From Myxacorys californica WJT36-NPBG1 (GTDB lineage: Bacteria; Cyanobacteriota; Cyanobacteriia; Leptolyngbyales; Leptolyngbyaceae), in contig JAHHHO010000004.1 in NCBI GenBank assembly GCA_019359315.1, forward strand, positions 1 through 64,000: a stretch of 64,000 nucleotides of DNA. The letters are read 5' to 3'. The translations under genes were made by a program, and so were the position numbers. The first letter of the stretch is position 1; every line of letters begins with the position of its first letter. Positions 1-64,000 of the stretch are shown in pieces. A model generated the notes under the pieces. The model made no database searches, was not told the DNA's origin, and worked only from the letters and a program-made list of their open reading frames with translations.

Positions 1-58
1 CTCGTTCCCAAACTTCATCAGGCAGCAGAAATAACGGGTCAATCTCTGTGAAGGACAT
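1..58 (-). CDS. 5' fragment of an unidentified CDS, cut by the window edge
   Basis: An ATG on the minus strand at 58 opens a frame that stays open to the window edge (19 codons, beginning MSFTEIDPLFLLPDEVWER). The stretch LPDEVWER is loosely like the start of IS5-type transposases, but the piece is too short to assign. If it is a transposase, it would separate the sugar permease at 149-1051 from its expected second permease partner. The 90 bases between it and that permease hold nothing I recognise. Confidence 0.3.
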   Translation of the reverse strand, partial: MSFTEIDPLFLLPDEVWER

Positions 59-148
59 GACTGATCAATAGCTGTAACACTCTCCAGTCCAGTATTTCAT
101 AAATTTACAGGTTTTCGGCTAGGCTCTTATTACCCGACAAGTCTAATG

Positions 149-1051
149 TTAATCTAAACTTTCTTCTCCAAAAAACTGACGCTGCACTAAGGTAGCCGTC
201 ATAATCACAAAGGCAAGCATCAAGGTTAATGCTAGGGCATATCCCATATCCAAATTTTTAAACGCATATTGATAGATGAGAAGTGCAATCGTAAGAGTGG
301 CGTTGTTAGGTCCACCGGAACCATTGGAGAAAATATAAGATTGATCAAATAATTGAAACGTTCCAATCACACCCATGACAATCACAAAGAATGTAACCGG
401 GCGAAGAAACGGTAAGGTGATGTGCCAAAACTTTTCCCACGTTGTTGCACCATCAATTGCCGCCGCTTCGTATAAGCTTTCTGGAATGTCTTGCAATGCA
501 GCAAGATAAATCACCATAAACAGAGGCGCAGTCGCCCAAATATTCATGATCATGATGCCTTTAAGTGCAACTTCGGGATCGTCAAGCCAGTTGTACGTCG
601 GTAAGCTAAAGAAACTCAGAACGCTATTGAGTAAGCCATTGGATTTGTAGATCCACATGAAAATCAGCGTTAGTACGGCTGAAGATGTGACGGTAGGTAA
701 AAAGAAAGCGACGCGAAACCAGCTTCTACCTCTGATTTTGGCGTTGAGAGTGAGAGCCAATCCCAGCGCGAGTAGAGTTTGAATCGGAACTACGATCACG
801 ACGTATTGAACCGTATTTTGCAAGGCGATCCAGGCTCGCTCATCGTCTTGCATCCGAACAAAGTTTTTCAATCCGGTGAAGCGGTAGCTAACTTCGCCTA
901 AAAGATTCACTTTATGAAAGGCAAGCACGATCGCATACAACACGGGCAAGGCCAGAAAGACACCCAAGATAATGATCGTCGGGGTCATAAACAAATATCC
1001 AGAAAGGGCTTCTCGAACGTTGCGTCGATTGAAAAACTTGCTTTTCAGCAT
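149..1051 (-). CDS. Sugar ABC transporter permease (MalF/UgpA type)
   Basis: Inner-membrane permease of a carbohydrate ABC importer (binding-protein-dependent transport family), 300 residues with about six membrane segments. The diagnostic cytoplasmic EAA loop, which contacts the ATPase, is visible near residues 194-217 (EAAAIDGATTWEKFWHITLP). A first helix at about 20-42 precedes the core, as in MalF-type subunits. It starts two bases after the stop of the binding-protein gene at 1054-2337, so the two form an operon. The usual second permease (MalG/UgpE) is not seen downstream inside the window. Substrate cannot be read from the sequence. Confidence 0.93.
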   Translation of the reverse strand: MLKSKFFNRRNVREALSGYLFMTPTIIILGVFLALPVLYAIVLAFHKVNLLGEVSYRFTGLKNFVRMQDDERAWIALQNTVQYVVIVVPIQTLLALGLALTLNAKIRGRSWFRVAFFLPTVTSSAVLTLIFMWIYKSNGLLNSVLSFFSLPTYNWLDDPEVALKGIMIMNIWATAPLFMVIYLAALQDIPESLYEAAAIDGATTWEKFWHITLPFLRPVTFFVIVMGVIGTFQLFDQSYIFSNGSGGPNNATLTIALLIYQYAFKNLDMGYALALTLMLAFVIMTATLVQRQFFGEESLD

Positions 1052-1053
1052 GA

Positions 1054-2337
1054 CTAATTTGATAAATAAATTTCTCGATTGGCGGTGTCCTGGGCTTTCT
1101 GCATGGCATCTTTCAGAGGTTGTTGCCCCAACAATGCGCTGACAAACTGGTTGTCAAAATTCGTCATCACTGTTGGTAGCGTTTCGCCCGACTGCCAAAG
1201 GGTGGCGTACTTTGCTCCGGCAGCAAGGGGAGCGTAAAGAGGATTGCGATCGTACCTCAGGGCTGCCGCGACCGATTTGCGAGATGGGAGCGCGAGTCCT
1301 TCGGTTGCCCAGGACTTCATTCCCTGTTTGCTGGTCAAAAATTCGATTAGTTTCCAAGCGGCATCTTTGTGTTTCGATTGACGATTCATTCCGTATCCCA
1401 CGGTGAATGCCATTGTGCCTTTTTTACCACTAATGGTTGGAACTTCTGCGGTGGCGAACTTCAGATCTGGAAAGGTGTCTTTTAAATACGGAATTGCCCA
1501 CGCGCCTTCGATCGCCATGGCTATCTTGCCCTGTCCAAACGCTTCGCTGTTAGAGTTTGCGCCAACATCAGAGGGTTGGGCAACGGTGCGATTAGCGCAA
1601 GGCGCAACTCCGCAGGAACCGCGACGATATTGGTCAATTACAAGCTGCAACCCTTTCACGCTGTTTGGACTGGCAAAACTGGCGTAATTCTGCTGATCGA
1701 CCAAGCTTCCACCAAAGGCTTTGATCATAAATAGCTGACGCGGTAGTTCGGGGGCGACGCCCATACCATAGCAATCGGGCTTGCCATCTCGATTGGTATC
1801 GATCGTTAATAGCTTTGCATACTGGGTTAACTCAGCCCAGGTTTTCGGAGGCTGTTTGAGGTTTGCATTCTGAAACGCAGTCGTATTGTAGAAGAGTGCT
1901 AACGTCGAAAAATCTTTCGGAATGGCGTAGAGTTTTCCGTCTCGTTTAAAGGCATTGATCAGCGACGGTTCAAAATCGTTGATGTCGTAGTCTGGTTTAA
2001 TGTAAGCATCGAGCGGTTCTAAGACTCCGCTTTTCATCAAGGTTGGAGCCTCAAATGCTTCTAGATAAAATACATCTGGAGCAACTTCTCCAATTAAGCG
2101 AGTTCTGATCACGTCCATATACTGGCTGTTGATCACTTCGCGTTTAACTTTAATGTTGGGATTTCTGGTCTCAAACTCGTTGATGACCTTTGCTAAGAGT
2201 TTTGATTCGTTGGGATTACTTTGCCATCCACTTAATGTAATTTCGATCGGTGCATTTGTATTGCTAGAATTTGAGCGACATGAGGAGACCAGTAAAAGCA
2301 AACCGAGACAAGTTAACCTTGCAACCTGTTTCTTCAT
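1054..2337 (-). CDS. Extracellular sugar-binding lipoprotein of an ABC importer
   Basis: Solute-binding protein (family 1, MalE/UgpB-like), 427 residues. The signal peptide ends in a lipobox (VSSC, Cys20), so it is predicted to be anchored by lipid in the periplasm. An Asp-rich loop, DTNRDGKPD at 180-188, resembles an EF-hand/dockerin calcium loop and also occurs in the second binding protein at 2573-3919. The gene is first in an operon with the permease at 149-1051 (two-base gap). A sugar substrate is inferred from the family; the exact ligand is unknown. Confidence 0.93.
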   Translation of the reverse strand: MKKQVARLTCLGLLLLVSSCRSNSSNTNAPIEITLSGWQSNPNESKLLAKVINEFETRNPNIKVKREVINSQYMDVIRTRLIGEVAPDVFYLEAFEAPTLMKSGVLEPLDAYIKPDYDINDFEPSLINAFKRDGKLYAIPKDFSTLALFYNTTAFQNANLKQPPKTWAELTQYAKLLTIDTNRDGKPDCYGMGVAPELPRQLFMIKAFGGSLVDQQNYASFASPNSVKGLQLVIDQYRRGSCGVAPCANRTVAQPSDVGANSNSEAFGQGKIAMAIEGAWAIPYLKDTFPDLKFATAEVPTISGKKGTMAFTVGYGMNRQSKHKDAAWKLIEFLTSKQGMKSWATEGLALPSRKSVAAALRYDRNPLYAPLAAGAKYATLWQSGETLPTVMTNFDNQFVSALLGQQPLKDAMQKAQDTANREIYLSN

Positions 2338-2508
2338 AACAAAATTGAACTACGCCGTCAGAAGAGTAAATTCATCTTTCATAATGACTCTTGGGACTGC
2401 AACTGTGGTGGAGTGCTGACAAATGGTTATGGTTGTTCACAAATGGATCAAGTCTTTGCGCGCGATCGCTCGGAGTCGGGTATTAATTTCGTTGAGTGAT
2501 GCAACTTC

Positions 2509-2598
2509 GCCCTCACCCCCAACTCGTCTCCTACAGAGAGAGGGGAGCCAATTCAATTCTTGTTCCTTCTCCATGTGGGAGAGGGCTAGGGTGAGGGC
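2509..2598. repeat. Palindromic MITE-like repeat with 10-bp outer arms
   Basis: The outer arms gccctcaccc (2509-2518) and gggtgagggc (2589-2598) are perfectly complementary. The inside contains further complementary tracts built from ctctcc and ggagag type words. This ccctcaccc...gggtgaggg design is a dispersed hairpin repeat that I recall from many cyanobacterial genomes. Here it lies at the 5' end of a lipoprotein gene and contains the most plausible start codon of that gene (2573). A decayed relative lies at 5690-5790. Confidence 0.8.
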
Positions 2599-3919
2599 AA
2601 CTCCTTTCAACGGAGCGATCCACATTTGCCGTTTTCTTGCCCTCTGTCTCAGTTTTCTCCTCATCGGCTGTCAACCCCAACCCACCTCTAACGTGACCCA
2701 TCTGACGCTTTGGCAAGGTGTAAACCCGCCTCCAAACCGCGATGTGTTGCAAACCTTGGTGAATAAATTCAATCAGCAGCATTCGGATATTCAAGTCGAG
2801 TCACTGTATGTGGGACAAGGCGATCAGCAAATTCCTAAGATTCTGGCGGCTGTTGTTGGCAATGCTGCCCCAAATCTGTTGTGGTATGCGCCAATGATTA
2901 CTGGGCAACTGGTCGAACTTGATGCGCTGAAACCCTTAGATGAATGGTTAGCAGCATCGCCACTCAAGCCAGAAGTTGATCCAGCCTTAAAAGAATCTAC
3001 TCAATATCAAGGTCAAACGTGGTCGGTTCCATTTGGGACAAATAATGTTGGAATTTATTATCGTCCAAGCTTATTCAAAGCCGCAGGAATTGAAAAATTA
3101 CCGAAGGATTGGAGTGAGTTTCGGCAAGTTGCAAAACAGTTGACTCGTGACACAAACGGCGATGGACGACCTGATCAGCACGGGATGCTATTGCCGCTTG
3201 GAAAAGGAGAATGGACAGTGTTTATGTGGCTGCCGTTTATGTGGAGCGGTGGCGGTGACTTGACGCCGCAAAAAACGATTCAGGCTGCCAATCCGATCAA
3301 TTCAGAATCGGCTGGGCAGACAGATATTACCATCACCAATCCAGGCGCGATCGCAGCCCTGCAACTATGGCAAGACCTCATCCAAGATGGCTCTGCAATT
3401 CTCTCTCAGCCTGAACGTGGCTATGAGTTAGACAACTTTCTGGCAGGCAAAGTCGCGATGCAGCTATCTGGGCCGTGGACGCTGGGACAACTGCAAGCAA
3501 GCAAGGCTGATTTTGGTGTGCTGCCGATTCCCAAAGGCGCACAGCTAGGCACAGCAACGGGCGGTGAGAATTTGTTCATTTTCAAATCAACACCAGAGCA
3601 AGAACGCGCCGCATTTACGTTTGCCGAGTATGTGATGAGTGAAGCCTTTCAGACGGAATGGGCGATTGGGACTGGATATCTCCCGACCAACCTAAAATCG
3701 CGCGAGAGTCAAGCCTACCGGGACTTTAAAGCAAAACAGCCTGCGGTGGATGTGTTTCTGAGCCAAGCGAAATATGGGCGATCGCGTCCGATTTTTCCGG
3801 GCTACAACCGGATTTCGGATAACTTAGGACGGGCGATCGAGGCGACGTTACTAAATCGCAAATCTCCGCAAGAAGCGCTGTCGGAGTCTCAACAACGCCT
3901 CGATTTAATCTTTAAGTAG
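2573..3919 (+). CDS. Second sugar-binding lipoprotein of an ABC importer
   Basis: Family 1 solute-binding protein, divergent from the transporter operon at 149-2337. The frame is open from an ATG at 2423, but residues before about 2573 come from a palindromic repeat and look unlike protein. From the ATG at 2573 the product is 448 residues with a credible lipoprotein signal: an Arg-rich n-region, a hydrophobic stretch (FLALCLSFLLIG) and Cys33. It carries a DTNGDGRPD loop like the neighbouring binding protein. The start is uncertain; the 2423 ATG would add 50 residues. The stop nearly touches the convergent glucokinase gene. Confidence 0.88.
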   Translation: MWERARVRATPFNGAIHICRFLALCLSFLLIGCQPQPTSNVTHLTLWQGVNPPPNRDVLQTLVNKFNQQHSDIQVESLYVGQGDQQIPKILAAVVGNAAPNLLWYAPMITGQLVELDALKPLDEWLAASPLKPEVDPALKESTQYQGQTWSVPFGTNNVGIYYRPSLFKAAGIEKLPKDWSEFRQVAKQLTRDTNGDGRPDQHGMLLPLGKGEWTVFMWLPFMWSGGGDLTPQKTIQAANPINSESAGQTDITITNPGAIAALQLWQDLIQDGSAILSQPERGYELDNFLAGKVAMQLSGPWTLGQLQASKADFGVLPIPKGAQLGTATGGENLFIFKSTPEQERAAFTFAEYVMSEAFQTEWAIGTGYLPTNLKSRESQAYRDFKAKQPAVDVFLSQAKYGRSRPIFPGYNRISDNLGRAIEATLLNRKSPQEALSESQQRLDLIFK

Positions 3920-3920
3920 A

Positions 3921-4973
3921 CTACAGCCTAGAGGCACAAAGAGCAGCTCCGATCAGTCCAACTTGAGGATTCAACACCACATGAACCGGGACTCGCTCCA
4001 TCAGTCCAGCCATCCGTCCTTTATGAGTAAAGGCGTAGAGAAAACTGCCTTCCTTGATTAATGGAAGATTTTTAGCCGCGATGCCACCCGCGATATAAAC
4101 GCCGCCATACGGCAACAGCTTCAGCGCTAGATTACCCGCCTCTGCGCCATAGGCTTCGACAAACATCTGCATCGTTTTGACGGACAAGCGATCGCTGCCT
4201 TCTAACGCGGCTTGAGAAATTGCCGCCGCCGGATCTGCGCTTTTCTCACTGCGCCCCGCTTGTGACTCCCACTCTCGAACCACATTACCGACTTCGGGAG
4301 ATTCTGTTGCGAAGTTGCGATCGCGCAAAAACTGATAGATCGCCACAATTCCTTGACCTGACACCACGCGTTCTACCGAAATCCGCTCAATATTATTTTT
4401 ATCTAATAAGTAGGCCGCCAATTGAAACTCTAATTCTGTTTTGGGAGCAAAATCGGCGTGTCCCCCTTCAGAACTCAAGACCTGATAGGTTTCTCCCGTG
4501 TGAACCAGAAAACATTGACCTAATCCTGTGCCTGCGCCAATCACAGCAATTGGGGCATTTTTCTCAGGTTTGCCCACTTGCAGCGTATGCATATCTGGCT
4601 CGCTCAAGCCCAACACACCATAGCCGACTGCGGCAAAATCGTTGATTAATGCCACCTTTGAAATGGCGAGTTCTTCTGAAACTAGATCCGCGTCGATTGT
4701 CCAGGTGAGATTGGTGAGTTTAGACTTGTTGTTGAGGATGGGGCCCGCGATCGCGAAGCAGGCTTTTTCGGGTGCAAACGGCTCTCCTAACTCTTGCTCA
4801 GCGGCTTTTAGAAAGGTCTTCACCATCGGCTCTAAGCCCAGGAAATCGTGGCTTGAATAGCGCACCTCATACAACGGCTCTAGCGCCGCTTCTTGATCTG
4901 CGCCGGGGGCAGCCTTGACCAAGCGTAAAATGGTTTTTGTGCCACCGATATCACCAGCAAGTAGCAGCGTCAT
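3921..4973 (-). CDS. glk: Glucokinase
   Basis: Phosphorylates glucose to glucose-6-phosphate with ATP in the cytoplasm (bacterial Glk family, usual length 320-350; here 350). The N-terminal phosphate loop GDIGGTKT (residues 7-14) is visible. So are the catalytic region LINDFAAVGYGV, with the family's base Asp, the adenosine-side motif GAGTGLG near residue 147, and a C-terminal glycine-rich segment (YGGVYIAGGIAAKN). It converges on a sugar-binding protein gene with a one-base gap, which fits a role in using imported sugar. The start lies 60 bases from the divergent pdxH. Confidence 0.95.
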   Translation of the reverse strand: MTLLLAGDIGGTKTILRLVKAAPGADQEAALEPLYEVRYSSHDFLGLEPMVKTFLKAAEQELGEPFAPEKACFAIAGPILNNKSKLTNLTWTIDADLVSEELAISKVALINDFAAVGYGVLGLSEPDMHTLQVGKPEKNAPIAVIGAGTGLGQCFLVHTGETYQVLSSEGGHADFAPKTELEFQLAAYLLDKNNIERISVERVVSGQGIVAIYQFLRDRNFATESPEVGNVVREWESQAGRSEKSADPAAAISQAALEGSDRLSVKTMQMFVEAYGAEAGNLALKLLPYGGVYIAGGIAAKNLPLIKEGSFLYAFTHKGRMAGLMERVPVHVVLNPQVGLIGAALCASRL

Positions 4974-5033
4974 AACTTCAACACTCCGAGCAAATACAAT
5001 AAACTACAGTGCAACTAGAACCCAAGTGCAGGC

Positions 5034-5675
5034 ATGGATATTTCAATAGCCGATCTTAGACAAGATTACACACTCCAGGCACTTACCGAGAGTGAGATTG
5101 ATCTCGATCCATTTAAGCAATTCCAAATCTGGTTTGATCAGGCAGTGCAGTCGGATCTGCCAGAACCGAATGCGATGACCGTTGCAACTGCGAGTCGAGA
5201 TGGCATTCCCTCGGCGCGAATTGTGCTGCTGAAAGGGTTTGACGATCGCGGATTTGTGTTCTACACCAACTACAACAGCGACAAAGGCAAACAGCTTGTT
5301 GAGAATCCAAACGCTGCGATCGTGTTTTTCTGGAAAGAACTGGAACGCCAAGTTCGGATTGTGGGAACCGTTGAAAAAATTGCGGCAGAAGAGTCGGACG
5401 CTTACTTTCACAGTCGTCCCGTGGGTAGCCAGCTTGGGGCTTGGGCATCTGAGCAAAGTGACGTGATTCGCGATCGCGCCATTTTAGAACAGCGATTAGA
5501 ACAACTTAAAACCCAATACGAACACAAAGAGATCCCCCGTCCGCCGCACTGGGGAGGCTTTCGGGTAAGACCAACTGAGATCGAATTTTGGCAAGGACGC
5601 TCGAACCGATTACACGATCGACTACGCTATCGTCGCGATAAAAATCAGTGGATCATCGAACGCTTATCGCCCTAA
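5034..5675 (+). CDS. pdxH: Pyridoxamine 5'-phosphate oxidase
   Basis: FMN-dependent oxidase that makes pyridoxal 5'-phosphate from PNP or PMP, the last step of vitamin B6 synthesis and salvage. The length of 213 residues is typical. Family signatures are visible: MTVATASRDGIPSARIVLLK (FMN/phosphate site), the FYTNYNSDKGKQL segment, WKELERQVRIVG, and the C-terminal signature EFWQGRSNRLHDRLRYRR that closes the active site. The start ATG at 5034 gives the normal N-terminal extension (YTLQALTESEIDLDPF). It is transcribed alone. Confidence 0.96.
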   Translation: MDISIADLRQDYTLQALTESEIDLDPFKQFQIWFDQAVQSDLPEPNAMTVATASRDGIPSARIVLLKGFDDRGFVFYTNYNSDKGKQLVENPNAAIVFFWKELERQVRIVGTVEKIAAEESDAYFHSRPVGSQLGAWASEQSDVIRDRAILEQRLEQLKTQYEHKEIPRPPHWGGFRVRPTEIEFWQGRSNRLHDRLRYRRDKNQWIIERLSP

Positions 5676-5689
5676 TTTGGGCCAAAGCT

Positions 5690-5790
5690 CTTGTCCCCTC
5701 TCCCACAGAAGATGGTTAAGGTGAAGGCACTACTATTAAATTCTAAATTCACTTAAATTCACTGCTATTAGATTAGGGTGAGGACACTAC
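5690..5790. repeat. Decayed copy of the ccctctccc/gggtgagg hairpin repeat
   Basis: The stretch holds cccctctcccacagaagatgg and, further on, ttagggtgaggaca, which match words of the repeat at 2509-2598, but the arms no longer pair along their length. A cactactatta / cactgctatta internal repeat is also visible. It lies in the gap between pdxH and a small membrane protein gene. Confidence 0.5.
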
Positions 5791-5858
5791 TGTTACGAAT
5801 TGCAAACCAGCTTGTCTAGCTTGTTACAATATTTTTCAACCCTTGACTTACCATTTCT

Positions 5859-6248
5859 ATGACCACGCTCGATCTGGGTCTCTTCGCACTCAACATTGAC
5901 GCAACCGAAATTGCGGGAGCCGGATTGTGGTCGCTGGCACTCTATCTAGGGTTTTCACCCGTTGGGGATTGGGTCACTCATCAGTTGAGTCGCTGGTTCA
6001 ATTACGCCGAGCGGTCGCTCTACACCTCTGAGCAAGAATTTGAGCGAACTCGCCCTGCCAGAGAATCTCAAAATGCCTTCTACGCCTCAATTTTAAGCAT
6101 TCTACCGTTTCTCGGTGTTGGCACACTCTGTAGCCTTGGCGTCGAGTTGAGCTTGGGCCAAAGTTGGGCCATCAGTGTTGGAATTGTTGCCTGTATGGGC
6201 TGTGGCATCTACGAGCTAGGACGCCGCGACGGGCGATCTTCAGAATGA
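5859..6248 (+). CDS. Small membrane protein of unknown function
   Basis: A 129-residue protein that I do not recognise. Hydrophobic stretches lie at about 18-40 (GLWSLALYLGFSPVG) and at about 75-118 (two closely spaced helices around SILPFLGVGTLC and ISVGIVACMGCGIY). A charged loop between them (SRWFNYAERSLYTSEQEFERTRPARE) should face the cytoplasm. The last 40 bases overlap, tail to tail, the convergent LpxB-like gene. Upstream are remnants of a repeat, so the promoter may be recent. Confidence 0.75.
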   Translation: MTTLDLGLFALNIDATEIAGAGLWSLALYLGFSPVGDWVTHQLSRWFNYAERSLYTSEQEFERTRPARESQNAFYASILSILPFLGVGTLCSLGVELSLGQSWAISVGIVACMGCGIYELGRRDGRSSE

Positions 6249-7519
6249 TCCCCGTCAAACGTGCTGATCTCCTCTTGAACCATCTCCGCTAATTTCCTCG
6301 CGGCTCCTGGCGCTCCTCGTAGCCGCCGTAGGTCTTCCTGCATCGCTTTTAGCTTTTCTGGATGGTCGAGATAATCGATCACTAACGCCGCTACATCTTT
6401 CGCTTGAAGCTTTCCCACGAGTTCGGGCACAATCATTTTTTTCGCCCAAATATTAGGCCAAGCCAGTAATCCTAGCCTCTTCAACGCCAGCCCATTCACA
6501 ATCTTGGCGAAACTAGAGCCAACCCCTGGCAAGTTCACCAGCAGTCCGGGCAACCCGTCCCACGATCGCATGGCGTCAAGTTGCTGCGTCGGCAGAAGAA
6601 CAACCATCGGCACGGCGAGGGAACCTAATTCTGCCGTGTTGGCGCCAACGGTCGTAAGGCAGAGAGAACATTGAGATAGCACCTCATAGGCTGGGACTCG
6701 CTCTACTGGATTGACCTTGACCTCGATAGAAACGCCATTTTGGGTTTCGAGATGGGCATGACCTGTTTCAGATTGAATCAGCTTTAGAGAAATGTTGCCC
6801 ATCAAAGGCACGACTGGATTTTGAGCCGGATCGCCATATTGAGCCAAGGTCGGCAAATCCAACGTCGGGGCAACGGGCACGATAAACTGCGCGTCGGGGC
6901 GTTGAGCGTGAATGCATTCTGCGATCGCGGCTAAAAAAGGAACGCCTTGAGAGAGCTTGGCGGGTTTAGAACCAGGAAGCAGACCAATGAGCGGAGTAGA
7001 AGAACTGGAAGCCTCTGATCGCGCGTAGGCTCCGACTTCTGCCATTAAGTCACCGACAACGGTTAGCTTGTGGGCGTACTGTTGGGGAGCGCGATCGACA
7101 ATTTCAGAGCGCATTACCGCAAAGCGATCGATCCAGCGATGCCAGCGGGCTTCCCACTCGGCGTAAATCACGGTGCGATAGCCTAAGCGCTTGCCAATCA
7201 CAACCGGAAAGAACTGGTCGCCGCCAAGGAAGATGACGACCCCGCGATCGCGCCACTCCCAATCCTCCGCTGTCTTCCCAAATAACAAAAAGGGAAAGAA
7301 TTTATCGGCGGCTTGAACGCGATCGACTTCAGGATAACTTCTCGCAATGTCGGCTTCTTGCCCGCTTGCATTAGGACATGGCGACAGAATAACCGAGATT
7401 CGCACCGCATCGTGATCGCTCCCCAAGACCGCACGCAACTCTCGCACCACAGGCTTGACCCAAGTTGCCAGTTCTCCAGGAGCATTGGAGAGAATTAGAA
7501 TGTCGATCTCATGAGCCAT
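6209..7519 (-). CDS. Lipid-A-disaccharide synthase-related glycosyltransferase
   Basis: LpxB-related, GT-B-type glycosyltransferase family found in cyanobacteria; true LpxB joins two acylated glucosamines in lipid A synthesis. From the ATG at 7519 it is 436 residues (MAHEIDILILSNAPGELATW). The frame opens eight codons earlier, but that extension looks random. Family-like regions visible are the N-terminal SNAPGELATWVKP, the central GLLPGSKPAKL and the C-terminal SLCLTTVGANTAELGSLAVP that forms the nucleotide-sugar site. The acceptor is unknown. The 3' end overlaps a convergent gene by 40 bases. Confidence 0.88.
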   Translation of the reverse strand: MAHEIDILILSNAPGELATWVKPVVRELRAVLGSDHDAVRISVILSPCPNASGQEADIARSYPEVDRVQAADKFFPFLLFGKTAEDWEWRDRGVVIFLGGDQFFPVVIGKRLGYRTVIYAEWEARWHRWIDRFAVMRSEIVDRAPQQYAHKLTVVGDLMAEVGAYARSEASSSSTPLIGLLPGSKPAKLSQGVPFLAAIAECIHAQRPDAQFIVPVAPTLDLPTLAQYGDPAQNPVVPLMGNISLKLIQSETGHAHLETQNGVSIEVKVNPVERVPAYEVLSQCSLCLTTVGANTAELGSLAVPMVVLLPTQQLDAMRSWDGLPGLLVNLPGVGSSFAKIVNGLALKRLGLLAWPNIWAKKMIVPELVGKLQAKDVAALVIDYLDHPEKLKAMQEDLRRLRGAPGAARKLAEMVQEEISTFDGDHSEDRPSRRPSS

Positions 7520-7669
7520 AGTTAAGACGTAGAAGTGAATCAAAAGGCTGCGATCGCCCTACTAGACCATCACTAGACCATCAAGAGTATGAGACTGTCA
7601 CACTGAATCTAGAGTTTCAAGCGAGTATATAGCCGATTATCTGTCCTGCTGCGATCGGGTGAAATTCTC

Positions 7670-9163
7670 TCAGCTAGATATCAGGTTCGACATCGCTAAC
7701 TCTAGCGCCTGCAATTGGGCTTGAGCTTTGTGTAACGACTCATGCCACTCTCGTTCAGGATCGCTATCGGCAACAATGCCTGCACCGACTTGCCCCCAGA
7801 CTCTTGCAGCCGTGTGACCAGGCGGTTGGGCGTAGAGCAGCGTTCTAATTAGAATGTTGAGATCAAGGTAGCCGCGCCAATCTAAGTAGCCGCACGAGCC
7901 GTAAAACAAATTGCGGCGGACGGGTTCCAGTTCCTCGATGATTTCCATACAGCGGACTTTTGGACACCCTGTAATCGTTCCGCCAGGAAACAACGCCCGA
8001 ATCAGATCGACGGCATTCACATCGGAGCGGAGTTTACCTTTAACATTGCTGACTAAATGCATCACATGACTGTAGCGCTCGATCGCTAGCAGTTCATCGA
8101 CAGCAACTGATCCCCATTCACACACCCGTCCTAAATCATTGCGTTCTAAATCAACCAGCATGATATGTTCGGCTAGTTCTTTGCTGTTGCTGAGCAGTTC
8201 TGCGGCAAGCTGCTGATCTTGCTCTGGTGAATGCCCCCGCGATCGCGTTCCTGCGATCGGGCGAGTTTGAGCCATGCCATCTCTAGAATGAACCAATCGC
8301 TCGGGAGAACAGCTAATCATCGCGCCCCAAGGCGTCTTCCAATAACTCGCAAAGGGAGAAGGATTGATTTGTTGTAGCGATCGATAGATTGACCAACTCT
8401 CTGCCGTGGTTTCAACTTCAAATCGCAGCGACAAATTCGCCTGAAAAATGTCACCCGCTTCGATGTATTGCTTTGCCTTGAGAACGATCGCTTCGTGCTG
8501 AACTTGAGACAGTTGAAACTGGGGTGCTTGAGATACTTGAAACTGCGGTGTCAGCGCCGAAGGAGCAGCCATAGAGACCACGATCGAATCAGTTTCTAAC
8601 TGTTGCTCCATCCGATCGATTTGATCTGGAGTTGTTGCCGCTAACCAAAGGGTTTGCTGTTCGTGATCTAAAACAGCAAAACATTCTGGTTCATACCAAT
8701 ATGAGATCGGGAACGGCAACAGATCAGGATTCACATAAGGCAATCGCTCAATTTCCCAAGCGACATCGTAGCCGAGCCAGCCGAGCCAACCTCCAGTAAA
8801 CGGGAGCGACGCCGTTGCTTCAACGTTGCGTTCAGCATTTGAAGCAGCCTGCGATATTAGACGGTTTAGAAAGGGCAACACCTCCCCGATCGCAGGTGTC
8901 CACAGTTGAGGCTGACCATCGATGCACCGGGGCGAACCTGCACAAATCGAATACCGTCCTAACTGTGGATAATCGGGCGATGGAGGATAAGGACTTTCAA
9001 GTAGGGTTGCGATTGCTCCGCAAGCTTCCGAAGGAATCGCCTGATTCAAAAACAAAGCTGCAAACACCTGCGATCCAGTCCGATGGTTGAGAGGGCGCGA
9101 TCGCCAGTGCCAAGCCGAAACGGAATGAATGGGTCGTGAAGGAAGAGTATTCATGCCGATCAT
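7670..9163 (-). CDS. Chorismate-binding enzyme, anthranilate synthase I / PabB family
   Basis: Aminates chorismate at the start of tryptophan (TrpE) or folate (PabB) synthesis. Signatures visible are FQANLSLRFE, PIAGTRSRG, DLERNDLGRVC, the glutamine-site region ERYSHVMHLVS and FPGGTITGCPKVRCMEII. The PIAGT motif has Ala where classical PabB has the covalent Lys (PIKGT), which points to TrpE-like chemistry. The ATG at 9163 overlaps the cbiQ stop as ATGA and has GGAAG just upstream, so I chose it over the ATGs at 9202 and 9154. The product is 497 residues. No glutamine amidotransferase partner is adjacent. Confidence 0.92.
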   Translation of the reverse strand: MIGMNTLPSRPIHSVSAWHWRSRPLNHRTGSQVFAALFLNQAIPSEACGAIATLLESPYPPSPDYPQLGRYSICAGSPRCIDGQPQLWTPAIGEVLPFLNRLISQAASNAERNVEATASLPFTGGWLGWLGYDVAWEIERLPYVNPDLLPFPISYWYEPECFAVLDHEQQTLWLAATTPDQIDRMEQQLETDSIVVSMAAPSALTPQFQVSQAPQFQLSQVQHEAIVLKAKQYIEAGDIFQANLSLRFEVETTAESWSIYRSLQQINPSPFASYWKTPWGAMISCSPERLVHSRDGMAQTRPIAGTRSRGHSPEQDQQLAAELLSNSKELAEHIMLVDLERNDLGRVCEWGSVAVDELLAIERYSHVMHLVSNVKGKLRSDVNAVDLIRALFPGGTITGCPKVRCMEIIEELEPVRRNLFYGSCGYLDWRGYLDLNILIRTLLYAQPPGHTAARVWGQVGAGIVADSDPEREWHESLHKAQAQLQALELAMSNLISS

Positions 9164-10170
9164 CCGCTTCCAATCTGCCCGAAACCGACTCTCGCTGCCC
9201 ACAGCACGCCCAATACGCCCAGCGCTACCCAGTCATAGCGACCAATCTTGAGATCATGCCACGGAACCCGATGGCGATTCGGGCTTGTAAACCCGCGTAC
9301 CTTCATCGCGCTCGCAATTTGTTCGGCTCGCAGGAGAAGATTTTCGAGCAACCGCTCGGCCACTAGCATCCAAATTTGCGCCGACCGCCGCAATCCCAGT
9401 TTGCGCCAGTTAATGGCACGAGTTTGAATGGAGCGCACCAGGTTTTGAAACTCTTCCAGGACAAGCGGAATGAAGCGCAAAGACAAGGTTAACGTCAGTG
9501 CAATTTCAGTGACCGGAACATTAAATCGTCGCAACGGACTCATCAAATCTTCCAATCCTGCGGTCACTTCTTCGGGCGCAGTGGTCAGCAGATACAACGT
9601 CGTACTGTAGATCAGCGTAAACAAGAGCGTACTAATGCGGATGGCGAGGTCGAGCGATCGCCGCGACACGGTCAACAGTCCCCGCTGAAATACGATGTAA
9701 CTATAGCTCGTCGGCTGGGGCAGATCAGGGCGTTTGAGCTTTGCCACTGCTGCCTGCCGAGCTGGATCAGGTTTTTGCCCAAAGTTTAAGGGATTGTACC
9801 AGGCAGGACTCGGCGTTGCGGGTAGAGGAGTACTGGCTTGCTGAGTGAAAGCCAATTCGTTCGGGGGTAAACGGGGCTGGTTATCCACTCCTAAACCGTC
9901 TGGAGCGATCGCAACCAAGGCAAACACATAAACTGCTAAAAACAACAGCCAGCCCATCTGCTGACGCCAGATTCGCAGCGGAATGCGGGCCGCCAAAGTC
10001 AGCAAAATCAGCACCGCCACCAAGATCAGTCGCCAAGTTGCTGTTGCTAGCAAGGGAGCCACTAGAAAGCTCATCAGCCAAGCCAACTTGACTCGCGGAT
10101 CGAGGCGGTGAAGCCAAGTCACTGGGTTTTCGAGATACAGACCGAGGGGCAGCGATCGTAGTAAATCCAT
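9160..10170 (-). CDS. ECF transporter T component (CbiQ family)
   Basis: Transmembrane coupling subunit of an energy-coupling-factor vitamin or metal importer, 336 residues (a little longer than the usual 230-280). The N-terminal region (YLENPVTWLHRLDPRVKLAW) is typical of CbiQ/EcfT. Several hydrophobic helices follow, plus a proline-rich insert at about 110-160. The coupling region contains the signature-like SLRFIPLVLEEFQNLVRSIQ and TRAINWRKLGLRRS. No S or A component is adjacent, so the substrate is unknown. Its TGA overlaps the ATG of the chorismate enzyme by four bases, which implies translational coupling. Confidence 0.88.
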   Translation of the reverse strand: MDLLRSLPLGLYLENPVTWLHRLDPRVKLAWLMSFLVAPLLATATWRLILVAVLILLTLAARIPLRIWRQQMGWLLFLAVYVFALVAIAPDGLGVDNQPRLPPNELAFTQQASTPLPATPSPAWYNPLNFGQKPDPARQAAVAKLKRPDLPQPTSYSYIVFQRGLLTVSRRSLDLAIRISTLLFTLIYSTTLYLLTTAPEEVTAGLEDLMSPLRRFNVPVTEIALTLTLSLRFIPLVLEEFQNLVRSIQTRAINWRKLGLRRSAQIWMLVAERLLENLLLRAEQIASAMKVRGFTSPNRHRVPWHDLKIGRYDWVALGVLGVLWAARVGFGQIGSG

Positions 10171-10176
10171 TAGAGC

Positions 10177-10256
10177 AGGGATGAGGGATGAGAGTATGTC
10201 AGCGTTGCCGTGAGGCGTCCTTCCTCGCGGAGCGGGTCGAAGAGTCCCTCATCCCT
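10177..10256. repeat. Hairpin element with perfect 12-bp arms
   Basis: The arms agggatgaggga (10177-10188) and tccctcatccct (10245-10256) pair perfectly across an 80-base element lying exactly between the cbiQ start and the der stop. The interior is GC-rich (gttgccgtgaggcgtccttcc). A related aagggatgaggga word occurs at 15297-15309 beside the ileS start. It could act as a processing or termination site for der, or be a mobile palindrome. Confidence 0.7.
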
Positions 10257-11623
10257 TATTTAACCTTGGTTGCACGATTTACCGAACTGTTCCGCTCAAA
10301 ATCGCGGAGTTTCTTACCTCGCCACATCAGGCGAATCGGAGTGCCCTCAAACCCTAATGCTTTACGAAACTGACGTTCCATATAGCGGCGGTAGTTGTCG
10401 CCAAATAGTTTTGGATCGTTGACAAACAGCGCGATCGCGGGCGGCCCAGAACTGACTTGCGTTCCGTAGTAAATCTTGCCTTGACGACCTTGGCGGGTGG
10501 TCGGAGGCGAGTACCATTTTGTGGCTTCCTCAATGACTTCATTAATCACAGAGGTAGAAACGCGCCGCTTATGCTGTTCAGCAGCAGTATTGATTAAGTC
10601 AAAAATCTTTTCAACGCGCTGTCCGGTTTGGGCGCTGATGAAAATGATATTCGACCATTCCACGAAGTACAGCCGACTTCGTAACGTTTGCTCGAATTCG
10701 TAGATCGTGTGGGAATCTTTTTCGACTGCATCCCATTTGTTGACGACGACAACACAGGCGCGTCCATCATCGGCAATGCGCCCAGTGAGCTTCTGATCTT
10801 GCTCGGTAACGCCATCGAGTGCATCAATTACCAGCAGCACGACATCCGATCGCTCGATCGCTCTGAAAGCTCGGTTAATGCCAAAGAATTCGGGGCCGTA
10901 TTCAACGTTCTTTTTCTTGCGGATTCCAGCCGTGTCGATCAACCGATAGGTTTTGTCCCCTCGCTCGACCAACATATCGATCGCGTCTCGCGTTGTGCCA
11001 GAAATCGGACTGACGATCGAGCGCTCTTCGCCCACAAAGGCATTGAGCAAGCTAGATTTGCCGACGTTTGGACGACCCGCGATCGCAACTCGAATTTCTG
11101 AATCTTCTTCTGACTCGTCGTACGCGGGTAAATATTCTACTAACGCATCGAGCAAATCTCCGGTTCCATTGCCATGAATGCCCGATACGGCATACGGTTC
11201 GCCGAGTCCTAGCGACCAAAATTCAGCCGCTTGAGCCATGCCTTGATCCACCGATTCGCATTTGTTGACCGCCAACAGTACGGGAACAGACTGTTCTCGC
11301 AGCCATTGAGCAATCTCTTCGTCTGCGCCGTTTAGCCCTTGCTGACCATCGACGACGAAAATAGCGGCTTTAGACTCTGACAAGGCTAACATCGCCTGTT
11401 GACGAATGAGCGGCAAAAATTCAGTATCATCGCCAAACACGAGTCCGCCCGTATCGACGACAAGAAACTCGCGATCGCGCCAAAAGGCTTTTTTGTAGAG
11501 GCGATCGCGGGTGACGCCCGGTTCGTCATACACGATCGCGTCCTGCACTTGTGACAAGCGATTCATGAGGGTTGATTTTCCCACATTGGGACGACCAATG
11601 ATGGCAACGATCGGTAAGGCCAT
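10256..11623 (-). CDS. der: Ribosome assembly GTPase Der (EngA)
   Basis: Essential tandem GTPase for 50S subunit maturation. From the ATG at 11623 it is 455 residues ([18 protein letters not shown]), the normal length; an upstream in-frame ATG at 11671 adds 16 implausible residues. Two complete G domains are visible, each with GRPNVGKS (P-loop), a DTAG/DTGG motif and NK(C/W)D. A C-terminal KH-like domain follows ([17 protein letters not shown] ... [19 protein letters not shown]). It stands alone between the repeat at 10177-10256 and a toxin-antitoxin pair. Confidence 0.97.
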
Positions 11624-11823
11624 AAATTTGAGAAGGAATGAAGAAAATAAGCAATGCGCGTTTTGTCGCATCCTGCTTCTAGCAGAGTCTCATTGTAGCG
11701 AGTTTGGCTCTCTATCTGTTGAAAAATCTGATCAAGAACTATTCTTAATTGGCGATTCTGGATAGCATGGATTATGGATTATGGCACTGTAACTAATCCT
11801 CGCCTTGAAATGCAGCACTGGGG

Positions 11824-12102
11824 CTATTGATCGTGCGCTTCCATATAGGCTCGCAGCAATTGATTAATCTGGGTTTGATAGCCTCGCCCCTGAGACTTAA
11901 ACCACTCTAGTACATCATTGTCAATGCCGAGCGTAACTTGAGTTTTGGATTTTGCAATGGGTAAACCACGTCGCACCACCGCTTTCGCAAACATTTCCGG
12001 CGTAACTTCTGGACAATCTGATAAATCAATATCTTCATCTGCCATTGCATCTAGGCGCTGCCAGTCAGTTTGAGAGTTGCTCGAAGTAGACTCGTTGTTC
12101 AT
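11824..12102 (-). CDS. brnA: BrnA-family antitoxin
   Basis: Antitoxin of a type II BrnT/BrnA pair, 92 residues from the ATG at 12102 (an in-frame start at 12168 would lie deep in the toxin gene). The C-terminal half has the BrnA ribbon-helix-helix pattern KSKTQVTLGIDNDVLEWFKS followed by GYQTQINQLLRAYMEA, the expected DNA-binding and autorepressing part. It overlaps the upstream toxin gene by 38 bases, in toxin-first order as usual for this family. The N-terminal acidic region (ADEDIDLSDCPE) should bind the toxin. Confidence 0.9.
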   Translation of the reverse strand: MNNESTSSNSQTDWQRLDAMADEDIDLSDCPEVTPEMFAKAVVRRGLPIAKSKTQVTLGIDNDVLEWFKSQGRGYQTQINQLLRAYMEAHDQ

Positions 12103-12340
12103 ATTTCGTTGCCTTTCTTGCAGAAATAATACGGGTACAATCCTCACGTTCCGTATGGACAACAGCAATCACTTGCCCTTGCAACAAACCGAATGTGACA
12201 AAACGCAGCTCCCCATAACTGTAGCGATCGTCCTCGACGGTCAAAATGTCGCCATCAAATATGGCTGGGACATCGGTAAAGTCGATCCCGTGCTTACGAA
12301 GGTTGGCAAAACGTTTTGCTTCATCCCAATCGTATTCCAT
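12065..12340 (-). CDS. brnT: BrnT-family ribonuclease toxin
   Basis: BrnT toxins are RelE-fold ribonucleases that stop translation under stress. At 91 residues the length is typical. Visible family features are the N-terminal YDWDEAKRFANLRKHGIDF, the central VEDDRYSYGELRFVTFGLL and the C-terminal ARKATKYEQRVY, which includes the RISARKAT-type catalytic segment. It precedes and overlaps brnA. The pair probably represses its own promoter through BrnA; I did not identify the operator. Confidence 0.92.
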   Translation of the reverse strand: MEYDWDEAKRFANLRKHGIDFTDVPAIFDGDILTVEDDRYSYGELRFVTFGLLQGQVIAVVHTEREDCTRIISARKATKYEQRVYFEQLSN

Positions 12341-12405
12341 GATTGAACGACAGCTACAATAACCGATTGTAGTTACAAAATGTTGTTGCAGCTATCCCTT
12401 ATCTA

Positions 12406-15288
12406 TTAGAACTTGTCGGATAAGGCGGGGATGCAGCGATCACAGAGCAACGGATGCTCAACCGACTTGCCGACATGGGTGGAATAGTTCCAGCAGCGAT
12501 CGCACTTCTCGCCATCTGCATCGACGACGCCAATCCCTAGCGCTTCGGTTCGCACCGCATACTTCACGCCTTCAAGCTGATCAGCCGAATCAAGTAGCTC
12601 CACCTGCGATGTCAGGAAGAGATATCGCAACTCATCGACTCGATTACCGCTCAAACTGTCTGCCGGATTAAAGGCTTGCAGTTTTTGCCGCAGACCAGAA
12701 TCTGCCACAAATAGCAGCAGTTTGGCTTCCAGCGAAGACCCGATCGTCTTCTCGGTTCGGGCTTGCTCTAGCACTCGGTTGACTTCGGCGCGGATCTGTC
12801 TCAGCTTCTCCCACTGGGCTTTGAGTTCGGGCTGTTTCCACTGTTCATCCAGCGTGACCCATCCCGCTTCAAACACGGACTTGTGAGGCGTAGAGTAGGG
12901 CAGATATTGCCAGATGTCTTCTGCCATGTGAGACAGGACGGGCGCGATCGCTTTTGCCAAATTTTCTAGCGCGATCGCTAACACCGTCTGACAACTGCGA
13001 CGCCGAGCCGCATTCTCCGAACTGATGTAGAGCCGATCTTTGGCGATGTCTAAATAGAAATTAGACAGGTCAACCGCACAGAAATTCTGGATCGTTTGAA
13101 AGAATCGGAAGAATTGGAAACTTTCAAACGAGTCTTGAACTTCCTCGAATACTTCTGTGATGCGGTGCAGCATATAGCGATCGAGTTCCGGCAATTGCTC
13201 ATACGTCACCGCGTGTTTTGCTGGATCGAAGTCATGCAAATTGCCGATCAAAAATCGCGCTGTGTTGCGGATTTTGCGATAGACATCCGACATCTGCTTG
13301 AGGATGTTTTTTCCGATCGGAACATCATTGGTGTAATCCACCGATGAAACCCACAACCGTAGAATGTCTGCCCCGTAGGGTGGTTCTTCTTTCTGGTTCT
13401 TGCCGCCTTCGATGACAATCATTGGATCGACAACGTTACCCAAGGATTTACTTTGCTTTCGTCCTTGCTCATCTAGGGTAAAGCCATGAGTGAGTACGGT
13501 CTTGTAGGGAGCATGACCATTGACGGCAATGCTGGTCAGTAGGCTGGATTGGAACCAACCTCTGTGTTGGTCGGAGCCTTCTAAATATAAGTCGGCCGGA
13601 TAGTGCAGGTTTTCTCGTTGTTGGAGGACAGCTGACCACGACGAACCAGAGTCGAACCAAACATCCATCGTGTCGGTTCCTTTGCGGTACTTGCGTCCGT
13701 GATATTTGGCGGGCAATAGGTCTTCGATCGCAAGTTCCCACCACGCATCGGAGCCTTTTTGGGCGACGATCGCTTGGACATGCGCGATCGTTTCCTCGTT
13801 TAATAACGGCTCATTGGTTTCTTCGTCATAAAACACGGGGATTGGCACGCCCCAACTGCGCTGACGAGAGATACACCAGTCAGATCGCTCCGCAACCATT
13901 GAGGTGATGCGGTTTTCGCCCTGTTCAGGAATCCATTTGACGCCTGCGATCGCACTTAACGCTTCGTCCCGGAATCCTTCAACCGAGGCAAACCACTGTT
14001 CCGTCGCCCTGAAGATCGTCGGTTTCTTGGTGCGCCAATCGTAGGGGTATTTGTGAACATAGGGTTCTTCTTTGAGAAGGGAACCTGTGGCAGCGATCGC
14101 GTCGATCACGGCGGTATTGCCATCACCTAAGACATTTAGACCTTGGAACTGACCCGCTTCTTCGGTAAAGTTGCCGTTATCATCCACAGGCGCGAGGATC
14201 GGTAAGCCATAGCGCTGTCCGACTTGATAGTCTTCCTGTCCATGACCAGGAGCGGTGTGAACTAAGCCTGTACCCGATTCAGTCGTGACATAATCGCCGC
14301 CGATCACAATCTCACTAGTGCGATCGTAGAGGGGATGTTTGTAGCTGCAATGCTCAAGCAAGCGTCCCATCATCGTAGCTTTCACGTCCAGTGTAGTTCC
14401 GAAGGTTTCAGCTAAGCGATCGACGAGATCTTTCGCCACGATCAGGTACTTAAACCGTCCAGGCGCATTCTCTCCGACCTCAACCACGGCATACACGAGG
14501 TCAGGATTCACACTCACTGCTAGATTGGCGGGAAGTGTCCAAGGCGTTGTCGTCCAGATAGCAACGCCCAACTCGCCTAAAAAGGGATCAAGCGCGGTCA
14601 TCAGGTCGTTCGACAGACTTTTGACTTCAAACGCGGCAAACAAACTGCGAGAGGTGTGACCTTCGGGATATTCCAGCTCTGCTTCTGCCAGCGCCGTCTT
14701 AGAACTCGGACTCCAATGGACAGGTTTTAAGCCACGGTAGATATATTTTTTCAGAACCATCTGTCCAAATACACCAATTTGCGCGGCTTCGTATTCGGGC
14801 TTGAGGGTGAGATAGGGCTGTTGCCAATCTCCCCAGATTCCGTAGCGTTTGAAGCTCTGTAACTGCTGTTCTACCGCCGCTAAGGCATATTCTTTTGCCT
14901 TTTGCCGCAAGCTAATCGGGGTTAACTGCCTGCGCTCTTCGGGTTTGAGGGTTTGCAGCACCTTCAGTTCGATTGGCAAGCCGTGACAGTCCCATCCGGC
15001 AACGTAGCGAACCTTGCGTCCCTGCAACAGTTGGTATTTGTTGATGATGTCTTTGAGGATTTTGTTGAGCGCGTGCCCAATGTGCAGCGCTCCGTTGGCG
15101 TAGGGAGGGCCGTCATGCAAAATAAACAGGTCGCCAGGATTGTTCTGAGACAACTTTTCGTAAATTTCTTGCTCTGCCCAAAACTGTTGTAGCTCTGGTT
15201 CGCGTTTGACAGCGTTGGCTCGCATATCAAACTTGGTTTTCGGCAGATTAACGGTGTCTTTGTACGATCCTGGTTCTGTCGGAGACAT
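12406..15288 (-). CDS. ileS: Isoleucyl-tRNA synthetase
   Basis: Charges tRNA-Ile in the cytoplasm (class I aminoacyl-tRNA synthetase), 960 residues, the usual bacterial length. The HIGH motif is at residues 69-72 (GALHIGHALNK), KMSKS appears as KQSKS (GRKQSKSLGN), and an editing (CP1) domain contains TTPWTLPANLAVSV. The C-terminal zinc finger is complete: CDRCWNY and CDRCIPAL. Residues 1-25 are the typical N-terminal extension. The gene follows a hairpin-containing gap (15289-15496). Confidence 0.98.
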   Translation of the reverse strand: MSPTEPGSYKDTVNLPKTKFDMRANAVKREPELQQFWAEQEIYEKLSQNNPGDLFILHDGPPYANGALHIGHALNKILKDIINKYQLLQGRKVRYVAGWDCHGLPIELKVLQTLKPEERRQLTPISLRQKAKEYALAAVEQQLQSFKRYGIWGDWQQPYLTLKPEYEAAQIGVFGQMVLKKYIYRGLKPVHWSPSSKTALAEAELEYPEGHTSRSLFAAFEVKSLSNDLMTALDPFLGELGVAIWTTTPWTLPANLAVSVNPDLVYAVVEVGENAPGRFKYLIVAKDLVDRLAETFGTTLDVKATMMGRLLEHCSYKHPLYDRTSEIVIGGDYVTTESGTGLVHTAPGHGQEDYQVGQRYGLPILAPVDDNGNFTEEAGQFQGLNVLGDGNTAVIDAIAATGSLLKEEPYVHKYPYDWRTKKPTIFRATEQWFASVEGFRDEALSAIAGVKWIPEQGENRITSMVAERSDWCISRQRSWGVPIPVFYDEETNEPLLNEETIAHVQAIVAQKGSDAWWELAIEDLLPAKYHGRKYRKGTDTMDVWFDSGSSWSAVLQQRENLHYPADLYLEGSDQHRGWFQSSLLTSIAVNGHAPYKTVLTHGFTLDEQGRKQSKSLGNVVDPMIVIEGGKNQKEEPPYGADILRLWVSSVDYTNDVPIGKNILKQMSDVYRKIRNTARFLIGNLHDFDPAKHAVTYEQLPELDRYMLHRITEVFEEVQDSFESFQFFRFFQTIQNFCAVDLSNFYLDIAKDRLYISSENAARRRSCQTVLAIALENLAKAIAPVLSHMAEDIWQYLPYSTPHKSVFEAGWVTLDEQWKQPELKAQWEKLRQIRAEVNRVLEQARTEKTIGSSLEAKLLLFVADSGLRQKLQAFNPADSLSGNRVDELRYLFLTSQVELLDSADQLEGVKYAVRTEALGIGVVDADGEKCDRCWNYSTHVGKSVEHPLLCDRCIPALSDKF

Positions 15289-15410
15289 ATCAATAAGGGA
15301 TGAGGGAGGGTAATGCCCCGCTTGCGCGAGGAGGACGAGGGATGAAGGAGGATGGAATGGCCCCCTTATCGGTTGAGGAAGCTATTGGTTTATTTTGGCA
15401 GTAAATCAAG

Positions 15411-15449
15411 AACGGATGCAGCAGAATTTTTGTTTCCGCTGCATCCGTT
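15411..15449 (-). terminator. Hairpin with 12-bp perfect stem after the Ycf66 gene
   Basis: aacggatgcagc (15411-15422) and gctgcatccgtt (15438-15449) form a perfect stem around a 15-base loop. It lies 48 bases past the stop of the Ycf66-family gene (minus strand). The base run after the stem on that strand is only moderately T-rich (tcttgattt), so it may be an intrinsic terminator or a processing site. Confidence 0.55.
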
Positions 15450-15496
15450 TCTGGTCTGATTGATAGTTTACTTCAAGAAAGGCTGGGTCGTTTCGG

Positions 15497-16471
15497 CTAG
15501 GAATTTGCAGAGGAGCCTTCTGTCGGTGGAGGATCGGCAGGAAGGTCTTTCTCGGCGGCGTCTTCTATAGCGGCTTCCACTAAATCGGGGGAAGGAGGAT
15601 GAGGGGGAACAGGTTCCTCGGCGCGAGTTGCTTCGTATTCCATTTCTTCTTGCACAATCTCGTCAGATGGAAGATCAGAGTCGGATGCGCCGGGTTGATT
15701 GACGGGTACTGTTTTAGCTTCGACGGCTTCCTCGGTCACGATCGCGTCTGTTTCGTAACCACTTACTGTCTTATCGCCTGCTGTTACTGTCTCATCGCCT
15801 GCTGTTACCGTCTCATTGTCTGTTGTGACAGTTGGAGTTGCTTCTTCCCGAAACTCTTTGCGGACATAGACTTCTGTATTTTTTTGCGGCTTCTTGAATA
15901 AACCGCCGATCGTTTGACCAATCCCTGCGATCGCTCCTCCTATATCGGGCTTCGCTGCGGTTGGCTGTGCCTCAGTTGCACTCGATTGGGTGCTTGTTTC
16001 AACAGTCGGAGTGGGGTTGCCGAAATCTTCTCGCGTCAGCGGCTTGTAAGGTTCAGCCGTTGCTGTTCCTGGAGTGGATGCTGCATCTGATTTGCTGCCG
16101 ACCATTGTTTGAACTTGGTTGGCAAGACCCGAAACCTGCTGTTTCATCTGACCAAAAATGCGATTTCGGTTCTCAGGTTGGAGCGCTTCACCAACTTTAG
16201 ACTTTAATTCTTCTGTGCTGGGGGTGTGTCCTAGGCGGGCATCCAATGTTTGCCAAGCGAACCAGCCAATCAACGAAGTGCTTGCTATCTGTCCAAGCAG
16301 CACGCCGCCCGTGATGCGATCGCCGCACACCAACAGCACCAGCGCATAAAACAGTCCAACCCCGCTCCAAATCAAATCATTTTTGCGGTAGACCTCTGGA
16401 TAGAGAAAGCCCGACAGATACAGTGCGAAGCTGCCCAGTCCAACCAATAAAGCTAAAAGAAATGTCAGCAT
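15497..16471 (-). CDS. Ycf66-family membrane protein with a long acidic tail
   Basis: A photosynthetic-lineage family of unknown function, also encoded in some plastids. From the ATG at 16471 it is 324 residues; the frame extends upstream to 16606, but the Ycf66 start is MLTFLLALLVGLGSF. About 85 N-terminal residues form the family domain with three hydrophobic segments (SGFLYPEVYRKNDLIWSGVG lies between them). The remainder is Pro/Glu/Thr-rich and disordered, and includes a heptad repeat (ETVTAGD, 15764-15826) that I do not know from other family members. A thylakoid location is likely but inferred. Confidence 0.88.
   Translation of the reverse strand: MLTFLLALLVGLGSFALYLSGFLYPEVYRKNDLIWSGVGLFYALVLLVCGDRITGGVLLGQIASTSLIGWFAWQTLDARLGHTPSTEELKSKVGEALQPENRNRIFGQMKQQVSGLANQVQTMVGSKSDAASTPGTATAEPYKPLTREDFGNPTPTVETSTQSSATEAQPTAAKPDIGGAIAGIGQTIGGLFKKPQKNTEVYVRKEFREEATPTVTTDNETVTAGDETVTAGDKTVSGYETDAIVTEEAVEAKTVPVNQPGASDSDLPSDEIVQEEMEYEATRAEEPVPPHPPSPDLVEAAIEDAAEKDLPADPPPTEGSSANS
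15764..15826. repeat. Three tandem 21-bp units inside the Ycf66 gene
   Basis: The units start at 15764, 15785 and 15806 and read tactgtctcatcgcctgctg or close variants, with one to four changes between copies. On the minus strand they encode the heptapeptide (D)ETVTAG three times. The period equals that of intergenic repeats at 18019, 24093 and 58089 although the base sequence differs. Confidence 0.85.
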
Positions 16472-16577
16472 AGCGCTGCTCCCTAACTGTGACCGAATTG
16501 CTTTCTTAACTCTACCGCTTGGGCTGCACTTGAGAGGTATGGTTTCCTCGATTCGGTCGATTCGATTAAGTTGTGTA

Positions 16578-17114
16578 TCACCAAATCCGTGCCAGATTGA
16601 GAGCAAAGCCCGGTAATTCAGGATCGCAGCTTACCGTTTTAGGGTCGTTCAGTAGTTCAGGGGGGCGATCCGGTCGATAAAGGTGAACGGTGCGATTTTT
16701 GCGATCAATTAACAATCCCAGTCGCGCACCGTTGTCAATATATTCCTGCATTTTGGTTTGCAATTCAGCTAGGCTGTCACTGAAGGAGCGAAGTTCGACC
16801 ACAAAATCAGGACAGATGGGGGCAAAAGACGCTTTTTGCTGCTCAGATAATGCATTCCAGCGCTCTAACGTCATCCAAGCGGCATCGGGTGATCGAACCG
16901 CTTGATTAGGAAGCGTAAAGCCTGCGCTAGAGTCAAATCCTATTCCTGTCCCTGATTGATCAGTCCACTCTCCTAGCTGAACGGCAATATTACAGTTACG
17001 ATTGCCCACCTCAGAAAAAGCAGGGGGCATGATAATCACATCACCATTTGCACATCGTTCAATTCGTAAGTCACGATTTGCTAAACAAAAGGCATAGAAT
17101 TGCTCGTCGTTCAT
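16578..17114 (-). CDS. Uma2-family (DUF820) putative endonuclease
   Basis: PD-(D/E)XK-fold family that is hugely expanded in cyanobacteria; its function is not settled. It has 178 residues. Core motifs visible are the N-terminal RIERCANGDVIIMPP, the SPDAAWMTLERW segment (the family Asp), CPDFVVELRS with the E-x-R pair, and TKMQEYIDNGARLGLLIDRKNRTVHLYRP. All catalytic positions look intact. It lies alone between the Ycf66 gene and yjbQ. Confidence 0.9.
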   Translation of the reverse strand: MNDEQFYAFCLANRDLRIERCANGDVIIMPPAFSEVGNRNCNIAVQLGEWTDQSGTGIGFDSSAGFTLPNQAVRSPDAAWMTLERWNALSEQQKASFAPICPDFVVELRSFSDSLAELQTKMQEYIDNGARLGLLIDRKNRTVHLYRPDRPPELLNDPKTVSCDPELPGFALNLARIW

Positions 17115-17322
17115 CTACATGACCCAAGGCAAGTGAACAGCGAGAGGAATGCTGGCAGCTTGAATCAGCAGGGTTGTCATTGTAGAGTCACCAGAGGCAG
17201 GAATAGATTCATTTTAGTGGAGAGACACAGAAGCGCTGGAATCTGAACAACGATTGATGGGCAGTTGCACTGAGCGATCGCTTGGGCTTGAATGAGGACA
17301 TCTGCCCTAGCAATATGGTTTT

Positions 17323-17742
17323 ATGTCTCACTACCAACAAATTCTCAAAATTTCTACAACGGGTAAATCGCTTCAGAAAGTGACCTCACAAGTTCAAGCG
17401 ATCGTGGCTCAATCCGGCATTCAAACCGGAATCTGTCATCTATTTCTGCGGCATACGTCTGCAAGTTTGATCATTCAAGAGAATGCCGACCCGGATGTGT
17501 TGCGAGATCTCGAAAACTTTTTCTCAAAACTGGTTCCCGAATGGGAGAACTACATTCACAGCACCGAAGGCGCGGATGATATGCCCGCTCACATTCGATC
17601 GGTACTTACGCACACCTCTGAAAATATTCCGATCGCGCAAGGACGGTTAGTATTGGGCACTTGGCAAGGAATATACGTGTGGGAACATCGACAACAGCGC
17701 CATAACCGAGAACTATTTGTCCATATTGCGGGAGAAAAGTAG
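17323..17742 (+). CDS. yjbQ: YjbQ/UPF0047 family protein
   Basis: Small beta-barrel protein of 139 residues in the family annotated as secondary thiamine-phosphate synthase enzyme (weak thiamine phosphate synthase activity is reported for E. coli YjbQ). Signatures are visible: CHLFLRHTSASLIIQENADPD and the closing AHIRSVLTHTSENIPIAQGRL, which carry the conserved His residues, then LGTWQGIYVWEHR. The ATG at 17323 directly gives the family N-terminus. It converges on the CPXCG gene. Confidence 0.92.
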   Translation: MSHYQQILKISTTGKSLQKVTSQVQAIVAQSGIQTGICHLFLRHTSASLIIQENADPDVLRDLENFFSKLVPEWENYIHSTEGADDMPAHIRSVLTHTSENIPIAQGRLVLGTWQGIYVWEHRQQRHNRELFVHIAGEK

Positions 17743-17786
17743 CCGTCAGGAATTCGATTCCTGGTGCTTAAAGCCTGATCCAACCC

Positions 17787-17975
17787 TCACTCTTCATATT
17801 CGCTGTCGATTTCAACCTCTAAAGTGTCTTCATCAAATCGAACGTAGAGCACATTTGGACGACAACAGACCTGACAATCTTCTGTATAGGATTGCTGAGT
17901 TCCTCCGCTCCAATCGACAAAGGTTTCGTTGGGTTCGCCGCAATAGGCACAAGTGTATTCAGCAGTGTTTTGCAT
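17787..17975 (-). CDS. CPXCG-motif small cysteine-rich protein
   Basis: A 62-residue protein of the CPXCG family, unknown function, predicted to bind one zinc. Two cysteine pairs are visible, CAYCGEPN near residue 9 and CQVCCRPN near residue 34, separated by a WSGGTQQSYTEDC segment that matches the family. The C-terminal end is strongly acidic (DEDTLEVEIDSEYEE). It converges on yjbQ and is followed upstream by a tandem repeat block. Confidence 0.88.
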   Translation of the reverse strand: MQNTAEYTCAYCGEPNETFVDWSGGTQQSYTEDCQVCCRPNVLYVRFDEDTLEVEIDSEYEE

Positions 17976-18018
17976 AGATGAAGTGGGAGGAGTGAGAGAT
18001 GAAATAGGAACAATGTCT

Positions 18019-18123
18019 GATCAAACAGGAATAATGGCAGATCAGATAGAAGCGATCGCAGATCAAACAGGAACAATGCCTGATCAAACAGGAATAATGG
18101 CAGATCAGATAGAAACTGCCATA
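18019..18123. repeat. Five tandem 21-bp units in a gap
   Basis: The units begin at 18019, 18040, 18061, 18082 and 18103, alternating forms of gatcaaacaggaataatggc and gatcagatagaagcgatcgc, which gives a higher-order period of 63. A partial unit precedes them (18001-18018). The plus-strand frame from 17953 is open across them and reads heptads such as DQTGIMA. I could not confirm it as a gene because its start lies inside the 5' part of the CPXCG gene. Confidence 0.9.
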
Positions 18124-18311
18124 CATCAGCATGAATTCTTCTCATCTCTAAGCAGAAGAGAGATAGAAAATTTGTCCCCGCTCCTAGTTGAACCGCGATC
18201 GTTCGGACGTGCGTAGCGATCCTTCGGAGCTTGCAAAGCAATCGCATCACATTAATCTGCCAAGGCTCCACCCGGATTGGTCAACGCCCAGGAGAAATCA
18301 GTGATGGATGA

Positions 18312-19370
18312 CTACTTGTTGGAGTGACGTTCTATTGCAAACTGAATCAATTGATCCACCAGTTCGGGATACGCAATTCCGCTTGCTGCCCACATTTGAG
18401 GATACATACTCGTTGCCGTAAAACCAGGCAGCGTATTGATTTCATTAATCAAAATTTCGCCCGTCGCTTCGACGTAAAAGAAATCAACTCGCGCCAGCCC
18501 TGCACAATCTAACGCCAGAAACGCTTGAAGTGCCCGCTCCTGAATCTGGGTCGTCACCGCTGGAGGAATATTTGCCGGAATAAAGAGATCCGCTTCGCCA
18601 ATTGTGTATTTCGTTTCGTAGTCATAGAAATCACTCTGAAACGTAATCTCTCCCGGAACTGACGCTTTTGGCTGATCATTGCCCAGAACCGCACATTCTA
18701 TTTCTCGTGCGACAACGCCTGCCTCTACAATAATCCGACGATCGTAGCTTGCCGCATTATCTAACGCTGCTTCTAGTTCCCCGCGAGTCCGAACCTTCGA
18801 GATCCCCACCGACGATCCCAAATTCGCGGGCTTCACAAAACAGGGATAGCCCAGCTGGGATTCAATCTCGTCACACAGCTTGGGAAACACACACGGGTTC
18901 GACCACACCTCAGAGCGCTTCACCGCCACATACTTCACCTGCGGCAATCCTGCCTGAGCAAACACCATTTTCATGGCAATCTTATCCATCCCCGCCGCCG
19001 ATCCCAGCACCTCAGAGCCAACAAACGGAACTTGCATCAATTTGAGCAATCCTTGCACCGTGCCATCTTCGCCATTCGGGCCATGCAGAATTGGAAACCA
19101 AACATCGATCTCGGACACCTCTGCTGGAAACTGCCAACGATTCGGAGGTGCATCAGACATCGGAATAGCCGCGCCCGATGCGAGAACTTCTCTAGCAATT
19201 TCTGGCGATCGCCAAGCTCCATCTTTGTCAATGTAGAACGGCAGGAGCCTGTACTTCTCGGCGTTCGCCTCGTTACTGAGGGCTTGAGCAATCGATCGGG
19301 CGGAGGAAATCGACACCTCATGCTCCCCAGAACATCCGCCAAATAACAGTCCTACGTTCAGTTTGGTCAT
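18312..19370 (-). CDS. ddl: D-alanine--D-alanine ligase
   Basis: ATP-grasp enzyme that joins two D-Ala for peptidoglycan synthesis, 352 residues (normal). The N-terminal signature [18 protein letters not shown] (residues 8-25) is present. So are the ATP-binding region [21 protein letters not shown] and the C-terminal metal-site segment [21 protein letters not shown]. Between them lie the usual B-domain insertions of Ddl. It is transcribed alone, divergent from ndbB. Confidence 0.97.
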
Positions 19371-19522
19371 GACTCGTCCTATGAATACGGGCTGTGCGTT
19401 TACGGTATTCTGCCATGAAGCGACGCCAATCAGAGAGGAGGAATGGAGCAGGGAAGAACTATTAATGAAATATTAGGGGGGAGTCTCTAGAATGAAAAGA
19501 GTTGCCTCGTGACTTAAGCGTT

Positions 19523-20713
19523 ATGTCTCAGATTTGTATTCTCGGTGGCGGTTTTGGTGGATTGTATACCGCGCTGCGGCTGAATCAGTTGCCGTGGGAC
19601 AAGCTCGACAAACCTGAAATTACGCTGATCGATCAGCGCGATCGCTTCGTCTTCTCTCCTCTGCTCTACGAACTGGTGACGGGAGAAATGCAATCATGGG
19701 AAGTCGCTCCGCCTTACGAAGAGTTGCTGGCAGGAACCGGAATTCGATTTAAGCAGACCGCCGCAACCGAGATTGACGTTGAGGCAAAACAGGTTCAGCT
19801 TCAGAATGGAGAAACGCTGACCTACGATCGCTTGGTGTTAGCGGTAGGCGGAGAAACGCCAATGGATATCGTTCCGGGCGCTGAGGAGTTTGCCATTCCG
19901 TTTAGAGCGATCGCCGATGCCTACCGATTGCAAGAACGGCTAAGACTTCTAGAAGAATCGGCGGCAGATCGCATTCGGATTGCGATCGTTGGAGCGGGAT
20001 ATAGCGGCGTGGAACTTGCCTGTAAATTAGCCGATCGCCTAAGCGATCGTGCCCGCATTCGGATTGTTGAGCAAACCGATCAAATTCTGCGATCGTCCCC
20101 CACTCACAATCGTGAGGCAGCCACCAAGGCGCTAGAAGAACGAGGCGTCTTTCTTGATCTAGAAACTACAGTGGAGAGCCTAACCGAGGACAGCATTTCT
20201 CTCCTCTACAAAGGCTCAACGGATACAATTCCGGTGGACATCGTCCTGTGGACGATTGGAACTCGCGTTGCCGAAGTCGTCCGAAATCTTCCGCTCAAGC
20301 AAAATCAGCGGGGACAGATTGTTACGACCCCAACGTTGCAAGCGATCGATTATCCTGAGATTTTTGCGTTGGGCGATTTGGCAGACTGCAAAGATGCTGA
20401 AGGTCAGCAGGTTCCAGCCACGGCCCAAGCGGCGTTTCAACAGTCCGATTATGTCGGTTGGAATGTTTGGGCCTCGCTCACCCATCGCCCTTTACTGCCA
20501 TTCCGCTATCAGTATTTAGGCGAAATGCTGACGCTCGGCATCGACGAGGCGACCTTAACCGGCTTAGGACTCCAGCTAGATGGAGCATTGGCAAATTTGG
20601 CGCGACGGCTTGCCTACCTCAACCGGATGCCCACTCTAAGCCACCAAATCCGCGTTGGCTTTAGCTGGTTAACTCGTCCGATCGTGGATGCTTTGGCAGG
20701 AAACGATGAATAA
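19523..20713 (+). CDS. ndbB: Type II NAD(P)H dehydrogenase, NdbB-like
   Basis: Single-subunit FAD oxidoreductase, 396 residues from the ATG at 19523 (an in-frame TTG at 19502 is less likely). The FAD fold ICILGGGFGGLYTALRL is at the start, a second dinucleotide fold IAIVGAGYSGVELACKL is near residue 155, and FALGDLADCKD is the FAD-binding motif. The opening QLPWDKLDKPEITLID resembles the Synechocystis NdbB group, which was linked to demethylnaphthoquinone reduction in phylloquinone synthesis. That assignment is from memory, so the substrate is inference. Confidence 0.88.
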   Translation: MSQICILGGGFGGLYTALRLNQLPWDKLDKPEITLIDQRDRFVFSPLLYELVTGEMQSWEVAPPYEELLAGTGIRFKQTAATEIDVEAKQVQLQNGETLTYDRLVLAVGGETPMDIVPGAEEFAIPFRAIADAYRLQERLRLLEESAADRIRIAIVGAGYSGVELACKLADRLSDRARIRIVEQTDQILRSSPTHNREAATKALEERGVFLDLETTVESLTEDSISLLYKGSTDTIPVDIVLWTIGTRVAEVVRNLPLKQNQRGQIVTTPTLQAIDYPEIFALGDLADCKDAEGQQVPATAQAAFQQSDYVGWNVWASLTHRPLLPFRYQYLGEMLTLGIDEATLTGLGLQLDGALANLARRLAYLNRMPTLSHQIRVGFSWLTRPIVDALAGNDE

Positions 20714-20754
20714 TAGACGATGGCAATTGTCTATGTTCCTCTACGGGAAGTCTT

Positions 20755-21423
20755 ATGAAACGCCCCCAAGTAATCTTTTTTGACGCGGTTGGTACATTGT
20801 TTGGGGTTCGCGGCAGTGTAGGCGAAGTATATGGACAGCTTGCCCAAAAGCATGGGGTTGAGGTTGACTCAAAGCAGTTGAATGAGGCGTTCTATCAACA
20901 GTTCAAAGCTTCGCCACCCTGCATGTTTCCAGAAGCAAAACCTACTGACATTCCTCGGCTTGAATATCGCTGGTGGGGCGCGATCGCATCTAAAACCTTT
21001 CGGCAAGTCGGTGTGTTTGATCAGTTCAAAAACTTCTCAGAGTTTTTCTCAGAGGTCTATTCTCACTTTGCCACCGCCGAGCCTTGGATAGTTTATCGGG
21101 ACACCGTTCCAACATTAGAGCGGCTCAGAAAACTAGATATTCCGTTGGGCATCATTTCAAATTTTGACTCGCGCATCCATCCTGTTCTAAAAGCCCTAAA
21201 TCTCTCCGATTACTTTAGCTCGATCACCATTTCTACCGAAGCTGGAGTGGCAAAGCCAGATGCCAGAATTTTTCAAATTGCGCTCAAAAAGCATGATTGT
21301 GCCGCAGAGATGGCATGGCACATTGGAGACAGCGCTAAAGAGGATTATGAAGCCGCAAAATTAGCAGGACTGCGGGGAATTCTCATCGATCGAGACCTAC
21401 AAGCGAATCGAGAATCAAAATAG
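20755..21423 (+). CDS. HAD-superfamily hydrolase (subfamily IA)
   Basis: A 222-residue HAD phosphatase-like protein. Motif I is FFDAVGTLFG with nucleophile Asp10; the usual second Asp of DxD is Val, as in haloacid dehalogenases and some HDHD3-like proteins. Motif II is GIISNFDSR, motif III is AGVAKPD with the conserved Lys, and motif IV is HIGDSAKEDYEAA. The missing general acid makes a classical phosphatase role doubtful. A hicAB pair follows after 12 bases and may share its transcript. Confidence 0.9.
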   Translation: MKRPQVIFFDAVGTLFGVRGSVGEVYGQLAQKHGVEVDSKQLNEAFYQQFKASPPCMFPEAKPTDIPRLEYRWWGAIASKTFRQVGVFDQFKNFSEFFSEVYSHFATAEPWIVYRDTVPTLERLRKLDIPLGIISNFDSRIHPVLKALNLSDYFSSITISTEAGVAKPDARIFQIALKKHDCAAEMAWHIGDSAKEDYEAAKLAGLRGILIDRDLQANRESK

Positions 21424-21435
21424 AGAAATCGCGAC

Positions 21436-21663
21436 GTGCCCAAAAAGATCCGAGAACTAAAGGCGATGCTACTACGGGCAAACTTTACTTACAGATCAGG
21501 GAAAGGTAGCCATACAGTATGGTCTCACCCTCTTTTGCCTTACAGTTTGACGCTTTCCGGAAAAGATGGAGCGGACGCCGATCGCTATCAAGAACGAGAC
21601 ATCAAAAATGCCCTCCGAGATCTGGATAGGTTAAACCAAGAAAGTAATGGAGAACGTGAATGA
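21436..21663 (+). CDS. hicA: HicA-family mRNA interferase toxin
   Basis: Toxin of a type II HicAB pair; HicA has a double-stranded-RNA-binding-like fold and cleaves mRNA. It has 75 residues and starts with GTG. The family pattern is visible: KKIRELKAMLLRANFTYRSG followed by KGSHTVWSHP with the catalytic His, then LSGKDGADADRYQERDIKNA. It begins 12 bases after the HAD gene and overlaps hicB by four bases (ATGA). Confidence 0.92.
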   Translation: MPKKIRELKAMLLRANFTYRSGKGSHTVWSHPLLPYSLTLSGKDGADADRYQERDIKNALRDLDRLNQESNGERE

Positions 21664-21893
21664 CGCCCCACTACAGTATGGTGATTCAGTGGTCAAACGA
21701 AGATCAAAAATTTATTGTGAGTTTGCCTGAATTTGGGCCTTATGCTCACACGCATGGAGACACTTACGAAGAGGCACTGAAAAACGGTCAAGATGTGTTA
21801 GAGCTTCTAGTTGAAGATTACCAAGCACGAAATCAAGTCCTTCCTAATCCGCTCACTTCCGATCGCTCTTTACTGATTGAAGCTGCAAGCTAA
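21660..21893 (+). CDS. hicB: HicB-family antitoxin, short form
   Basis: Antitoxin with the partial RNase H-like fold that buries HicA. It has 77 residues. The HicB pattern is clear: YSMVIQWSNEDQKFIVSLPE, then THGDTYEEALKNGQDVLELL. It ends after that domain, without the C-terminal ribbon-helix-helix or HTH region that longer HicB proteins use for autorepression. The start overlaps hicA by ATGA, so the two are translationally coupled. Confidence 0.92.
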   Translation: MTPHYSMVIQWSNEDQKFIVSLPEFGPYAHTHGDTYEEALKNGQDVLELLVEDYQARNQVLPNPLTSDRSLLIEAAS

Positions 21894-21952
21894 ATTCACT
21901 TCGCGGCGTAATCATGCCAAACAATTCACTAGCGCAAGTCTTATTGCTGCTT

Positions 21953-22639
21953 CTACCTATTGAATTTCTCAGAACACCACCATGCTTTCTGCTGCAAAAC
22001 AATAGATACACATTCTTTTGGACTTTTAGAAAATCTTTCTGGAACAAAGAGTACTGACAGCATCATCATAATAGCCATCAACCCAGATAGTAAAATTAAC
22101 AGATACACAGCAGGCTTAATTTCACTGATGCTTCTACCAGGCTTAAGAATGAGCCTCTGAGCATTTTGCGAGCCTATAAGAATGATGGAGGCGATGCAAA
22201 TGCTTAAGAGAGTTATAACGGGTAAAGGAGCAATAATGCTGAGTTCTGGATATTTAGGACCTGCCCAAATAGTGCCATACCAAACGAATAAGAAAGCAAT
22301 CACAGTCCATGAGCGAATAGCCCATCCTCTGTCACTTATTCTGTCGCAATTAATTCCTGACGGAAGAAATTCGCAATTGTAGATGTCTTCTAGAGCTTGA
22401 TGCGCATTTGGCAGTTTAAGTCTAATGTCAGCGGGATAGTTACGCACTGTATGAGCAATACACATGTCATGCTTTGAAATTACCTCTAGAGCCACAATTT
22501 GATTGGGCTTGAAAGAGTAGTACAGCAGTGGAGCTTTAAGAATCAGTAGATGTGAATCTACGGAAACAGTAGCCAGGGGTGACGTCACTCTCACACCAGC
22601 GGCGGACAATCCACATTGAAACTGAATGGATGAGTTCAT
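21953..22639 (-). CDS. Hypothetical membrane protein
   Basis: A 228-residue protein that I do not recognise. The N-terminal 120 residues look soluble with a beta-rich, PH-like flavour (SPLATVSVDSHLLILKAPLL, then IVALEVISKHDMCIAHTV). Three hydrophobic segments follow at about 128-145, 150-172 and 187-210. The C-terminus is charged and Cys-containing. It runs toward hicB with a 60-base gap and has no partner gene. Codon use looks less GC-rich than its neighbours, which may indicate transfer. Confidence 0.7.
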   Translation of the reverse strand: MNSSIQFQCGLSAAGVRVTSPLATVSVDSHLLILKAPLLYYSFKPNQIVALEVISKHDMCIAHTVRNYPADIRLKLPNAHQALEDIYNCEFLPSGINCDRISDRGWAIRSWTVIAFLFVWYGTIWAGPKYPELSIIAPLPVITLLSICIASIILIGSQNAQRLILKPGRSISEIKPAVYLLILLSGLMAIMMMLSVLFVPERFSKSPKECVSIVLQQKAWWCSEKFNR

Positions 22640-22828
22640 GAACTAGCTAATGTGTCTCTTGATTCGTGGAGTTTGTAAATATGTTTGTGTCAACAATCCT
22701 CAATTAGGAAACCGTTCGCTGTAAACGATAGCAAACTGATTGAGCGCAAGCTTTCAATTTCCGATAGGCATGTAACTAGATTGTCAGCAAAACCTCATGA
22801 CTTGCATGGAGGGGATAAAGGTAATGTG

Positions 22829-22865
22829 ATATTACGATACGCAACAGGATTACGTACTGTAATAT
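22829..22865. promoter_or_regulatory. Imperfect palindrome upstream of nurA
   Basis: The arms atattacgatacg (22829-22841) and cgtactgtaatat (22853-22865) match in 11 of 13 positions around an 11-base spacer, in the 268-base gap before nurA. It resembles a repressor operator or the stem of a leader hairpin. The factor is unknown. Confidence 0.45.
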
Positions 22866-22880
22866 AAAAACCTGAGATAT

Positions 22881-22894
22881 AGTACTTAGGTATC
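22881..22894 (+). promoter_or_regulatory. SOS-box-like site just before nurA
   Basis: agtacttaggtatc matches the cyanobacterial LexA-type consensus RGTAC-N3-DGTWCB at all but one of its defined positions. It lies 13 bases before the nurA ATG at 22908. DNA repair control would be sensible for nurA, but chance matches of this quality are common. Confidence 0.35.
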
Positions 22895-22907
22895 AATTTT
22901 TAAGTTC

Positions 22908-24080
22908 ATGCCTGTCAAACCATCGCAAATTCTGAATCAGCTAAATCAGAAGCGAGAAGACTTTACGCGCTTCGATAAGACGGCGATGCAGGAGCTTCAG
23001 CTTTATGGAGCGGCGCTTGCCCAGATGTCGCAGCGATCGCATACCGACTTGCTCGATCGGCTAGACGGCATGAAAGATTGTGGCGCACGTCCGTTAGAGG
23101 CGCTTGGTACATCTCCAGACTGGATTTTGCCTTGTGGTTTGACGTGGCAGAGTCGAGAGCAGAGCATGGCATGGGTGCGCGATCGCTTGACTGGAATCTC
23201 CACATTTGCGGTGGATGGTTCTCAAATTTATCCGAGTAAAGATTTCTCGATCCCAGTAGCGCTAGTGCAGATCGGGTGGTACGAAAACTTTCATTTGCCA
23301 TCGGGCGAGTATGAAAAAGACATCAAATCAGTGGTGCTGACGCCGAGTGATCTGCGCGTCGGACGAGGAGATCTTGCCGATCGCAAAGTCAATCTACGTC
23401 GCTTTGAGATGGAAACTCAGCGCTTAATCCAATACATGGAAGAGCGCGAAGGATGCGACCTTTGCTTAGCTTTTTTTGACGGTTCGCTGATTGCGAGTTT
23501 TGCAGAAGCGTTTGACGAAGAAACCAAGCATTTTTACGTCAAATGCATTCGTAACCTGATTCGAGCGAGTGAACGATATCGAGTTCCGCTCGTGGGATAC
23601 ATCGATACCTCTACCGCCCGCGATTTGACCGAGATGCTGAGACGGTTGTGTGATCTACCCGAGGGCAAAGCCATTCACGATGCCCAACTCCTTAGTCGCG
23701 CTAAACATGACATGCAGTGGGGCGATCGCACTCCTGTTTTTCGCTGTCAGCGCATCGGCGTCCGAGATTTCTATCAAGAACTAGCTGATCACATTGCTTT
23801 TACCTACCTCAAGACCAATCGAGATAGCTACCCTGTGCGTCTAGAAATGCCTGTTTGGGTCTATGAAGCGGGACTCTACGATCGCGTGATCGATTGGGTT
23901 CGGGCAGAAGTCATTATTGGTGGCGGTTATCCTTATGCGATCGAGACGGCGGATCAGGTCGCGGTCTTAAAAAATGAAGACCGTCAAACGTTTTATCGCC
24001 TTGTGCAAGAGTGGGCAGAAAAAGAAGACTTAACATTGCGTCTATCTCGCAAGATGGTGAGCAAGGCTCGAAGGCGCTAA
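22908..24080 (+). CDS. nurA: NurA-domain nuclease
   Basis: NurA is a 5'-3' nuclease that processes DNA ends with the HerA translocase in archaea; bacterial homologues are less studied. It has 390 residues. The N-terminal metal-site strand is TFAVDGSQIYP near residue 100, a second acidic strand is LCLAFFDGSLI near residue 187, and the C-terminal signature is GGYPYAIETADQVAVLK. No herA lies nearby. Possible regulatory sites precede it (22829-22894), and a 21-bp repeat follows. Confidence 0.9.
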   Translation: MPVKPSQILNQLNQKREDFTRFDKTAMQELQLYGAALAQMSQRSHTDLLDRLDGMKDCGARPLEALGTSPDWILPCGLTWQSREQSMAWVRDRLTGISTFAVDGSQIYPSKDFSIPVALVQIGWYENFHLPSGEYEKDIKSVVLTPSDLRVGRGDLADRKVNLRRFEMETQRLIQYMEEREGCDLCLAFFDGSLIASFAEAFDEETKHFYVKCIRNLIRASERYRVPLVGYIDTSTARDLTEMLRRLCDLPEGKAIHDAQLLSRAKHDMQWGDRTPVFRCQRIGVRDFYQELADHIAFTYLKTNRDSYPVRLEMPVWVYEAGLYDRVIDWVRAEVIIGGGYPYAIETADQVAVLKNEDRQTFYRLVQEWAEKEDLTLRLSRKMVSKARRR

Positions 24081-24092
24081 CTCACGAACGTT

Positions 24093-24155
24093 AGGGGTTC
24101 GTCAGAGAGATTTAGAGGTTCGTTGATGCTGCTTGGGAGTTCGGCTGCCAAGGTT
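24093..24155. repeat. Three degenerate tandem 21-bp units after nurA
   Basis: The units begin at 24093, 24114 and 24135, each with a core (a/g)g(g/a)g(g/a)gttcg at the same phase. On the minus strand an open frame reads heptads ELPSSIN, EPLNLSD and EPLTFVS before a stop, with an in-frame stop just upstream, so it is not a normal gene. Confidence 0.6.
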
Positions 24156-24183
24156 TAATCAGATTTAGAGCAAATACATCGAC

Positions 24184-24948
24184 TCAGAAACCAAACGATA
24201 GGAAACCGCCATCAACGGCAACGCATTGTCCCGTGATGTAGGAAGCCGTTGGCATACATAAAAATGCGACTAACCCTGCGACTTCTTCCGGTTCACCCAC
24301 GCGCTTGAGGGGCGTCCGAGCTTGCACCGATGCTAGAACGTCAGGGTTGTTGAGCAAGGAATCGGTTAGAGGCGTGCGAATAAACCAGGGCGCGACGGTA
24401 TTGACACGAATTCCGTCGGTTGCCCATTCCACCGCCAGCGATCGCGTGAGTTGAACCAACGCAGCTTTGGTCATACCATAGGGCGCACCCGTCCGAACGG
24501 TGGTTAATCCGGCAACAGAGCCAATATTAACAATGCTGCTTTCCGCCCCTCTGAGCAACGGATAGACCAGTCGGCACATCTCAAATACCGACGTTAGATT
24601 GGTTTCCATAATTTTGGTGTATTCATCCGCGCTGTACTCGGTTGCCGCTTTGCGAATGTTCGTCCCTACGTTATTCACCAGAATCTCTAACTCTCCCAAG
24701 GTTTGCTGGGCGTATTGAGTGATCGCGCCTCGTCCCTCAGAAGTCGATACATCGGCAGCGATTCCCTCAGCCTCCAACCCTTGTGACTTCCAAATTTCAA
24801 GCTGCTGAGCGATCGCGTCCTGATCTCGCGCCACAATGATCACCTCTGCGCCAAGAGAGAGAAATTCTTGTGCGATCGCCAGTCCAATCCCTTTGGTTGC
24901 GCCTGTAATCAAAGCTTTCTTTCCGCTCAACGTCCAGCGATTATTCAT
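24184..24948 (-). CDS. SDR-family oxidoreductase (tropinone-reductase-like)
   Basis: Classical short-chain dehydrogenase, 254 residues. The cofactor loop is [10 protein letters not shown] (residues 16-25), NNVGT is the structural motif, and the catalytic triad is IGSVAGLTT (Ser) with YGMTKAAL (Tyr and Lys). The C-terminal [18 protein letters not shown] is typical of the group that includes plant tropinone reductases and bacterial SDRs of unknown substrate. NADPH use and substrate are not shown by the sequence. It is divergent from the VOC gene. Confidence 0.93.
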
Positions 24949-25026
24949 ACGATAAAGTCTGTTTAAGGATTCGATGCCAGAATTTTATAATCTAACGAAA
25001 CACTATCTTTTTACTTTGCAGGTTTT

Positions 25027-25392
25027 ATGATGATCACACAATTTCTCCACGCCGCGATTCCAGTGTCAAACTTAGAAAAGTCAGACTACTTTTATGGAAC
25101 GGTACTAGGGTTGCCAACTGGCGATCGCAATCTTAAATTTTCTGGCACTTGGTATGAGCTAGGCACGATGCAAATTCACCTAATCGAAGTTCCTAGCGTC
25201 ATTTCTGATTTTCAGAATGCAGAAAAGTGGGGGCGAAATCGGCATCTGGCGTTTTCGGTTTCTGATATTGAAGCGGCAAAAGAGCAGTTAACCTCCCACG
25301 GCTACCCGTTTCAGATCAGTGCTTCCGGTCGTCCAGCGCTGTTTGTCAAAGATCCCGACGGACATGTGATCGAATTGGGAGTCGTGGGATAA
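25027..25392 (+). CDS. VOC (glyoxalase-fold) protein
   Basis: A 121-residue vicinal-oxygen-chelate protein. Two beta-alpha-beta-beta-beta modules can be read: FLHAAIPVSNLEKSDYFYG and RHLAFSVSDIEAAKEQL. Candidate metal ligands are His8, the His in RHLAF and the Glu in VIELGVV at the C-terminal end, with QIHLIEV in the middle. Such proteins act as glyoxalases, dioxygenases or drug-binding proteins, and no choice can be made here. Start ATGATG; the second ATG is equally possible. Confidence 0.9.
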   Translation: MMITQFLHAAIPVSNLEKSDYFYGTVLGLPTGDRNLKFSGTWYELGTMQIHLIEVPSVISDFQNAEKWGRNRHLAFSVSDIEAAKEQLTSHGYPFQISASGRPALFVKDPDGHVIELGVVG

Positions 25393-25469
25393 TTGCATTA
25401 CATTAACCGTTAAAGTTTCTATTTACATCTACAGAATTTTTTTGATTTTCGTTGGCAATCCCATTCTGT

Positions 25470-26774
25470 ATGAAAATCATTGCTTATCTGTACAGCGATC
25501 CACTTTTAGAAACAACCCCCGATCCGACGCTTTGGGGCTGGGATATCGATCGCGTGTATCAAGATTTAGCAACCGAGAAAAAGCCGCGCTTTCAGTTTCA
25601 ACAACTGCTGAGCGACTGTCAAACTGAACCTGTAGACTATCTCCTCATTCGTCGTTTAGAAGAATTGGGCGAATCGATGGAAGATGTCAGCGATCGCTTA
25701 TCTCAACTCGAATCGCTCAACATCAACGTCATTCCCATCGAAGCATCTGAACACAATCTACAATCGGAATTTCTCAAGTTCTTACAGCAACTCCAATACA
25801 CTCAACGCAGCAGGCGCATTCGTCAAGGACACGCCCGCAACCGTGTGAAAGCCTTTGCTCCCCCTGGAAAAGCGCCCTACGGCTATCGTCGCAGCCGCAA
25901 TCGCTACATCATCGATCGCAGTACGGCTCCGGTGGTCAAAGAATTTTTCGAGCGATTTCTATTATTTGGTTCGCTGCGGGGAGCGGTTCGCTATTTAGAA
26001 AAGCAGTATGGCAAAAAAATTTCCGTCTCAACCGGGAGCCGATGGTTAACCAATCCAGTTTATCGAGGCGACTTAGAATACCAAAACGGCGACCTTCTCT
26101 CAGATACTCACGCCGCCATTATTTCCCGTGATGAAGCGGCGCAAGTGGATCGATTATTGCGACGCAACAGACGGCTTCCCGCTCGCACCGCGAGTGCGCC
26201 GCGATCGCTGGCAGGACTGGTGATGTGCAAAACCTGTCAGTCTCCCATGACGATCGCGCGAGTCACTCAGTCACGTCGCAAGCGCAAAGGTGCAAAGGAG
26301 TATCTCTATCTGCGTCCAACCCGATGTCCCTGCAACCCGAAGTGCAAATCGATCGCCTACGATGCAGTTTTACAGCGCACAATTGAACAAATCTGTGAGG
26401 AATTACCCCGTGCCGTGTCAGGTGTCGAGTTGCCTCCCGTCGAAGGGATCAAACAGGGTATTGGCGGTGCGATCGCGCAAAAACAAGCGATTCTGAATCA
26501 ACTTCCGTCGTTACTAGAAAGCGGCGTTTTAGATCAAGAAACGGCAGATTTAAGAACTTATAACTTGAGGGCTGAAATTGCCCAACTGCAGGGGAAACTC
26601 GCTCAATTGCCACCTGTCAATTTGATTGCGATCGCTAAGACCGTTTCGATTTCCCAGTTTTGGTTAGATTTATCTGAATCTGAACGACGGTTCTATTTTC
26701 GTGAATTCATCCGTCAAATTGAATTAAGTCGTACCGCTGGTGACTGGCAATTAGAACTAAATTTTATTTTTTAA
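25470..26774 (+). CDS. Serine-recombinase-family protein lacking catalytic arginines
   Basis: A 434-residue protein built like a large serine recombinase. It has an N-terminal resolvase-like domain (KIIAYLYSDP, candidate Ser9), a recombinase domain (about 125-230, GKAPYGYRRSRNRYIIDRS ... TNPVYRGDLEYQ) and a zinc ribbon (CKTCQSPM ... CPCNPKC), followed by a coiled coil. The resolvase motif LDRLGRD reads LEELGES at 63-69, so both active-site arginines are Glu. No attachment site or mobile cargo is visible next to it. The ATG at 25470 is preferred over 25452. Confidence 0.85.
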   Translation: MKIIAYLYSDPLLETTPDPTLWGWDIDRVYQDLATEKKPRFQFQQLLSDCQTEPVDYLLIRRLEELGESMEDVSDRLSQLESLNINVIPIEASEHNLQSEFLKFLQQLQYTQRSRRIRQGHARNRVKAFAPPGKAPYGYRRSRNRYIIDRSTAPVVKEFFERFLLFGSLRGAVRYLEKQYGKKISVSTGSRWLTNPVYRGDLEYQNGDLLSDTHAAIISRDEAAQVDRLLRRNRRLPARTASAPRSLAGLVMCKTCQSPMTIARVTQSRRKRKGAKEYLYLRPTRCPCNPKCKSIAYDAVLQRTIEQICEELPRAVSGVELPPVEGIKQGIGGAIAQKQAILNQLPSLLESGVLDQETADLRTYNLRAEIAQLQGKLAQLPPVNLIAIAKTVSISQFWLDLSESERRFYFREFIRQIELSRTAGDWQLELNFIF

Positions 26775-26948
26775 CGAAATGCCTAATCGTTCTGATCGGT
26801 TTTTCATTCCTCTGTGCGAAGCATGCTGTAGGCGTCCCTGGCTTAGCAAAGAACTAGGACGCTTATCAATCTGTAACGGAAATTCTGCCATAACGACTCT
26901 GACCGAATACCATGACTGACATCCCGGTATCGATCGAAGGAGCCTCCC

Positions 26949-28340
26949 TTGCCTCGCTCACTCCAACAGGTTCAACCTCCCCTAGAATTTATTCCGCCCG
27001 CCCTCGATCGTAAAGCGGTCTATTTTTTGCGAGCAACCGTGCCGTTGTGGTTGCGCTTTAGAACGCCAATTTGTCAGGTCGAAGCTAAGAACATAGAACA
27101 ATTGGCGCATCTCTATCAGCAGTTTCAAGACGGCAAAGTTCGCTTACTGCTGGCGTTTCGACATCCCAGTACCGACGATCCAGCCACCATGATGTATTTG
27201 ATGCATCACCTGCTGCCTCGATTTGCCAAGCAAAACGGAATTCGCTTACAAAAGCCAACTCATGCTCACTTCATGTACGATCGCGGCATTCCGCTTTGGG
27301 CAGGTGAGATCGTCGGGTGGATGTATTCTAAACTGGGCGGCACTCCGATTCATCGCGGCAAGCTTGATCGGGCAGGCCTGCGATCGGCGCGTGATCTGTT
27401 TGCCAACGGTCAATTTCCGCTCATGGCAGCCCCCGAAGGTGCAACGAATGGACACAACGAAATCATTAGTCCCTTAGAACCCGGAATTTCGCAGCTTGGC
27501 TTCTGGTGCGCTGAAGATTTGCAGAAAGCCGGCCGTTCGGAAGAGGTGATTGTGGTGCCTATCGGACTTCAATATCGCTATATAACGCCACCTTGGGCTG
27601 AGATCGAGGCACTACTTGGAGAATTAGAAGTGGACGCTGGACTCAATCGGGTAGAGAGCGACGAAAAAAAACTAAATGAGCGACATTTATATCACAGGCT
27701 TTATCGGTTAGCCGCACACTTGTTAGTAGAAATGGAAGAGTTTTATCGACGCTTCTACCATCAACCCTTAAAAACTGGAGAGAACGCTAAACCTCACAAG
27801 ATGACCAACGAAGAATTTGCCGTCCGATTGCAAGAGTTACTCAACGCCGCCTTACAAGTGCCTGAAGAGTATTTCAATGTTCTGCCAAAAGGAACGGTGA
27901 TCGATCGCTGTCGTCGCCTCGAACAAGCGGCTTGGGATTGCATTTATCGTGAGGATCTCACGCTTGATAAGCTTTCACCCTTGCAGCGCGGACTTGCTGA
28001 TCTCGTTGCGGAAGAAGCTCATCTGCGAATCTGGCACATGCGAATTGTCGAAAGCTTTGTGGCTGTTACCGGGCAATATGTATTCGAGAAACCGACGGCG
28101 GAGCGGTTTGCCGAAGCGGTGCTGATCCTGGGGGACACCATGACTCGGATCAAAGGCGGCAATCCGTTTCATCGTCCGAAGCTCGGAAAACAATCGGCGT
28201 TAATCACGATTGGAGAATCGATTTCGCTCAGCGATCGCTGGAATACTTACAAAAAAGATCGGCGTTCTGCAAAACAAGCAGTCACCGATCTCACTCAAGA
28301 TTTACAAGATGCAATGGAGACAATAATTCTTAATGTCTAG
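26949..28340 (+). CDS. PlsC-like glycerolipid acyltransferase family protein
   Basis: A 463-residue protein with a 1-acylglycerol-3-phosphate acyltransferase domain. The HX4D motif appears as FRHPSTDD near residue 75, and APEGATNGHNE is the block III equivalent. The C-terminal half (250-460) is helical and not part of the PlsC core. The start is TTG, well supported by AAGGAG six bases upstream (26937-26942). The exact acceptor is unknown. A membrane-associated role in lipid synthesis is inferred from the family. Confidence 0.85.
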   Translation: MPRSLQQVQPPLEFIPPALDRKAVYFLRATVPLWLRFRTPICQVEAKNIEQLAHLYQQFQDGKVRLLLAFRHPSTDDPATMMYLMHHLLPRFAKQNGIRLQKPTHAHFMYDRGIPLWAGEIVGWMYSKLGGTPIHRGKLDRAGLRSARDLFANGQFPLMAAPEGATNGHNEIISPLEPGISQLGFWCAEDLQKAGRSEEVIVVPIGLQYRYITPPWAEIEALLGELEVDAGLNRVESDEKKLNERHLYHRLYRLAAHLLVEMEEFYRRFYHQPLKTGENAKPHKMTNEEFAVRLQELLNAALQVPEEYFNVLPKGTVIDRCRRLEQAAWDCIYREDLTLDKLSPLQRGLADLVAEEAHLRIWHMRIVESFVAVTGQYVFEKPTAERFAEAVLILGDTMTRIKGGNPFHRPKLGKQSALITIGESISLSDRWNTYKKDRRSAKQAVTDLTQDLQDAMETIILNV

Positions 28341-28344
28341 TAAG

Positions 28345-30276
28345 CTAAGGTGCATTCTCCTCTGTTTTGGGTTTTGGCTTGCCGCCTGAATTGCGGACAT
28401 TGACAAATTTGCCTAGCAAGTCAAACCAGAACGGAGCGCCCATCGCGATCGCAATGCCGCTAAACGCCCAGCCCGACATCATTCGCAGCAGTCCCAAAGG
28501 TCGATGAGCAGCAATGTCCATCACTTGCAGGGGTACAGGTGTGTCGATCGTTGCTTGACCTCCATTGACACAGGATTTGTAGAGGTTTGCCCAAGCTTGT
28601 CTAGCCTGAGTGTCGTCAGTCTGATTGGGTGAGTTTGGTTGCGTCGCTTGAGACGGATCGCTCTGAAGCTCGTTGGGCTGACATCCAAGCTGTCTGCCTA
28701 AATTGACCGGACTCCAGCTAATGGGAAAAGCAATGTCTCGCAATGCAGAATCTGTCTGATTTCTCAAGTTTTTTAGCTCCTCCGACAAGCGCGGAGAATT
28801 GGTTGCTCTTAGATCGAGCTTAGCGGCCTGGTCGGTAATCAGTTGCCGCAAACTATCATCACTCGATAGCCGATTGAAAATATGAAATGTATCGGCATTT
28901 GTACCCGCTGCGAGAACAAGACCCATCAGGATCGCCACCCCTTTTGCGTTGCGTTTGTAAACGCCAGACGCACGCGACATTGATCGGTCAAACCAAAGTG
29001 CGATCTCGTCGCTAAATTGATGCAGTTCGTTATCAACTTGCTGAACTCGCGTTTGAGCACGCCTTGCCAAAATCGATAGACTTTCTTTCACAGAATCGGG
29101 CAACCGACTTAAACCACTCCGAATTTTTTTGTAGGACTGATAATCTTCGTACAGTTGGCGTTCCTCTTCTGACAAATCTTTCAGGGCAGTGGATAAAAAG
29201 ATTTGCTGCTGGTCAAATGGTAGAGCATCATACGGTTTGATGTGTTCTTCGTTGATGTGTTTCTTCAAGCGTTTCGCTTCTTCAGGCTCTAATCCTGCTA
29301 TGTAATCCTGAATTTGACCTTCAATTGTTGAATTGATTTGGGCATCGATCGGTCTTGCCGTGTTCGCTAAGCGCTCATAAGCGCTCACCGCTTCTTTGTA
29401 GGTGTTGCTATTCTGGTTCACCAGTTCGGCAATTTCAGACAAGCTCGGCTTCAGACCACCTGACAGGATGGCGCGATCGTTATTTTCACCAAAAATACTA
29501 GATTTGAGCGATCGCAGGCGACGAGCGTAAGTTTGTTGCGCTTGATCCGTTGAGTTGGGATCACAACTCGTCGCAATATAAATGTTAAAGGCTTCTCCCA
29601 ACCGCTCAATGCTGGTGGTTAAGTTGGCTTGCTTGCTCTTATACGATCGCAAGATCTCGTCATACTCTTCCACTAATAGTTTGAAATTATGGTCTTGGTC
29701 TAAGTTAGTAATGTTGGATTTGGCAGCAACAACTCGAATTCCGCCCCGCTCCCAATCATCTCGAAATGCATCATCGCTAGGAAGTTGAGCCTCGCCAACA
29801 GTATCAGCCGAATACTGTCCGACAATGCGATTGACAAATTTCTCAAATCGAACTTCGGTTAATTTATCGATCAGCGACGTGATGCCAAGTTGCTCGATCA
29901 TTGTTGTGGCAAACGTTTCTGACGCAATGTAGGAAGGTCCGGTTGACAGCTCCCGGCCAAACGCACCTTTGCGATTTCCCCGAAATAGGAAACTCGAAAT
30001 CCGTCGAAAGGCAGTAGCAATACCACCTTTCGCTTCTTGGTTAACATTCTTTAGCAGCGAATCGTTATAAAGCCGAGACACCAAATCTCGGACACGCTCT
30101 TCTTCGGGCGTACCCGTGCCTCCTGACAGCAAGACTTCAATCGAGTCTTTCAAATGTTTGGCTCGCCATTGCAAAACGGTTGCGAGTAACTCTTGAAGTT
30201 CAGCGGCTAATAAACTCAGAATTAAATACGTAAAAATTAAGCCGATCGCAACATCTAAAACAAACGGTAAACTCAT
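28345..30276 (-). CDS. Large membrane protein of unknown function
   Basis: A 643-residue protein with an N-terminal membrane segment (about 7-28, VAIGLIFTYLILSLLAAEL), a long mostly soluble helical middle (about 50-440) and two C-terminal segments, GVAILMGLVLAAGTNADTF near 450 and GWAFSGIAIAMGAPFWFDLL near 610. The pieces AGTNADTFHIF and GAPFWFDLLGK look conserved and recall widespread uncharacterised bacterial membrane proteins, but I cannot name a function. It converges on the PlsC-like gene (gap of four bases) and has no obvious partner. Confidence 0.8.
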   Translation of the reverse strand: MSLPFVLDVAIGLIFTYLILSLLAAELQELLATVLQWRAKHLKDSIEVLLSGGTGTPEEERVRDLVSRLYNDSLLKNVNQEAKGGIATAFRRISSFLFRGNRKGAFGRELSTGPSYIASETFATTMIEQLGITSLIDKLTEVRFEKFVNRIVGQYSADTVGEAQLPSDDAFRDDWERGGIRVVAAKSNITNLDQDHNFKLLVEEYDEILRSYKSKQANLTTSIERLGEAFNIYIATSCDPNSTDQAQQTYARRLRSLKSSIFGENNDRAILSGGLKPSLSEIAELVNQNSNTYKEAVSAYERLANTARPIDAQINSTIEGQIQDYIAGLEPEEAKRLKKHINEEHIKPYDALPFDQQQIFLSTALKDLSEEERQLYEDYQSYKKIRSGLSRLPDSVKESLSILARRAQTRVQQVDNELHQFSDEIALWFDRSMSRASGVYKRNAKGVAILMGLVLAAGTNADTFHIFNRLSSDDSLRQLITDQAAKLDLRATNSPRLSEELKNLRNQTDSALRDIAFPISWSPVNLGRQLGCQPNELQSDPSQATQPNSPNQTDDTQARQAWANLYKSCVNGGQATIDTPVPLQVMDIAAHRPLGLLRMMSGWAFSGIAIAMGAPFWFDLLGKFVNVRNSGGKPKPKTEENAP

Positions 30277-30414
30277 ATCTCATCACCCTGCTCAGTAAGC
30301 GCTTAACATGATAGTTCGTGATTCGTAATTGAAGAAAATACTTCAGATTACAAATTACGAACTACAAGGATCGCTTGAGATTGGGTTCAACAATCAGATT
30401 CACAAAAATCAGAT

Positions 30415-31035
30415 TCAAATGATGTAAAGCAACAGAAACAGAATTACCCAGATCACATCCACGAAGTGCCAGTAGACTTCTGCTGCTTCGACGCCAAAGT
30501 GATCTTTGCTGTTGTAGTGATTGGGCTTTAGCGATCGCCACAACACGGCCATGATCAAAATTAGTCCAAAGCAGACGTGTAGCCCGTGAAATCCCGTCAG
30601 TACATAGAATGTGCTGGCAAAAATATTTTTGGTCAGCCCAAACTCTAGATGGAAGTACTCATAAAGCTGGCCTGCTAGGAAGACAGCGCCCATTGCAGCA
30701 GTGATCCCAAACCACAAGCGCAGCCCGCGAACATCATTCTTCTTAATCGCTGTATCCGCGTTGTGAATGACAAAGCTACTGCCAATCAGAATCACGGTGT
30801 TGATGCCAGGAAGCAGTAGCTCTAGTTTGGGCGTTCCTTCAGGAGGCCACGTAGGGGCAACCGTCCGAAAGGCAAGATATGCCGTGAACAGCCCCAGAAA
30901 AATCATGCCTTCTGCGATTAGAAAAACAATGATGCCCAGAATGCGATGATCGGGATGGCCTTCATGCCCAGACGCAACATGATGGTCGTCTTGGTGATGG
31001 TTGCGCTCTAATTTTGCAGGATCGAGGGTGGTCAT
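30415..31035 (-). CDS. ctaE: Cytochrome c oxidase subunit III
   Basis: Subunit III of the aa3-type terminal oxidase in cytoplasmic or thylakoid membranes, 206 residues with five predicted helices (short form, as in bacteria and cyanobacteria). Visible family features include LIAEGMIFLGLFTAYLAFR, TGFHGLHVCFGLILI and the C-terminal EAAEVYWHFVDVIWVILF, in which the conserved Glu/His/Trp residues match the CoxC family. It is last in the ctaC-ctaD-ctaE operon. Confidence 0.96.
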   Translation of the reverse strand: MTTLDPAKLERNHHQDDHHVASGHEGHPDHRILGIIVFLIAEGMIFLGLFTAYLAFRTVAPTWPPEGTPKLELLLPGINTVILIGSSFVIHNADTAIKKNDVRGLRLWFGITAAMGAVFLAGQLYEYFHLEFGLTKNIFASTFYVLTGFHGLHVCFGLILIMAVLWRSLKPNHYNSKDHFGVEAAEVYWHFVDVIWVILFLLLYII

Positions 31036-31126
31036 GGTCTCGAATAGCTAAGTGAACAGTTGAAAAAAGCGAGGGATAAACCAATGAAATCTGTTTCTCC
31101 CTCTTAGATGGCATGACTAAATTGAA

Positions 31127-32890
31127 TTACTCTCGGTTGTAGCTTTCGTCGCCGCGATCGCTCGGATTTGCTGCCGCCACCGGATCAGGTTTTGCTCGCA
31201 ACGTAGAGCTTGGACCCGCTGACAAGGATGGATCGTCGGCTTCCGAGAAGGGAACATCCACTTCCGTAGCACGGTTACCCATGCCGTAGTCATACGGCCC
31301 TGTTGCTAATACCGGATCAGCTTCAAAGTTTTCCACCGGAGGCGGAGAAGTGGTCATCCACTCCAACGTCAATGCTCGCCACGGGTTATCACCCGCTGGT
31401 TTGCCGCGCAACCAACTCCAAGTGGCATTAACAATAAACGGAATGGTTGAAACGGCTAGTAAGTAGGCTCCGATCGTACAGATCAGATTCAATGTCGCAA
31501 ACTTGGGATCGTACTCTGCAATCCGACGGTTCATCCCTTCCATGCCGAGTTTATGCATCGGCATAAACGCTAGGTTGAAGCCAATAAACGTCAGCCAGAA
31601 GTGAACCTTACCCCACGCTTCGCTCATCATCCGTCCCGTGATCTTGGGGAACCAATGGTAGAAGCCGCCATATAACCCAAAAACGCTGCCCCCAAACAAC
31701 ACGTAGTGCAGGTGAGCTACAACGAAATAAGTGTCATGGACGTGAATGTCAAAGGGAACCGAAGCCGTCATGACGCCGCTAATGCCGCCAATCACGAACA
31801 GACAAATAAATCCCATCGCAAACAGCAACGCCGAACTCATGTCAAGCTTGCCGCCCCACAACGTCGCCAGCCAACTGAAGATTTTAATTCCGGTTGGCAC
31901 AGAAATGACCATTGTGGTGATCATGAAGAACATCCGCAGCCAAGGCGGAGTTCCGCTGGTAAACATGTGGTGTGCCCAGACGATCAGGCCGAGTCCGCAG
32001 ATGGCAATACTGGAGTATGCGATCGCTTTGTAGCCAAAAATCGGTTTGCGCGAATGAACTGAAACAATTTCTGAGATCATGCCAAAGATCGGCAAGATCA
32101 TGATGTAGACGGCAGGGTGAGAGTAAAACCAGAAGAGGTGCTGATAAACGATCGGATCGCCGCCTCCTGTTGGATTGAAGAAGGCAGTGCCAATTAAGAC
32201 GTCAAACGACAGCAAGATCATTGCCCCCGCCAAAACTGGTGTGGCGATTAGCGCTAAGAATGAGGTTGCCAGCATTGACCAGCAAAACAGGGGCATCTGG
32301 TTTAAGCCCATGCCAGGGACTCGCATCTTGAAGATCGTGACGATGAAGTTCACGGCTGCCAAAATTGACGAGGTTCCCAACAGCAGAATGCTAAGAATCC
32401 AAATCATCTCCCCCGCTTTTCCGCTAACTAAGCTGAGGGGCGGGTAATTTGTCCAGCCTGCTCCGGGTGCGCCGACTAAGAAGCTGGACATTAGCATCAA
32501 TCCTGTTGGGGGAATGATCCAGAAGGCGAGCGCGTTGAGGCGAGGGAACGCCATATCTCGCGCCCCAATCATGAGGGGAATGAGGTAGTTGCCAAATCCG
32601 CCAGTTGCTCCAGGCACAATCCATAGGAAGATCATTACCGTGGCGTGAACCGTGAATAGGCTGTTGTAAACCTCGCGGCTGACAAAATCGGATTCAGGCG
32701 TGGCGAGTTCTGTACGAACCAGGGTCGCCAGCACACCGCCAATGAGATAGAAAAAGAAGGTTGTGACCAGATATTGAATCCCGATCACCTTATGGTCAGT
32801 GCTAAAGGAGAAGTATTCCTTCCAGTTACCCGGCTTGTTGCCGTGGGCAAACTGGTTGGCTTCTTCTTGAATTTGAGCGGCTTGAGTCAT
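31127..32890 (-). CDS. ctaD: Cytochrome c oxidase subunit I (A2 type)
   Basis: Catalytic subunit with low-spin heme a, heme a3 and CuB, 587 residues and twelve helices. Metal ligands visible include the His in FTVHATVMIFLW, the HxxxY cross-link in YSHPAVYIM, the HH pair in WAHHMFTSG and the paired His in HDTYFVVAHLHYVLFG. YSHPAVY lacks the E286-type Glu of A1 oxidases and fits the A2 class. A hydrophilic tail of about 70 residues follows the last helix. Heme A would come from CtaA and CtaB nearby. Confidence 0.97.
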   Translation of the reverse strand: MTQAAQIQEEANQFAHGNKPGNWKEYFSFSTDHKVIGIQYLVTTFFFYLIGGVLATLVRTELATPESDFVSREVYNSLFTVHATVMIFLWIVPGATGGFGNYLIPLMIGARDMAFPRLNALAFWIIPPTGLMLMSSFLVGAPGAGWTNYPPLSLVSGKAGEMIWILSILLLGTSSILAAVNFIVTIFKMRVPGMGLNQMPLFCWSMLATSFLALIATPVLAGAMILLSFDVLIGTAFFNPTGGGDPIVYQHLFWFYSHPAVYIMILPIFGMISEIVSVHSRKPIFGYKAIAYSSIAICGLGLIVWAHHMFTSGTPPWLRMFFMITTMVISVPTGIKIFSWLATLWGGKLDMSSALLFAMGFICLFVIGGISGVMTASVPFDIHVHDTYFVVAHLHYVLFGGSVFGLYGGFYHWFPKITGRMMSEAWGKVHFWLTFIGFNLAFMPMHKLGMEGMNRRIAEYDPKFATLNLICTIGAYLLAVSTIPFIVNATWSWLRGKPAGDNPWRALTLEWMTTSPPPVENFEADPVLATGPYDYGMGNRATEVDVPFSEADDPSLSAGPSSTLRAKPDPVAAANPSDRGDESYNRE

Positions 32891-32947
32891 AACGAGAGGG
32901 GTATGGGCTATGAGGGCATGGAGATACCCGATTTCCGTTCGATGAAA

Positions 32948-34033
32948 TTAAGAATGTCCGTTGTGGGGACGTAGCTGGTCGAGAATCTCTGGGCTGAGGC
33001 CCATCTCGTGAGCATAGGGGGCGAGATACTGCTCGGCGGTCATCGTGGCGGGATTGGCTGCAATGGCCTGATCCAGTGTATGGGCACTCGCAACTTGCTG
33101 ACTCTGAAGCCAAGTGTCATAGGCTTCTTGAGGCTCCACAACAACGATCGTTCTCATTGCGCCATGGTACGCCCCGCATAGTTCAGCACAAATCAGTGGA
33201 TATTGACCTTCTCTAGTCGGCGTGAAACGAAGTTCCGCCTCGCGGCCAGGCACAGCGTCTTGCTTTAGACGAAACTCTGGAACCCAAAACGCATGTAGAA
33301 CATCATTAGCAGAAATATTAATCAATACGTCGCGACCTAAGGGAACGTGCAGTTCTCCTGCCACCACTTCGGTTCCCGGATAGGTAAACAGCCAAGCATA
33401 CTGCATTCCTGTCACGTTGATCACTACCTCAGGGGGCTTTCCTGCTTTCTCTGGGGATGAACCAACCTGTGGTTGAGTAACCGTTCCCAGCGTAGGTGCT
33501 TCTTTCCGTTTCGGAATATCTTCTCGCACAGCATTGGTCGCCGGGTCTTGTAGAACGGATTCGGCTTTCTGCTGAGTGGGCTCGGCTTGAGAAATAAGAG
33601 TTGCGGCAATAGCACTTCCCGGCTGCGCAGCCACTTGATGGTGAGCTTTTCCGTGTGCCATTGAGTGATCCATCGGGTTCATACCGCCTTCAGCTGTATA
33701 AACGTCAAAGCTGTAGACCGAAATCCCTAACACAATAATGGCTGGAATCGCTGTCCAGAGAATTTCTAGCGGAATGTTGCCGTGTACGGGCGGTCCGTCA
33801 CTCGTATCGTCAGGAGCACGTCTGAACTTAATGGCGCTGTAAATCAGAATGCCAGTGACCAGTAGAAAAATACCTGTGCCAATCGTCAACATGGCGTTAA
33901 ACAGATTGTCTACTGAAGCAGCATTCTTAGAGGCTTCAACGGGTAATAGATTGTGGTTCTGACCGTACCAAAAGCTAATAAGGGTCAGAAGAATACCAGC
34001 GAGCAGCGTTGTAATTTGACTTGGAATATTCAC
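32948..34033 (-). CDS. ctaC: Cytochrome c oxidase subunit II with His/Met-rich insert
   Basis: CuA-bearing subunit, 361 residues with two helices (about 8-28 and 90-112) and a cupredoxin domain (about 205-300). CuA ligands are complete: His247 (HAFWVP), Cys282, Cys286, His290 and Met293 (CAELCGAYHGAM). Between helix 2 and the CuA domain lies a long variable insert. Residues 117-132 (GMNPMDHSMAHGKAHH) are rich in Met and His and could hold copper; the rest is low complexity. First gene of the oxidase operon. Confidence 0.95.
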   Translation of the reverse strand: MNIPSQITTLLAGILLTLISFWYGQNHNLLPVEASKNAASVDNLFNAMLTIGTGIFLLVTGILIYSAIKFRRAPDDTSDGPPVHGNIPLEILWTAIPAIIVLGISVYSFDVYTAEGGMNPMDHSMAHGKAHHQVAAQPGSAIAATLISQAEPTQQKAESVLQDPATNAVREDIPKRKEAPTLGTVTQPQVGSSPEKAGKPPEVVINVTGMQYAWLFTYPGTEVVAGELHVPLGRDVLINISANDVLHAFWVPEFRLKQDAVPGREAELRFTPTREGQYPLICAELCGAYHGAMRTIVVVEPQEAYDTWLQSQQVASAHTLDQAIAANPATMTAEQYLAPYAHEMGLSPEILDQLRPHNGHS

Positions 34034-34162
34034 GGCTCATCACTCTCATTCATGGGGGACGTGGGATCGGATGTAAGAAGACCTACTAAACGGGAGAAGG
34101 CAACATGGATTATGGCTGGTTTGCTGTCCCTCGGTCTGTTTGCTCAGAGCATAGACATTTGA

Positions 34163-34558
34163 AAATAGACGTTTGAAATCTTAGTGCTTGAAATTCTAGT
34201 ATTTGGGCTTTGGATGGAGAGCGCCCTCAAGAGAGATCCTAACGCGAAAACCAGTAAGGCTGAATGTCAGTTTGACTCTAAGCTGAAACGCCAAAACCTC
34301 TATATTGGTTAACTCCCCCCTCAACGGTACGACACCCCTCTTGGGATGTGTTCTGTTTCAGAAGTATCCTTAATGTTTTCTTTGGGATCACAGCAGAAGC
34401 GTTGTGGAAGGTTGACTTGAAGCCATTGAGAATCCGAAGAATTCCCTAAAGCTGTTTAGAATTAACGATTCCATCACTAAAGTAGAACTTAGAGCAGATG
34501 CTCCGATTTCCGTGAACTTTTATTTTCTCTTCAGAGACCGGAACAACAAATTTCTCAG
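34163..34558. other. Divergent intergenic region between ctaC and ctaA
   Basis: About 400 bases with no credible gene. It should hold the promoters of the ctaCDE operon (minus) and of ctaA (plus). An AT-rich stretch near 34500-34545 (cttttattttctcttcag) precedes ctaA. I see no clear operator, riboswitch or terminator. Confidence 0.6.
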
Positions 34559-35512
34559 ATGTCAAATTCTATTCTTCACTCTTCTCCTGTTTCTTCGCCC
34601 TCATCTACTGCCGTTAGAGTGTGGATGACGCGGTTGGTGTTTGGTCTTGCGATCGCGACGCTCTTCCTAATGGCATTGGGCAGCGCTACCCGTGTGATGA
34701 ATGCGGGGTTGTCGTGTCCCGACTGGCCTTTGTGCTATGGGGAGCTTGTGCCGCGGCAGCAGATGAACCTGCAAGTTTTTCTAGAATGGTTTCATCGTCT
34801 TGTCGCCACAACGATTGGCTTTGGCGCGATCGTGCTCTGTGGTGCCGCGTGGTGGTTCCGTCGGGACTTGCCTCGCTGGATGCCGAGCGCTGCGAGTTTC
34901 GCCCTGTTTCTCGTTGTCTTTCAAGGAATTTTGGGCGGTCTGACGGTGACTGAGTTGCTGCGATTTGATATTGTGACGGCTCACCTTGGAACCGGACTGT
35001 TGTTCTTTGGAACGCTGCTGGCGATTGGATCTTCCCTGGTGGTTTACAAAGGAATTGGAACCGTCGGCAAACTCCGCTGGGTGGGTGTAAGTGCGGCAGT
35101 TTTGGTCTACATGCAAAGCATTTTGGGAGGATTAGTTTCTTCTCAATGGGCACTGCACCAATGTTTGGGGACATCAAAGCTCTGCACAGTGATGAATAGT
35201 CACATTGCCGGAATTGTGCCACCTACGATCGCGGTGCTAATGCTGGTCGTCATGGCTTGGCGAACTCCAGCACTTTCATCTGCGTTGCGGCAATTGGCGA
35301 ATGTTGCTGGGCTGCTGTTGCTGTTGCAAATTACGTTGGGTGTTGCGACGTTTCGACTCCGATTGCAGGTGGAGCCGTTGACGGTAGCGCATCAGGCAAC
35401 GGGCGCTGCGCTGTTGGGAACGCTGATTGTTTTTGCAGTTTTGGCGTTGCGGGATCAAGCAGCGGTGCAATTACCACTATCAACAGATGAAACGCTTGCA
35501 ACGGTGGAATGA
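34559..35512 (+). CDS. ctaA: Heme A synthase
   Basis: Oxidises heme O to heme A for CtaD (COX15/CtaA family), 317 residues with eight predicted helices. The conserved start GSATRVMNAGLSCPDWPLCYG (residues 41-61) is present, with QxxxEWFHRLVATTIG and TAHLGTGL giving the heme-ligand His residues, and the second half has QCLGTSKLC and TVAHQATGA. It precedes ctaB by 145 bases and diverges from the oxidase genes it serves. Confidence 0.96.
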   Translation: MSNSILHSSPVSSPSSTAVRVWMTRLVFGLAIATLFLMALGSATRVMNAGLSCPDWPLCYGELVPRQQMNLQVFLEWFHRLVATTIGFGAIVLCGAAWWFRRDLPRWMPSAASFALFLVVFQGILGGLTVTELLRFDIVTAHLGTGLLFFGTLLAIGSSLVVYKGIGTVGKLRWVGVSAAVLVYMQSILGGLVSSQWALHQCLGTSKLCTVMNSHIAGIVPPTIAVLMLVVMAWRTPALSSALRQLANVAGLLLLLQITLGVATFRLRLQVEPLTVAHQATGAALLGTLIVFAVLALRDQAAVQLPLSTDETLATVE

Positions 35513-35657
35513 TAGGTGGCTCTGCACGATTTGTACTGAACAATCGCTGCAATTCAATCCTTGGAACAATGGCTACATAAAGACGCAATATTTGCTAGAC
35601 CAATATCTTTAAACGCAATATATTGCGTCTCTACTCTCTCGTTTATGGAATACGCGA

Positions 35658-36617
35658 ATGCAAAATGCAATGACGGGCGTTTCACGCCGCAATCAAGATT
35701 TCCTACAAATTATTCAAAGCTATGTTCAACTGACAAAACCTCGGATTATTTTGCTGCTGCTGATTACAACAGCAGGGGCAATGTGGATTGCAGCAGAAGG
35801 ACAGGTTGATCCAGTATTGCTGTTGGTGACGTTGCTAAGCGGAACGTTTGCCTCTGGATCAGCGAATACGATTAATTGTTTGTACGATCGCGATATTGAT
35901 TATGTGATGGAGCGGACGCGCGATCGCCCACTTCCGTCGGGTCGGGTCAGTCCCCGTGATGCGCTGATCTTTGCGATCGCGCTGGCGATCGCTTCGTTTA
36001 CGCTGCTGACTGTCTTTGCAAATCTGCTCAGCGCCTGTTTAGCAATGTCGGGCATTCTGGTTTACGTGCTGGTTTACACGCATTGGCTCAAGCGGCATAG
36101 CACTCAAAATATTGTGATTGGCGGCGCGGCAGGTGCGATCCCTCCGCTTGTGGGTTGGGCAGCCGTGACGGGCGAGTTAAGCTGGGCAGCGTGGGTTCTA
36201 TTTGCAATTATTTGCCTGTGGACACCACCGCATTTCTGGGCGTTAGCCATCCTGATTCGCGAAGATTACGCTAAGGTCGGCGTGCCAATGCTGCCTGTAG
36301 TAGAAGGCAACGAGTCTACGAGTCGTCAAATTTTCTACTACACGCTGTCGTTAATTCCAGCAACGCTGCTGTTGGTCTATCCGTTGCATGTGATGGGCGT
36401 GGTGTATGGCGCGATCGCGATGCTGCTAAACGGCATTTTTGTGCAAAAGGCTTGGAAATTGATGCAAACGCCATCAGATCTGCAAGTTGCACGCGCAACG
36501 TTCAAATACTCAATTTTCTACATGATGCTGCTTTGTGCGGGTATGGGGATCGATAGCCTCCCGCTCACTCATCAGCTTGTCGATGCGGCGACAACGTACA
36601 TCGCTCGATTAGGGTAA
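35658..36617 (+). CDS. ctaB: Heme O synthase (protoheme IX farnesyltransferase)
   Basis: UbiA-superfamily prenyltransferase that adds farnesyl to heme B, giving heme O, the substrate of CtaA. It has 319 residues and about nine helices. The aspartate-rich motif is NCLYDRDIDYVMERTRDRPL, and the second conserved block is ILIREDYAKVGVPMLPVVEG. The opening QLTKPRIILLLLITTAGAMW is also typical. It follows ctaA, then an ABC exporter pair, on the same strand. Confidence 0.97.
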   Translation: MQNAMTGVSRRNQDFLQIIQSYVQLTKPRIILLLLITTAGAMWIAAEGQVDPVLLLVTLLSGTFASGSANTINCLYDRDIDYVMERTRDRPLPSGRVSPRDALIFAIALAIASFTLLTVFANLLSACLAMSGILVYVLVYTHWLKRHSTQNIVIGGAAGAIPPLVGWAAVTGELSWAAWVLFAIICLWTPPHFWALAILIREDYAKVGVPMLPVVEGNESTSRQIFYYTLSLIPATLLLVYPLHVMGVVYGAIAMLLNGIFVQKAWKLMQTPSDLQVARATFKYSIFYMMLLCAGMGIDSLPLTHQLVDAATTYIARLG

Positions 36618-36717
36618 TCCTCCTCAGGAGATCGCTTCTCCACACCCCCTGCTCTGTTCACCAGAACCACTACAATAGGTGTAGACATGTTGAGATTTGT
36701 ATAGAGGAGTACCGGCT

Positions 36718-37734
36718 ATGGCTGCGGTCTTCATCGAAAAGCTCCAGAAGCGCTATGGGTCAGTAGAAGCGGTCAAAGATGTTTCGCTCACTGTTCAATC
36801 GGGTGAAATTTTCGGCCTGCTTGGACCCAATGGAGCTGGAAAAACGACGACACTCCGCTGCTTGTGTACGTTGACAGAACCAGATTCAGGCACGATCGAA
36901 GTCTCTGGCATTTCAGTTGTTGACAATCCTCGTCAAGCTCGGCAGCGGCTAGGATACATTGCTCAAGAAGTGGCACTCGACAAGGTTCTGACTGGGCGAG
37001 AGCTTCTAGAGTTGCAGGCTGCGCTCTATCACCTGCCGAAAGCCACTGCCAAACAACGAATCGCAGAAATGATCGATCTCTTAGGGCTAGACGAATGGGC
37101 AGACAAGCGGACGGGAACCTACTCTGGTGGTCTCAAGAAGCGACTCGATTTAGCCGCCGGACTGCTTCATCAGCCTGATGTTCTTGTTTTAGATGAACCG
37201 ACCGTCGGACTCGATATCGAGAGCCGTAGTACTGTATGGAATTTCTTGCGGCGATTGCGGGAAGCTGGAACAACGGTTCTAATTACGAGCCATTATTTAG
37301 AAGAAATTGATGCACTCGCCGATCGCGTTGCCATCATCGACCGCGGCGTGGTGATTGCGTCCGGTACGCCGTCTGAATTGAAAGATCGAGTTGGCGGCGA
37401 TCGCATCACGCTACGGATTCGAGAATTCTCTCCCACAGACGAAGCTCAACAAGCAAAATCTCTTCTAGAATCTTTGCCAACCGTTCAAGAGGTCATTATC
37501 AATCCGGCTCAAGGCAATTCTCTTAATCTCGTGGTGACCCCCAATAGCGAAGCGTTAATGGGCGTTCAGCAAGCGCTACAAAAAGCTGGACTCCCAACCT
37601 TTGGCATTGCTCAGTCGCGTCCTAGTTTAGATGATGTCTACCTCACGGCGACAGGTCGCACTCTGTTAGATGCGGATCTGGCGGCGGCAGGAAGCCGAGA
37701 TGCAAAAGCTGAGAAGAAGCAAAACATGCGCTAG
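36718..37734 (+). CDS. ABC exporter ATPase (DrrA type)
   Basis: ATP-binding subunit, 338 residues from the ATG at 36718, which follows agaggag; an in-frame TTG at 36697 is less likely. Walker A is GPNGAGKTTT, the signature is YSGGLKKRLDLAAGLL, Walker B is VLVLDEPTVGLD, and the switch His is in ITSHYLEEI. A C-terminal domain (about 230-330) is typical of DrrA/CcmA-like ATPases. It pairs with the permease 27 bases downstream. Cargo is unknown; the position after ctaB does not prove a link to heme. Confidence 0.94.
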   Translation: MAAVFIEKLQKRYGSVEAVKDVSLTVQSGEIFGLLGPNGAGKTTTLRCLCTLTEPDSGTIEVSGISVVDNPRQARQRLGYIAQEVALDKVLTGRELLELQAALYHLPKATAKQRIAEMIDLLGLDEWADKRTGTYSGGLKKRLDLAAGLLHQPDVLVLDEPTVGLDIESRSTVWNFLRRLREAGTTVLITSHYLEEIDALADRVAIIDRGVVIASGTPSELKDRVGGDRITLRIREFSPTDEAQQAKSLLESLPTVQEVIINPAQGNSLNLVVTPNSEALMGVQQALQKAGLPTFGIAQSRPSLDDVYLTATGRTLLDADLAAAGSRDAKAEKKQNMR

Positions 37735-37761
37735 TTCTTCTGTTATCAAAAGGAATGTATT

Positions 37762-38643
37762 ATGAGCAGCACGCTTACCCCGTCTAAAAGCGGTCTTAGT
37801 GAAAAGCCTTTAGTTACACCGTCTCAGCCAAATCTGGTTGGGGAGTTTGTTCAAGAAACCTTGGCACTGACTCGGCGGTTGTTTATTCAGCTTCAGCGGC
37901 GTCCGTCTACACTGGCGGCAGGCATTATTCAACCGCTCATGTGGCTGATTTTGTTTGGGGCACTGTTTCAGAACGCACCCCAAGGATTGTTTGGCGATCG
38001 CATCAGCTACGGTCAGTTTCTCGGCGCGGGCGTGATTGTCTTTACGGCATTTGGTGGTGCGCTTAATGCTGGGCTTCCGGTCATGTTCGATCGCGAGTTT
38101 GGTTTCCTCAACCGCTTATTGGTTGCGCCATTAGCATCAAGATTTTCGATCGTAATGGCATCTGCAATCTTCATCACGACCTTGAGCTTGATCCAAACAG
38201 CCGCGATCGTGGTGATGAGTGCGTTGCTCGGTGCAGGATTGCCGAACGCATTTGGGCTTGCCCTCGTTGCATTCATCGTTCTGTTGCTCGTGCTGGGAGT
38301 GACTGGATTGAGTCTTGGACTTGCGTTTGCTTTGCCAGGGCATATTGAACTGATTGCCGTTATCTTCGTCACTAACCTACCGCTACTGTTTGCAAGTACG
38401 GCACTTGTGCCATTATCGTTTATGCCCAAGTGGTTGCAAGTCGTTGCGACTCTCAACCCGTTGAGTTATGCGATCGAACCCATTCGCTATCTTTATCTTC
38501 ACAACGATTGGAGTTTTAGCAGCATTATTATGCAAGCGCCTTTCGGCAACGTGTCTCTTGGTGGTGCGCTGCTCATCCTAGTCGGATTTTGCACCCTTGC
38601 CTTGATCAGCATTCAACCCTTGCTGCGTCGTCGCCTTGCCTAA
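37762..38643 (+). CDS. ABC-2 type exporter permease
   Basis: Membrane subunit of an ABC-2 exporter, 293 residues with six predicted helices. Family features include a cytoplasmic N-terminus followed by QRRPSTLAAGIIQPLMWLIL, the GVIVFTAFGGAL segment, and the characteristic PLSFMPKWLQVVATLNPLSY before the last helices. It forms a pair with the ATPase at 36718-37734. The substrate is unknown. Confidence 0.94.
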   Translation: MSSTLTPSKSGLSEKPLVTPSQPNLVGEFVQETLALTRRLFIQLQRRPSTLAAGIIQPLMWLILFGALFQNAPQGLFGDRISYGQFLGAGVIVFTAFGGALNAGLPVMFDREFGFLNRLLVAPLASRFSIVMASAIFITTLSLIQTAAIVVMSALLGAGLPNAFGLALVAFIVLLLVLGVTGLSLGLAFALPGHIELIAVIFVTNLPLLFASTALVPLSFMPKWLQVVATLNPLSYAIEPIRYLYLHNDWSFSSIIMQAPFGNVSLGGALLILVGFCTLALISIQPLLRRRLA

Positions 38644-38719
38644 AAAAAACTCTTTTTGGGGAGCATTTTTCAGAAAAACCCGTCTTGGGTAGAATTGCAG
38701 TATCACGTAGTGGGAGTTA

Positions 38720-39079
38720 ATGGTTATGGCAAAGTTTGTGTTGGGTCTGTTAGCAGGAGTAGGATTGGTAATTGCATTTGCGCCTGCCTCGTTTGCTCAA
38801 ATTCCTGGTAGTACTCCTAATAGCGCTGACCTTCTAAAAGATCCTCAGTCCACTGATTCCCTCACTGACTTGTTTAACAACCGCAGCAATGGCAGCACCA
38901 CAGGATTGATGCAATTGATTCAGCAACTTTCTCAGAGTCCGCTTGATCCGGCAGCGTTTCGAGCGCAACAACGCGAAAATCTAGATGCGGCGGCAAAAGC
39001 GTTTAGAGATCAACAGCGTCAACGCCTCCAGCAGACTCAAACTGCTCCCTCAGCGGTGACTCCTCCCGCGCAAAAATAG
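38720..39079 (+). CDS. Small exported protein of unknown function
   Basis: A 119-residue protein with a clear signal peptide (VLGLLAGVGLVIAFAPASFAQ, cleavage after AFA or FAQ) and a polar mature part rich in Gln, Ser and Asp. A second in-frame ATG at 38726 would also work. The mature segment ends in a Gln/Arg-rich helix (FRDQQRQRLQQTQ). No domain recognised. Its stop is immediately followed by the last codon of the convergent kinase gene (39079/39080). Confidence 0.75.
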   Translation: MVMAKFVLGLLAGVGLVIAFAPASFAQIPGSTPNSADLLKDPQSTDSLTDLFNNRSNGSTTGLMQLIQQLSQSPLDPAAFRAQQRENLDAAAKAFRDQQRQRLQQTQTAPSAVTPPAQK

Positions 39080-41401
39080 TTATCTAACGGGCTGAAATTC
39101 GTACTGCTTTGCTTTGGCTTTTGTTCGCGCTGGTGTCACTTTCATCAGCGCAATTTTTGTTTCGCGATCGCCTTCTGTCGAAAAACTAAACGGATGAATT
39201 CCGCCAGGCGATACAAAATCTGGTTTCGCTAAAATACTCCGAATTCCGTTGCGAGTCGGAGATCGCCCAATTGCGGTAATCAGGGCTTGTGTGGCGTCAT
39301 AGGCAAGCACAGTTCTCCAGTTGACAGCGTTATTCCAAAGCTTGATTGCTTGCTTTTGAAACGGAGAGTTATTGACCTCTAATTGGTAGTAAGGAACTGC
39401 GATCGTTAGTCCAGTACTCGCATCGCCACTCCTGAGAATTCGAGGAGAAAACATCACATCTCCTGCCAGCATTGGCAACCGTTTTTGGTTGGCCGCAATC
39501 ACTAACAAAGCGCGATCGACATATTTGTTATCCGGAGCCAGCATCAGCACCTCTGCCCCTTTGCGAATTGCCATATCAACGGCTGCCGTCTGCTCAAAGT
39601 CTGGCGCATTAAAATCAATCTCGGCAGTGCTGCCTTTATTACCAAAGAACAACGCATCCTTAAACGCATTTTTCAGTGATGTGCTGTATTGGCTAGTGGA
39701 ATTGTAGAAAATGGCGACTTTCCGCTTCTTAAGCTGATTCACCGTATAGTCTGCCAGTCGTTTTGCCGGACGTTTATCGCTCGGCATGGCCCGAAACACA
39801 TAGCGGCTGAGCGTGGATAACTCCGTGGCAGAACTAATGGGGGCGATCGCCACGAGTTCTCCTGCCTGATACACTTCCCCCGCCGCAAACGTTGTGTCAC
39901 TAATGCCATGCCCGACCACGCCGAGAACGGCTGGAGTATTCACCAAGATTTTGGCGAGGCGTTGAGCCGTATCAGGATTATTGTCATCGCTGGCGATCGC
40001 AACTTTCAATTTCGTTCCGTCAATTCCGCCAGAGGTGTTGACCCGCTCTTGCGCTTGGGCTACGCCTCGCAAAAGCTCGTTTGCAGGTTGAGGTTGGGTT
40101 TTAAGCGGCACAGCAACTGCGATCGTATAGGCTTTTTCCGTTGCAATTGCAGCATTGTTGAGATAAATCAGCGTTTCTGGGTCAGATCGATCTAGAGCGC
40201 GGGCTTTTTTTAACGCCGCGATCGCAATGTCAAAATTGCCTGCCGCTACCTGATCCGCCGCTTCCTGTTTGAGCGGAAGGTTGGCTCCCACTCCCACTCC
40301 CAAAACCCGTTCACCATAGCTAATTTTGTCTTGGTCTGAACTGAGTGGACTGGCGATTTGAGGGGGAACAGATGGAGGTGAATCAGGCTGTCGAGACAAT
40401 GCCCACGCCGATGCACCTAGCACCGCGATCGCGCCCGCCCCGATCGCGGCAATCTTCAATTTTGTAGATTGGCTAGGCTTGTTTGGAGATGAGTCCTGAA
40501 TGTTAGCGGAAATGTTAGACAGATTGGAAAAGCGGTGTCCATCAATGAGGGAAAGCGGGGCTTGAGTGAACAGCGACTCTTCTTTAACGTGGGCCAAAGC
40601 TTCTAAAACTTGGGTAGCCGATTGATAGCGATTGGCAAAATGAAATTTCGTCATGGTTTCGATGACGATCGCTAACTCTTCGCGCACCGAGGCTTGGTTG
40701 CGCCATAGTAATTCATACGTCTTTGAATCGTGAGGCAATTGGGCAGGGCGGACGCCTGTTAAGGCTTGAATCGCAATCATGCCCAAAGAATACAAATCGC
40801 TAGTGATATGCGGCTTTCCAAGACACTGTTCGCTAGAAGCATAGCCAGAGGTATAAACCGGGAGGCTAAGAGCCGTATCAGACTGCGATTCTGTAATCGA
40901 CGTTTCGATACTCTTAACGGCTCCAAAATCGATCAGGACGAGTTTTTGATCGCGATCGCGCCGAATCAGATTGTCCGGTTTGAGATCGCGATGAATCACG
41001 CCATGACTGTGAACAAATTCTAGAGTTTTCAAAACATCTTCTAAACAGTCAATTACCCAGTCTTCTGATCGTTTCTGACCTGCGGCTAGCTCATCGCTGA
41101 GCGGATGTCCCTGCACAAATTCTTGAACAAGATAAAACTCGTTATCTTCTTCAAAATAAGCGAGCAGTTGCGGAATTTGATCATGTCTTCCCAGTTTCTC
41201 TAGCGTTTCTGCCTCCGCAAAAAACATGCGTCGCGCTTGCTTCAAAATGATGGGATCAGGAGTTGAAAAACTCAAATGCTTTAGCACACAAACAGGATTG
41301 CCGGGTCGTTTGGTGTCTTCGGCAGTGTAGGTGTGCCCAAAGCCGCCTGAACCGAGTCCTCTTACAATCTTGTAGCGCCCATCAAGCAGTCGTCCTAACA
41401 T
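39080..41401 (-). CDS. Ser/Thr kinase fused to a periplasmic ABC-type binding domain
   Basis: A 773-residue receptor-like kinase. The kinase domain occupies 1-270: glycine loop GLGSGGFG (15-22), Lys41, HRDLKPDN (137-144) and DFG (158-160), all intact. One membrane helix lies at about 315-335. The rest is a type I periplasmic-binding fold (leucine/branched-chain binding protein family), containing SDDNNPDTAQRLAKILV and GHGISDTTFAAGEVYQ. The binding domain should face the periplasm and sense a ligand. This architecture is known in cyanobacteria; the ligand and targets are not. Confidence 0.93.
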   Translation of the reverse strand: MLGRLLDGRYKIVRGLGSGGFGHTYTAEDTKRPGNPVCVLKHLSFSTPDPIILKQARRMFFAEAETLEKLGRHDQIPQLLAYFEEDNEFYLVQEFVQGHPLSDELAAGQKRSEDWVIDCLEDVLKTLEFVHSHGVIHRDLKPDNLIRRDRDQKLVLIDFGAVKSIETSITESQSDTALSLPVYTSGYASSEQCLGKPHITSDLYSLGMIAIQALTGVRPAQLPHDSKTYELLWRNQASVREELAIVIETMTKFHFANRYQSATQVLEALAHVKEESLFTQAPLSLIDGHRFSNLSNISANIQDSSPNKPSQSTKLKIAAIGAGAIAVLGASAWALSRQPDSPPSVPPQIASPLSSDQDKISYGERVLGVGVGANLPLKQEAADQVAAGNFDIAIAALKKARALDRSDPETLIYLNNAAIATEKAYTIAVAVPLKTQPQPANELLRGVAQAQERVNTSGGIDGTKLKVAIASDDNNPDTAQRLAKILVNTPAVLGVVGHGISDTTFAAGEVYQAGELVAIAPISSATELSTLSRYVFRAMPSDKRPAKRLADYTVNQLKKRKVAIFYNSTSQYSTSLKNAFKDALFFGNKGSTAEIDFNAPDFEQTAAVDMAIRKGAEVLMLAPDNKYVDRALLVIAANQKRLPMLAGDVMFSPRILRSGDASTGLTIAVPYYQLEVNNSPFQKQAIKLWNNAVNWRTVLAYDATQALITAIGRSPTRNGIRSILAKPDFVSPGGIHPFSFSTEGDRETKIALMKVTPARTKAKAKQYEFQPVR

Positions 41402-41497
41402 TGCACCCGTCTGAAGTGATATATCGCATTTTAGGTCGATTCGGTTGAATCGAACATAGAGATAGATTCATGATTTGTAAATCAAAACCGTTAGAGA

Positions 41498-42157
41498 ATG
41501 AAGATACAACAGAGACACGAGTGGACATTAACCGCAGAAGCTGCTGTTGGGATTCAGCAAGACTTGCGTCAAGAGGTGGTGACGCACGATCAGTTTGGTG
41601 TGGTGAACTATGTTGCCGGAATCGATGTTGGGTTTGAGGAGGACGGCAAAATCACGAGGGCGGCGGTAGCCGTGCTGACTTACCCAGAGTTGCAGTTTTG
41701 CGATCATGCGATCGCGTGGCGTCCAACAACGTTTCCTTATATTCCGGGCTTTCTGTCGTTTCGAGAAGTGCCTGCGGTGCTAGATGCGCTTGAGACGGTG
41801 CAAACTGTACCCGATCTGTTGCTCTGCGATGGTCAAGGATTGGCGCATCCGAGGCGGTTTGGCATTGCGTGCCACTTGGGCGTGCTGACGAATATGCCCA
41901 CGATCGGCGTGGCAAAATCGCTGTTAGTTGGCAAGTATGGTGAGGTTCCTGAGGAGCGAGGTGCTTGGGTGGAGTTGCAGCACAAAGGAGAGAAGATCGG
42001 GGCAGTGTTGCGAACTCGTCCTAAAACGAAACCTCTGTTTATTTCGTTAGGACATCGCATCAGCTTAGAGACTTCCTTATCGTACGTGATGGGCTGCACG
42101 ACGAAGTATCGCCTGCCCGAAACGACGCGCCATGCTCACAAACTAGCCTCAGGATAA
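41498..42157 (+). CDS. nfi: Endonuclease V
   Basis: Cleaves DNA near deaminated bases such as inosine, starting repair. It has 219 residues. The catalytic Asp is in YVAGIDVGFEE, the conserved Glu in SFREVPAVLDAL, and the second Asp in LLCDGQGLAHPRRFGIACHLG; all are present. IGVAKSLLVG and SLGHRISLETSL complete the family pattern. It is followed by a hairpin with a T run (42238-42274). Confidence 0.95.
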   Translation: MKIQQRHEWTLTAEAAVGIQQDLRQEVVTHDQFGVVNYVAGIDVGFEEDGKITRAAVAVLTYPELQFCDHAIAWRPTTFPYIPGFLSFREVPAVLDALETVQTVPDLLLCDGQGLAHPRRFGIACHLGVLTNMPTIGVAKSLLVGKYGEVPEERGAWVELQHKGEKIGAVLRTRPKTKPLFISLGHRISLETSLSYVMGCTTKYRLPETTRHAHKLASG

Positions 42158-42237
42158 AGACATTCTTAAATCTGCTTTATCTTTTGATTTTCTCCGATAA
42201 ATTAAATGCGCATAGTTACCTCCTAACTGCGTCTAGT

Positions 42238-42274
42238 GCCCCGTTGAGCCATTAAAGTCCAAACGGGGCTTTTT
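42238..42274 (+). terminator. Intrinsic terminator after nfi
   Basis: gccccgtt (42238-42245) and aacggggc (42262-42269) form a perfect stem followed by five T residues (42270-42274), the classical form of a Rho-independent terminator for the upstream nfi transcript. Confidence 0.85.
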
Positions 42275-42290
42275 GCTGAATAAAGGCTCC

Positions 42291-42314
42291 GAGCTCCCGA
42301 AGAAATGGGAGCTC
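42291..42314. terminator. Short hairpin after folB
   Basis: gagctccc (42291-42298) and gggagctc (42307-42314) pair perfectly around an eight-base loop, just past the folB stop on the minus strand. The following bases are only weakly T-rich, so termination is possible rather than certain. Confidence 0.45.
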
Positions 42315-42325
42315 GCAATATGCCG

Positions 42326-42685
42326 TCATTTGAGGCGCGTAATGTCAATTACAATCTTGCCGCCAAAGTCAGGAATTGGCGCAGCAGGCTTAGTTAATTT
42401 CACTTGTACCTGTCTGACACGGTCGAGCGATAAAGCGGATTCCGCAATTGCGGTTGCCAATCGTTCTATTAATGCAAATCGAGAGGTTTTTACCAACTGC
42501 TGGACGCTCGAAATAATGTCGCGGTAGTCGAGGGTGTCTTCTAAGCGATCGCTCTGTCCCGCTTTTTCTAAATCGAGCCACAGCGTTAAATCCACCTCAA
42601 ACCATTGCCCTAACACCTGTTCTTCCGGCAATACGCCCGTGTAGCCGTAGCATCGAATGTCGGTTAAATGAATGTAATCTGTCAC
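42326..42685 (-). CDS. folB: Dihydroneopterin aldolase
   Basis: Folate biosynthesis enzyme of 119 residues. The FolB pattern is visible: DYIHLTDIRCYGYTGVLPEE, then VDLTLWLDLEKAGQSDRLEDT, VDY-like LDYRDIISSVQQLVKTSRFALIE with the catalytic-region Glu, and VKLTKPAAPIP. Its start ATGA overlaps the stop of the upstream glycosyltransferase by four bases, so the two are coupled. The association looks accidental in function. Confidence 0.95.
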   Translation of the reverse strand: MTDYIHLTDIRCYGYTGVLPEEQVLGQWFEVDLTLWLDLEKAGQSDRLEDTLDYRDIISSVQQLVKTSRFALIERLATAIAESALSLDRVRQVQVKLTKPAAPIPDFGGKIVIDITRLK

Positions 42686-44142
42686 GGTTTGTACCAGTAT
42701 CCTTTCTGCACATAGTAGTTCTTGATCAAAATTCCAAATCGGGTGACTGGAACTGTGACTGGCTCAGAAACGCGATCGAACTTTGGCAGTAGTTTCCCCG
42801 TTGCTGGGTACCAATCATCCCAAACAATCACGGCATTTTTGCCCTCTAGCTCGCCTCGATCTGAATGCCAAAAGTCAAATTGATCGACGCGATCGCTCAC
42901 TGCAAGCACATCTTTATTGTTCAATTCGTAAGCTAAAGCAGATGCCGAGCGATAATCAGTTGTCATCAATAAAGGCGCTCCCAATTCTTTTGTTTGACGG
43001 CTGACTTCACTTGCAACCTCACGCCAGCCAAACAACATGCGCGAATCGGGGTCAACGGTCTGATCCATAAACGCAGATAGGGGAAGCACGGCGTAGTGAA
43101 CGACGACCAGCGTTGAGATCAGTAAGCCATACAAAAATGATAGCCGAGGTGGGCGTTTGGGAAATGCTAACGGAAGTAATGGAAATAATAGAATATAGGC
43201 AGTGATATTCCAGTAATACAATGCAGCAGAAATGAGAGAAATAATAATCAGAACAACAGAAGAAATGAGAAAAACCCAGAAGGCAAGAATCGGATAGACA
43301 GAGGTGACATCTTTAAGCTGAGTCCGATTTTGTAAAACTCGAAAGAACCCTCTCCAATAAAATGGAGATACCAGAAAATAGGATGCTCCCAAAAATCCAA
43401 TACATGCACCAATCTTAAGTCCATTAGCAACTGGATTTACGCTTCGATTAAGGTAATATTGCAACGACTGAAAATCATTCGAGTGATTCCACAGCACAAT
43501 TGGAATGAGGGCGCTGATCGCAATGGCTGCTGCAATGTAGAATCGTCGATCGAGTAACAAACGGCGCAAGTGGGGAACAGCTAGGATAGTGGCGAGGAAT
43601 CCTAAACCCACGAACACGGCATTGTATTTCGAGAGCCCTGCGAGTGCGATCGCGGCTGCGGAAAGATACAACCGTCCTGTCTCCCCTCGACCGTTGGCAA
43701 TAAATCCATCCGCAAATCGAACAAACTGATACGCAGACACTAACGAGAAGGTAATTAGGAGATGATCAGGCCACGCTAACCCTAGAAATACAAAATATAA
43801 CGGTGATGCGAATACTAGCAGAACAGTAAACCAAAATCGTTGTGGGGTTTGCTTTGGATACAGATAGACTGCAATGCGATAATACGTATAAAAGAAAACA
43901 GCACTACTGAGTACATTGGGAAGCCGCAGCACAAACTCCGATCGTCCAAATAAGGCGGTAAAGGCTCCCTGCACCCACGCTTGCAATGGCGGATGATCGT
44001 AGTACGACCATTGGAGATGCTGGCCCCAAAGCCAATAGTATGCCTCATCAGAATTTGGAAATGCTTTCAACCAAAAGACAAATCGCAGCGCAACGAACGC
44101 GATTAGAAACACAAACCAACTAGGAGAGATTGGGGAACGCAC
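42682..44142 (-). CDS. Glycosyltransferase family 39 membrane protein
   Basis: An ArnT/PMT-like polytopic glycosyltransferase of 486 residues that would use a lipid-linked sugar donor. The first extracytoplasmic loop has the acidic pair in FPNSDEAYYWLWGQHLQWSYYDHPPLQ (residues about 27-54), typical of the family. About ten helices follow, and the C-terminal 100 residues are a soluble periplasmic domain. It overlaps folB by four bases. The acceptor is unknown. Confidence 0.9.
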   Translation of the reverse strand: MRSPISPSWFVFLIAFVALRFVFWLKAFPNSDEAYYWLWGQHLQWSYYDHPPLQAWVQGAFTALFGRSEFVLRLPNVLSSAVFFYTYYRIAVYLYPKQTPQRFWFTVLLVFASPLYFVFLGLAWPDHLLITFSLVSAYQFVRFADGFIANGRGETGRLYLSAAAIALAGLSKYNAVFVGLGFLATILAVPHLRRLLLDRRFYIAAAIAISALIPIVLWNHSNDFQSLQYYLNRSVNPVANGLKIGACIGFLGASYFLVSPFYWRGFFRVLQNRTQLKDVTSVYPILAFWVFLISSVVLIIISLISAALYYWNITAYILLFPLLPLAFPKRPPRLSFLYGLLISTLVVVHYAVLPLSAFMDQTVDPDSRMLFGWREVASEVSRQTKELGAPLLMTTDYRSASALAYELNNKDVLAVSDRVDQFDFWHSDRGELEGKNAVIVWDDWYPATGKLLPKFDRVSEPVTVPVTRFGILIKNYYVQKGYWYKP

Positions 44143-44168
44143 GAGATCTAGAGGTTCAGGAACAACGA

Positions 44169-44215
44169 ATAATCAGTGAATTAACAATCAGTGAATTAAC
44201 AGTCGGTGAATTAAA
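44169..44215. repeat. Three tandem units of about 15 bp
   Basis: aatcagtgaattaac occurs twice in a row and is followed by a variant, agtcggtgaattaaa. It lies just upstream of the glycosyltransferase start and next to the 103-bp duplication. Confidence 0.7.
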
Positions 44216-44234
44216 AACCAGTTTCGGATTGCAA

Positions 44235-44440
44235 GGATACCACTTTAGACCCGCCCTTAAGATCTCCTATCAATTCGTAATATTTGCGGTGCCTGCAATC
44301 ATCGTGCCTGCATCTGTTGCGATCTCACTAAATGCACGGATACCACTTTAGACCCGCCCTTAAGATCTCCTATCAATTCGTAATATTTGCGGTGCCTGCA
44401 ATCATCGTGCCTGCATCTGTTGCGATCTCACTAAATGCAC
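44235..44440. repeat. Perfect 103-bp tandem duplication
   Basis: Copy 1 is 44235-44337 and copy 2 is 44338-44440. They begin ggataccactttagacccg, end aatgcac, and appear identical base for base. The block fills the gap between a glycosyltransferase and a metallo-hydrolase gene and carries no credible CDS. Identity suggests a recent slip or duplication, and copy number could vary. Confidence 0.95.
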
Positions 44441-44466
44441 ATTGCGCAGCGGGGCTGACCCGATCA

Positions 44467-46095
44467 TTACTCTCCCTCAGTCTGGTCAGACGGCGCGGTG
44501 TCAGTTTGGTTTGACTCAAAGGCAGGACAATAGCCTTCAGGCGTTACTTTAAAGTTAAACAACGGAGACGCTGGATTCCAACACCGCTGTCCTCGATAGT
44601 GACGACAGATAGAACAGGAGTCTTTTAGCGTTCCATCGATGGATGGCGAGATGCGATCGCTATTTTGATTGAGCAACTCCCGCTCCGTCAGGCCGCGCAA
44701 CACAAGCTCCTGTCCTTGCCATCGCGCTTCTACAAGCCCCGTATCGGCTAAACCCCGCCAGCGCGAGTCAGCCGTAATTGCATCGGGTAGCGTAAACGTT
44801 ACCATCGTTCCAAACTCTGAAAGCTCTCCCTCATAGGTCGTCTCCGGGGGAGCAGGCTGCAAGAAGGTTTCTCCAATCGGTAGCTCCACCAAACTTCCCG
44901 CCGAAGGCGAGTGGAGGTGATAGCGATTGTGTAACTCTTCTAACCCGGTTAGATCAGATAAATAATTGGGATTTCCATGAACAAAGACCACGTGCTGCGG
45001 ACGCAAATTGTGAATCAGCTGCGTTGTGCTAGGACCATCACCATGCTGCGCCAAAAGATACGTTTCCATCTCCAGACCGTCAGAATTGGGGATCAAAAAC
45101 GGGTCGGCTAAATGTTGAGGTAACAGCACTAACCAAGGCTTAGTCTGAAAAAATGCATTCCAATCTAAAGCAAGATCGGTCAGGACAATACATGGAGATT
45201 TGCCAACAGCTTGGCGCTGATCAGGAGAGAGCCGTCGCACTCGTGGACGGATGCGATCGTCCCAAAAGAGGGATTGGTGACGCGCAAAATTTTGAACAGA
45301 GGCAGGAAAATGCGGCAACAAATCCAAATACGCATCGCATCCGGTTGTGATCGTGCCATCAACCCAAATATCTAAATCGCGCCCTGTAAATGAATGATGG
45401 CTCCGCAGCAGCATCAACAACTCTTGGCCCAAACCCAAAGTTGGTACAGGCAGCAGCACCGATTGTCCATCTGTCAGCGCATTACTGATGCGCTCTGCCA
45501 AATAATTTTCTTGTTGCCGACGGTGAGGATAGCGTGCCGTGCCGTAACTGCCCTCAACGATCAAAACATCTGGCTCTAGTCCGCGCAGTTCCTCTAGCCG
45601 CAACCCTTCAACCAGGCGCGAGTTGGACAGAAAGAAATCTCCGGTGTACAGCACCGTGTACGGGCGAGCATTAGTATCCCGCGGCGTATAGGTAATTAGA
45701 ATTACGGCGGCTCCCGGCAAATGCCCTGCCGGAAACAGTTCTGCCGTCAATCCATCTAAAAACTCGACTGGCGATCGCCACGGCAACGCTTGGGCAAACA
45801 GAGGAACTTGCGATCGCTCTGTGATCCAATTGAGCGCTAACAGTTGCGTTGTCACCTCACTGGCATAAATGGGCAACTGAGGAAAGGTTTGATGCAGCGG
45901 TAGCAATCCCCTTGCGTGATCGGCGTGAGCATGGCTGCATAGCACTAAGTCGGCTGGCGGCACATCGGATGGCAAAAGAGCCGTATCCCATAAGCCACAG
46001 TCCAGCAAAATTCGATAAGGCCCCATCCGCACGAGGAGACATATTCCTTCGTCTGCATGACCGACACTATAGGGAAAGCATTCCAGTTGAGTCAC
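44467..46095 (-). CDS. Metallo-beta-lactamase fold protein with a Cys-rich tail
   Basis: A 542-residue MBL-fold hydrolase of the beta-CASP/RNase-like group. The zinc motif is CSHAHADHARGLLPLHQ; GHLPGAAVILITY, TGDFFLSNSRLV and HVVFVHGNPNYL give later metal and beta-CASP positions. The C-terminal 50 residues carry four cysteines, CSICRHYRGQRC and, after NPASPLFNF, GYCPAFE. RNA processing is plausible from the family but not shown. Confidence 0.88.
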   Translation of the reverse strand: MTQLECFPYSVGHADEGICLLVRMGPYRILLDCGLWDTALLPSDVPPADLVLCSHAHADHARGLLPLHQTFPQLPIYASEVTTQLLALNWITERSQVPLFAQALPWRSPVEFLDGLTAELFPAGHLPGAAVILITYTPRDTNARPYTVLYTGDFFLSNSRLVEGLRLEELRGLEPDVLIVEGSYGTARYPHRRQQENYLAERISNALTDGQSVLLPVPTLGLGQELLMLLRSHHSFTGRDLDIWVDGTITTGCDAYLDLLPHFPASVQNFARHQSLFWDDRIRPRVRRLSPDQRQAVGKSPCIVLTDLALDWNAFFQTKPWLVLLPQHLADPFLIPNSDGLEMETYLLAQHGDGPSTTQLIHNLRPQHVVFVHGNPNYLSDLTGLEELHNRYHLHSPSAGSLVELPIGETFLQPAPPETTYEGELSEFGTMVTFTLPDAITADSRWRGLADTGLVEARWQGQELVLRGLTERELLNQNSDRISPSIDGTLKDSCSICRHYRGQRCWNPASPLFNFKVTPEGYCPAFESNQTDTAPSDQTEGE

Positions 46096-46317
46096 GTAGT
46101 CATCCGTCGTCTGAGTGGAGGGTAGGAGCTATCTCTAGTTTAGGATGAAGTGCGATCTTCTGGAATGCGCTCTATGCTAATCGCGTTTAGGTAACGTAAA
46201 ACTAGGCGCAGTTCGTTAGGCAATGCCATAAACAGCACCGTCGCAAGGTTCGTCACTAAATCGTGAATGCTAGGTCATGGACAACTGAAGCCCACGAGTG
46301 AAGCTAGAGCCAATGCT

Positions 46318-46440
46318 TTAGTGAGCCGAGCCATTACCATGGTAGTTGTCGGTATCGTAGAATCCGTTGCGCGTCCCAAAAAATAGACATGCGATCGTAA
46401 AAAGCCCGGTTAAGACGACTAAAACAAGTTTGACATCCAT
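46318..46440 (-). CDS. 40-residue single-helix peptide, NdhP-like
   Basis: A small gene of 40 codons with one hydrophobic helix at residues 3-20 (VKLVLVVLTGLFTIACLF) and a conserved-looking polar end, FFGTRNGFYDTDNYHGNGSAH without its first F being certain in register. The ATG at 46440 has aggtagg upstream. The tail NGFYDxDxYHGNGSAH matches my memory of NdhP, a single-helix subunit of the cyanobacterial NDH-1 complex, but I cannot verify it. As a CDS it is convincing; the function is tentative. Confidence 0.7.
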   Translation of the reverse strand: MDVKLVLVVLTGLFTIACLFFGTRNGFYDTDNYHGNGSAH

Positions 46441-46603
46441 GATGAACCTACCTAGTAATAAAGATTGCTCGGAGTGTACAAGAGAGATTGGCGCACCCTC
46501 AAGCTAGTTTGCTAACTCTAAAGTAACGTAAACCGAACGTGTAGAAACTTTAGCAAACCCTAAGATTCTCCCTGAGTAGGCTTGCTAAAGCAGATTCTTC
46601 TTT
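46441..46603. other. Intergenic, nothing recognised
   Basis: Between the NdhP-like peptide and the GerMN-like lipoprotein I see only AT-rich sequence and the probable ribosome binding region of the small gene. With 46096-46317, which is also empty, this fills an otherwise gene-poor stretch of about 500 bases. Confidence 0.5.
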
Positions 46604-47245
46604 TCACGGTTTAAGCTTCTGTCCGCGATCGGTAAACTGCACCGACTTAATCTTTAACACTTTATTGCCCGTCAACGTTTTTCTCAGACTGCCATACAGG
46701 GCTAACTGTTCACAATTTGAGAGCGACTTTAATTGCCGCTTCGCTCCTGAAGCGATTCGGAAATCGATCGTTGCGACGCCTTTTTTAACGTTGACTCGAT
46801 ATCCCGATAAACTAAAATCATCGCTATCTAAATCTTCTAGAACCCGACCAATTGTTTTTTCTAACGTCTTCGTTTTAGATACTCTTACTTTCTGCGGCAC
46901 AAACTTATTACATTGATTATCAAGCTGATAAAGCGTCACTGGAAGGGTGTTCTTATCAGGAGGTTTCGGCTTGTTGACAACTTTTCTAGCGCTTTGAACC
47001 GTAGGGCTTGGAGCTGGAGAAGCGGCTGAAACAGAAGGACGCGGAGCTTCATTAGGGGTCGATTGACATCCTGAAAGCAAGATTAGAAAAACAAGCAGAA
47101 GGTAAATACCTTGAGACTTGAGCGATGTAAAGGTTTGCAAATCTTGCAAACCTTTACATCGCTGAGACACCTGAGAGGAGTTAGCAAGACCTCTTTGAAA
47201 GAGTGGACTCACTGTTTTTTTACTGTGTAGGAAAAACTTCATCAA
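46604..47245 (-). CDS. GerMN-domain-like lipoprotein
   Basis: A 213-residue lipoprotein with a C-terminal GerMN-like domain (about 95-210: TLYQLDNQCNKFVPQKVRV ... VNVKKGVATIDFRI). The lipobox is LLSGC with Cys60, after a hydrophobic GIYLLLVFLILL. Residues 28-41 are encoded by a perfect palindrome (47121-47163), so the real start may be downstream, for example an in-frame TTG inside the palindrome. Such proteins are exported; in Bacillus GerM acts in sporulation, which does not apply here. Confidence 0.8.
   Translation of the reverse strand: MMKFFLHSKKTVSPLFQRGLANSSQVSQRCKGLQDLQTFTSLKSQGIYLLLVFLILLSGCQSTPNEAPRPSVSAASPAPSPTVQSARKVVNKPKPPDKNTLPVTLYQLDNQCNKFVPQKVRVSKTKTLEKTIGRVLEDLDSDDFSLSGYRVNVKKGVATIDFRIASGAKRQLKSLSNCEQLALYGSLRKTLTGNKVLKIKSVQFTDRGQKLKP
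47121..47163. repeat. Perfect palindrome: 20-bp arms, 3-base loop
   Basis: agcgatgtaaaggtttgcaa (47121-47140), loop atc, then the exact reverse complement (47144-47163). It lies inside the 5' part of the lipoprotein gene and keeps the reading frame. The perfect pairing suggests a mobile REP-like palindrome that has not yet decayed. Confidence 0.92.
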
Positions 47246-47565
47246 TGCTAGTTTTCTTTAAGTACCTTTAGAGACCTTTCCTGTTTTGGTCATCAACCCT
47301 AGGAAAGAAGAATAACGCTTAGCAAGACTGAGCGTTTTAAGGAAAATCTTTATCCAAAGAGGGACTTTCTTATAGAGTACGCTTTATGACATTGTGGAAT
47401 TGCTGCATCAGGGGTAGCATATTTATAGCGATATCTGCAACAGATATTGATGTTGAATTTTGTAAAGTTCATGGACGTCGTCCATTTATCCAACACTAGA
47501 TAGCTCCCTTAGCCTGGCAGCCTCAGTCTCCCAGCGCGAGGGATGATTTGAGGAGGTCATAATAC
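47246..47565 (+). promoter_or_regulatory. mgtE upstream region with three hairpins
   Basis: A 320-base gap before mgtE. It holds three small perfect stems: aacgct/agcgtt (47314-47336), atatctg/cagatat (47431-47447) and atggac/gtccat (47471-47485), then a strong aggagg before the ATG at 47566. It might be a long leader; I do not see the M-box magnesium riboswitch consensus. Confidence 0.4.
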
Positions 47566-48921
47566 ATGCTCACCCAGGAAGCTCGGACGTCTCTGTCTGA
47601 AATTGATGATTTAAATCGGCTCAAAATCGAGCTTAATGAAATGCCTGCGATCGACGTGGGCGACTACATTAAAGGACTGCCTGAAGAGCGCCGCGCGATC
47701 GCGTTCCGGTTACTCAACAAAACCCAGGCAACAGACGTATTTGAGTATCTGCCTCCCGATGTCCGCGAAGAGTTGATTGGTTCGCTGCACAATGCCCAAA
47801 TGTTTCACGTCATTGAGGCAATGCGTCCCGATGACCGAGCGGAACTGTTTGATGAGTTGCCCGCTGGCATCGTCAAGCGGCTTGTTCAGCAATTGAGTCC
47901 CGAAGAACGTCAAGCCACGGCAACCATCTTAGGGTATGCGGAAGGCACAGCTGGGCGGGTGATGACCACCGAGTATGTCCGCTTGCGGCAGGGCTTAACC
48001 GTAGGGGAAGCTCTCAGCAAAATTCGCTTAGCTGACCGCGATAAAGAAACGGTTTACTACGCTTACATCACCGATAACAACCGTAAATTAAAACAGGTTG
48101 TGTCGTTACGACAGTTGGTGTTCTCGATTCCAGATGCCCGGATTGAGGACATTGCTAGCGATCGGGTGATCAAAGCGCGAACCGAAATGCTGCAAGAAGA
48201 AGTGGCGCAACTGATGAAGCGCTATGACTTGTTGGCTGTCCCTGTGGTCGATCGCGAAGATCGCCTCGTCGGGATCATCACCGTAGACGATGTGGTCGAT
48301 ATTCTTGAACAAGAAGCCACAGAAGATATTCAACGCTTGGCAGGTGTGGTAGATGGAGGCGAATCCTCTCTGTCGTCACCTCTTTCAAAAATCAAAAGTC
48401 GGTTGCCTTGGCTGCTTGCCATTATGGGTTTGTACATTGGTGCATCCAGCGCGATCTCGCCCTTTCAAACGACGATCTCGGCTGTCCCTGTTTTAGCAGT
48501 GGTGATGCCATTGTTCTCGAACACTGGCGGAACCGTGGGCATTCAAACCTTAACCGTGACCATCCGATCGCTTAGTGTTGGGGAAGTGACGCCGCAAGAT
48601 ACGCTTAAAATCCTGCGAAAGGAGCTAACGGCAGGATTAGGAACTGCGATCGCGCTGGGTATGGCCATGGTGCTGATCTCTCTTATTTGGACAAAGCCAG
48701 AAGAACGCTGGGTCTCCCTCATGGCAGGGCTGGTGATGGCAACCAATAGTTTAGTCGGAGTCACGCTGGGCACGTTGTTACCCATTGGTTTTGTTCGCCT
48801 GAAAATTGATCCAGCCTTGATGAGTGGTCCACTCGTGACAACGCTGCTTGATACGATTGGCTTTATCCTATTCCTCACCATGGTCACGATTAGTCTCAAC
48901 GTTCTAAACGTCACCCCCTAG
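47566..48921 (+). CDS. mgtE: Magnesium transporter MgtE
   Basis: A 451-residue Mg2+ channel. The N domain (about 30-130) has the helical repeat pattern LLNKTQATDVFEYLPPDVRE. Two CBS domains follow (about 135-265, GRVMTTEYVRLRQGLTVGEAL and LLAVPVVDREDRLVGIITVDD). The membrane domain has five helices with the pore segment near SNTGGTVGIQTLTVT and the family end VTLGTLLPIGFVRLKIDPALMSGP. A ribosome binding site aggagg precedes the ATG. Confidence 0.96.
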   Translation: MLTQEARTSLSEIDDLNRLKIELNEMPAIDVGDYIKGLPEERRAIAFRLLNKTQATDVFEYLPPDVREELIGSLHNAQMFHVIEAMRPDDRAELFDELPAGIVKRLVQQLSPEERQATATILGYAEGTAGRVMTTEYVRLRQGLTVGEALSKIRLADRDKETVYYAYITDNNRKLKQVVSLRQLVFSIPDARIEDIASDRVIKARTEMLQEEVAQLMKRYDLLAVPVVDREDRLVGIITVDDVVDILEQEATEDIQRLAGVVDGGESSLSSPLSKIKSRLPWLLAIMGLYIGASSAISPFQTTISAVPVLAVVMPLFSNTGGTVGIQTLTVTIRSLSVGEVTPQDTLKILRKELTAGLGTAIALGMAMVLISLIWTKPEERWVSLMAGLVMATNSLVGVTLGTLLPIGFVRLKIDPALMSGPLVTTLLDTIGFILFLTMVTISLNVLNVTP

Positions 48922-48960
48922 AGTATGCTTTAAACCCTCAAAGCCAAAGTACGATAGCAG

Positions 48961-49179
48961 TGGTATGGTTCACATCGCCTGGTAATTTTCACAGCGCGTA
49001 GCAAAGTAACTCAACTGATTGAGTCGGGTGATTTTGCATCTGGAAATACGGGAGTGTCCTTTGAGCATTTGGGCAATTTGCTCAATTTCGTTGCCGAAGG
49101 GAGCAAGCTGAATGACAGCCAATTCAGGATTGGCTTAGTAGTTCGTATCAACAAACAGCATGGCGTGAGAGGTGGGTAA
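48961..49179 (+). pseudogene. Possible gene remnant without a start codon
   Basis: The plus strand has an open frame of 72 codons with no ATG at its head (stop TAG just before), reading SHRLVIFTARSKVTQLIE and later FEHLGNLLNFVAEGSKL. It looks protein-like, but I recognise no family. With the duplicated exonuclease tail at 49289-49324 it suggests that the 427-base gap after mgtE holds broken genes. Confidence 0.35.
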
Positions 49180-49288
49180 AATGGACAGCTAAGGAGGTCG
49201 TGGAACCCACAACAATCAATGAACCCTACCCTAATATCGAAAATAATTACTGAGGTTTTAGCTGAGAAGAAATTAGGAAGACGGCAGT

Positions 49289-49324
49289 GAAAGTTGATGG
49301 CTCTGCCAGTAAAGCTGCTCGATC
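49289..49324. repeat. Partial copy of the 3' end of the exonuclease gene
   Basis: gaaagttgatggctctgcc and the following bases match 50995-51030 in 33 of 36 positions. There the sequence encodes the last residues of a DnaQ-like exonuclease (IEQLYWQSHQLS). The similarity ends on both sides, so this is a short dispersed fragment 1.7 kb away in the same orientation. Confidence 0.8.
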
Positions 49325-49348
49325 GCACTCAGCAAAATCGAGCAATTG

Positions 49349-49699
49349 TCATTTCAGTGGAACGTAACGAATCTGTGATTTCAACTCATCCTCAAATTCT
49401 GTTAGTAATAGAATGTCTTCAATTACCTGAGCGATGGGCGCATCTTGCTTTGCTTCAATAACCCCAGGCATGGGTAGGCCTACCGCTAATCTTTGATAAG
49501 CGTATTTTGTGACTGTTTTAACGTCGTGAGTTAGCAGAATTCGTTGTTCTTGTGCTGCCCATTCCAAGATATCAGGATCGTCAGATCCGTCCAAGCCAAC
49601 ATCTTGTATGCGGACAACATCCAAACTTGGCTGCTGGCGGCGTAAACCTCGAACGATCGCACCTTTAAAGTTCTCGTCAGCAACTAATTTGGCAGCCAC
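49349..49699 (-). CDS. DUF5615 PIN-like putative toxin
   Basis: A 116-residue protein of the PIN-like DUF5615 family. The acidic positions ADENFKGAIVRGL at the start and ILLTHDVKTVTKYA in the middle fit the family's active-site pattern, as does DDPDILEWAAQEQ. These proteins are predicted ribonuclease toxins, usually co-directional with a DUF433 gene. Here the DUF433 gene is divergent, starting 62 bases away, with a palindrome between them (49728-49735). Confidence 0.88.
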   Translation of the reverse strand: MAAKLVADENFKGAIVRGLRRQQPSLDVVRIQDVGLDGSDDPDILEWAAQEQRILLTHDVKTVTKYAYQRLAVGLPMPGVIEAKQDAPIAQVIEDILLLTEFEDELKSQIRYVPLK

Positions 49700-49727
49700 A
49701 GCAAACGACTCTCCACAGATGAATGGA

Positions 49728-49735
49728 AGTATACT
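49728..49735. promoter_or_regulatory. Palindrome between the divergent DUF5615 and DUF433 genes
   Basis: agtatact is a perfect eight-base palindrome in the 62-base gap, well placed to act as a shared operator for both promoters. Confidence 0.4.
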
Positions 49736-49761
49736 AACTTTTAGATAGCAGCATCAGAGAT

Positions 49762-50097
49762 ATGAGCTTAGTGATTACAGCCGAACCCATTCCTCTTTAC
49801 ACAAAAGATGGAGTTGTTCTCGTGAGGGGAACACGAGTTCCATTAGACACGGTTGTGATTGAATTCAAGCAGGGTGCAACTGCTGAAGAAATCGCACAGC
49901 AGTATTCTTCGTTGGAATTAGCGGATGTATATGCAGTTATTAGCTATTACTTACGCCATGAAAGCGAAGTCGAGACGTATCTCCAGCAGCAACAGCAAGA
50001 CGCTAAACAAGTTCGTGAAGAAAATGAACGTCGATTCCCATCTCATGGATTACGCGATTGCCTTCTTGCTCGCCGCCAATTACGTAACAAGCGATAA
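49762..50097 (+). CDS. DUF433 putative antitoxin
   Basis: A 111-residue DUF433 protein. The HTH-like core VVLVRGTRVPLDTVVIEFKQGATAEEIAQQYSSLELADVYAVISYYL is diagnostic (given here in parts: VRGTRVPLDTVV, GATAEEIAQQYSSL, LADVYAVISYYL). The tail is Gln-rich (EVETYLQQQQQDAKQV) and then basic. In many genomes DUF433 is followed directly by DUF5615. After this gene the plus strand has no such gene; the DUF5615 gene is upstream and inverted. Confidence 0.88.
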   Translation: MSLVITAEPIPLYTKDGVVLVRGTRVPLDTVVIEFKQGATAEEIAQQYSSLELADVYAVISYYLRHESEVETYLQQQQQDAKQVREENERRFPSHGLRDCLLARRQLRNKR

Positions 50098-50133
50098 GTT
50101 CCTGAAACTATTTCTGCATCTAGTGCACTCAAT

Positions 50134-50877
50134 TTACTTAAAAAACTGCGTCACGCTTCTGACAATTCCGAGAATTTCAACTTCGCGAACCCCAATATCT
50201 TCACAGTTTGAGTCTCTTAGTAAAATGGGTTTGTGTGTTTTACTATTCCGATTTCGAGGTTCGAGAAACTCGCCTTGGTCAGTTCTCCGAAATCGTTTCA
50301 CTGTAATGTCAGCATTATCGATCAGAGCAACGACTATATTACCGCTTTCAATGCGTAGCCAAGATTTACTCCAACTTCTATCAGGCGTCTCAACGCTTAA
50401 GATAGATCCGGGATAGATGCCTTCATCAACCATAGAGTTACCAATTACTCTTAAGAAAATTGTTCGCTCTGGTGCTTTAATTAATAAATCAGTTAAATCA
50501 CATTCCTCATATCCACCCGCAGTAGCATCATCTAAGGAAATCACTTCAAAACTTGCAGCTACTGCCGTTGAGTAGATTCGGTAGAGACGAGGTTTGCTCT
50601 TTGAGTAGCAATTATTGCTTGGCAAAATCAAGTCAATCTCAGAGTTTTTCAAAGCTGCAATTAGTTCTGTTAGTTCTAATCCTGATTGCTTTAGAGCGGA
50701 AGCCAGATCCGACAAATCTAATCCTGCGTGCTTCAAGATTGACCAAATCTGTGTAAGAGCTTTCTTTTGCTCAGCCTGAGCTAACTTAAACGGAACTTTA
50801 ATTCTGCTTTCAGCTTCTTCTTCCCAATCTGGTTTGCGTCCTTGATTCTTTCCAGAACCACCTTTTGATTTAGCCAT
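50134..50877 (-). CDS. S24 (LexA/UmuD-type) peptidase with a non-standard N-terminus
   Basis: A 247-residue self-cleaving regulator. The C-terminal domain has Ser148 in RVIGNSMVDEGIYPGS and Lys194 in ITVKRFRR, the S24 dyad, and a likely cleavage site Ala120-Gly121 (DDATAGGY). The N-terminus has no LexA winged helix; instead GSGKNQGRKPDWEEEAESRI and KVPFKLAQAEQKK resemble a ribbon-helix-helix opening, then helices GLDLSDLASALKQSG and GLELTELIAALKNS. No UmuC gene follows. A palindrome lies just before its start. Confidence 0.85.
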   Translation of the reverse strand: MAKSKGGSGKNQGRKPDWEEEAESRIKVPFKLAQAEQKKALTQIWSILKHAGLDLSDLASALKQSGLELTELIAALKNSEIDLILPSNNCYSKSKPRLYRIYSTAVAASFEVISLDDATAGGYEECDLTDLLIKAPERTIFLRVIGNSMVDEGIYPGSILSVETPDRSWSKSWLRIESGNIVVALIDNADITVKRFRRTDQGEFLEPRNRNSKTHKPILLRDSNCEDIGVREVEILGIVRSVTQFFK

Positions 50878-50884
50878 GAGTAGG

Positions 50885-50900
50885 TAGTAAATTTATACTA
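50885..50900. promoter_or_regulatory. Operator-like palindrome at the S24 gene start
   Basis: tagtaaatttatacta has 5-bp complementary ends (tagta/tacta) and an AT core, seven bases before the ATG of the S24 regulator. Its position suits autorepression. It differs from the cyanobacterial LexA box at two positions. Confidence 0.45.
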
Positions 50901-50984
50901 AAAGCATCTTACAGAGCATTTGAACTATTCAGCAAGGTGCGTTTGAAAAATGGATAGAAATTAAGTCGATATCATGTATGTAGG

Positions 50985-51764
50985 CTACGGCATCGAAAGC
51001 TGATGGCTTTGCCAATAAAGCTGCTCGATCTCGTGGCGGCGAAACAAATATGCACCGCTCCGAGGGGAAACATAAGGCTCAAATCCAGCAGCCATCAACC
51101 GAAAACTCGCGGCTTTCTGTGAACATCCCAAAAATTTAGACGCTTCACTAAGCGGTAATAATTGCTCACCAAATCGAGCTAAAACCGTCTCATCATCTTC
51201 GTTATGAATTTCTTTTAACAACCGTTCTGCAAGCAGCCAACACGCGATCGTGTCTGCCTCAGCCCGGTGCGATTCTCCGACCGGAAACTGAAAATGTTGA
51301 ACCAAATCCGGCAACTTGCGCGAGGGCAACTCAGACAACATGATCCGAGAAAGCTTGACTGTACACAGCTGCTCAGATTCAGGACGATCATAGGGAATTC
51401 CTAATCGCTGGTATTCGCCCTGAATAAAGGGATAGTCAAACGTAATATTATGCGCTGTGATCACACCCTCACTCAGCAACGGTAAAAATTGCTCCCAAAC
51501 CTCTGCTGACAGCGGAGCCATATCCACCATTTCCTGAGAGATGCCTGTAAATTTCGTAATCATTGACGGCACTTCAACTTGAGGATTGATCAAGCTCGTC
51601 TGTTGGTGCAGAATGCCATCTTCCAAACTTGCATGAAGCACCGAAACTTCGATCGCCCGCGATCGCGGCGGTTTGTGTCCGGTTGTTTCAAGATCCACCA
51701 CCGTCAGCGATCGCGCTGTCAGGCTTCGATAATATGCAAGTAAATCAGTCGATAAAATAGGCAT
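50985..51764 (-). CDS. DnaQ-like 3'-5' exonuclease with a C-terminal HTH-like domain
   Basis: DNA polymerase III epsilon-type exonuclease, 259 residues from the ATG at 51764 (an in-frame start at 51827 adds 21 residues). Exo I is VVDLETTG with the D-x-E pair, Exo II is TAHNITFDYPFIQGE, and Exo III is SHRAEADTIACWLLAERL; the catalytic acids are all present. Residues after about 205 (LPLSEASKFLGCSQKAASFRL ... YLFRRHEIEQLYW) look like an HTH or excisionase-type fold. The last 12 codons are echoed at 49289-49324. Confidence 0.88.
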   Translation of the reverse strand: MPILSTDLLAYYRSLTARSLTVVDLETTGHKPPRSRAIEVSVLHASLEDGILHQQTSLINPQVEVPSMITKFTGISQEMVDMAPLSAEVWEQFLPLLSEGVITAHNITFDYPFIQGEYQRLGIPYDRPESEQLCTVKLSRIMLSELPSRKLPDLVQHFQFPVGESHRAEADTIACWLLAERLLKEIHNEDDETVLARFGEQLLPLSEASKFLGCSQKAASFRLMAAGFEPYVSPRSGAYLFRRHEIEQLYWQSHQLSMP

Positions 51765-51854
51765 ACCCTCAATTTCCACCAGAAACCACAATTCGTGACG
51801 TGAGATCAGAATAACTTCCAATTCCACGTCACGAATTAAGCCACAACTTGCGAA

Positions 51855-53288
51855 TTACTTCGACGGTGCGGGTGTTTTTGATGGCGCTCGCTTGCCACTC
51901 GGATTCGACGGTCTGTTCCGCTTCGCGGGCTTCGGCTTCGGCACACCCGAACGAGTGTACTCGTCCTCAACCGGATCGCTGCCCATCGTCAGCCAAGCGG
52001 GACGGGTCTTATCGTAAATCATCTGCAACGCTGCCGCCGCGATCGTATGCGGTTCATATTCTTCGGCAAGCTGAGACACGATCGGTAAGAATGATGCCAT
52101 CCGTTCACCAGAGAGCGCTTCTTTGACTTGGCCTTGCAGCTTCTCTAAGTAGCGACCTTCGATTTCAGCACGAGTCGGGATCGGTCTGAACTCTAAGCGC
52201 TGTCGCACGTGATGCTCAATGTCACGCAGTTTACGACGATCCATCGAGTGAACCAGCGAGATTGCGGTTCCCTCTTTGCCCGCACGTCCTGTCCGACCAA
52301 TGCGGTGGACATAGTTTTCGACGCTATCCGGTAGGTCATAGTTGATCACATGGGTCAAATCGTCCACGTGAATACCGCGAGCTGCAATGTCGGTGGCAAC
52401 TACCCACTTAATCTGCTGCTGACGAAACCGAAGCAACAGCCGCTCGCGCTGACTTTGGCTCAAATCACCGTGGTACTCATCCACACTGTGCCCTGCTTCT
52501 TGCAGTTGGCTAGTTAGTTCAGCTGCTGCTCGCCGGGTGCGCACAAAAATCAGCGCAGATTCGGGATCTTCAAGCTCAAGAATCGGCAAGATTGCCCGTG
52601 CTTTTGTCCATCCACGCGGAACAGAGTAGGCAACTTGATTAATCCGATTTGGAGCGGCTTTAGGTTGCTCCACGGTGACCGTGATGGGCGATCGCAGAAA
52701 CTTTGACACCAGTTTGCGAACTGACGGCTCCATGGTTGCCGAGAAAAAGGCGGTTTGACGCTCTGTTGGAGCCTGATTCAAAATCTTCTCCACGTCTTGA
52801 ATGAAGCCCATATTGAGCATTTCATCGGCTTCGTCAAGCACCATCCACGTTAGCTTGTCGAGTTTGAGCGCTCCGCGAGAGAGCAAATCAATGACGCGTC
52901 CCGGAGTCCCAACGACAATTTGAGCGCCGCGACGGAGAGCAGAAATTTGCTGCTCGATCGACTGTCCGCCGTAAATCGCCACTGTCTTCACTCGACGATC
53001 TTCATTGAACCCTCGAATAGCCTGGCAAACTTGCATGGCCAGTTCGCGAGTCGGGGTCAAAATCAAAGCTTGCGTGACTGGAGCTGCTGAATCAATTTGC
53101 TCCAAAATGGGAAGCGCAAATGCCGCCGTCTTGCCTGTTCCCGTTTGCGCCTGTCCAACGACATCCCGCCCTGCTAACAGGTGAGGAATGGCTTGCGCTT
53201 GAATCTCAGTCGGAGCAGTAAAACCAAGCTGCTCTAGCTGTTGAATGCGGGTTTCAGATAATCCGAGGCTTTGGAATGAAAGGGTCAT
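51855..53288 (-). CDS. DEAD-box RNA helicase
   Basis: A 477-residue ATP-dependent RNA helicase (CrhR/DeaD-like), from the ATG at 53288 with aggag six bases upstream. All motifs are visible: Q motif FTAPTEIQAQAIP, I AQTGTGKTA, Ia PTRELA, II VLDEADEM, III FSATME, IV ALIFVRTRRAA, V ATDIAARGIHV and VI HRIGRTGRAGKEG. The C-terminal tail is basic and Pro/Ser-rich (KPAKRNRPSNPSGKRAPSK). The 320-base leader (53289-53608) could carry cold-responsive control, as for CrhR, but this is inferred. Confidence 0.94.
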   Translation of the reverse strand: MTLSFQSLGLSETRIQQLEQLGFTAPTEIQAQAIPHLLAGRDVVGQAQTGTGKTAAFALPILEQIDSAAPVTQALILTPTRELAMQVCQAIRGFNEDRRVKTVAIYGGQSIEQQISALRRGAQIVVGTPGRVIDLLSRGALKLDKLTWMVLDEADEMLNMGFIQDVEKILNQAPTERQTAFFSATMEPSVRKLVSKFLRSPITVTVEQPKAAPNRINQVAYSVPRGWTKARAILPILELEDPESALIFVRTRRAAAELTSQLQEAGHSVDEYHGDLSQSQRERLLLRFRQQQIKWVVATDIAARGIHVDDLTHVINYDLPDSVENYVHRIGRTGRAGKEGTAISLVHSMDRRKLRDIEHHVRQRLEFRPIPTRAEIEGRYLEKLQGQVKEALSGERMASFLPIVSQLAEEYEPHTIAAAALQMIYDKTRPAWLTMGSDPVEDEYTRSGVPKPKPAKRNRPSNPSGKRAPSKTPAPSK

Positions 53289-53608
53289 TACATCTCCTAT
53301 AAGGTCAAAGACATGCGCCAAACAGGGCAATCAGGGGATGTCAGACATAGACTGCGGGAAAATAACCTTTGAAGGGTAGACCCTTCATTCGGTCGTGGCA
53401 AGGCTGCCGTGAATCTATCGTCCAACCAGCAGGGTTGAATTGGGTCTGATACGAGTCAGTCCCAAGTAGTTCTGCTGAAATTGCCACTCAGGGCGCGTGA
53501 AAGGTGAACTGTGTACTGAATAAACGCTGTACGAACAGTGTGAGGAAAATCGAAATTTGAGACGATCAAATGAATCAAGAAGGGCTGGTCTCAATTCTGT
53601 TTGAAATC
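53289..53608. other. Leader region of the DEAD-box gene, no gene seen
   Basis: A 320-base gap between the helicase and rimO. The gaagggtagacccttc run (53372-53387) forms a small perfect hairpin, gaaggg/cccttc. No ORF of note. A cold-shock-type 5' leader would fit here, but no consensus is identifiable by eye. Confidence 0.4.
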
Positions 53609-54964
53609 TTATCGAGCCGTTAGCAGCGGGGGCTGCATCAGATCGGCGGCGGTGGCAACGCGACCGTAGAGATCGTAGATGTCGGCATCTGCGATCGCAA
53701 CCGGAACTAGGGAACCTAACGACGCTTCTCCTTGGACGTAAACGAGTCCATCCACATCCGGAGAAGAGCGGGCAGAGCGCCCGACTAGCTCACCTGTTGC
53801 CGGATTTTCTTGCTCAATCAACACATCCACCACCTTACCAATCTCTGCTCGATTTCGCTTAAGCGAGATCGGCTGCTGGATCTGCATCAGGGCATCCCGA
53901 CGCGCATCCATGACAGACTGGGGCAGTTGATCAGAAAGATCATAGGCAGGGGTTCCCTCTTCCGCAGAAAACGTGAACACCCCAACGTGATCAAACTCGT
54001 GACGCTGCACAAACTGCCCTAAGTGGTCAAAGTGCGCGTCAGTCTCACCGGGAAATCCGACAATCAGCGTGGTTCGCAAGACTGCGTTCGGAATCGCGGT
54101 CTTAATCCGCTCAATGATCCCATCATTGACCCGCCCTTGCCAGGGGCGATTCATCATTCTAAGAATCTCAGGATGAGAATGTTGAAGCGGCAAGTCTAAA
54201 TAGGGCAACACGTTTGGAGTATTTTGGATGGCCTCCATCACCTTTGGAGTGAGCCCAGTCGGATAGGCGTAATGCATCCGAATCCAAGGAACATCCACGT
54301 TGCCCAGTGCCTGTAGGAGTTCGGCTAACTTTGGCTCACCGTAAAGGTCAAGGCCGTAGTTAGTCGTAATTTGGGAGATCAGAATAATCTCCTTAACTCC
54401 TTCAGCAGCAAGCTGGTTGGCTTCTGCCACGATCGATTCGATCGAGCGCGATCGCTGATTCCCTCGCAAGTGGGGAATGATGCAAAATGCACATCGATAG
54501 TCGCAGCCTTCAGCAATTCTTAAGTAGGCGACTCCCTCAGTAGTTGTGCGATACCGGGGTGTCGTCTCATCGGCGATGTAAGTCGGCTCAAGCGAAACCT
54601 CGCTCACTCGCTCTCCGGCTTCCGCCCGCTCAAGTACGTTAACGATCTTATGGTAATCGCCTGTCCCGACCAATGCAACCGCTTCCGGAAGTTCGTCGAG
54701 CAATTGCTCCTGAAAGTGCTGCGCCATGCAGCCTGTAATCACAATCTTCTTGTCAGCTTCTGCTAGCTCGACTAAAGTGCGAACTGATTCTTCTCGCGCG
54801 GCTTGAATAAAGCTACACGTATTGACAATGACAAAATCTGCAATTTCTTCATCTGTGTCTACGGTGTAGCCTGCTTGTGCTAGCAAGCCGAGCATGTGCT
54901 CTGTGTCAATTCGGTTTTTTTCGCAACCCAAGTGAGCGATCGCAATCGTTGGCTTTTTGCCCAT
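53609..54964 (-). CDS. rimO: Ribosomal protein S12 methylthiotransferase RimO
   Basis: Radical-SAM enzyme that adds a methylthio group to Asp89 of ribosomal protein S12. From the ATG at 54964 it is 451 residues ([20 protein letters not shown]). The frame opens 40 codons earlier, but that part looks non-coding. UPF0004 cysteines are present (GCEKN, NTCSF, ITGCMAQ), the radical-SAM cluster is [15 protein letters not shown], and a TRAM domain ends the protein. It is distinguished from MiaB by these RimO-specific blocks. Confidence 0.96.
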
Positions 54965-55084
54965 GTAGTTAGAACTGAGGAAGTAAAGGAAGGTCAATCG
55001 AAATCTAAAACCGCGGCGATTACAGTGCAAGCTCCTGCTAGGAATTGCTTGCTGCGACGGTTTACCCCCCGCTTTACGACCCAC

Positions 55085-55626
55085 TTCTGCAAACTCGCGT
55101 CAATGGATACAGACAGATGCAATCGCTGTCGTGTTGATCTATATCATAGCGCAGATTTACAATTATTACGTTCTGTTAAACTGTTTTCTGCGATGGAAGT
55201 AGAACAAAGAATCATTCGGGATTGGGGCATGGCTATTCATAATAGCAATAAAGACGTTTTTTTGGTGATACTTTTTTTTGGTGATACTAATGATGTAGGC
55301 ATCTCCTTCGATTCCTCAAACTGATCCGCCCCCTCCTGCTAGAGAGACGCTGCCCATGATTACAAGCTGCCCATCGAAGACCTAGAGGAAGCTGGGTTCC
55401 CCGTTGACTCAATGCTCCCCGCCTCTAGATTGAAGAACTCAGCGTAGGACTGAGAATGACACGGTGAGTTTGAGGGGATCACTCGTCCGTGCTTGCGCCG
55501 ATTGCACTGAAGCGCAACCAGCACAAGTTGCTCTGAATTTATCGCAGTCGGGCATGGCGATCGCGTAGTTTTGCAGATCACAGAATTATCTGAAGATTCA
55601 GATCTGCTAAATGAGTGAGCCGTGAA
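55085..55626. other. Intergenic region, no secure gene
   Basis: About 540 bases. The plus frame from an ATG at 55102 runs 73 codons (MDTDRCNRCRVDLYHSADL then FGDTNDVGISF), but it crosses a tttttttggtgatac repeat (two copies near 55256-55289), and I recognise no family. A CxxC pair near its start is suggestive at most. The rest up to the HlyD gene shows nothing. Confidence 0.4.
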
Positions 55627-57099
55627 CTAGCGCACCGAGAAGGCTTCGCTGAAGCGACGCGTCACAGGTTCAATAATGAAAGACAGAATTGATTTCTTGC
55701 GAGTCACAATGTCAGCCGTCGCTGCCATTCCTGGCGTGAGTTCGACATCTCGCCCCCGTACGGGGATCATCTTTTTACTCAACAGGACTTTGGCGGGAAA
55801 CACTGGGCCCATATCGCGCCCGTTTTCATCTTTCTCCACCACGGCGTTTGGACTAACATCCACGACTTCGCCCTCAATTACACCAAACTCTTGGTACGGA
55901 AAGGTGGCTAATTTCACTTTGGCTTTTTGTCCAGCATGAATAAAGCCAATGTCTCGGTTCAGCACTTTAACTTCTAAAACTAGATTCTGATCGCGCGGAG
56001 ACACGGACAATAGTTCTTCGCCCTGCTGAATCGAACCTTGAGTTGCTTTGACGTTGTAGATTGTGCCATCGAATGGGGCTTTGATGGTTTCACGATCGCT
56101 GCGTTGTTTCTTGGCGACCTCAATTTCGCCCCGCTTTTTCGTCAATTCTTCACGACGCTGATTCAGTTTTGTCAGGATTTCACCTTGTCGCTGAGGCGCT
56201 AACCCTTTCGCTGTGCTTTTTGCACCTTCGTAGGCTTGCTGCGCCTGTTGAATGCGATCGCGCTGGGCATCGATTTCTTTGTCGAGCGACACAATCTGAG
56301 TTTCAGCATCAGTAATTTGAGTGGCTGCGGTCGTGACTTGCTGCGAGGCTTGGGCGACTTGCTGTCTCGCGTTCAGCAACTCGAGGTGAGGCACGGCTCC
56401 GCTATTTTCGAGGCTACTGAGCCGCTTTTCCCGTTCCCGTGCGATCGCTAGACTGCTCTCGGCGTCCACCTTGTTCGATTTAGCGTTCTTCAAGGTTGCA
56501 TAGGCACCCGCTAAGCTCTCTTGAAACCGCTCTAGACGGGTTTGAGCCTCACTCACGGTGGCGACTTGACGATTGGCCTCTGCCACGGCCGCCGCCTGCT
56601 TATCTAGAAACTCTTGCTGACGCGCCGCCTGCAATTGATTTTGTTCGGTGTTGCCGACGTTAGCTTGCCCTCGGTTTTCTGACTCTAATCGGGCAATATC
56701 TTCCTCAATTTTCTTTGCCTCTTGGGTCAAGCTTTCAATACTTGTTTCGGCGGCTCCTGGATCAATCGTAATCAACAGGTCGCCTTTCTTGATTGTATCG
56801 CCTGCTTTGACCTTGATATCTGTGATAGCCCCGGCGCTAGTGGCTCGCAGCGGACGAACTTCGGTCGATGGAACTAGCTTTCCGTTGGCGTTGGCAACTT
56901 CATCCACTTCGCTAAAATGTGCCCAAGCGATCGTACCGACCACCAGCACACTAATGGTTCCAGCTAGAAAGCGCGTGTAAAAGGGCGGCAGTTCTTGAAC
57001 AGCTTTACCTAATTCATAAGATAAAGACTCCTCTGGATTGGCAAGACGTTGTTTAACTTGCTGTGAGTGAGCGGGATTGGAGGATAAGGAAATCTTCAT
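55627..57099 (-). CDS. HlyD-family secretion adaptor
   Basis: Membrane fusion protein of a type I secretion or multidrug export system, 490 residues. One N-terminal helix lies at about 45-64 (FLAGTISVLVVGTIAWAHF). A lipoyl-like half motif follows (TDIKVKAGDTIKKGDLLITID), then a long coiled-coil hairpin (about 120-330) and the barrel and C-terminal domains (KAPFDGTIYNVKATQGSIQQGEELL). No ABC partner is adjacent, so its substrate is unknown. The C-terminal lies near 55627. Confidence 0.92.
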   Translation of the reverse strand: MKISLSSNPAHSQQVKQRLANPEESLSYELGKAVQELPPFYTRFLAGTISVLVVGTIAWAHFSEVDEVANANGKLVPSTEVRPLRATSAGAITDIKVKAGDTIKKGDLLITIDPGAAETSIESLTQEAKKIEEDIARLESENRGQANVGNTEQNQLQAARQQEFLDKQAAAVAEANRQVATVSEAQTRLERFQESLAGAYATLKNAKSNKVDAESSLAIAREREKRLSSLENSGAVPHLELLNARQQVAQASQQVTTAATQITDAETQIVSLDKEIDAQRDRIQQAQQAYEGAKSTAKGLAPQRQGEILTKLNQRREELTKKRGEIEVAKKQRSDRETIKAPFDGTIYNVKATQGSIQQGEELLSVSPRDQNLVLEVKVLNRDIGFIHAGQKAKVKLATFPYQEFGVIEGEVVDVSPNAVVEKDENGRDMGPVFPAKVLLSKKMIPVRGRDVELTPGMAATADIVTRKKSILSFIIEPVTRRFSEAFSVR

Positions 57100-57225
57100 G
57101 TCTATCTTAGGTAGAGCAGTGAGGGACTGTTAGATAATGCTTGAGTGGGGAGAATGATTCGGACGCCGTTACTAATATTAAGACTCAGATTTCCCGAGTT
57201 GAATTACTTTTTCACGACATTCATT

Positions 57226-57513
57226 ATGGACTACGTATTTGCTCTTCTGCGGGTGATCCTCCACACACTTCACCCATTTTTGGTTCCCATCTGCTTTGCT
57301 TTCGCTTGGGGCTTTACCCTTCTGATGGTGTGGAATGTCTATTCCTCGGTTCGGGAGACCACCCAAACCGCGAGACGATTGCATCAGATTCCCTGCGCGA
57401 ACTGTCAGTTTTTCACAGGTGATTATAATCTCAAATGCACGGTGCGTCCGACAGATGCGTTATCGGAAGACGCCATCTCGTGTCCCGATTATTCTCCCAA
57501 CCCAACGTCTTAA
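57226..57513 (+). CDS. Small membrane protein with a four-Cys tail
   Basis: From the ATG at 57226 it is 95 residues; an upstream GTG at 57145 is in frame but less likely. One or two helices (about 8-40, HPFLVPICFAFAWGFTLLMVW) precede a cysteine motif, CANCQFFTGDYNLKC and then CPDYSPN. The motif CxxCxFx(n)CxxxPx(n)ICPDY resembles the tail of the metallo-hydrolase at 44467-46095. It may bind zinc or an Fe-S cluster. Function unknown. Confidence 0.75.
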   Translation: MDYVFALLRVILHTLHPFLVPICFAFAWGFTLLMVWNVYSSVRETTQTARRLHQIPCANCQFFTGDYNLKCTVRPTDALSEDAISCPDYSPNPTS

Positions 57514-57557
57514 TTTGCAGATCACGGTAGGATAAAACCAGTTTTCTGCTTGGTGTT

Positions 57558-57929
57558 ATGCTTGTTCGACCGTTAAATGACTGCCCAGAATTTATTGCAG
57601 GCGACGGCACGAGGTTGCGCGAACTGCTGCATCCCGATAAGCAGGCGATCGATCTGCGCTACAGTTTGGCTCATGCGATCGTTGCGATTGGAGAAACCTC
57701 GATTCCTCACGCGCTCACTACATCCGAGGTGTACTACATTCTCAGTGGCACAGGCGTAATGCACATCGACGATGAGGCTCAGAGCGTAAAGCCTGGGGAT
57801 ATGATTTATATTCCGCCCAATGCGAGACAGTATATTCACAATAGTGGTGATGAGGCGCTGGTGTTTATTTGCATTGTTGATCCTGCGTGGCGTAAGGAAA
57901 ATGAAACAATCTTTCAGGACGGCGAATAA
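57558..57929 (+). CDS. Cupin-domain protein
   Basis: A single-domain cupin of 123 residues. Motif 1 is TSEVYYILSGTGVMHIDDE, with only part of the usual His set (the first His is before, in IPHALTT, then the Glu of SEVYY), and motif 2 is VKPGDMIYIPPNARQYIHNSGDE, with the final His. A sugar-isomerase-like or regulatory role is possible; the substrate is unknown. It is followed by a 489-base gap with a 21-bp repeat. Confidence 0.88.
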   Translation: MLVRPLNDCPEFIAGDGTRLRELLHPDKQAIDLRYSLAHAIVAIGETSIPHALTTSEVYYILSGTGVMHIDDEAQSVKPGDMIYIPPNARQYIHNSGDEALVFICIVDPAWRKENETIFQDGE

Positions 57930-58418
57930 GGGAGGTCTTTGACCTGCTTCGCGAGACGAAATGAAATAATGGCAGGCTGAGAGCCGGACTCATCCCAAGA
58001 CGGGAACGAACTGACTTGTAATTAACTTAAACCTTGTTGTTAAGATCGCGATCGCTCCCATGCTCCGAGGGATCGTGCTCCTAACCAACTCAAACCTTCT
58101 GATCACCCGCCTAAACCTCTTGGTCAGCACTCTAAATTCTGTCGTTAGTACTCTAAACCCTGTCGTTAGGACTTTGAATCCTGTGGTAACAACACAGAAA
58201 ATTGATTAGATTTACGGAACTGCTACAACAGTTACAAATAAGCTCCGATAAAGCTTGTCCCAATCCTGTGAAGTTAAGCTTTCTGATTCCGCAACATCCC
58301 TGAAGCCGCCTCAAAATCTTCTTGAAAACAACATGCTTTTTTGTGTCTTCTGCTGACCCGAAAAGCAGGGGAAATAGGTCAGACTAGCGCTATACACCTG
58401 ACCTAGGAAACTCTACTT
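57930..58418. other. Intergenic region holding a 21-bp repeat
   Basis: A 489-base gap. A small frame, ATG 58060 to TAG 58209 (49 codons), spans the repeat and reads heptads such as TLNPVVR; its status as a gene is unproven. Near 57972-58016 a ctgagag word followed later by gaactga is reminiscent of a TPP switch, but the other required elements are absent. Confidence 0.5.
58089..58192. repeat. Five degenerate tandem units of 20-21 bp
   Basis: The units start at 58089, 58110, 58130, 58151 and 58172; the best pair is ctctaaattctgtcgttagt and ctctaaaccctgtcgttagg. In the plus frame they give heptads LLVSTLN, SVVSTLN, PVVRTLN and PVVTTQK. Confidence 0.75.
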
Positions 58419-58805
58419 ATGCCTCGCCTTAAAAAGACATCGCGTACATTAGAGCGGATTGAACTGCGCGTTGCCGGACTGCAAGCCATCGATCCGCTGA
58501 TGAACTTTGGCGACGATCGCGACTTAAGAAACATCACTCAACTGATCGAGCAGTTACGCAACAAAATTAGTGCCTATAACACGGCGCTGTCCGTGATCGA
58601 TTCATCTAAAGCTGAGATTCACACTTTAGAAACCACGTTGAATGATCTTGCCGAAAAAATGCTGATTGGGGTGGCGTTCAAATACGGCAAAGACAGTAGT
58701 GAATATGAGATGGCCGGGGGAGTGAAGAAGAGCGATCGCATTCGCCGCAGCACCGCTAGTCGTCTTAAAGCCAAAGCAGAGGAGGTTTCTGCGACGGCTC
58801 TCTAG
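58419..58805 (+). CDS. Hypothetical coiled-coil protein
   Basis: A 128-residue protein that I do not recognise. Its middle is a strong helical coiled coil (DLRNITQLIEQLRNKISAYN, SKAEIHTLETTLNDLAEKML), and the C-terminal is basic (KKSDRIRRSTASRLKAKAEE). Cyanobacterial proteins of this size and layout exist, but I know no function. It precedes ureD by 176 bases on the same strand; no reason links it to urease. Confidence 0.75.
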   Translation: MPRLKKTSRTLERIELRVAGLQAIDPLMNFGDDRDLRNITQLIEQLRNKISAYNTALSVIDSSKAEIHTLETTLNDLAEKMLIGVAFKYGKDSSEYEMAGGVKKSDRIRRSTASRLKAKAEEVSATAL

Positions 58806-58981
58806 AATTCTAGAACGGCTATAGAGAAGGTTTGAAACCTGTAATCCTTCTTCTTTGCGGTGATAGAAATTAGAAGCAAAGCGCACTACATCTCGAATCT
58901 GCTCTTAATTCCTGCAAAAACGAATTAAAACGCGCTACGCTTAACACCAGGCTAACACCGCTTAGCCCAAGGCTTTGTTCG

Positions 58982-59839
58982 GTGAACCAACCTCATTCTT
59001 CCTCCCCCAAATCTGTCTCCACCAATTGGCACGGCACTCTATCTCTGAAGTTTGCCAACCGCAATGGTGCAACGGTGCTAACTGAGAACTTGGGACAGGC
59101 TCCTCTCAAGGTACAGCGCCCCTTCTACCCCGAAGGCAATGAAGTTTGTCACGGCGTCATTATGCACACCGCAGGCGGAATCGTGGGCGGAGATCGCTTA
59201 TCCCTCGATCTCCGCCTCCACCCCAACAGCCGCGCCCTCATCACCACCCCTGCTGCCGCCAAAATTTACCGCACGAACGGCAGAGAAGCCCGTCAGACTA
59301 TTGAGATTAACGTAGACGAAGGCGCAGTTATAGAATGGTTGCCGCAAGAAACGATCGTATTTGACGGCGCACTCTATCGCCAAGATCTGCGCATTAATCT
59401 CGCACCCAGCGCCCACTGGATCGGCTGGGACATGACCCGATTTGGACGCAGCGCCCGAGGAGAGCGATTTACCAGTGGCGAGTGGCGATCGCACACCGAA
59501 GTTTGGCAGCAGGGTCGCCCACTGTGGATTGACAGACAATGGCTTCCTGGCAATGAAGCTGTATTTAACAGCCCGCACGGACTGGCAGGATGTCCCGTGG
59601 TGGGCAGTTTTGCTTACCTTGGTCAACTTGTGAACCCCGATCTTGTGCAAGACCTGCGATCGCTGTGGTTAGGCACTGCCGGAGAAACAGGTGTCACTCG
59701 CTTGCAATCAGGATTACTGTGCCGATATCGCGGTGCTTCTACAATAGAAATGCGTCAGTGGTTTATTGCCGTTTGGCGACTAATCCGAGAAACGATGTTC
59801 GATCGTTCGGTCTGCATTCCTAGAGTTTGGCAACTGTAG
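58982..59839 (+). CDS. ureD: Urease accessory protein UreD
   Basis: Scaffold that helps UreF and UreG insert nickel into urease, 285 residues with a GTG start. Family patterns are visible: GNEVCHGVIMHTAGGIVGGD near residue 50, EWLPQETIVFDGALYRQDL, WDMTRFGRSARGE and a C-terminal LCRYRGASTIEMRQWFI. First gene of the expanded urease locus; a toxin-antitoxin pair follows 14 bases after it. UreE, F and G genes are not within the window. Confidence 0.95.
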   Translation: MNQPHSSSPKSVSTNWHGTLSLKFANRNGATVLTENLGQAPLKVQRPFYPEGNEVCHGVIMHTAGGIVGGDRLSLDLRLHPNSRALITTPAAAKIYRTNGREARQTIEINVDEGAVIEWLPQETIVFDGALYRQDLRINLAPSAHWIGWDMTRFGRSARGERFTSGEWRSHTEVWQQGRPLWIDRQWLPGNEAVFNSPHGLAGCPVVGSFAYLGQLVNPDLVQDLRSLWLGTAGETGVTRLQSGLLCRYRGASTIEMRQWFIAVWRLIRETMFDRSVCIPRVWQL

Positions 59840-59853
59840 CTGAGGTAACGCCC

Positions 59854-60159
59854 ATGCTTACTCTTCCCATCGAGCTTCCCCTCGAACAGATTACTGAGTT
59901 TTGTCAACGCAATCCCATTCGCAAACTCTCGCTGTTTGGCTCAATTTTAAGAGACGATTTCAAACCAGAAAGCGATGTTGACATGCTAGTAGAATTCATT
60001 CCAGACAGTAGAGTTGGTTATTTTGAACTCATTGGAATGGAAGTGGAGTTAACAGAAATGCTCAAGCGTAAAGTTGATCTCCGAACTCCCGCAGAAATTA
60101 GCCGCTATTTTCGTCAACGAGTCTTAGATTCTGCACAGGTCATCTATGAACATAGATGA
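59854..60159 (+). CDS. mntA: MntA-like nucleotidyltransferase antitoxin
   Basis: Minimal nucleotidyltransferase, 101 residues from the ATG at 59854, with gagg eight bases upstream; an earlier TTG at 59827 would overlap ureD. The catalytic motif is FGSILRDDFKPESDVDMLVEF, exactly GSX10DXD. MNT proteins silence their HEPN partner by adding AMP to a tyrosine. It overlaps the HEPN gene by 14 bases. Its insertion between ureD and ureA is unusual. Confidence 0.93.
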   Translation: MLTLPIELPLEQITEFCQRNPIRKLSLFGSILRDDFKPESDVDMLVEFIPDSRVGYFELIGMEVELTEMLKRKVDLRTPAEISRYFRQRVLDSAQVIYEHR

Positions 60160-60493
60160 TGATGCGCGGCTGCGGCACATGCTAGATTACGCTCGCCAAG
60201 CCGTTCGATTTCTAGAGAACAAGTCTCGTGCTGAGATGGATGCAGATGAAATGTTAACCGCTGCTTTGTTTCGTTGTCTTGAAGTTGTGGGAGAAGCCGC
60301 CTCACGAATTACGAAAGAACGTCAGAGGAAGTTGCCACAGATTCCCTGGTCAACCGTTATCAGTATGAGAAACCGCATTATTCATGGTTATTTTGATATT
60401 GATTTAGATATTGTGTGGGACACAGTAACGTATAACCTGCCGCAACTGATCGCTGACCTTGAGACTATCATTGCTGCTGATATTGAGGAGTAA
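60146..60493 (+). CDS. hepT: HepT-like HEPN ribonuclease toxin
   Basis: A 115-residue HEPN (DUF86) protein. The ribonuclease motif is [11 protein letters not shown], which fits RX4HXY exactly (Arg, four residues, His, Gly, Tyr); the Tyr is the AMPylation site in studied systems. The helical start [20 protein letters not shown] is typical. It overlaps mntA and stops two bases before ureA, so the pair is embedded in the urease operon and may share its ribosome traffic. Confidence 0.93.
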
Positions 60494-60495
60494 CC

Positions 60496-60798
60496 ATGCA
60501 ACTGACGCCCCAAGAGAAAGACAAACTTCTGATTTTTACGGCTGCCCTATTGGCAGAACGGCGCAAAGCGAGGGGAGTGAAGCTGAACTATCCCGAAGCG
60601 ATTGCGTTCCTGTCCGCCGCCATTCTAGAAGGTGCAAGAGACGGACAAACCGTTGCCGAACTGATGAATTACGGAACTACTCTCCTCAGCCGAGAGGATG
60701 TCATGGACGGCATTTCCGAGATGATTCACGAAGTCCAAGTCGAGGCCACCTTTCCCGACGGAACAAAGTTAGTCACCGTTCACAATCCCATTCGCTAA
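60496..60798 (+). CDS. ureA: Urease gamma subunit
   Basis: Smallest structural subunit of the nickel enzyme that splits urea, 100 residues. The pattern [23 protein letters not shown], then [23 protein letters not shown] and [15 protein letters not shown] matches UreA throughout. It starts two bases after hepT and is followed by ureB after 24 bases. Confidence 0.97.
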
Positions 60799-60822
60799 CG
60801 TCACGCAAGGAGTAGCACCACT

Positions 60823-61167
60823 ATGATTCCAGGAGAACTGTTTGTCGAAGACGGCGAGATCGAACTGAATGCTGGGCGGGAAACGTTGACACTATCAGTG
60901 GCAAATAGCGGCGATCGACCGATCCAGGTCGGCTCTCATTTCCACTTCTACGAAGTCAACGCCGCGTTGGAGTTTGACCGAGAGCAAGCCCGTGGACTGC
61001 GGCTCGATATTCCAGCTGGAACAGCCGTGCGATTTGAGCCAGGAGATACGCGAGAGGTGACGCTAGTTCCCCTAATGGGTACTCGTGAGGTGTATGGCTT
61101 CAATGCCAAGATTGAAGGAGCCTTAGACGCAAAACCAAAGAAGAGTAAAAAGAAGTCTAAATCCTAG
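60823..61167 (+). CDS. ureB: Urease beta subunit
   Basis: Second structural subunit, 114 residues. Visible patterns are [39 protein letters not shown] with the conserved histidines, [19 protein letters not shown] and a Lys-rich tail ([11 protein letters not shown]). Usually ureC follows at once; here two other genes come first (61191-62940). Confidence 0.97.
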
Positions 61168-61190
61168 TATCTATTCGTTGGAGTTTGGCA

Positions 61191-61871
61191 ATGAACTTGA
61201 AAGATTTGCGCCGTTTGAACTCAGAATATCTCGCCACCATCAAAAGCGTCATGACGCTGCTCAAAGATCCTGAACAAACCGAGTCAGTTTACGATGTGGA
61301 AGATGCATTACGGCGATCGCATCCGCAAACGCTCGCCGCATCCGTAAAATACATGTTGGCTGATCCGCAAGTTGCACAGCTTGCTCAAGAGCGCTACCTG
61401 CCTCCGGCTCCAGACATTGCAAAGCTCCTAACGTATCCGCCTCACTCCTTGGGATTCGCCTTTGCCAATTACATCTCATCGTCAGGATTCGATCCGGGGT
61501 TCTATCGAAAACTCGATGTGGTTGATGATGCGACCTATCTTCTGTTTCGCCTTAGACAAACCCACGACATTTGGCACGTCGCGACCGGATTTAGTGTCGA
61601 TGTTCCCGGAGAACTCGGTCTCAAATCCTTTGAAGTCGCTCAAACTCGTCGCACGTTGTCTGGTGTTCTGATCGCGGGAGCCTTCCTGCAAACCTTGCTT
61701 AGCAATCCAGATGGATTAGATCGATTGCTCGATCGCATTGCCGCAGGCTACCGCATGGGTGCAAAAGCAAAGCCATTACTTGCCCAAAAGTGGGAAGACC
61801 ATTGGGAAAGATCGGTCGAGGATATTCGCAAAGAGTTGAATATCCAACCGATGCCAGTCTACGTTCCCTAA
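61191..61871 (+). CDS. Coq4-like zinc-motif protein
   Basis: A 226-residue protein matching the Coq4 family. The zinc motif HDxxH-x11-E is exact: His125, Asp126, His129 and Glu141 (HDIWHVATGFSVDVPG then E). The surrounding FRLRQTHD and ELGLKSFEVAQ also fit. Coq4 serves ubiquinone synthesis in eukaryotes and some bacteria, but cyanobacteria make plastoquinone, so the role here is unknown. The ATG at 61191 is preferred to the TTG at 61185. It lies between ureB and ureC. Confidence 0.88.
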   Translation: MNLKDLRRLNSEYLATIKSVMTLLKDPEQTESVYDVEDALRRSHPQTLAASVKYMLADPQVAQLAQERYLPPAPDIAKLLTYPPHSLGFAFANYISSSGFDPGFYRKLDVVDDATYLLFRLRQTHDIWHVATGFSVDVPGELGLKSFEVAQTRRTLSGVLIAGAFLQTLLSNPDGLDRLLDRIAAGYRMGAKAKPLLAQKWEDHWERSVEDIRKELNIQPMPVYVP

Positions 61872-62034
61872 GTTGTCATTTTGTCTTTCAATGCGATGTA
61901 CAAGCTTTATGTACTGCTGTCTATGCCTCTGCCTCTGCCTCTGTCGCGTGTGAAGGCCGATACAACATGAATCAGTATCTGAAGATCGCAAGAGTGGTGC
62001 GCTGTGATCACAAGATGCATCTAAAGGGATTATT

Positions 62035-62940
62035 GTGAACGCTAGAAGATTCAGTTCTCGTAAAAAAACACTTCAAACGCTCATCGCCTTTGGGATAGTC
62101 ATCATTGTAATATTAGTCGCGATCGACAATTGGCTGCCCTACTCACTCCTCAGCCATTACAAACGCCCGGTTGCTTTTCAGCCTCAAATTCTAAGGCAAT
62201 ATGGTGCGATCGCAGAAAACATACAGTTCTCTATTGCAGATGGAACTCAAGTTTCTGGATGGTGGATTCCAGCAAAAACCAGATCTTTAGAACCTCCTAT
62301 TACGTTGATCTTGCTTCACGGACTCGGTGGCACTCGGCAAGACTTGTTAGAGTTTGCGCTTCCGCTCTGGAAAAAAGGTATGAGTCTAGCCGCAATCGAC
62401 TTGCGAGGACACGGAAACAGTAGTGGTGAATTTTTCACCTACGGCTTTCACGAATGGAAGGAAGTCAGTGGACTAATTGATAATTTGCAGCAGCGAGGAG
62501 TCAAACGTATGTCTGTGCTCGGTATTTCGGCAGGCGGAGTAGTTGGCATATCCGCTGCGGCTCGTGACACCCGCATTCACTCTCTTGTCACCATTGGTGC
62601 ATTTGCCGATCTTGACCAAATGATTACCCGACGATCACCCTGGTTGCCAGCGCTTTGGCGCGATCGCGCCAAAGCGAACGCAGAACAAATGGGGCAGTTT
62701 CTGATCAAAGACGTATCTGCGATCGCTAACGTGCAAAAAATAACTTGTCCTATTCTCATCGCCCACGGAACCGCAGACGACTACATTCTTTTTGAAGATG
62801 GGCAGTCGCTCCACCATTCTGCACCTGAGCCTAAAATGTTCTATGCAATCCAGTCTGCCAATCACGCCAACATGCTTTGGAAAGAAAAACAGAAACTTCA
62901 AATACAGATTTTTAACTTCATTCAAACCAACACTAAATAA
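62035..62940 (+). CDS. Alpha/beta-hydrolase with a membrane anchor
   Basis: A 301-residue hydrolase of the BAAT/YqkD-like group, starting with GTG. A helix at about 12-33 (TLIAFGIVIIVILVAID) should anchor it. The fold is clear: LLHGLGGTRQDLLEF (oxyanion), DLRGHGNSSGE, nucleophile elbow GISAGG (Ser), acid Asp in HGTADDYI, and His in SANHANM. No specific substrate is suggested. It is between the Coq4-like gene and ureC, with a 217-base gap before ureC. Confidence 0.9.
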   Translation: MNARRFSSRKKTLQTLIAFGIVIIVILVAIDNWLPYSLLSHYKRPVAFQPQILRQYGAIAENIQFSIADGTQVSGWWIPAKTRSLEPPITLILLHGLGGTRQDLLEFALPLWKKGMSLAAIDLRGHGNSSGEFFTYGFHEWKEVSGLIDNLQQRGVKRMSVLGISAGGVVGISAAARDTRIHSLVTIGAFADLDQMITRRSPWLPALWRDRAKANAEQMGQFLIKDVSAIANVQKITCPILIAHGTADDYILFEDGQSLHHSAPEPKMFYAIQSANHANMLWKEKQKLQIQIFNFIQTNTK

Positions 62941-63157
62941 GATACAGAATCAAATACGCAGTAAAGTAGCGTCGTCCGGTGACCACGCGATGGTGCGCTA
63001 AGTGCCGAGCACAATTTCATACGAACCGCGTCTCATCTCAACCCAATCACATCACCATCACACAGTAGAGAACTAATCGCGCTCAGCGCGCCTCTGGAAT
63101 CGTGCCTTTGGAACACGTATGGTAAATTCGGATTAAATAGTCTCCAGAGGACTCCCC

Positions 63158-64000
63158 ATGAGTTACCGCATGAATCGCCGCGCCTACGCTGAAACGTTTG
63201 GTCCGACTGTAGGCGATCGCGTCCGATTAGCCGATACGGAACTGATCATCGAAGTCGAACAGGACTACACCACCTATGGTGAAGAAGTCAAATTTGGCGG
63301 CGGCAAGGTGATTCGCGATGGCATGGGACAATCTCCCATCACAAATGAAGATGGAGCCGTCGATGCCGTGATTACCAATGCGCTGATCCTCGATTGGTGG
63401 GGCGTGGTCAAAGCAGATATCGGCATTAAAGACGGTAAGATTGCGGCGATCGGCAAAGCCGGAAATCCTTACATTCAAGATAATGTCACCATTATCATTG
63501 GGCCTGGAACCGAGGCGATCGCAGGCGAAGGTATGATCCTCACCGCTGGCGGCATTGATACACACATTCACTTTATTTGTCCGCAGCAAATCGAAGTTGC
63601 GATCGCTTCGGGCATCACGACCATGATCGGCGGCGGAACTGGGCCTGCGGCAGGCACAAACGCTACGACTTGCACCCCTGGGCCTTGGAATATTTACCGA
63701 ATGCTGCAAGCTGCCGATGCCTTCCCAATGAACATTGGATTTTTGGGCAAAGGCAACGCGAGCCAACCCGCCGCTCTCGAAGAACAAATTAAAGCAGGCG
63801 TAATGGGCTTGAAGCTCCATGAAGATTGGGGCACGACACCCGCTGCGATCGATACTTGTTTAACCGTCGCCGATGAGTACGATGTGCAAGTCGCAATTCA
63901 CACCGACACCTTAAATGAAGCCGGATTTGTGGAAGATACGATCGCAGCATTTAAACATCGCGTCATTCACACGTATCACACTGAAGGCGCAGGCGGCGGA
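63158..64000 (+). CDS. ureC: Urease alpha subunit, partial
   Basis: The catalytic urease subunit, cut by the window end (281 codons shown of about 570). Start ATG at 63158, with agagga upstream. Nickel-site pieces seen are the first His pair in [14 protein letters not shown], the carbamylated Lys in [10 protein letters not shown] and the His in [10 protein letters not shown]. The N-terminus [22 protein letters not shown] is standard. It is separated from ureAB by two non-urease genes and has its own 217-base upstream gap, so it may have a separate promoter. Confidence 0.97.

Follow-up and report, generated by a model that had tools for sequence, protein, structure and literature searches.

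The urease locus and its inserted gene pair

The window analysed here is the whole stretch of 64,000 nucleotides at positions 1 to 64,000 of contig JAHHHO010000004.1 of Myxacorys californica WJT36-NPBG1 (assembly GCA_019359315.1, genome G000 in what follows), and towards its end it carries a run of urease genes, all on the forward strand. The run starts with ureD for a urease accessory protein (58982..59839, with a GTG start; PF01774, 1.1e-66), and between this gene and ureA, for the urease gamma subunit (60496..60798; PF00547, Urease_gamma, 3.2e-47), there lies a pair comprising mntA for a minimal nucleotidyltransferase, the antitoxin (59854..60159; PF01909, 7.8e-15 and PF18765, 4.2e-13), and hepT for a HEPN RNase, the predicted toxin (60146..60493; PF01934, 1.6e-24). 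The open reading frames and the Pfam matches agree on a complete MNT/HEPN pair at this place, as the preliminary description had stated. Further downstream come ureB (urease beta; 60823..61167; PF00699, 3.4e-47), a Coq4-like gene (61185..61871; PF05019, 1.2e-28), an alpha/beta hydrolase gene (62035..62940; PF12146, 5.4e-16) and ureC (urease alpha), which begins at 63158, runs beyond the window at 64000 and has a full length of 569 aa.

The Coq4-like gene is an odd neighbour for urease and recurs 3' of ureB in a number of relatives, and the alpha/beta hydrolase gene, whole in the window, is internally deleted in the congener G027 (L093 5893-6303). Six other loci (L106, L109, L036, L030, L091 and L092) have differing open reading frames inserted between ureA and ureB, some of which resemble, by eye, glutathione transferase, DJ-1/PfpI and acetyltransferase.

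The pair is fitted tightly between its neighbours. From the ureD stop to the mntA ATG there are 14 bases, a distance conditional on that start since an in-frame TTG at 59827, inside ureD, is an alternative; the last 14 nt of mntA are also the first of hepT (60146..60159), and from the hepT stop to the ureA ATG there are 2 bases. Both of the spacings given earlier are thus confirmed from the coordinates of the reading frames. A putative ribosome-binding site, GAGGT, precedes mntA (59842..59846), and that of ureA would be the GAGGAG at 60485..60490, lying inside the two sense codons that precede the hepT stop. The latter may predate the pair, because G035, in which no pair was detected, has the identical GAGGAGTAACC 5' of ureA.

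Sequence scans of 58700-61400 found promoter-like and terminator-like sites at chance level (3 against 2.3 expected and 4 against 2.6 expected, respectively), and between 59839 and 60496 the scans returned none of either kind, so that no separating promoter or terminator of the sort that had been asked about was seen there. Together with the gaps and the overlap this upholds the view that the pair is built into the urease operon in a tight translational register, and mntA-hepT is probably co-transcribed with urease, to judge by the short spacings, the overlap and the ribosome-binding-like site of ureA within hepT. The further proposal, that nitrogen state controls the toxin, found no positive evidence: no exact GTAN8TAC site, which we take to be the NtcA-type motif, occurs near ureD, and the six exact copies in the window, a number no higher than chance, all lie in the stretch from 9287 to 45705, well away from ureD.

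Identity of the pair

Two motifs, GSX10DXD and RX4HXY, are described as defining Class I HEPN/MNT pairs (PMC7641770), and both, reported as intact in the preliminary description, can be read directly from the translations: GS-(10)-DVD in MntA and R-(4)-H-G-Y in HepT. In an alignment of HepTs from which L069 was left out, R75, H80 and Y82 are invariant in all 21 sequences. HepT scores 86.4 bits against PF01934 (cut-off 23.5) and so qualifies as an RX4HXY HEPN toxin, and MntA scores 55.5 bits against PF01909 (NTP_transf_2; cut-off 21) and so qualifies as a GSX10DXD MNT protein; the NCBIfam type VII equivalogs HepT_toxin (NF047751, 33.4 bits) and MntA_antitoxin (NF047752, 46.7 bits) stay below their curated cut-off of 60 bits. 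MntA also matches models of the PADLOC candidate defence system PDC-S09, the best at 1.8e-25, and HepT matches no PADLOC model.

The predicted structure of HepT (pLDDT 91.1, pTM 0.84) gave as its 12 best PDB matches in Foldseek HEPN toxins of HEPN/MNT pairs, with probabilities of 0.92-1.00 and, in 11 of the 12, a TMq of 0.65-0.70; we read this as a HEPN fold, with E values of just 0.02-0.19 and none below 0.001. By domain, motif, gene order and predicted fold mntA-hepT is then a Class I HEPN/MNT (HepT/MntA) module, and its toxicity is predicted. The MntA proteins of this family are known to adenylylate the tyrosine of RX4HXY on their HepT partners, and here too HepT would be an RX4H RNase silenced, as predicted, by MntA in the same manner.

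Among relatives that bear a name, Myxacorys almedinensis A is the closest, with HepT at 92%. The genome of the window has six HepT-like places, the mntA-hepT locus included, and in one of the others (L005, G000:C119:48981-49268) the matching sequence is interrupted by an in-frame stop.

The slot among related urease loci

Family and order coincide here, both comprising the same 42 genomes. A HepT-like match to the window HepT is found in 38 of them, and in six (G000, G027, G011, G025, G026 and G014) the match lies directly upstream of ureA. The ureA gene itself is present in 40 of the 42, and in all 37 with a completeness of at least 90%, whether or not the pair survives there. Of 44 family ureA places 39 were examined, five having been dropped before counting, namely that of G008, which is truncated where its contig ends, and a divergent second ureA in each of G033, G035, G037 and G038. 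In these four genomes, all of one genus, the second ureA is 55-58% identical to that of the window and has ureB and ureC adjacent to it. The end of ureD is readable upstream of ureA at 32 of the 39 loci; at the other seven ureD is absent from the fetched stretch or displaced.

The pair or a remnant of it occupies the ureD-ureA slot at 13 of these 39 urease loci, and at the remaining 26 no trace of MntA or HepT was detected in the slot. Three of the 13 have an intact pair (G000, G011 and G025), four a damaged or missing hepT (G027, G026, G014 and G029) and six hold fossils (G017, G023, G030, G040, G013 and G012).

In the second of these groups the lesions are all different. In the congener G027 hepT has lost one base near codon 6, a 5' frameshift after which an ORF of 104 aa is possible from an internal ATG; in G014 a frameshift falls immediately 5' of the catalytic motif, with mntA intact. 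In G026 a stop replaces the conserved Trp ahead of the motif, the Tyr of RX4HXY has become Phe, and in MntA the second Asp of DXD is Asn (DXN). In G029 mntA is intact and an internal deletion leaves just the first and last residues of hepT. Some of the frameshifts could be errors of draft assemblies.

Among the fossils G030 has the first residues of mntA fused straight to the end of hepT, G017 and G023 retain MntA residues ~7-33, and G040, G013 and G012 retain 3' remnants of hepT. The z values of the remnants relative to shuffled sequence are 17.1 (G023), 15.6 (G017), 10.6 (G012), 6.9 (G030), 6.6 (G040) and 5.2 (G013). A test on DNA concurs for G023, G017, G012, G030 and G013; G040 is outside its 14 best and is counted as a fossil on the protein test alone. 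Weaker signals in G233 (z 3.1), G072 (z 2.5), G005 (z 3.2) and G213 (z 3.3) were not counted.

Reading the sequences by hand alongside the rpoB trees, and treating each of the pairs G029/G030, G017/G023 and G012/G013 as a single event, we count at least seven different lesions in the family with ureA kept.

Loci outside the family

Across the class ureA is found in 334 of 388 genomes and a HepT match at 1e-20 in 71 of 388. Outside the family 80 urease loci were read, being the most window-like of the UreA matches listed, and G377 was read in addition; since G338 and G377 were fetched owing to their HepT matches, the rate of occupation outside the family is to be taken as 2 fossils in 79 loci. 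At the 42 of the 80 loci with ureD directly upstream there is one intact pair, in the slot of G338 (family f34), two fossils and 39 cases without trace; at the 38 with no ureD in the fetched stretch no clear trace was seen in the 250 bases upstream of ureA. One fossil is that of G154 (f34; z 9.1 with the HepT of G338). The other, in G048 (f8), is the weakest counted anywhere (z 3.8, DNA p 0.0067), with 0 of 1500 shuffles reaching it for a query chosen after the match had been seen.

The case of G377 (f43) is of a different kind, in that a solo hepT with an intact frame of 115 aa lies between ureD and ureA, mntA is absent, and Asp replaces the catalytic His. In the Shewanella toxin mutation of that His, or of the Arg, is reported to abolish toxicity (PMC4621449).

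With G377 there are five loci at which one gene is largely present and its partner damaged or absent (the others being G014, G027, G029 and G026), and at none of these five, a small number, does a motif-intact toxin stand without an antitoxin; the fossils do not show order. In the cases that reveal an order, the toxin seems to be lost together with the antitoxin or ahead of it, which is what a truly harmful toxin would lead one to expect.

Looked at from the side of the pair, urease genes are present at 4 of 73 scanned HepT-bearing loci, namely L004 (the window), L047 (treated as the same assembly as G027), G338 and G377, and at 8 of 30 MntA-bearing loci; these 8 are the best-scoring places, but six of them had gone into the profile, which makes the ranking circular in part. 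The question of whether relatives carry the pair far from urease, raised at the outset as a point against the linkage, accordingly has a divided answer: related pairs do exist elsewhere, but the urease-linked copies cluster in the tree described next.

Phylogeny and divergence

The six copies from the family with hepT retained cluster at 99/96 in a tree built on 65 MntA+HepT rows. G338 and G377 join this group weakly, at 95/78, as does the MntA of G029, at 87/65. A tree constrained to place eight named urease-linked rows in one clade reached a log-likelihood 5.78 above that of the free search (p-AU 0.65). On the rpoB trees traces appear in every larger branch of the family and, outside it, in f34, f8 and f43; in the second of these trees G023 was excluded as partial and G317 was found and not added, and in G247 and G341 no rpoB match was found. 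The UreD+UreA tree mostly follows the families. The distribution of traces and the trees would fit a single old insertion followed by many losses, and the traces in f43, f34 and f8 could reflect either old inheritance or transfer. That the same slot recurs in other genera and families means that the ureD-mntA-hepT-ureA arrangement is more than chance.

Divergence within the window's genus complicates a purely vertical account. Between G000 and G027 fourfold sites differ at 16 of 75 positions in mntA-hepT and at 104 of 227 in ureD+ureA+ureB (p = 0.00014), and the GC content of mntA-hepT is 0.42-0.44 against 0.52-0.55 for the ure genes. These low values make an exchange of the cassette between species possible, and a better fit than strict vertical descent; an effect of base composition could also explain the low divergence of the cassette. 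In three other genome pairs cassette divergence is not significantly different (p 0.09, 0.22 and 0.30). As a side observation, 150-nt windows show mntA-hepT (59854-60493) as an island of about 89-93% identity to the congener, with ureD at 71-85% and the genes after ureA also below the island.

For the same two genomes dN/dS is 0.106 (0.043-0.225) for hepT, taken from codon 12, and 0.163 (0.058-0.375) for mntA, with 0.058 for ureA and 0.155 for ureD as comparison, so both proteins of the pair have been under constraint.

Other toxin-antitoxin genes at urease

Two further inserts were noted. In G018, another member of the family, the ureD-ureA slot is taken by a HigB/HigA pair (L026 780-1421, read along ureA; PF05015, 3.2e-16; HTH_3, 3.5e-13). 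Directly ahead of ureC, G027 (L093 6417-7143) carries a further HEPN/MNT pair, this one of the PF05168 kind, the stop of its HEPN gene overlapping the ureC start by 4 nt; no trace of that pair precedes ureC in the window, and PF05168 has no match in the genome of the window. None of this is put forward to mean that toxin-antitoxin pairs favour urease as a site of insertion.

Origin and role of the pair

The account that we regard as probable is that a type VII-like HepT/MntA pair is a passenger in an old slot of the urease operon and has been repeatedly disarmed or lost. The pair would have entered the ureD-ureA junction without harming the translation of ureA, and the slot would since have been long occupied, the copies at the same junction forming one lineage across several genera and families. 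The toxin has been broken, deleted or catalytically disarmed many times, the remainder then decaying to short remnants; the pair would go whenever its toxin had been disarmed, and urease is kept regardless.

The preliminary description had put forward an addictive role, in which cells without the locus fall victim to the toxin and the urease genes are stabilised in this way. The window pair is intact and co-directional, and a HEPN/MNT pair of Shewanella is reported to raise plasmid retention in E. coli (PMC4621449), so such a role is conceivable in principle. However, urease is present in each of the 37 near-complete family genomes, the intact pair is confined to three of 39 loci, 26 loci are traceless and ten more degraded, and the toxin gene has gone in at least seven separate ways with ureA left in place. 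Protection of urease by the toxin is not supported by these counts, and we consider it very improbable.

More can be said for a domesticated regulator, that is for the pair, or HepT alone, coupling growth or ureA translation to the state of urease or nitrogen. The tight translational register, the purifying selection on hepT and mntA and the retention in G377 of a full-length HepT frame stripped of mntA and of the catalytic His are all as such a role would have it. Against this, most relatives lack the pair and retain urease, no NtcA-type site is close to the operon, and the presence of HigB/HigA in the same slot of G018 suggests a site that tolerates inserts rather than a role specific to HepT; such regulation appears unlikely, its positive evidence being the constraint and the G377 frame. 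A more speculative variant, which we hold to be quite unlikely, is that the cyanobacterial ureD-ureA junction is a long-term docking slot for toxin-antitoxin modules (HepT/MntA in several families, HigB/HigA in one genome), which it keeps in translational register with urease and sometimes domesticates, the HepT of G377 being a possible RNA-binding regulator of ureA.

Repeated arrival is the alternative that we treat with the least reserve, as a possibility against which the balance nonetheless tilts. The same toxin-antitoxin lineage would have been moved into the slot again and again by recombination across ureD and ureA, an idea to which the fourfold divergence and GC of mntA-hepT in G000/G027, both below those of the flanks, the patchy and wide spread in f1, f34, f43 and f8, and the HigB/HigA pair in the G018 slot lend themselves. 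Yet the remnants shared by sister genomes (G012/G013, G017/G023 and G029/G030) speak for decay in place, the low divergence did not recur with significance in the three other genome pairs, and the UreD+UreA tree for the most part tracks the families. We return to the decaying passenger as the preferred reading, with the proviso that the low dN/dS values and the intact pairs in distant genera suggest that the pair may serve usefully over the long term, so that the word passenger may undersell it.

Whether chromosomal toxin-antitoxin pairs are protectors of their neighbours, servants of the host or passengers is debated. Here one pair can be followed at a fixed site through intact, frameshifted, stop-bearing, internally deleted, antitoxin-only and disarmed toxin-only stages to short coding remnants. 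With the urease genes kept throughout, this is a natural series on which the order of decay and the toxin's cost could be tested, and it speaks against seeing such pairs as guardians of the operon that hosts them.

Relation to known systems

Among the papers listed by the literature searches, no title or abstract shown describes HEPN/MNT genes within a urease operon. Cyanobacterial ureDAB(C) clusters are described with ureD directly before ureA, as here, and with foreign genes between ureB and ureC (PMC6737895), and the words toxin, nucleotidyltransferase and DUF86 are absent from the main text of that survey of cyanobacterial urea genes.

By fold, the predicted HepT comes closest to the HEPN/MNT pair of PDB entries 7ae2, 7ae6, 7ae8 and 7ae9, presumably from Aphanizomenon flos-aquae, a cyanobacterium, from which it differs in sequence (15-18% identity) and in length (about 140 residues there). 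With HepT/MntA of Shewanella oneidensis (SO_3166/SO_3165) the window pair shares a PF01934 RX4HXY toxin, a GSX10DXD MNT antitoxin, the upstream position of the antitoxin and the overlap of the genes (PMC7641770, PMC4621449). In contrast to that system it lies inside a metabolic operon, is shorter (HepT 115 aa, MntA 101 aa), has no promoter of its own in our scan and matches the solved HepT in sequence with an E value of just 0.0096.

For the decay itself the closest precedent is the ccdO157 toxin-antitoxin system of E. coli (Mine et al. 2009, as cited by PMC2654758), which is likewise a chromosomal pair degenerating at a fixed site among relatives. That system belongs to another family and was followed in one species, whereas the present pair is seen in a urease operon across several genera and families, and here there are in addition short remnants of coding sequence and a solo toxin altered at its catalytic site. 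The decay of toxin-antitoxin pairs is thus of a known kind, and what is new in the present case is where it occurs and how complete the series is.
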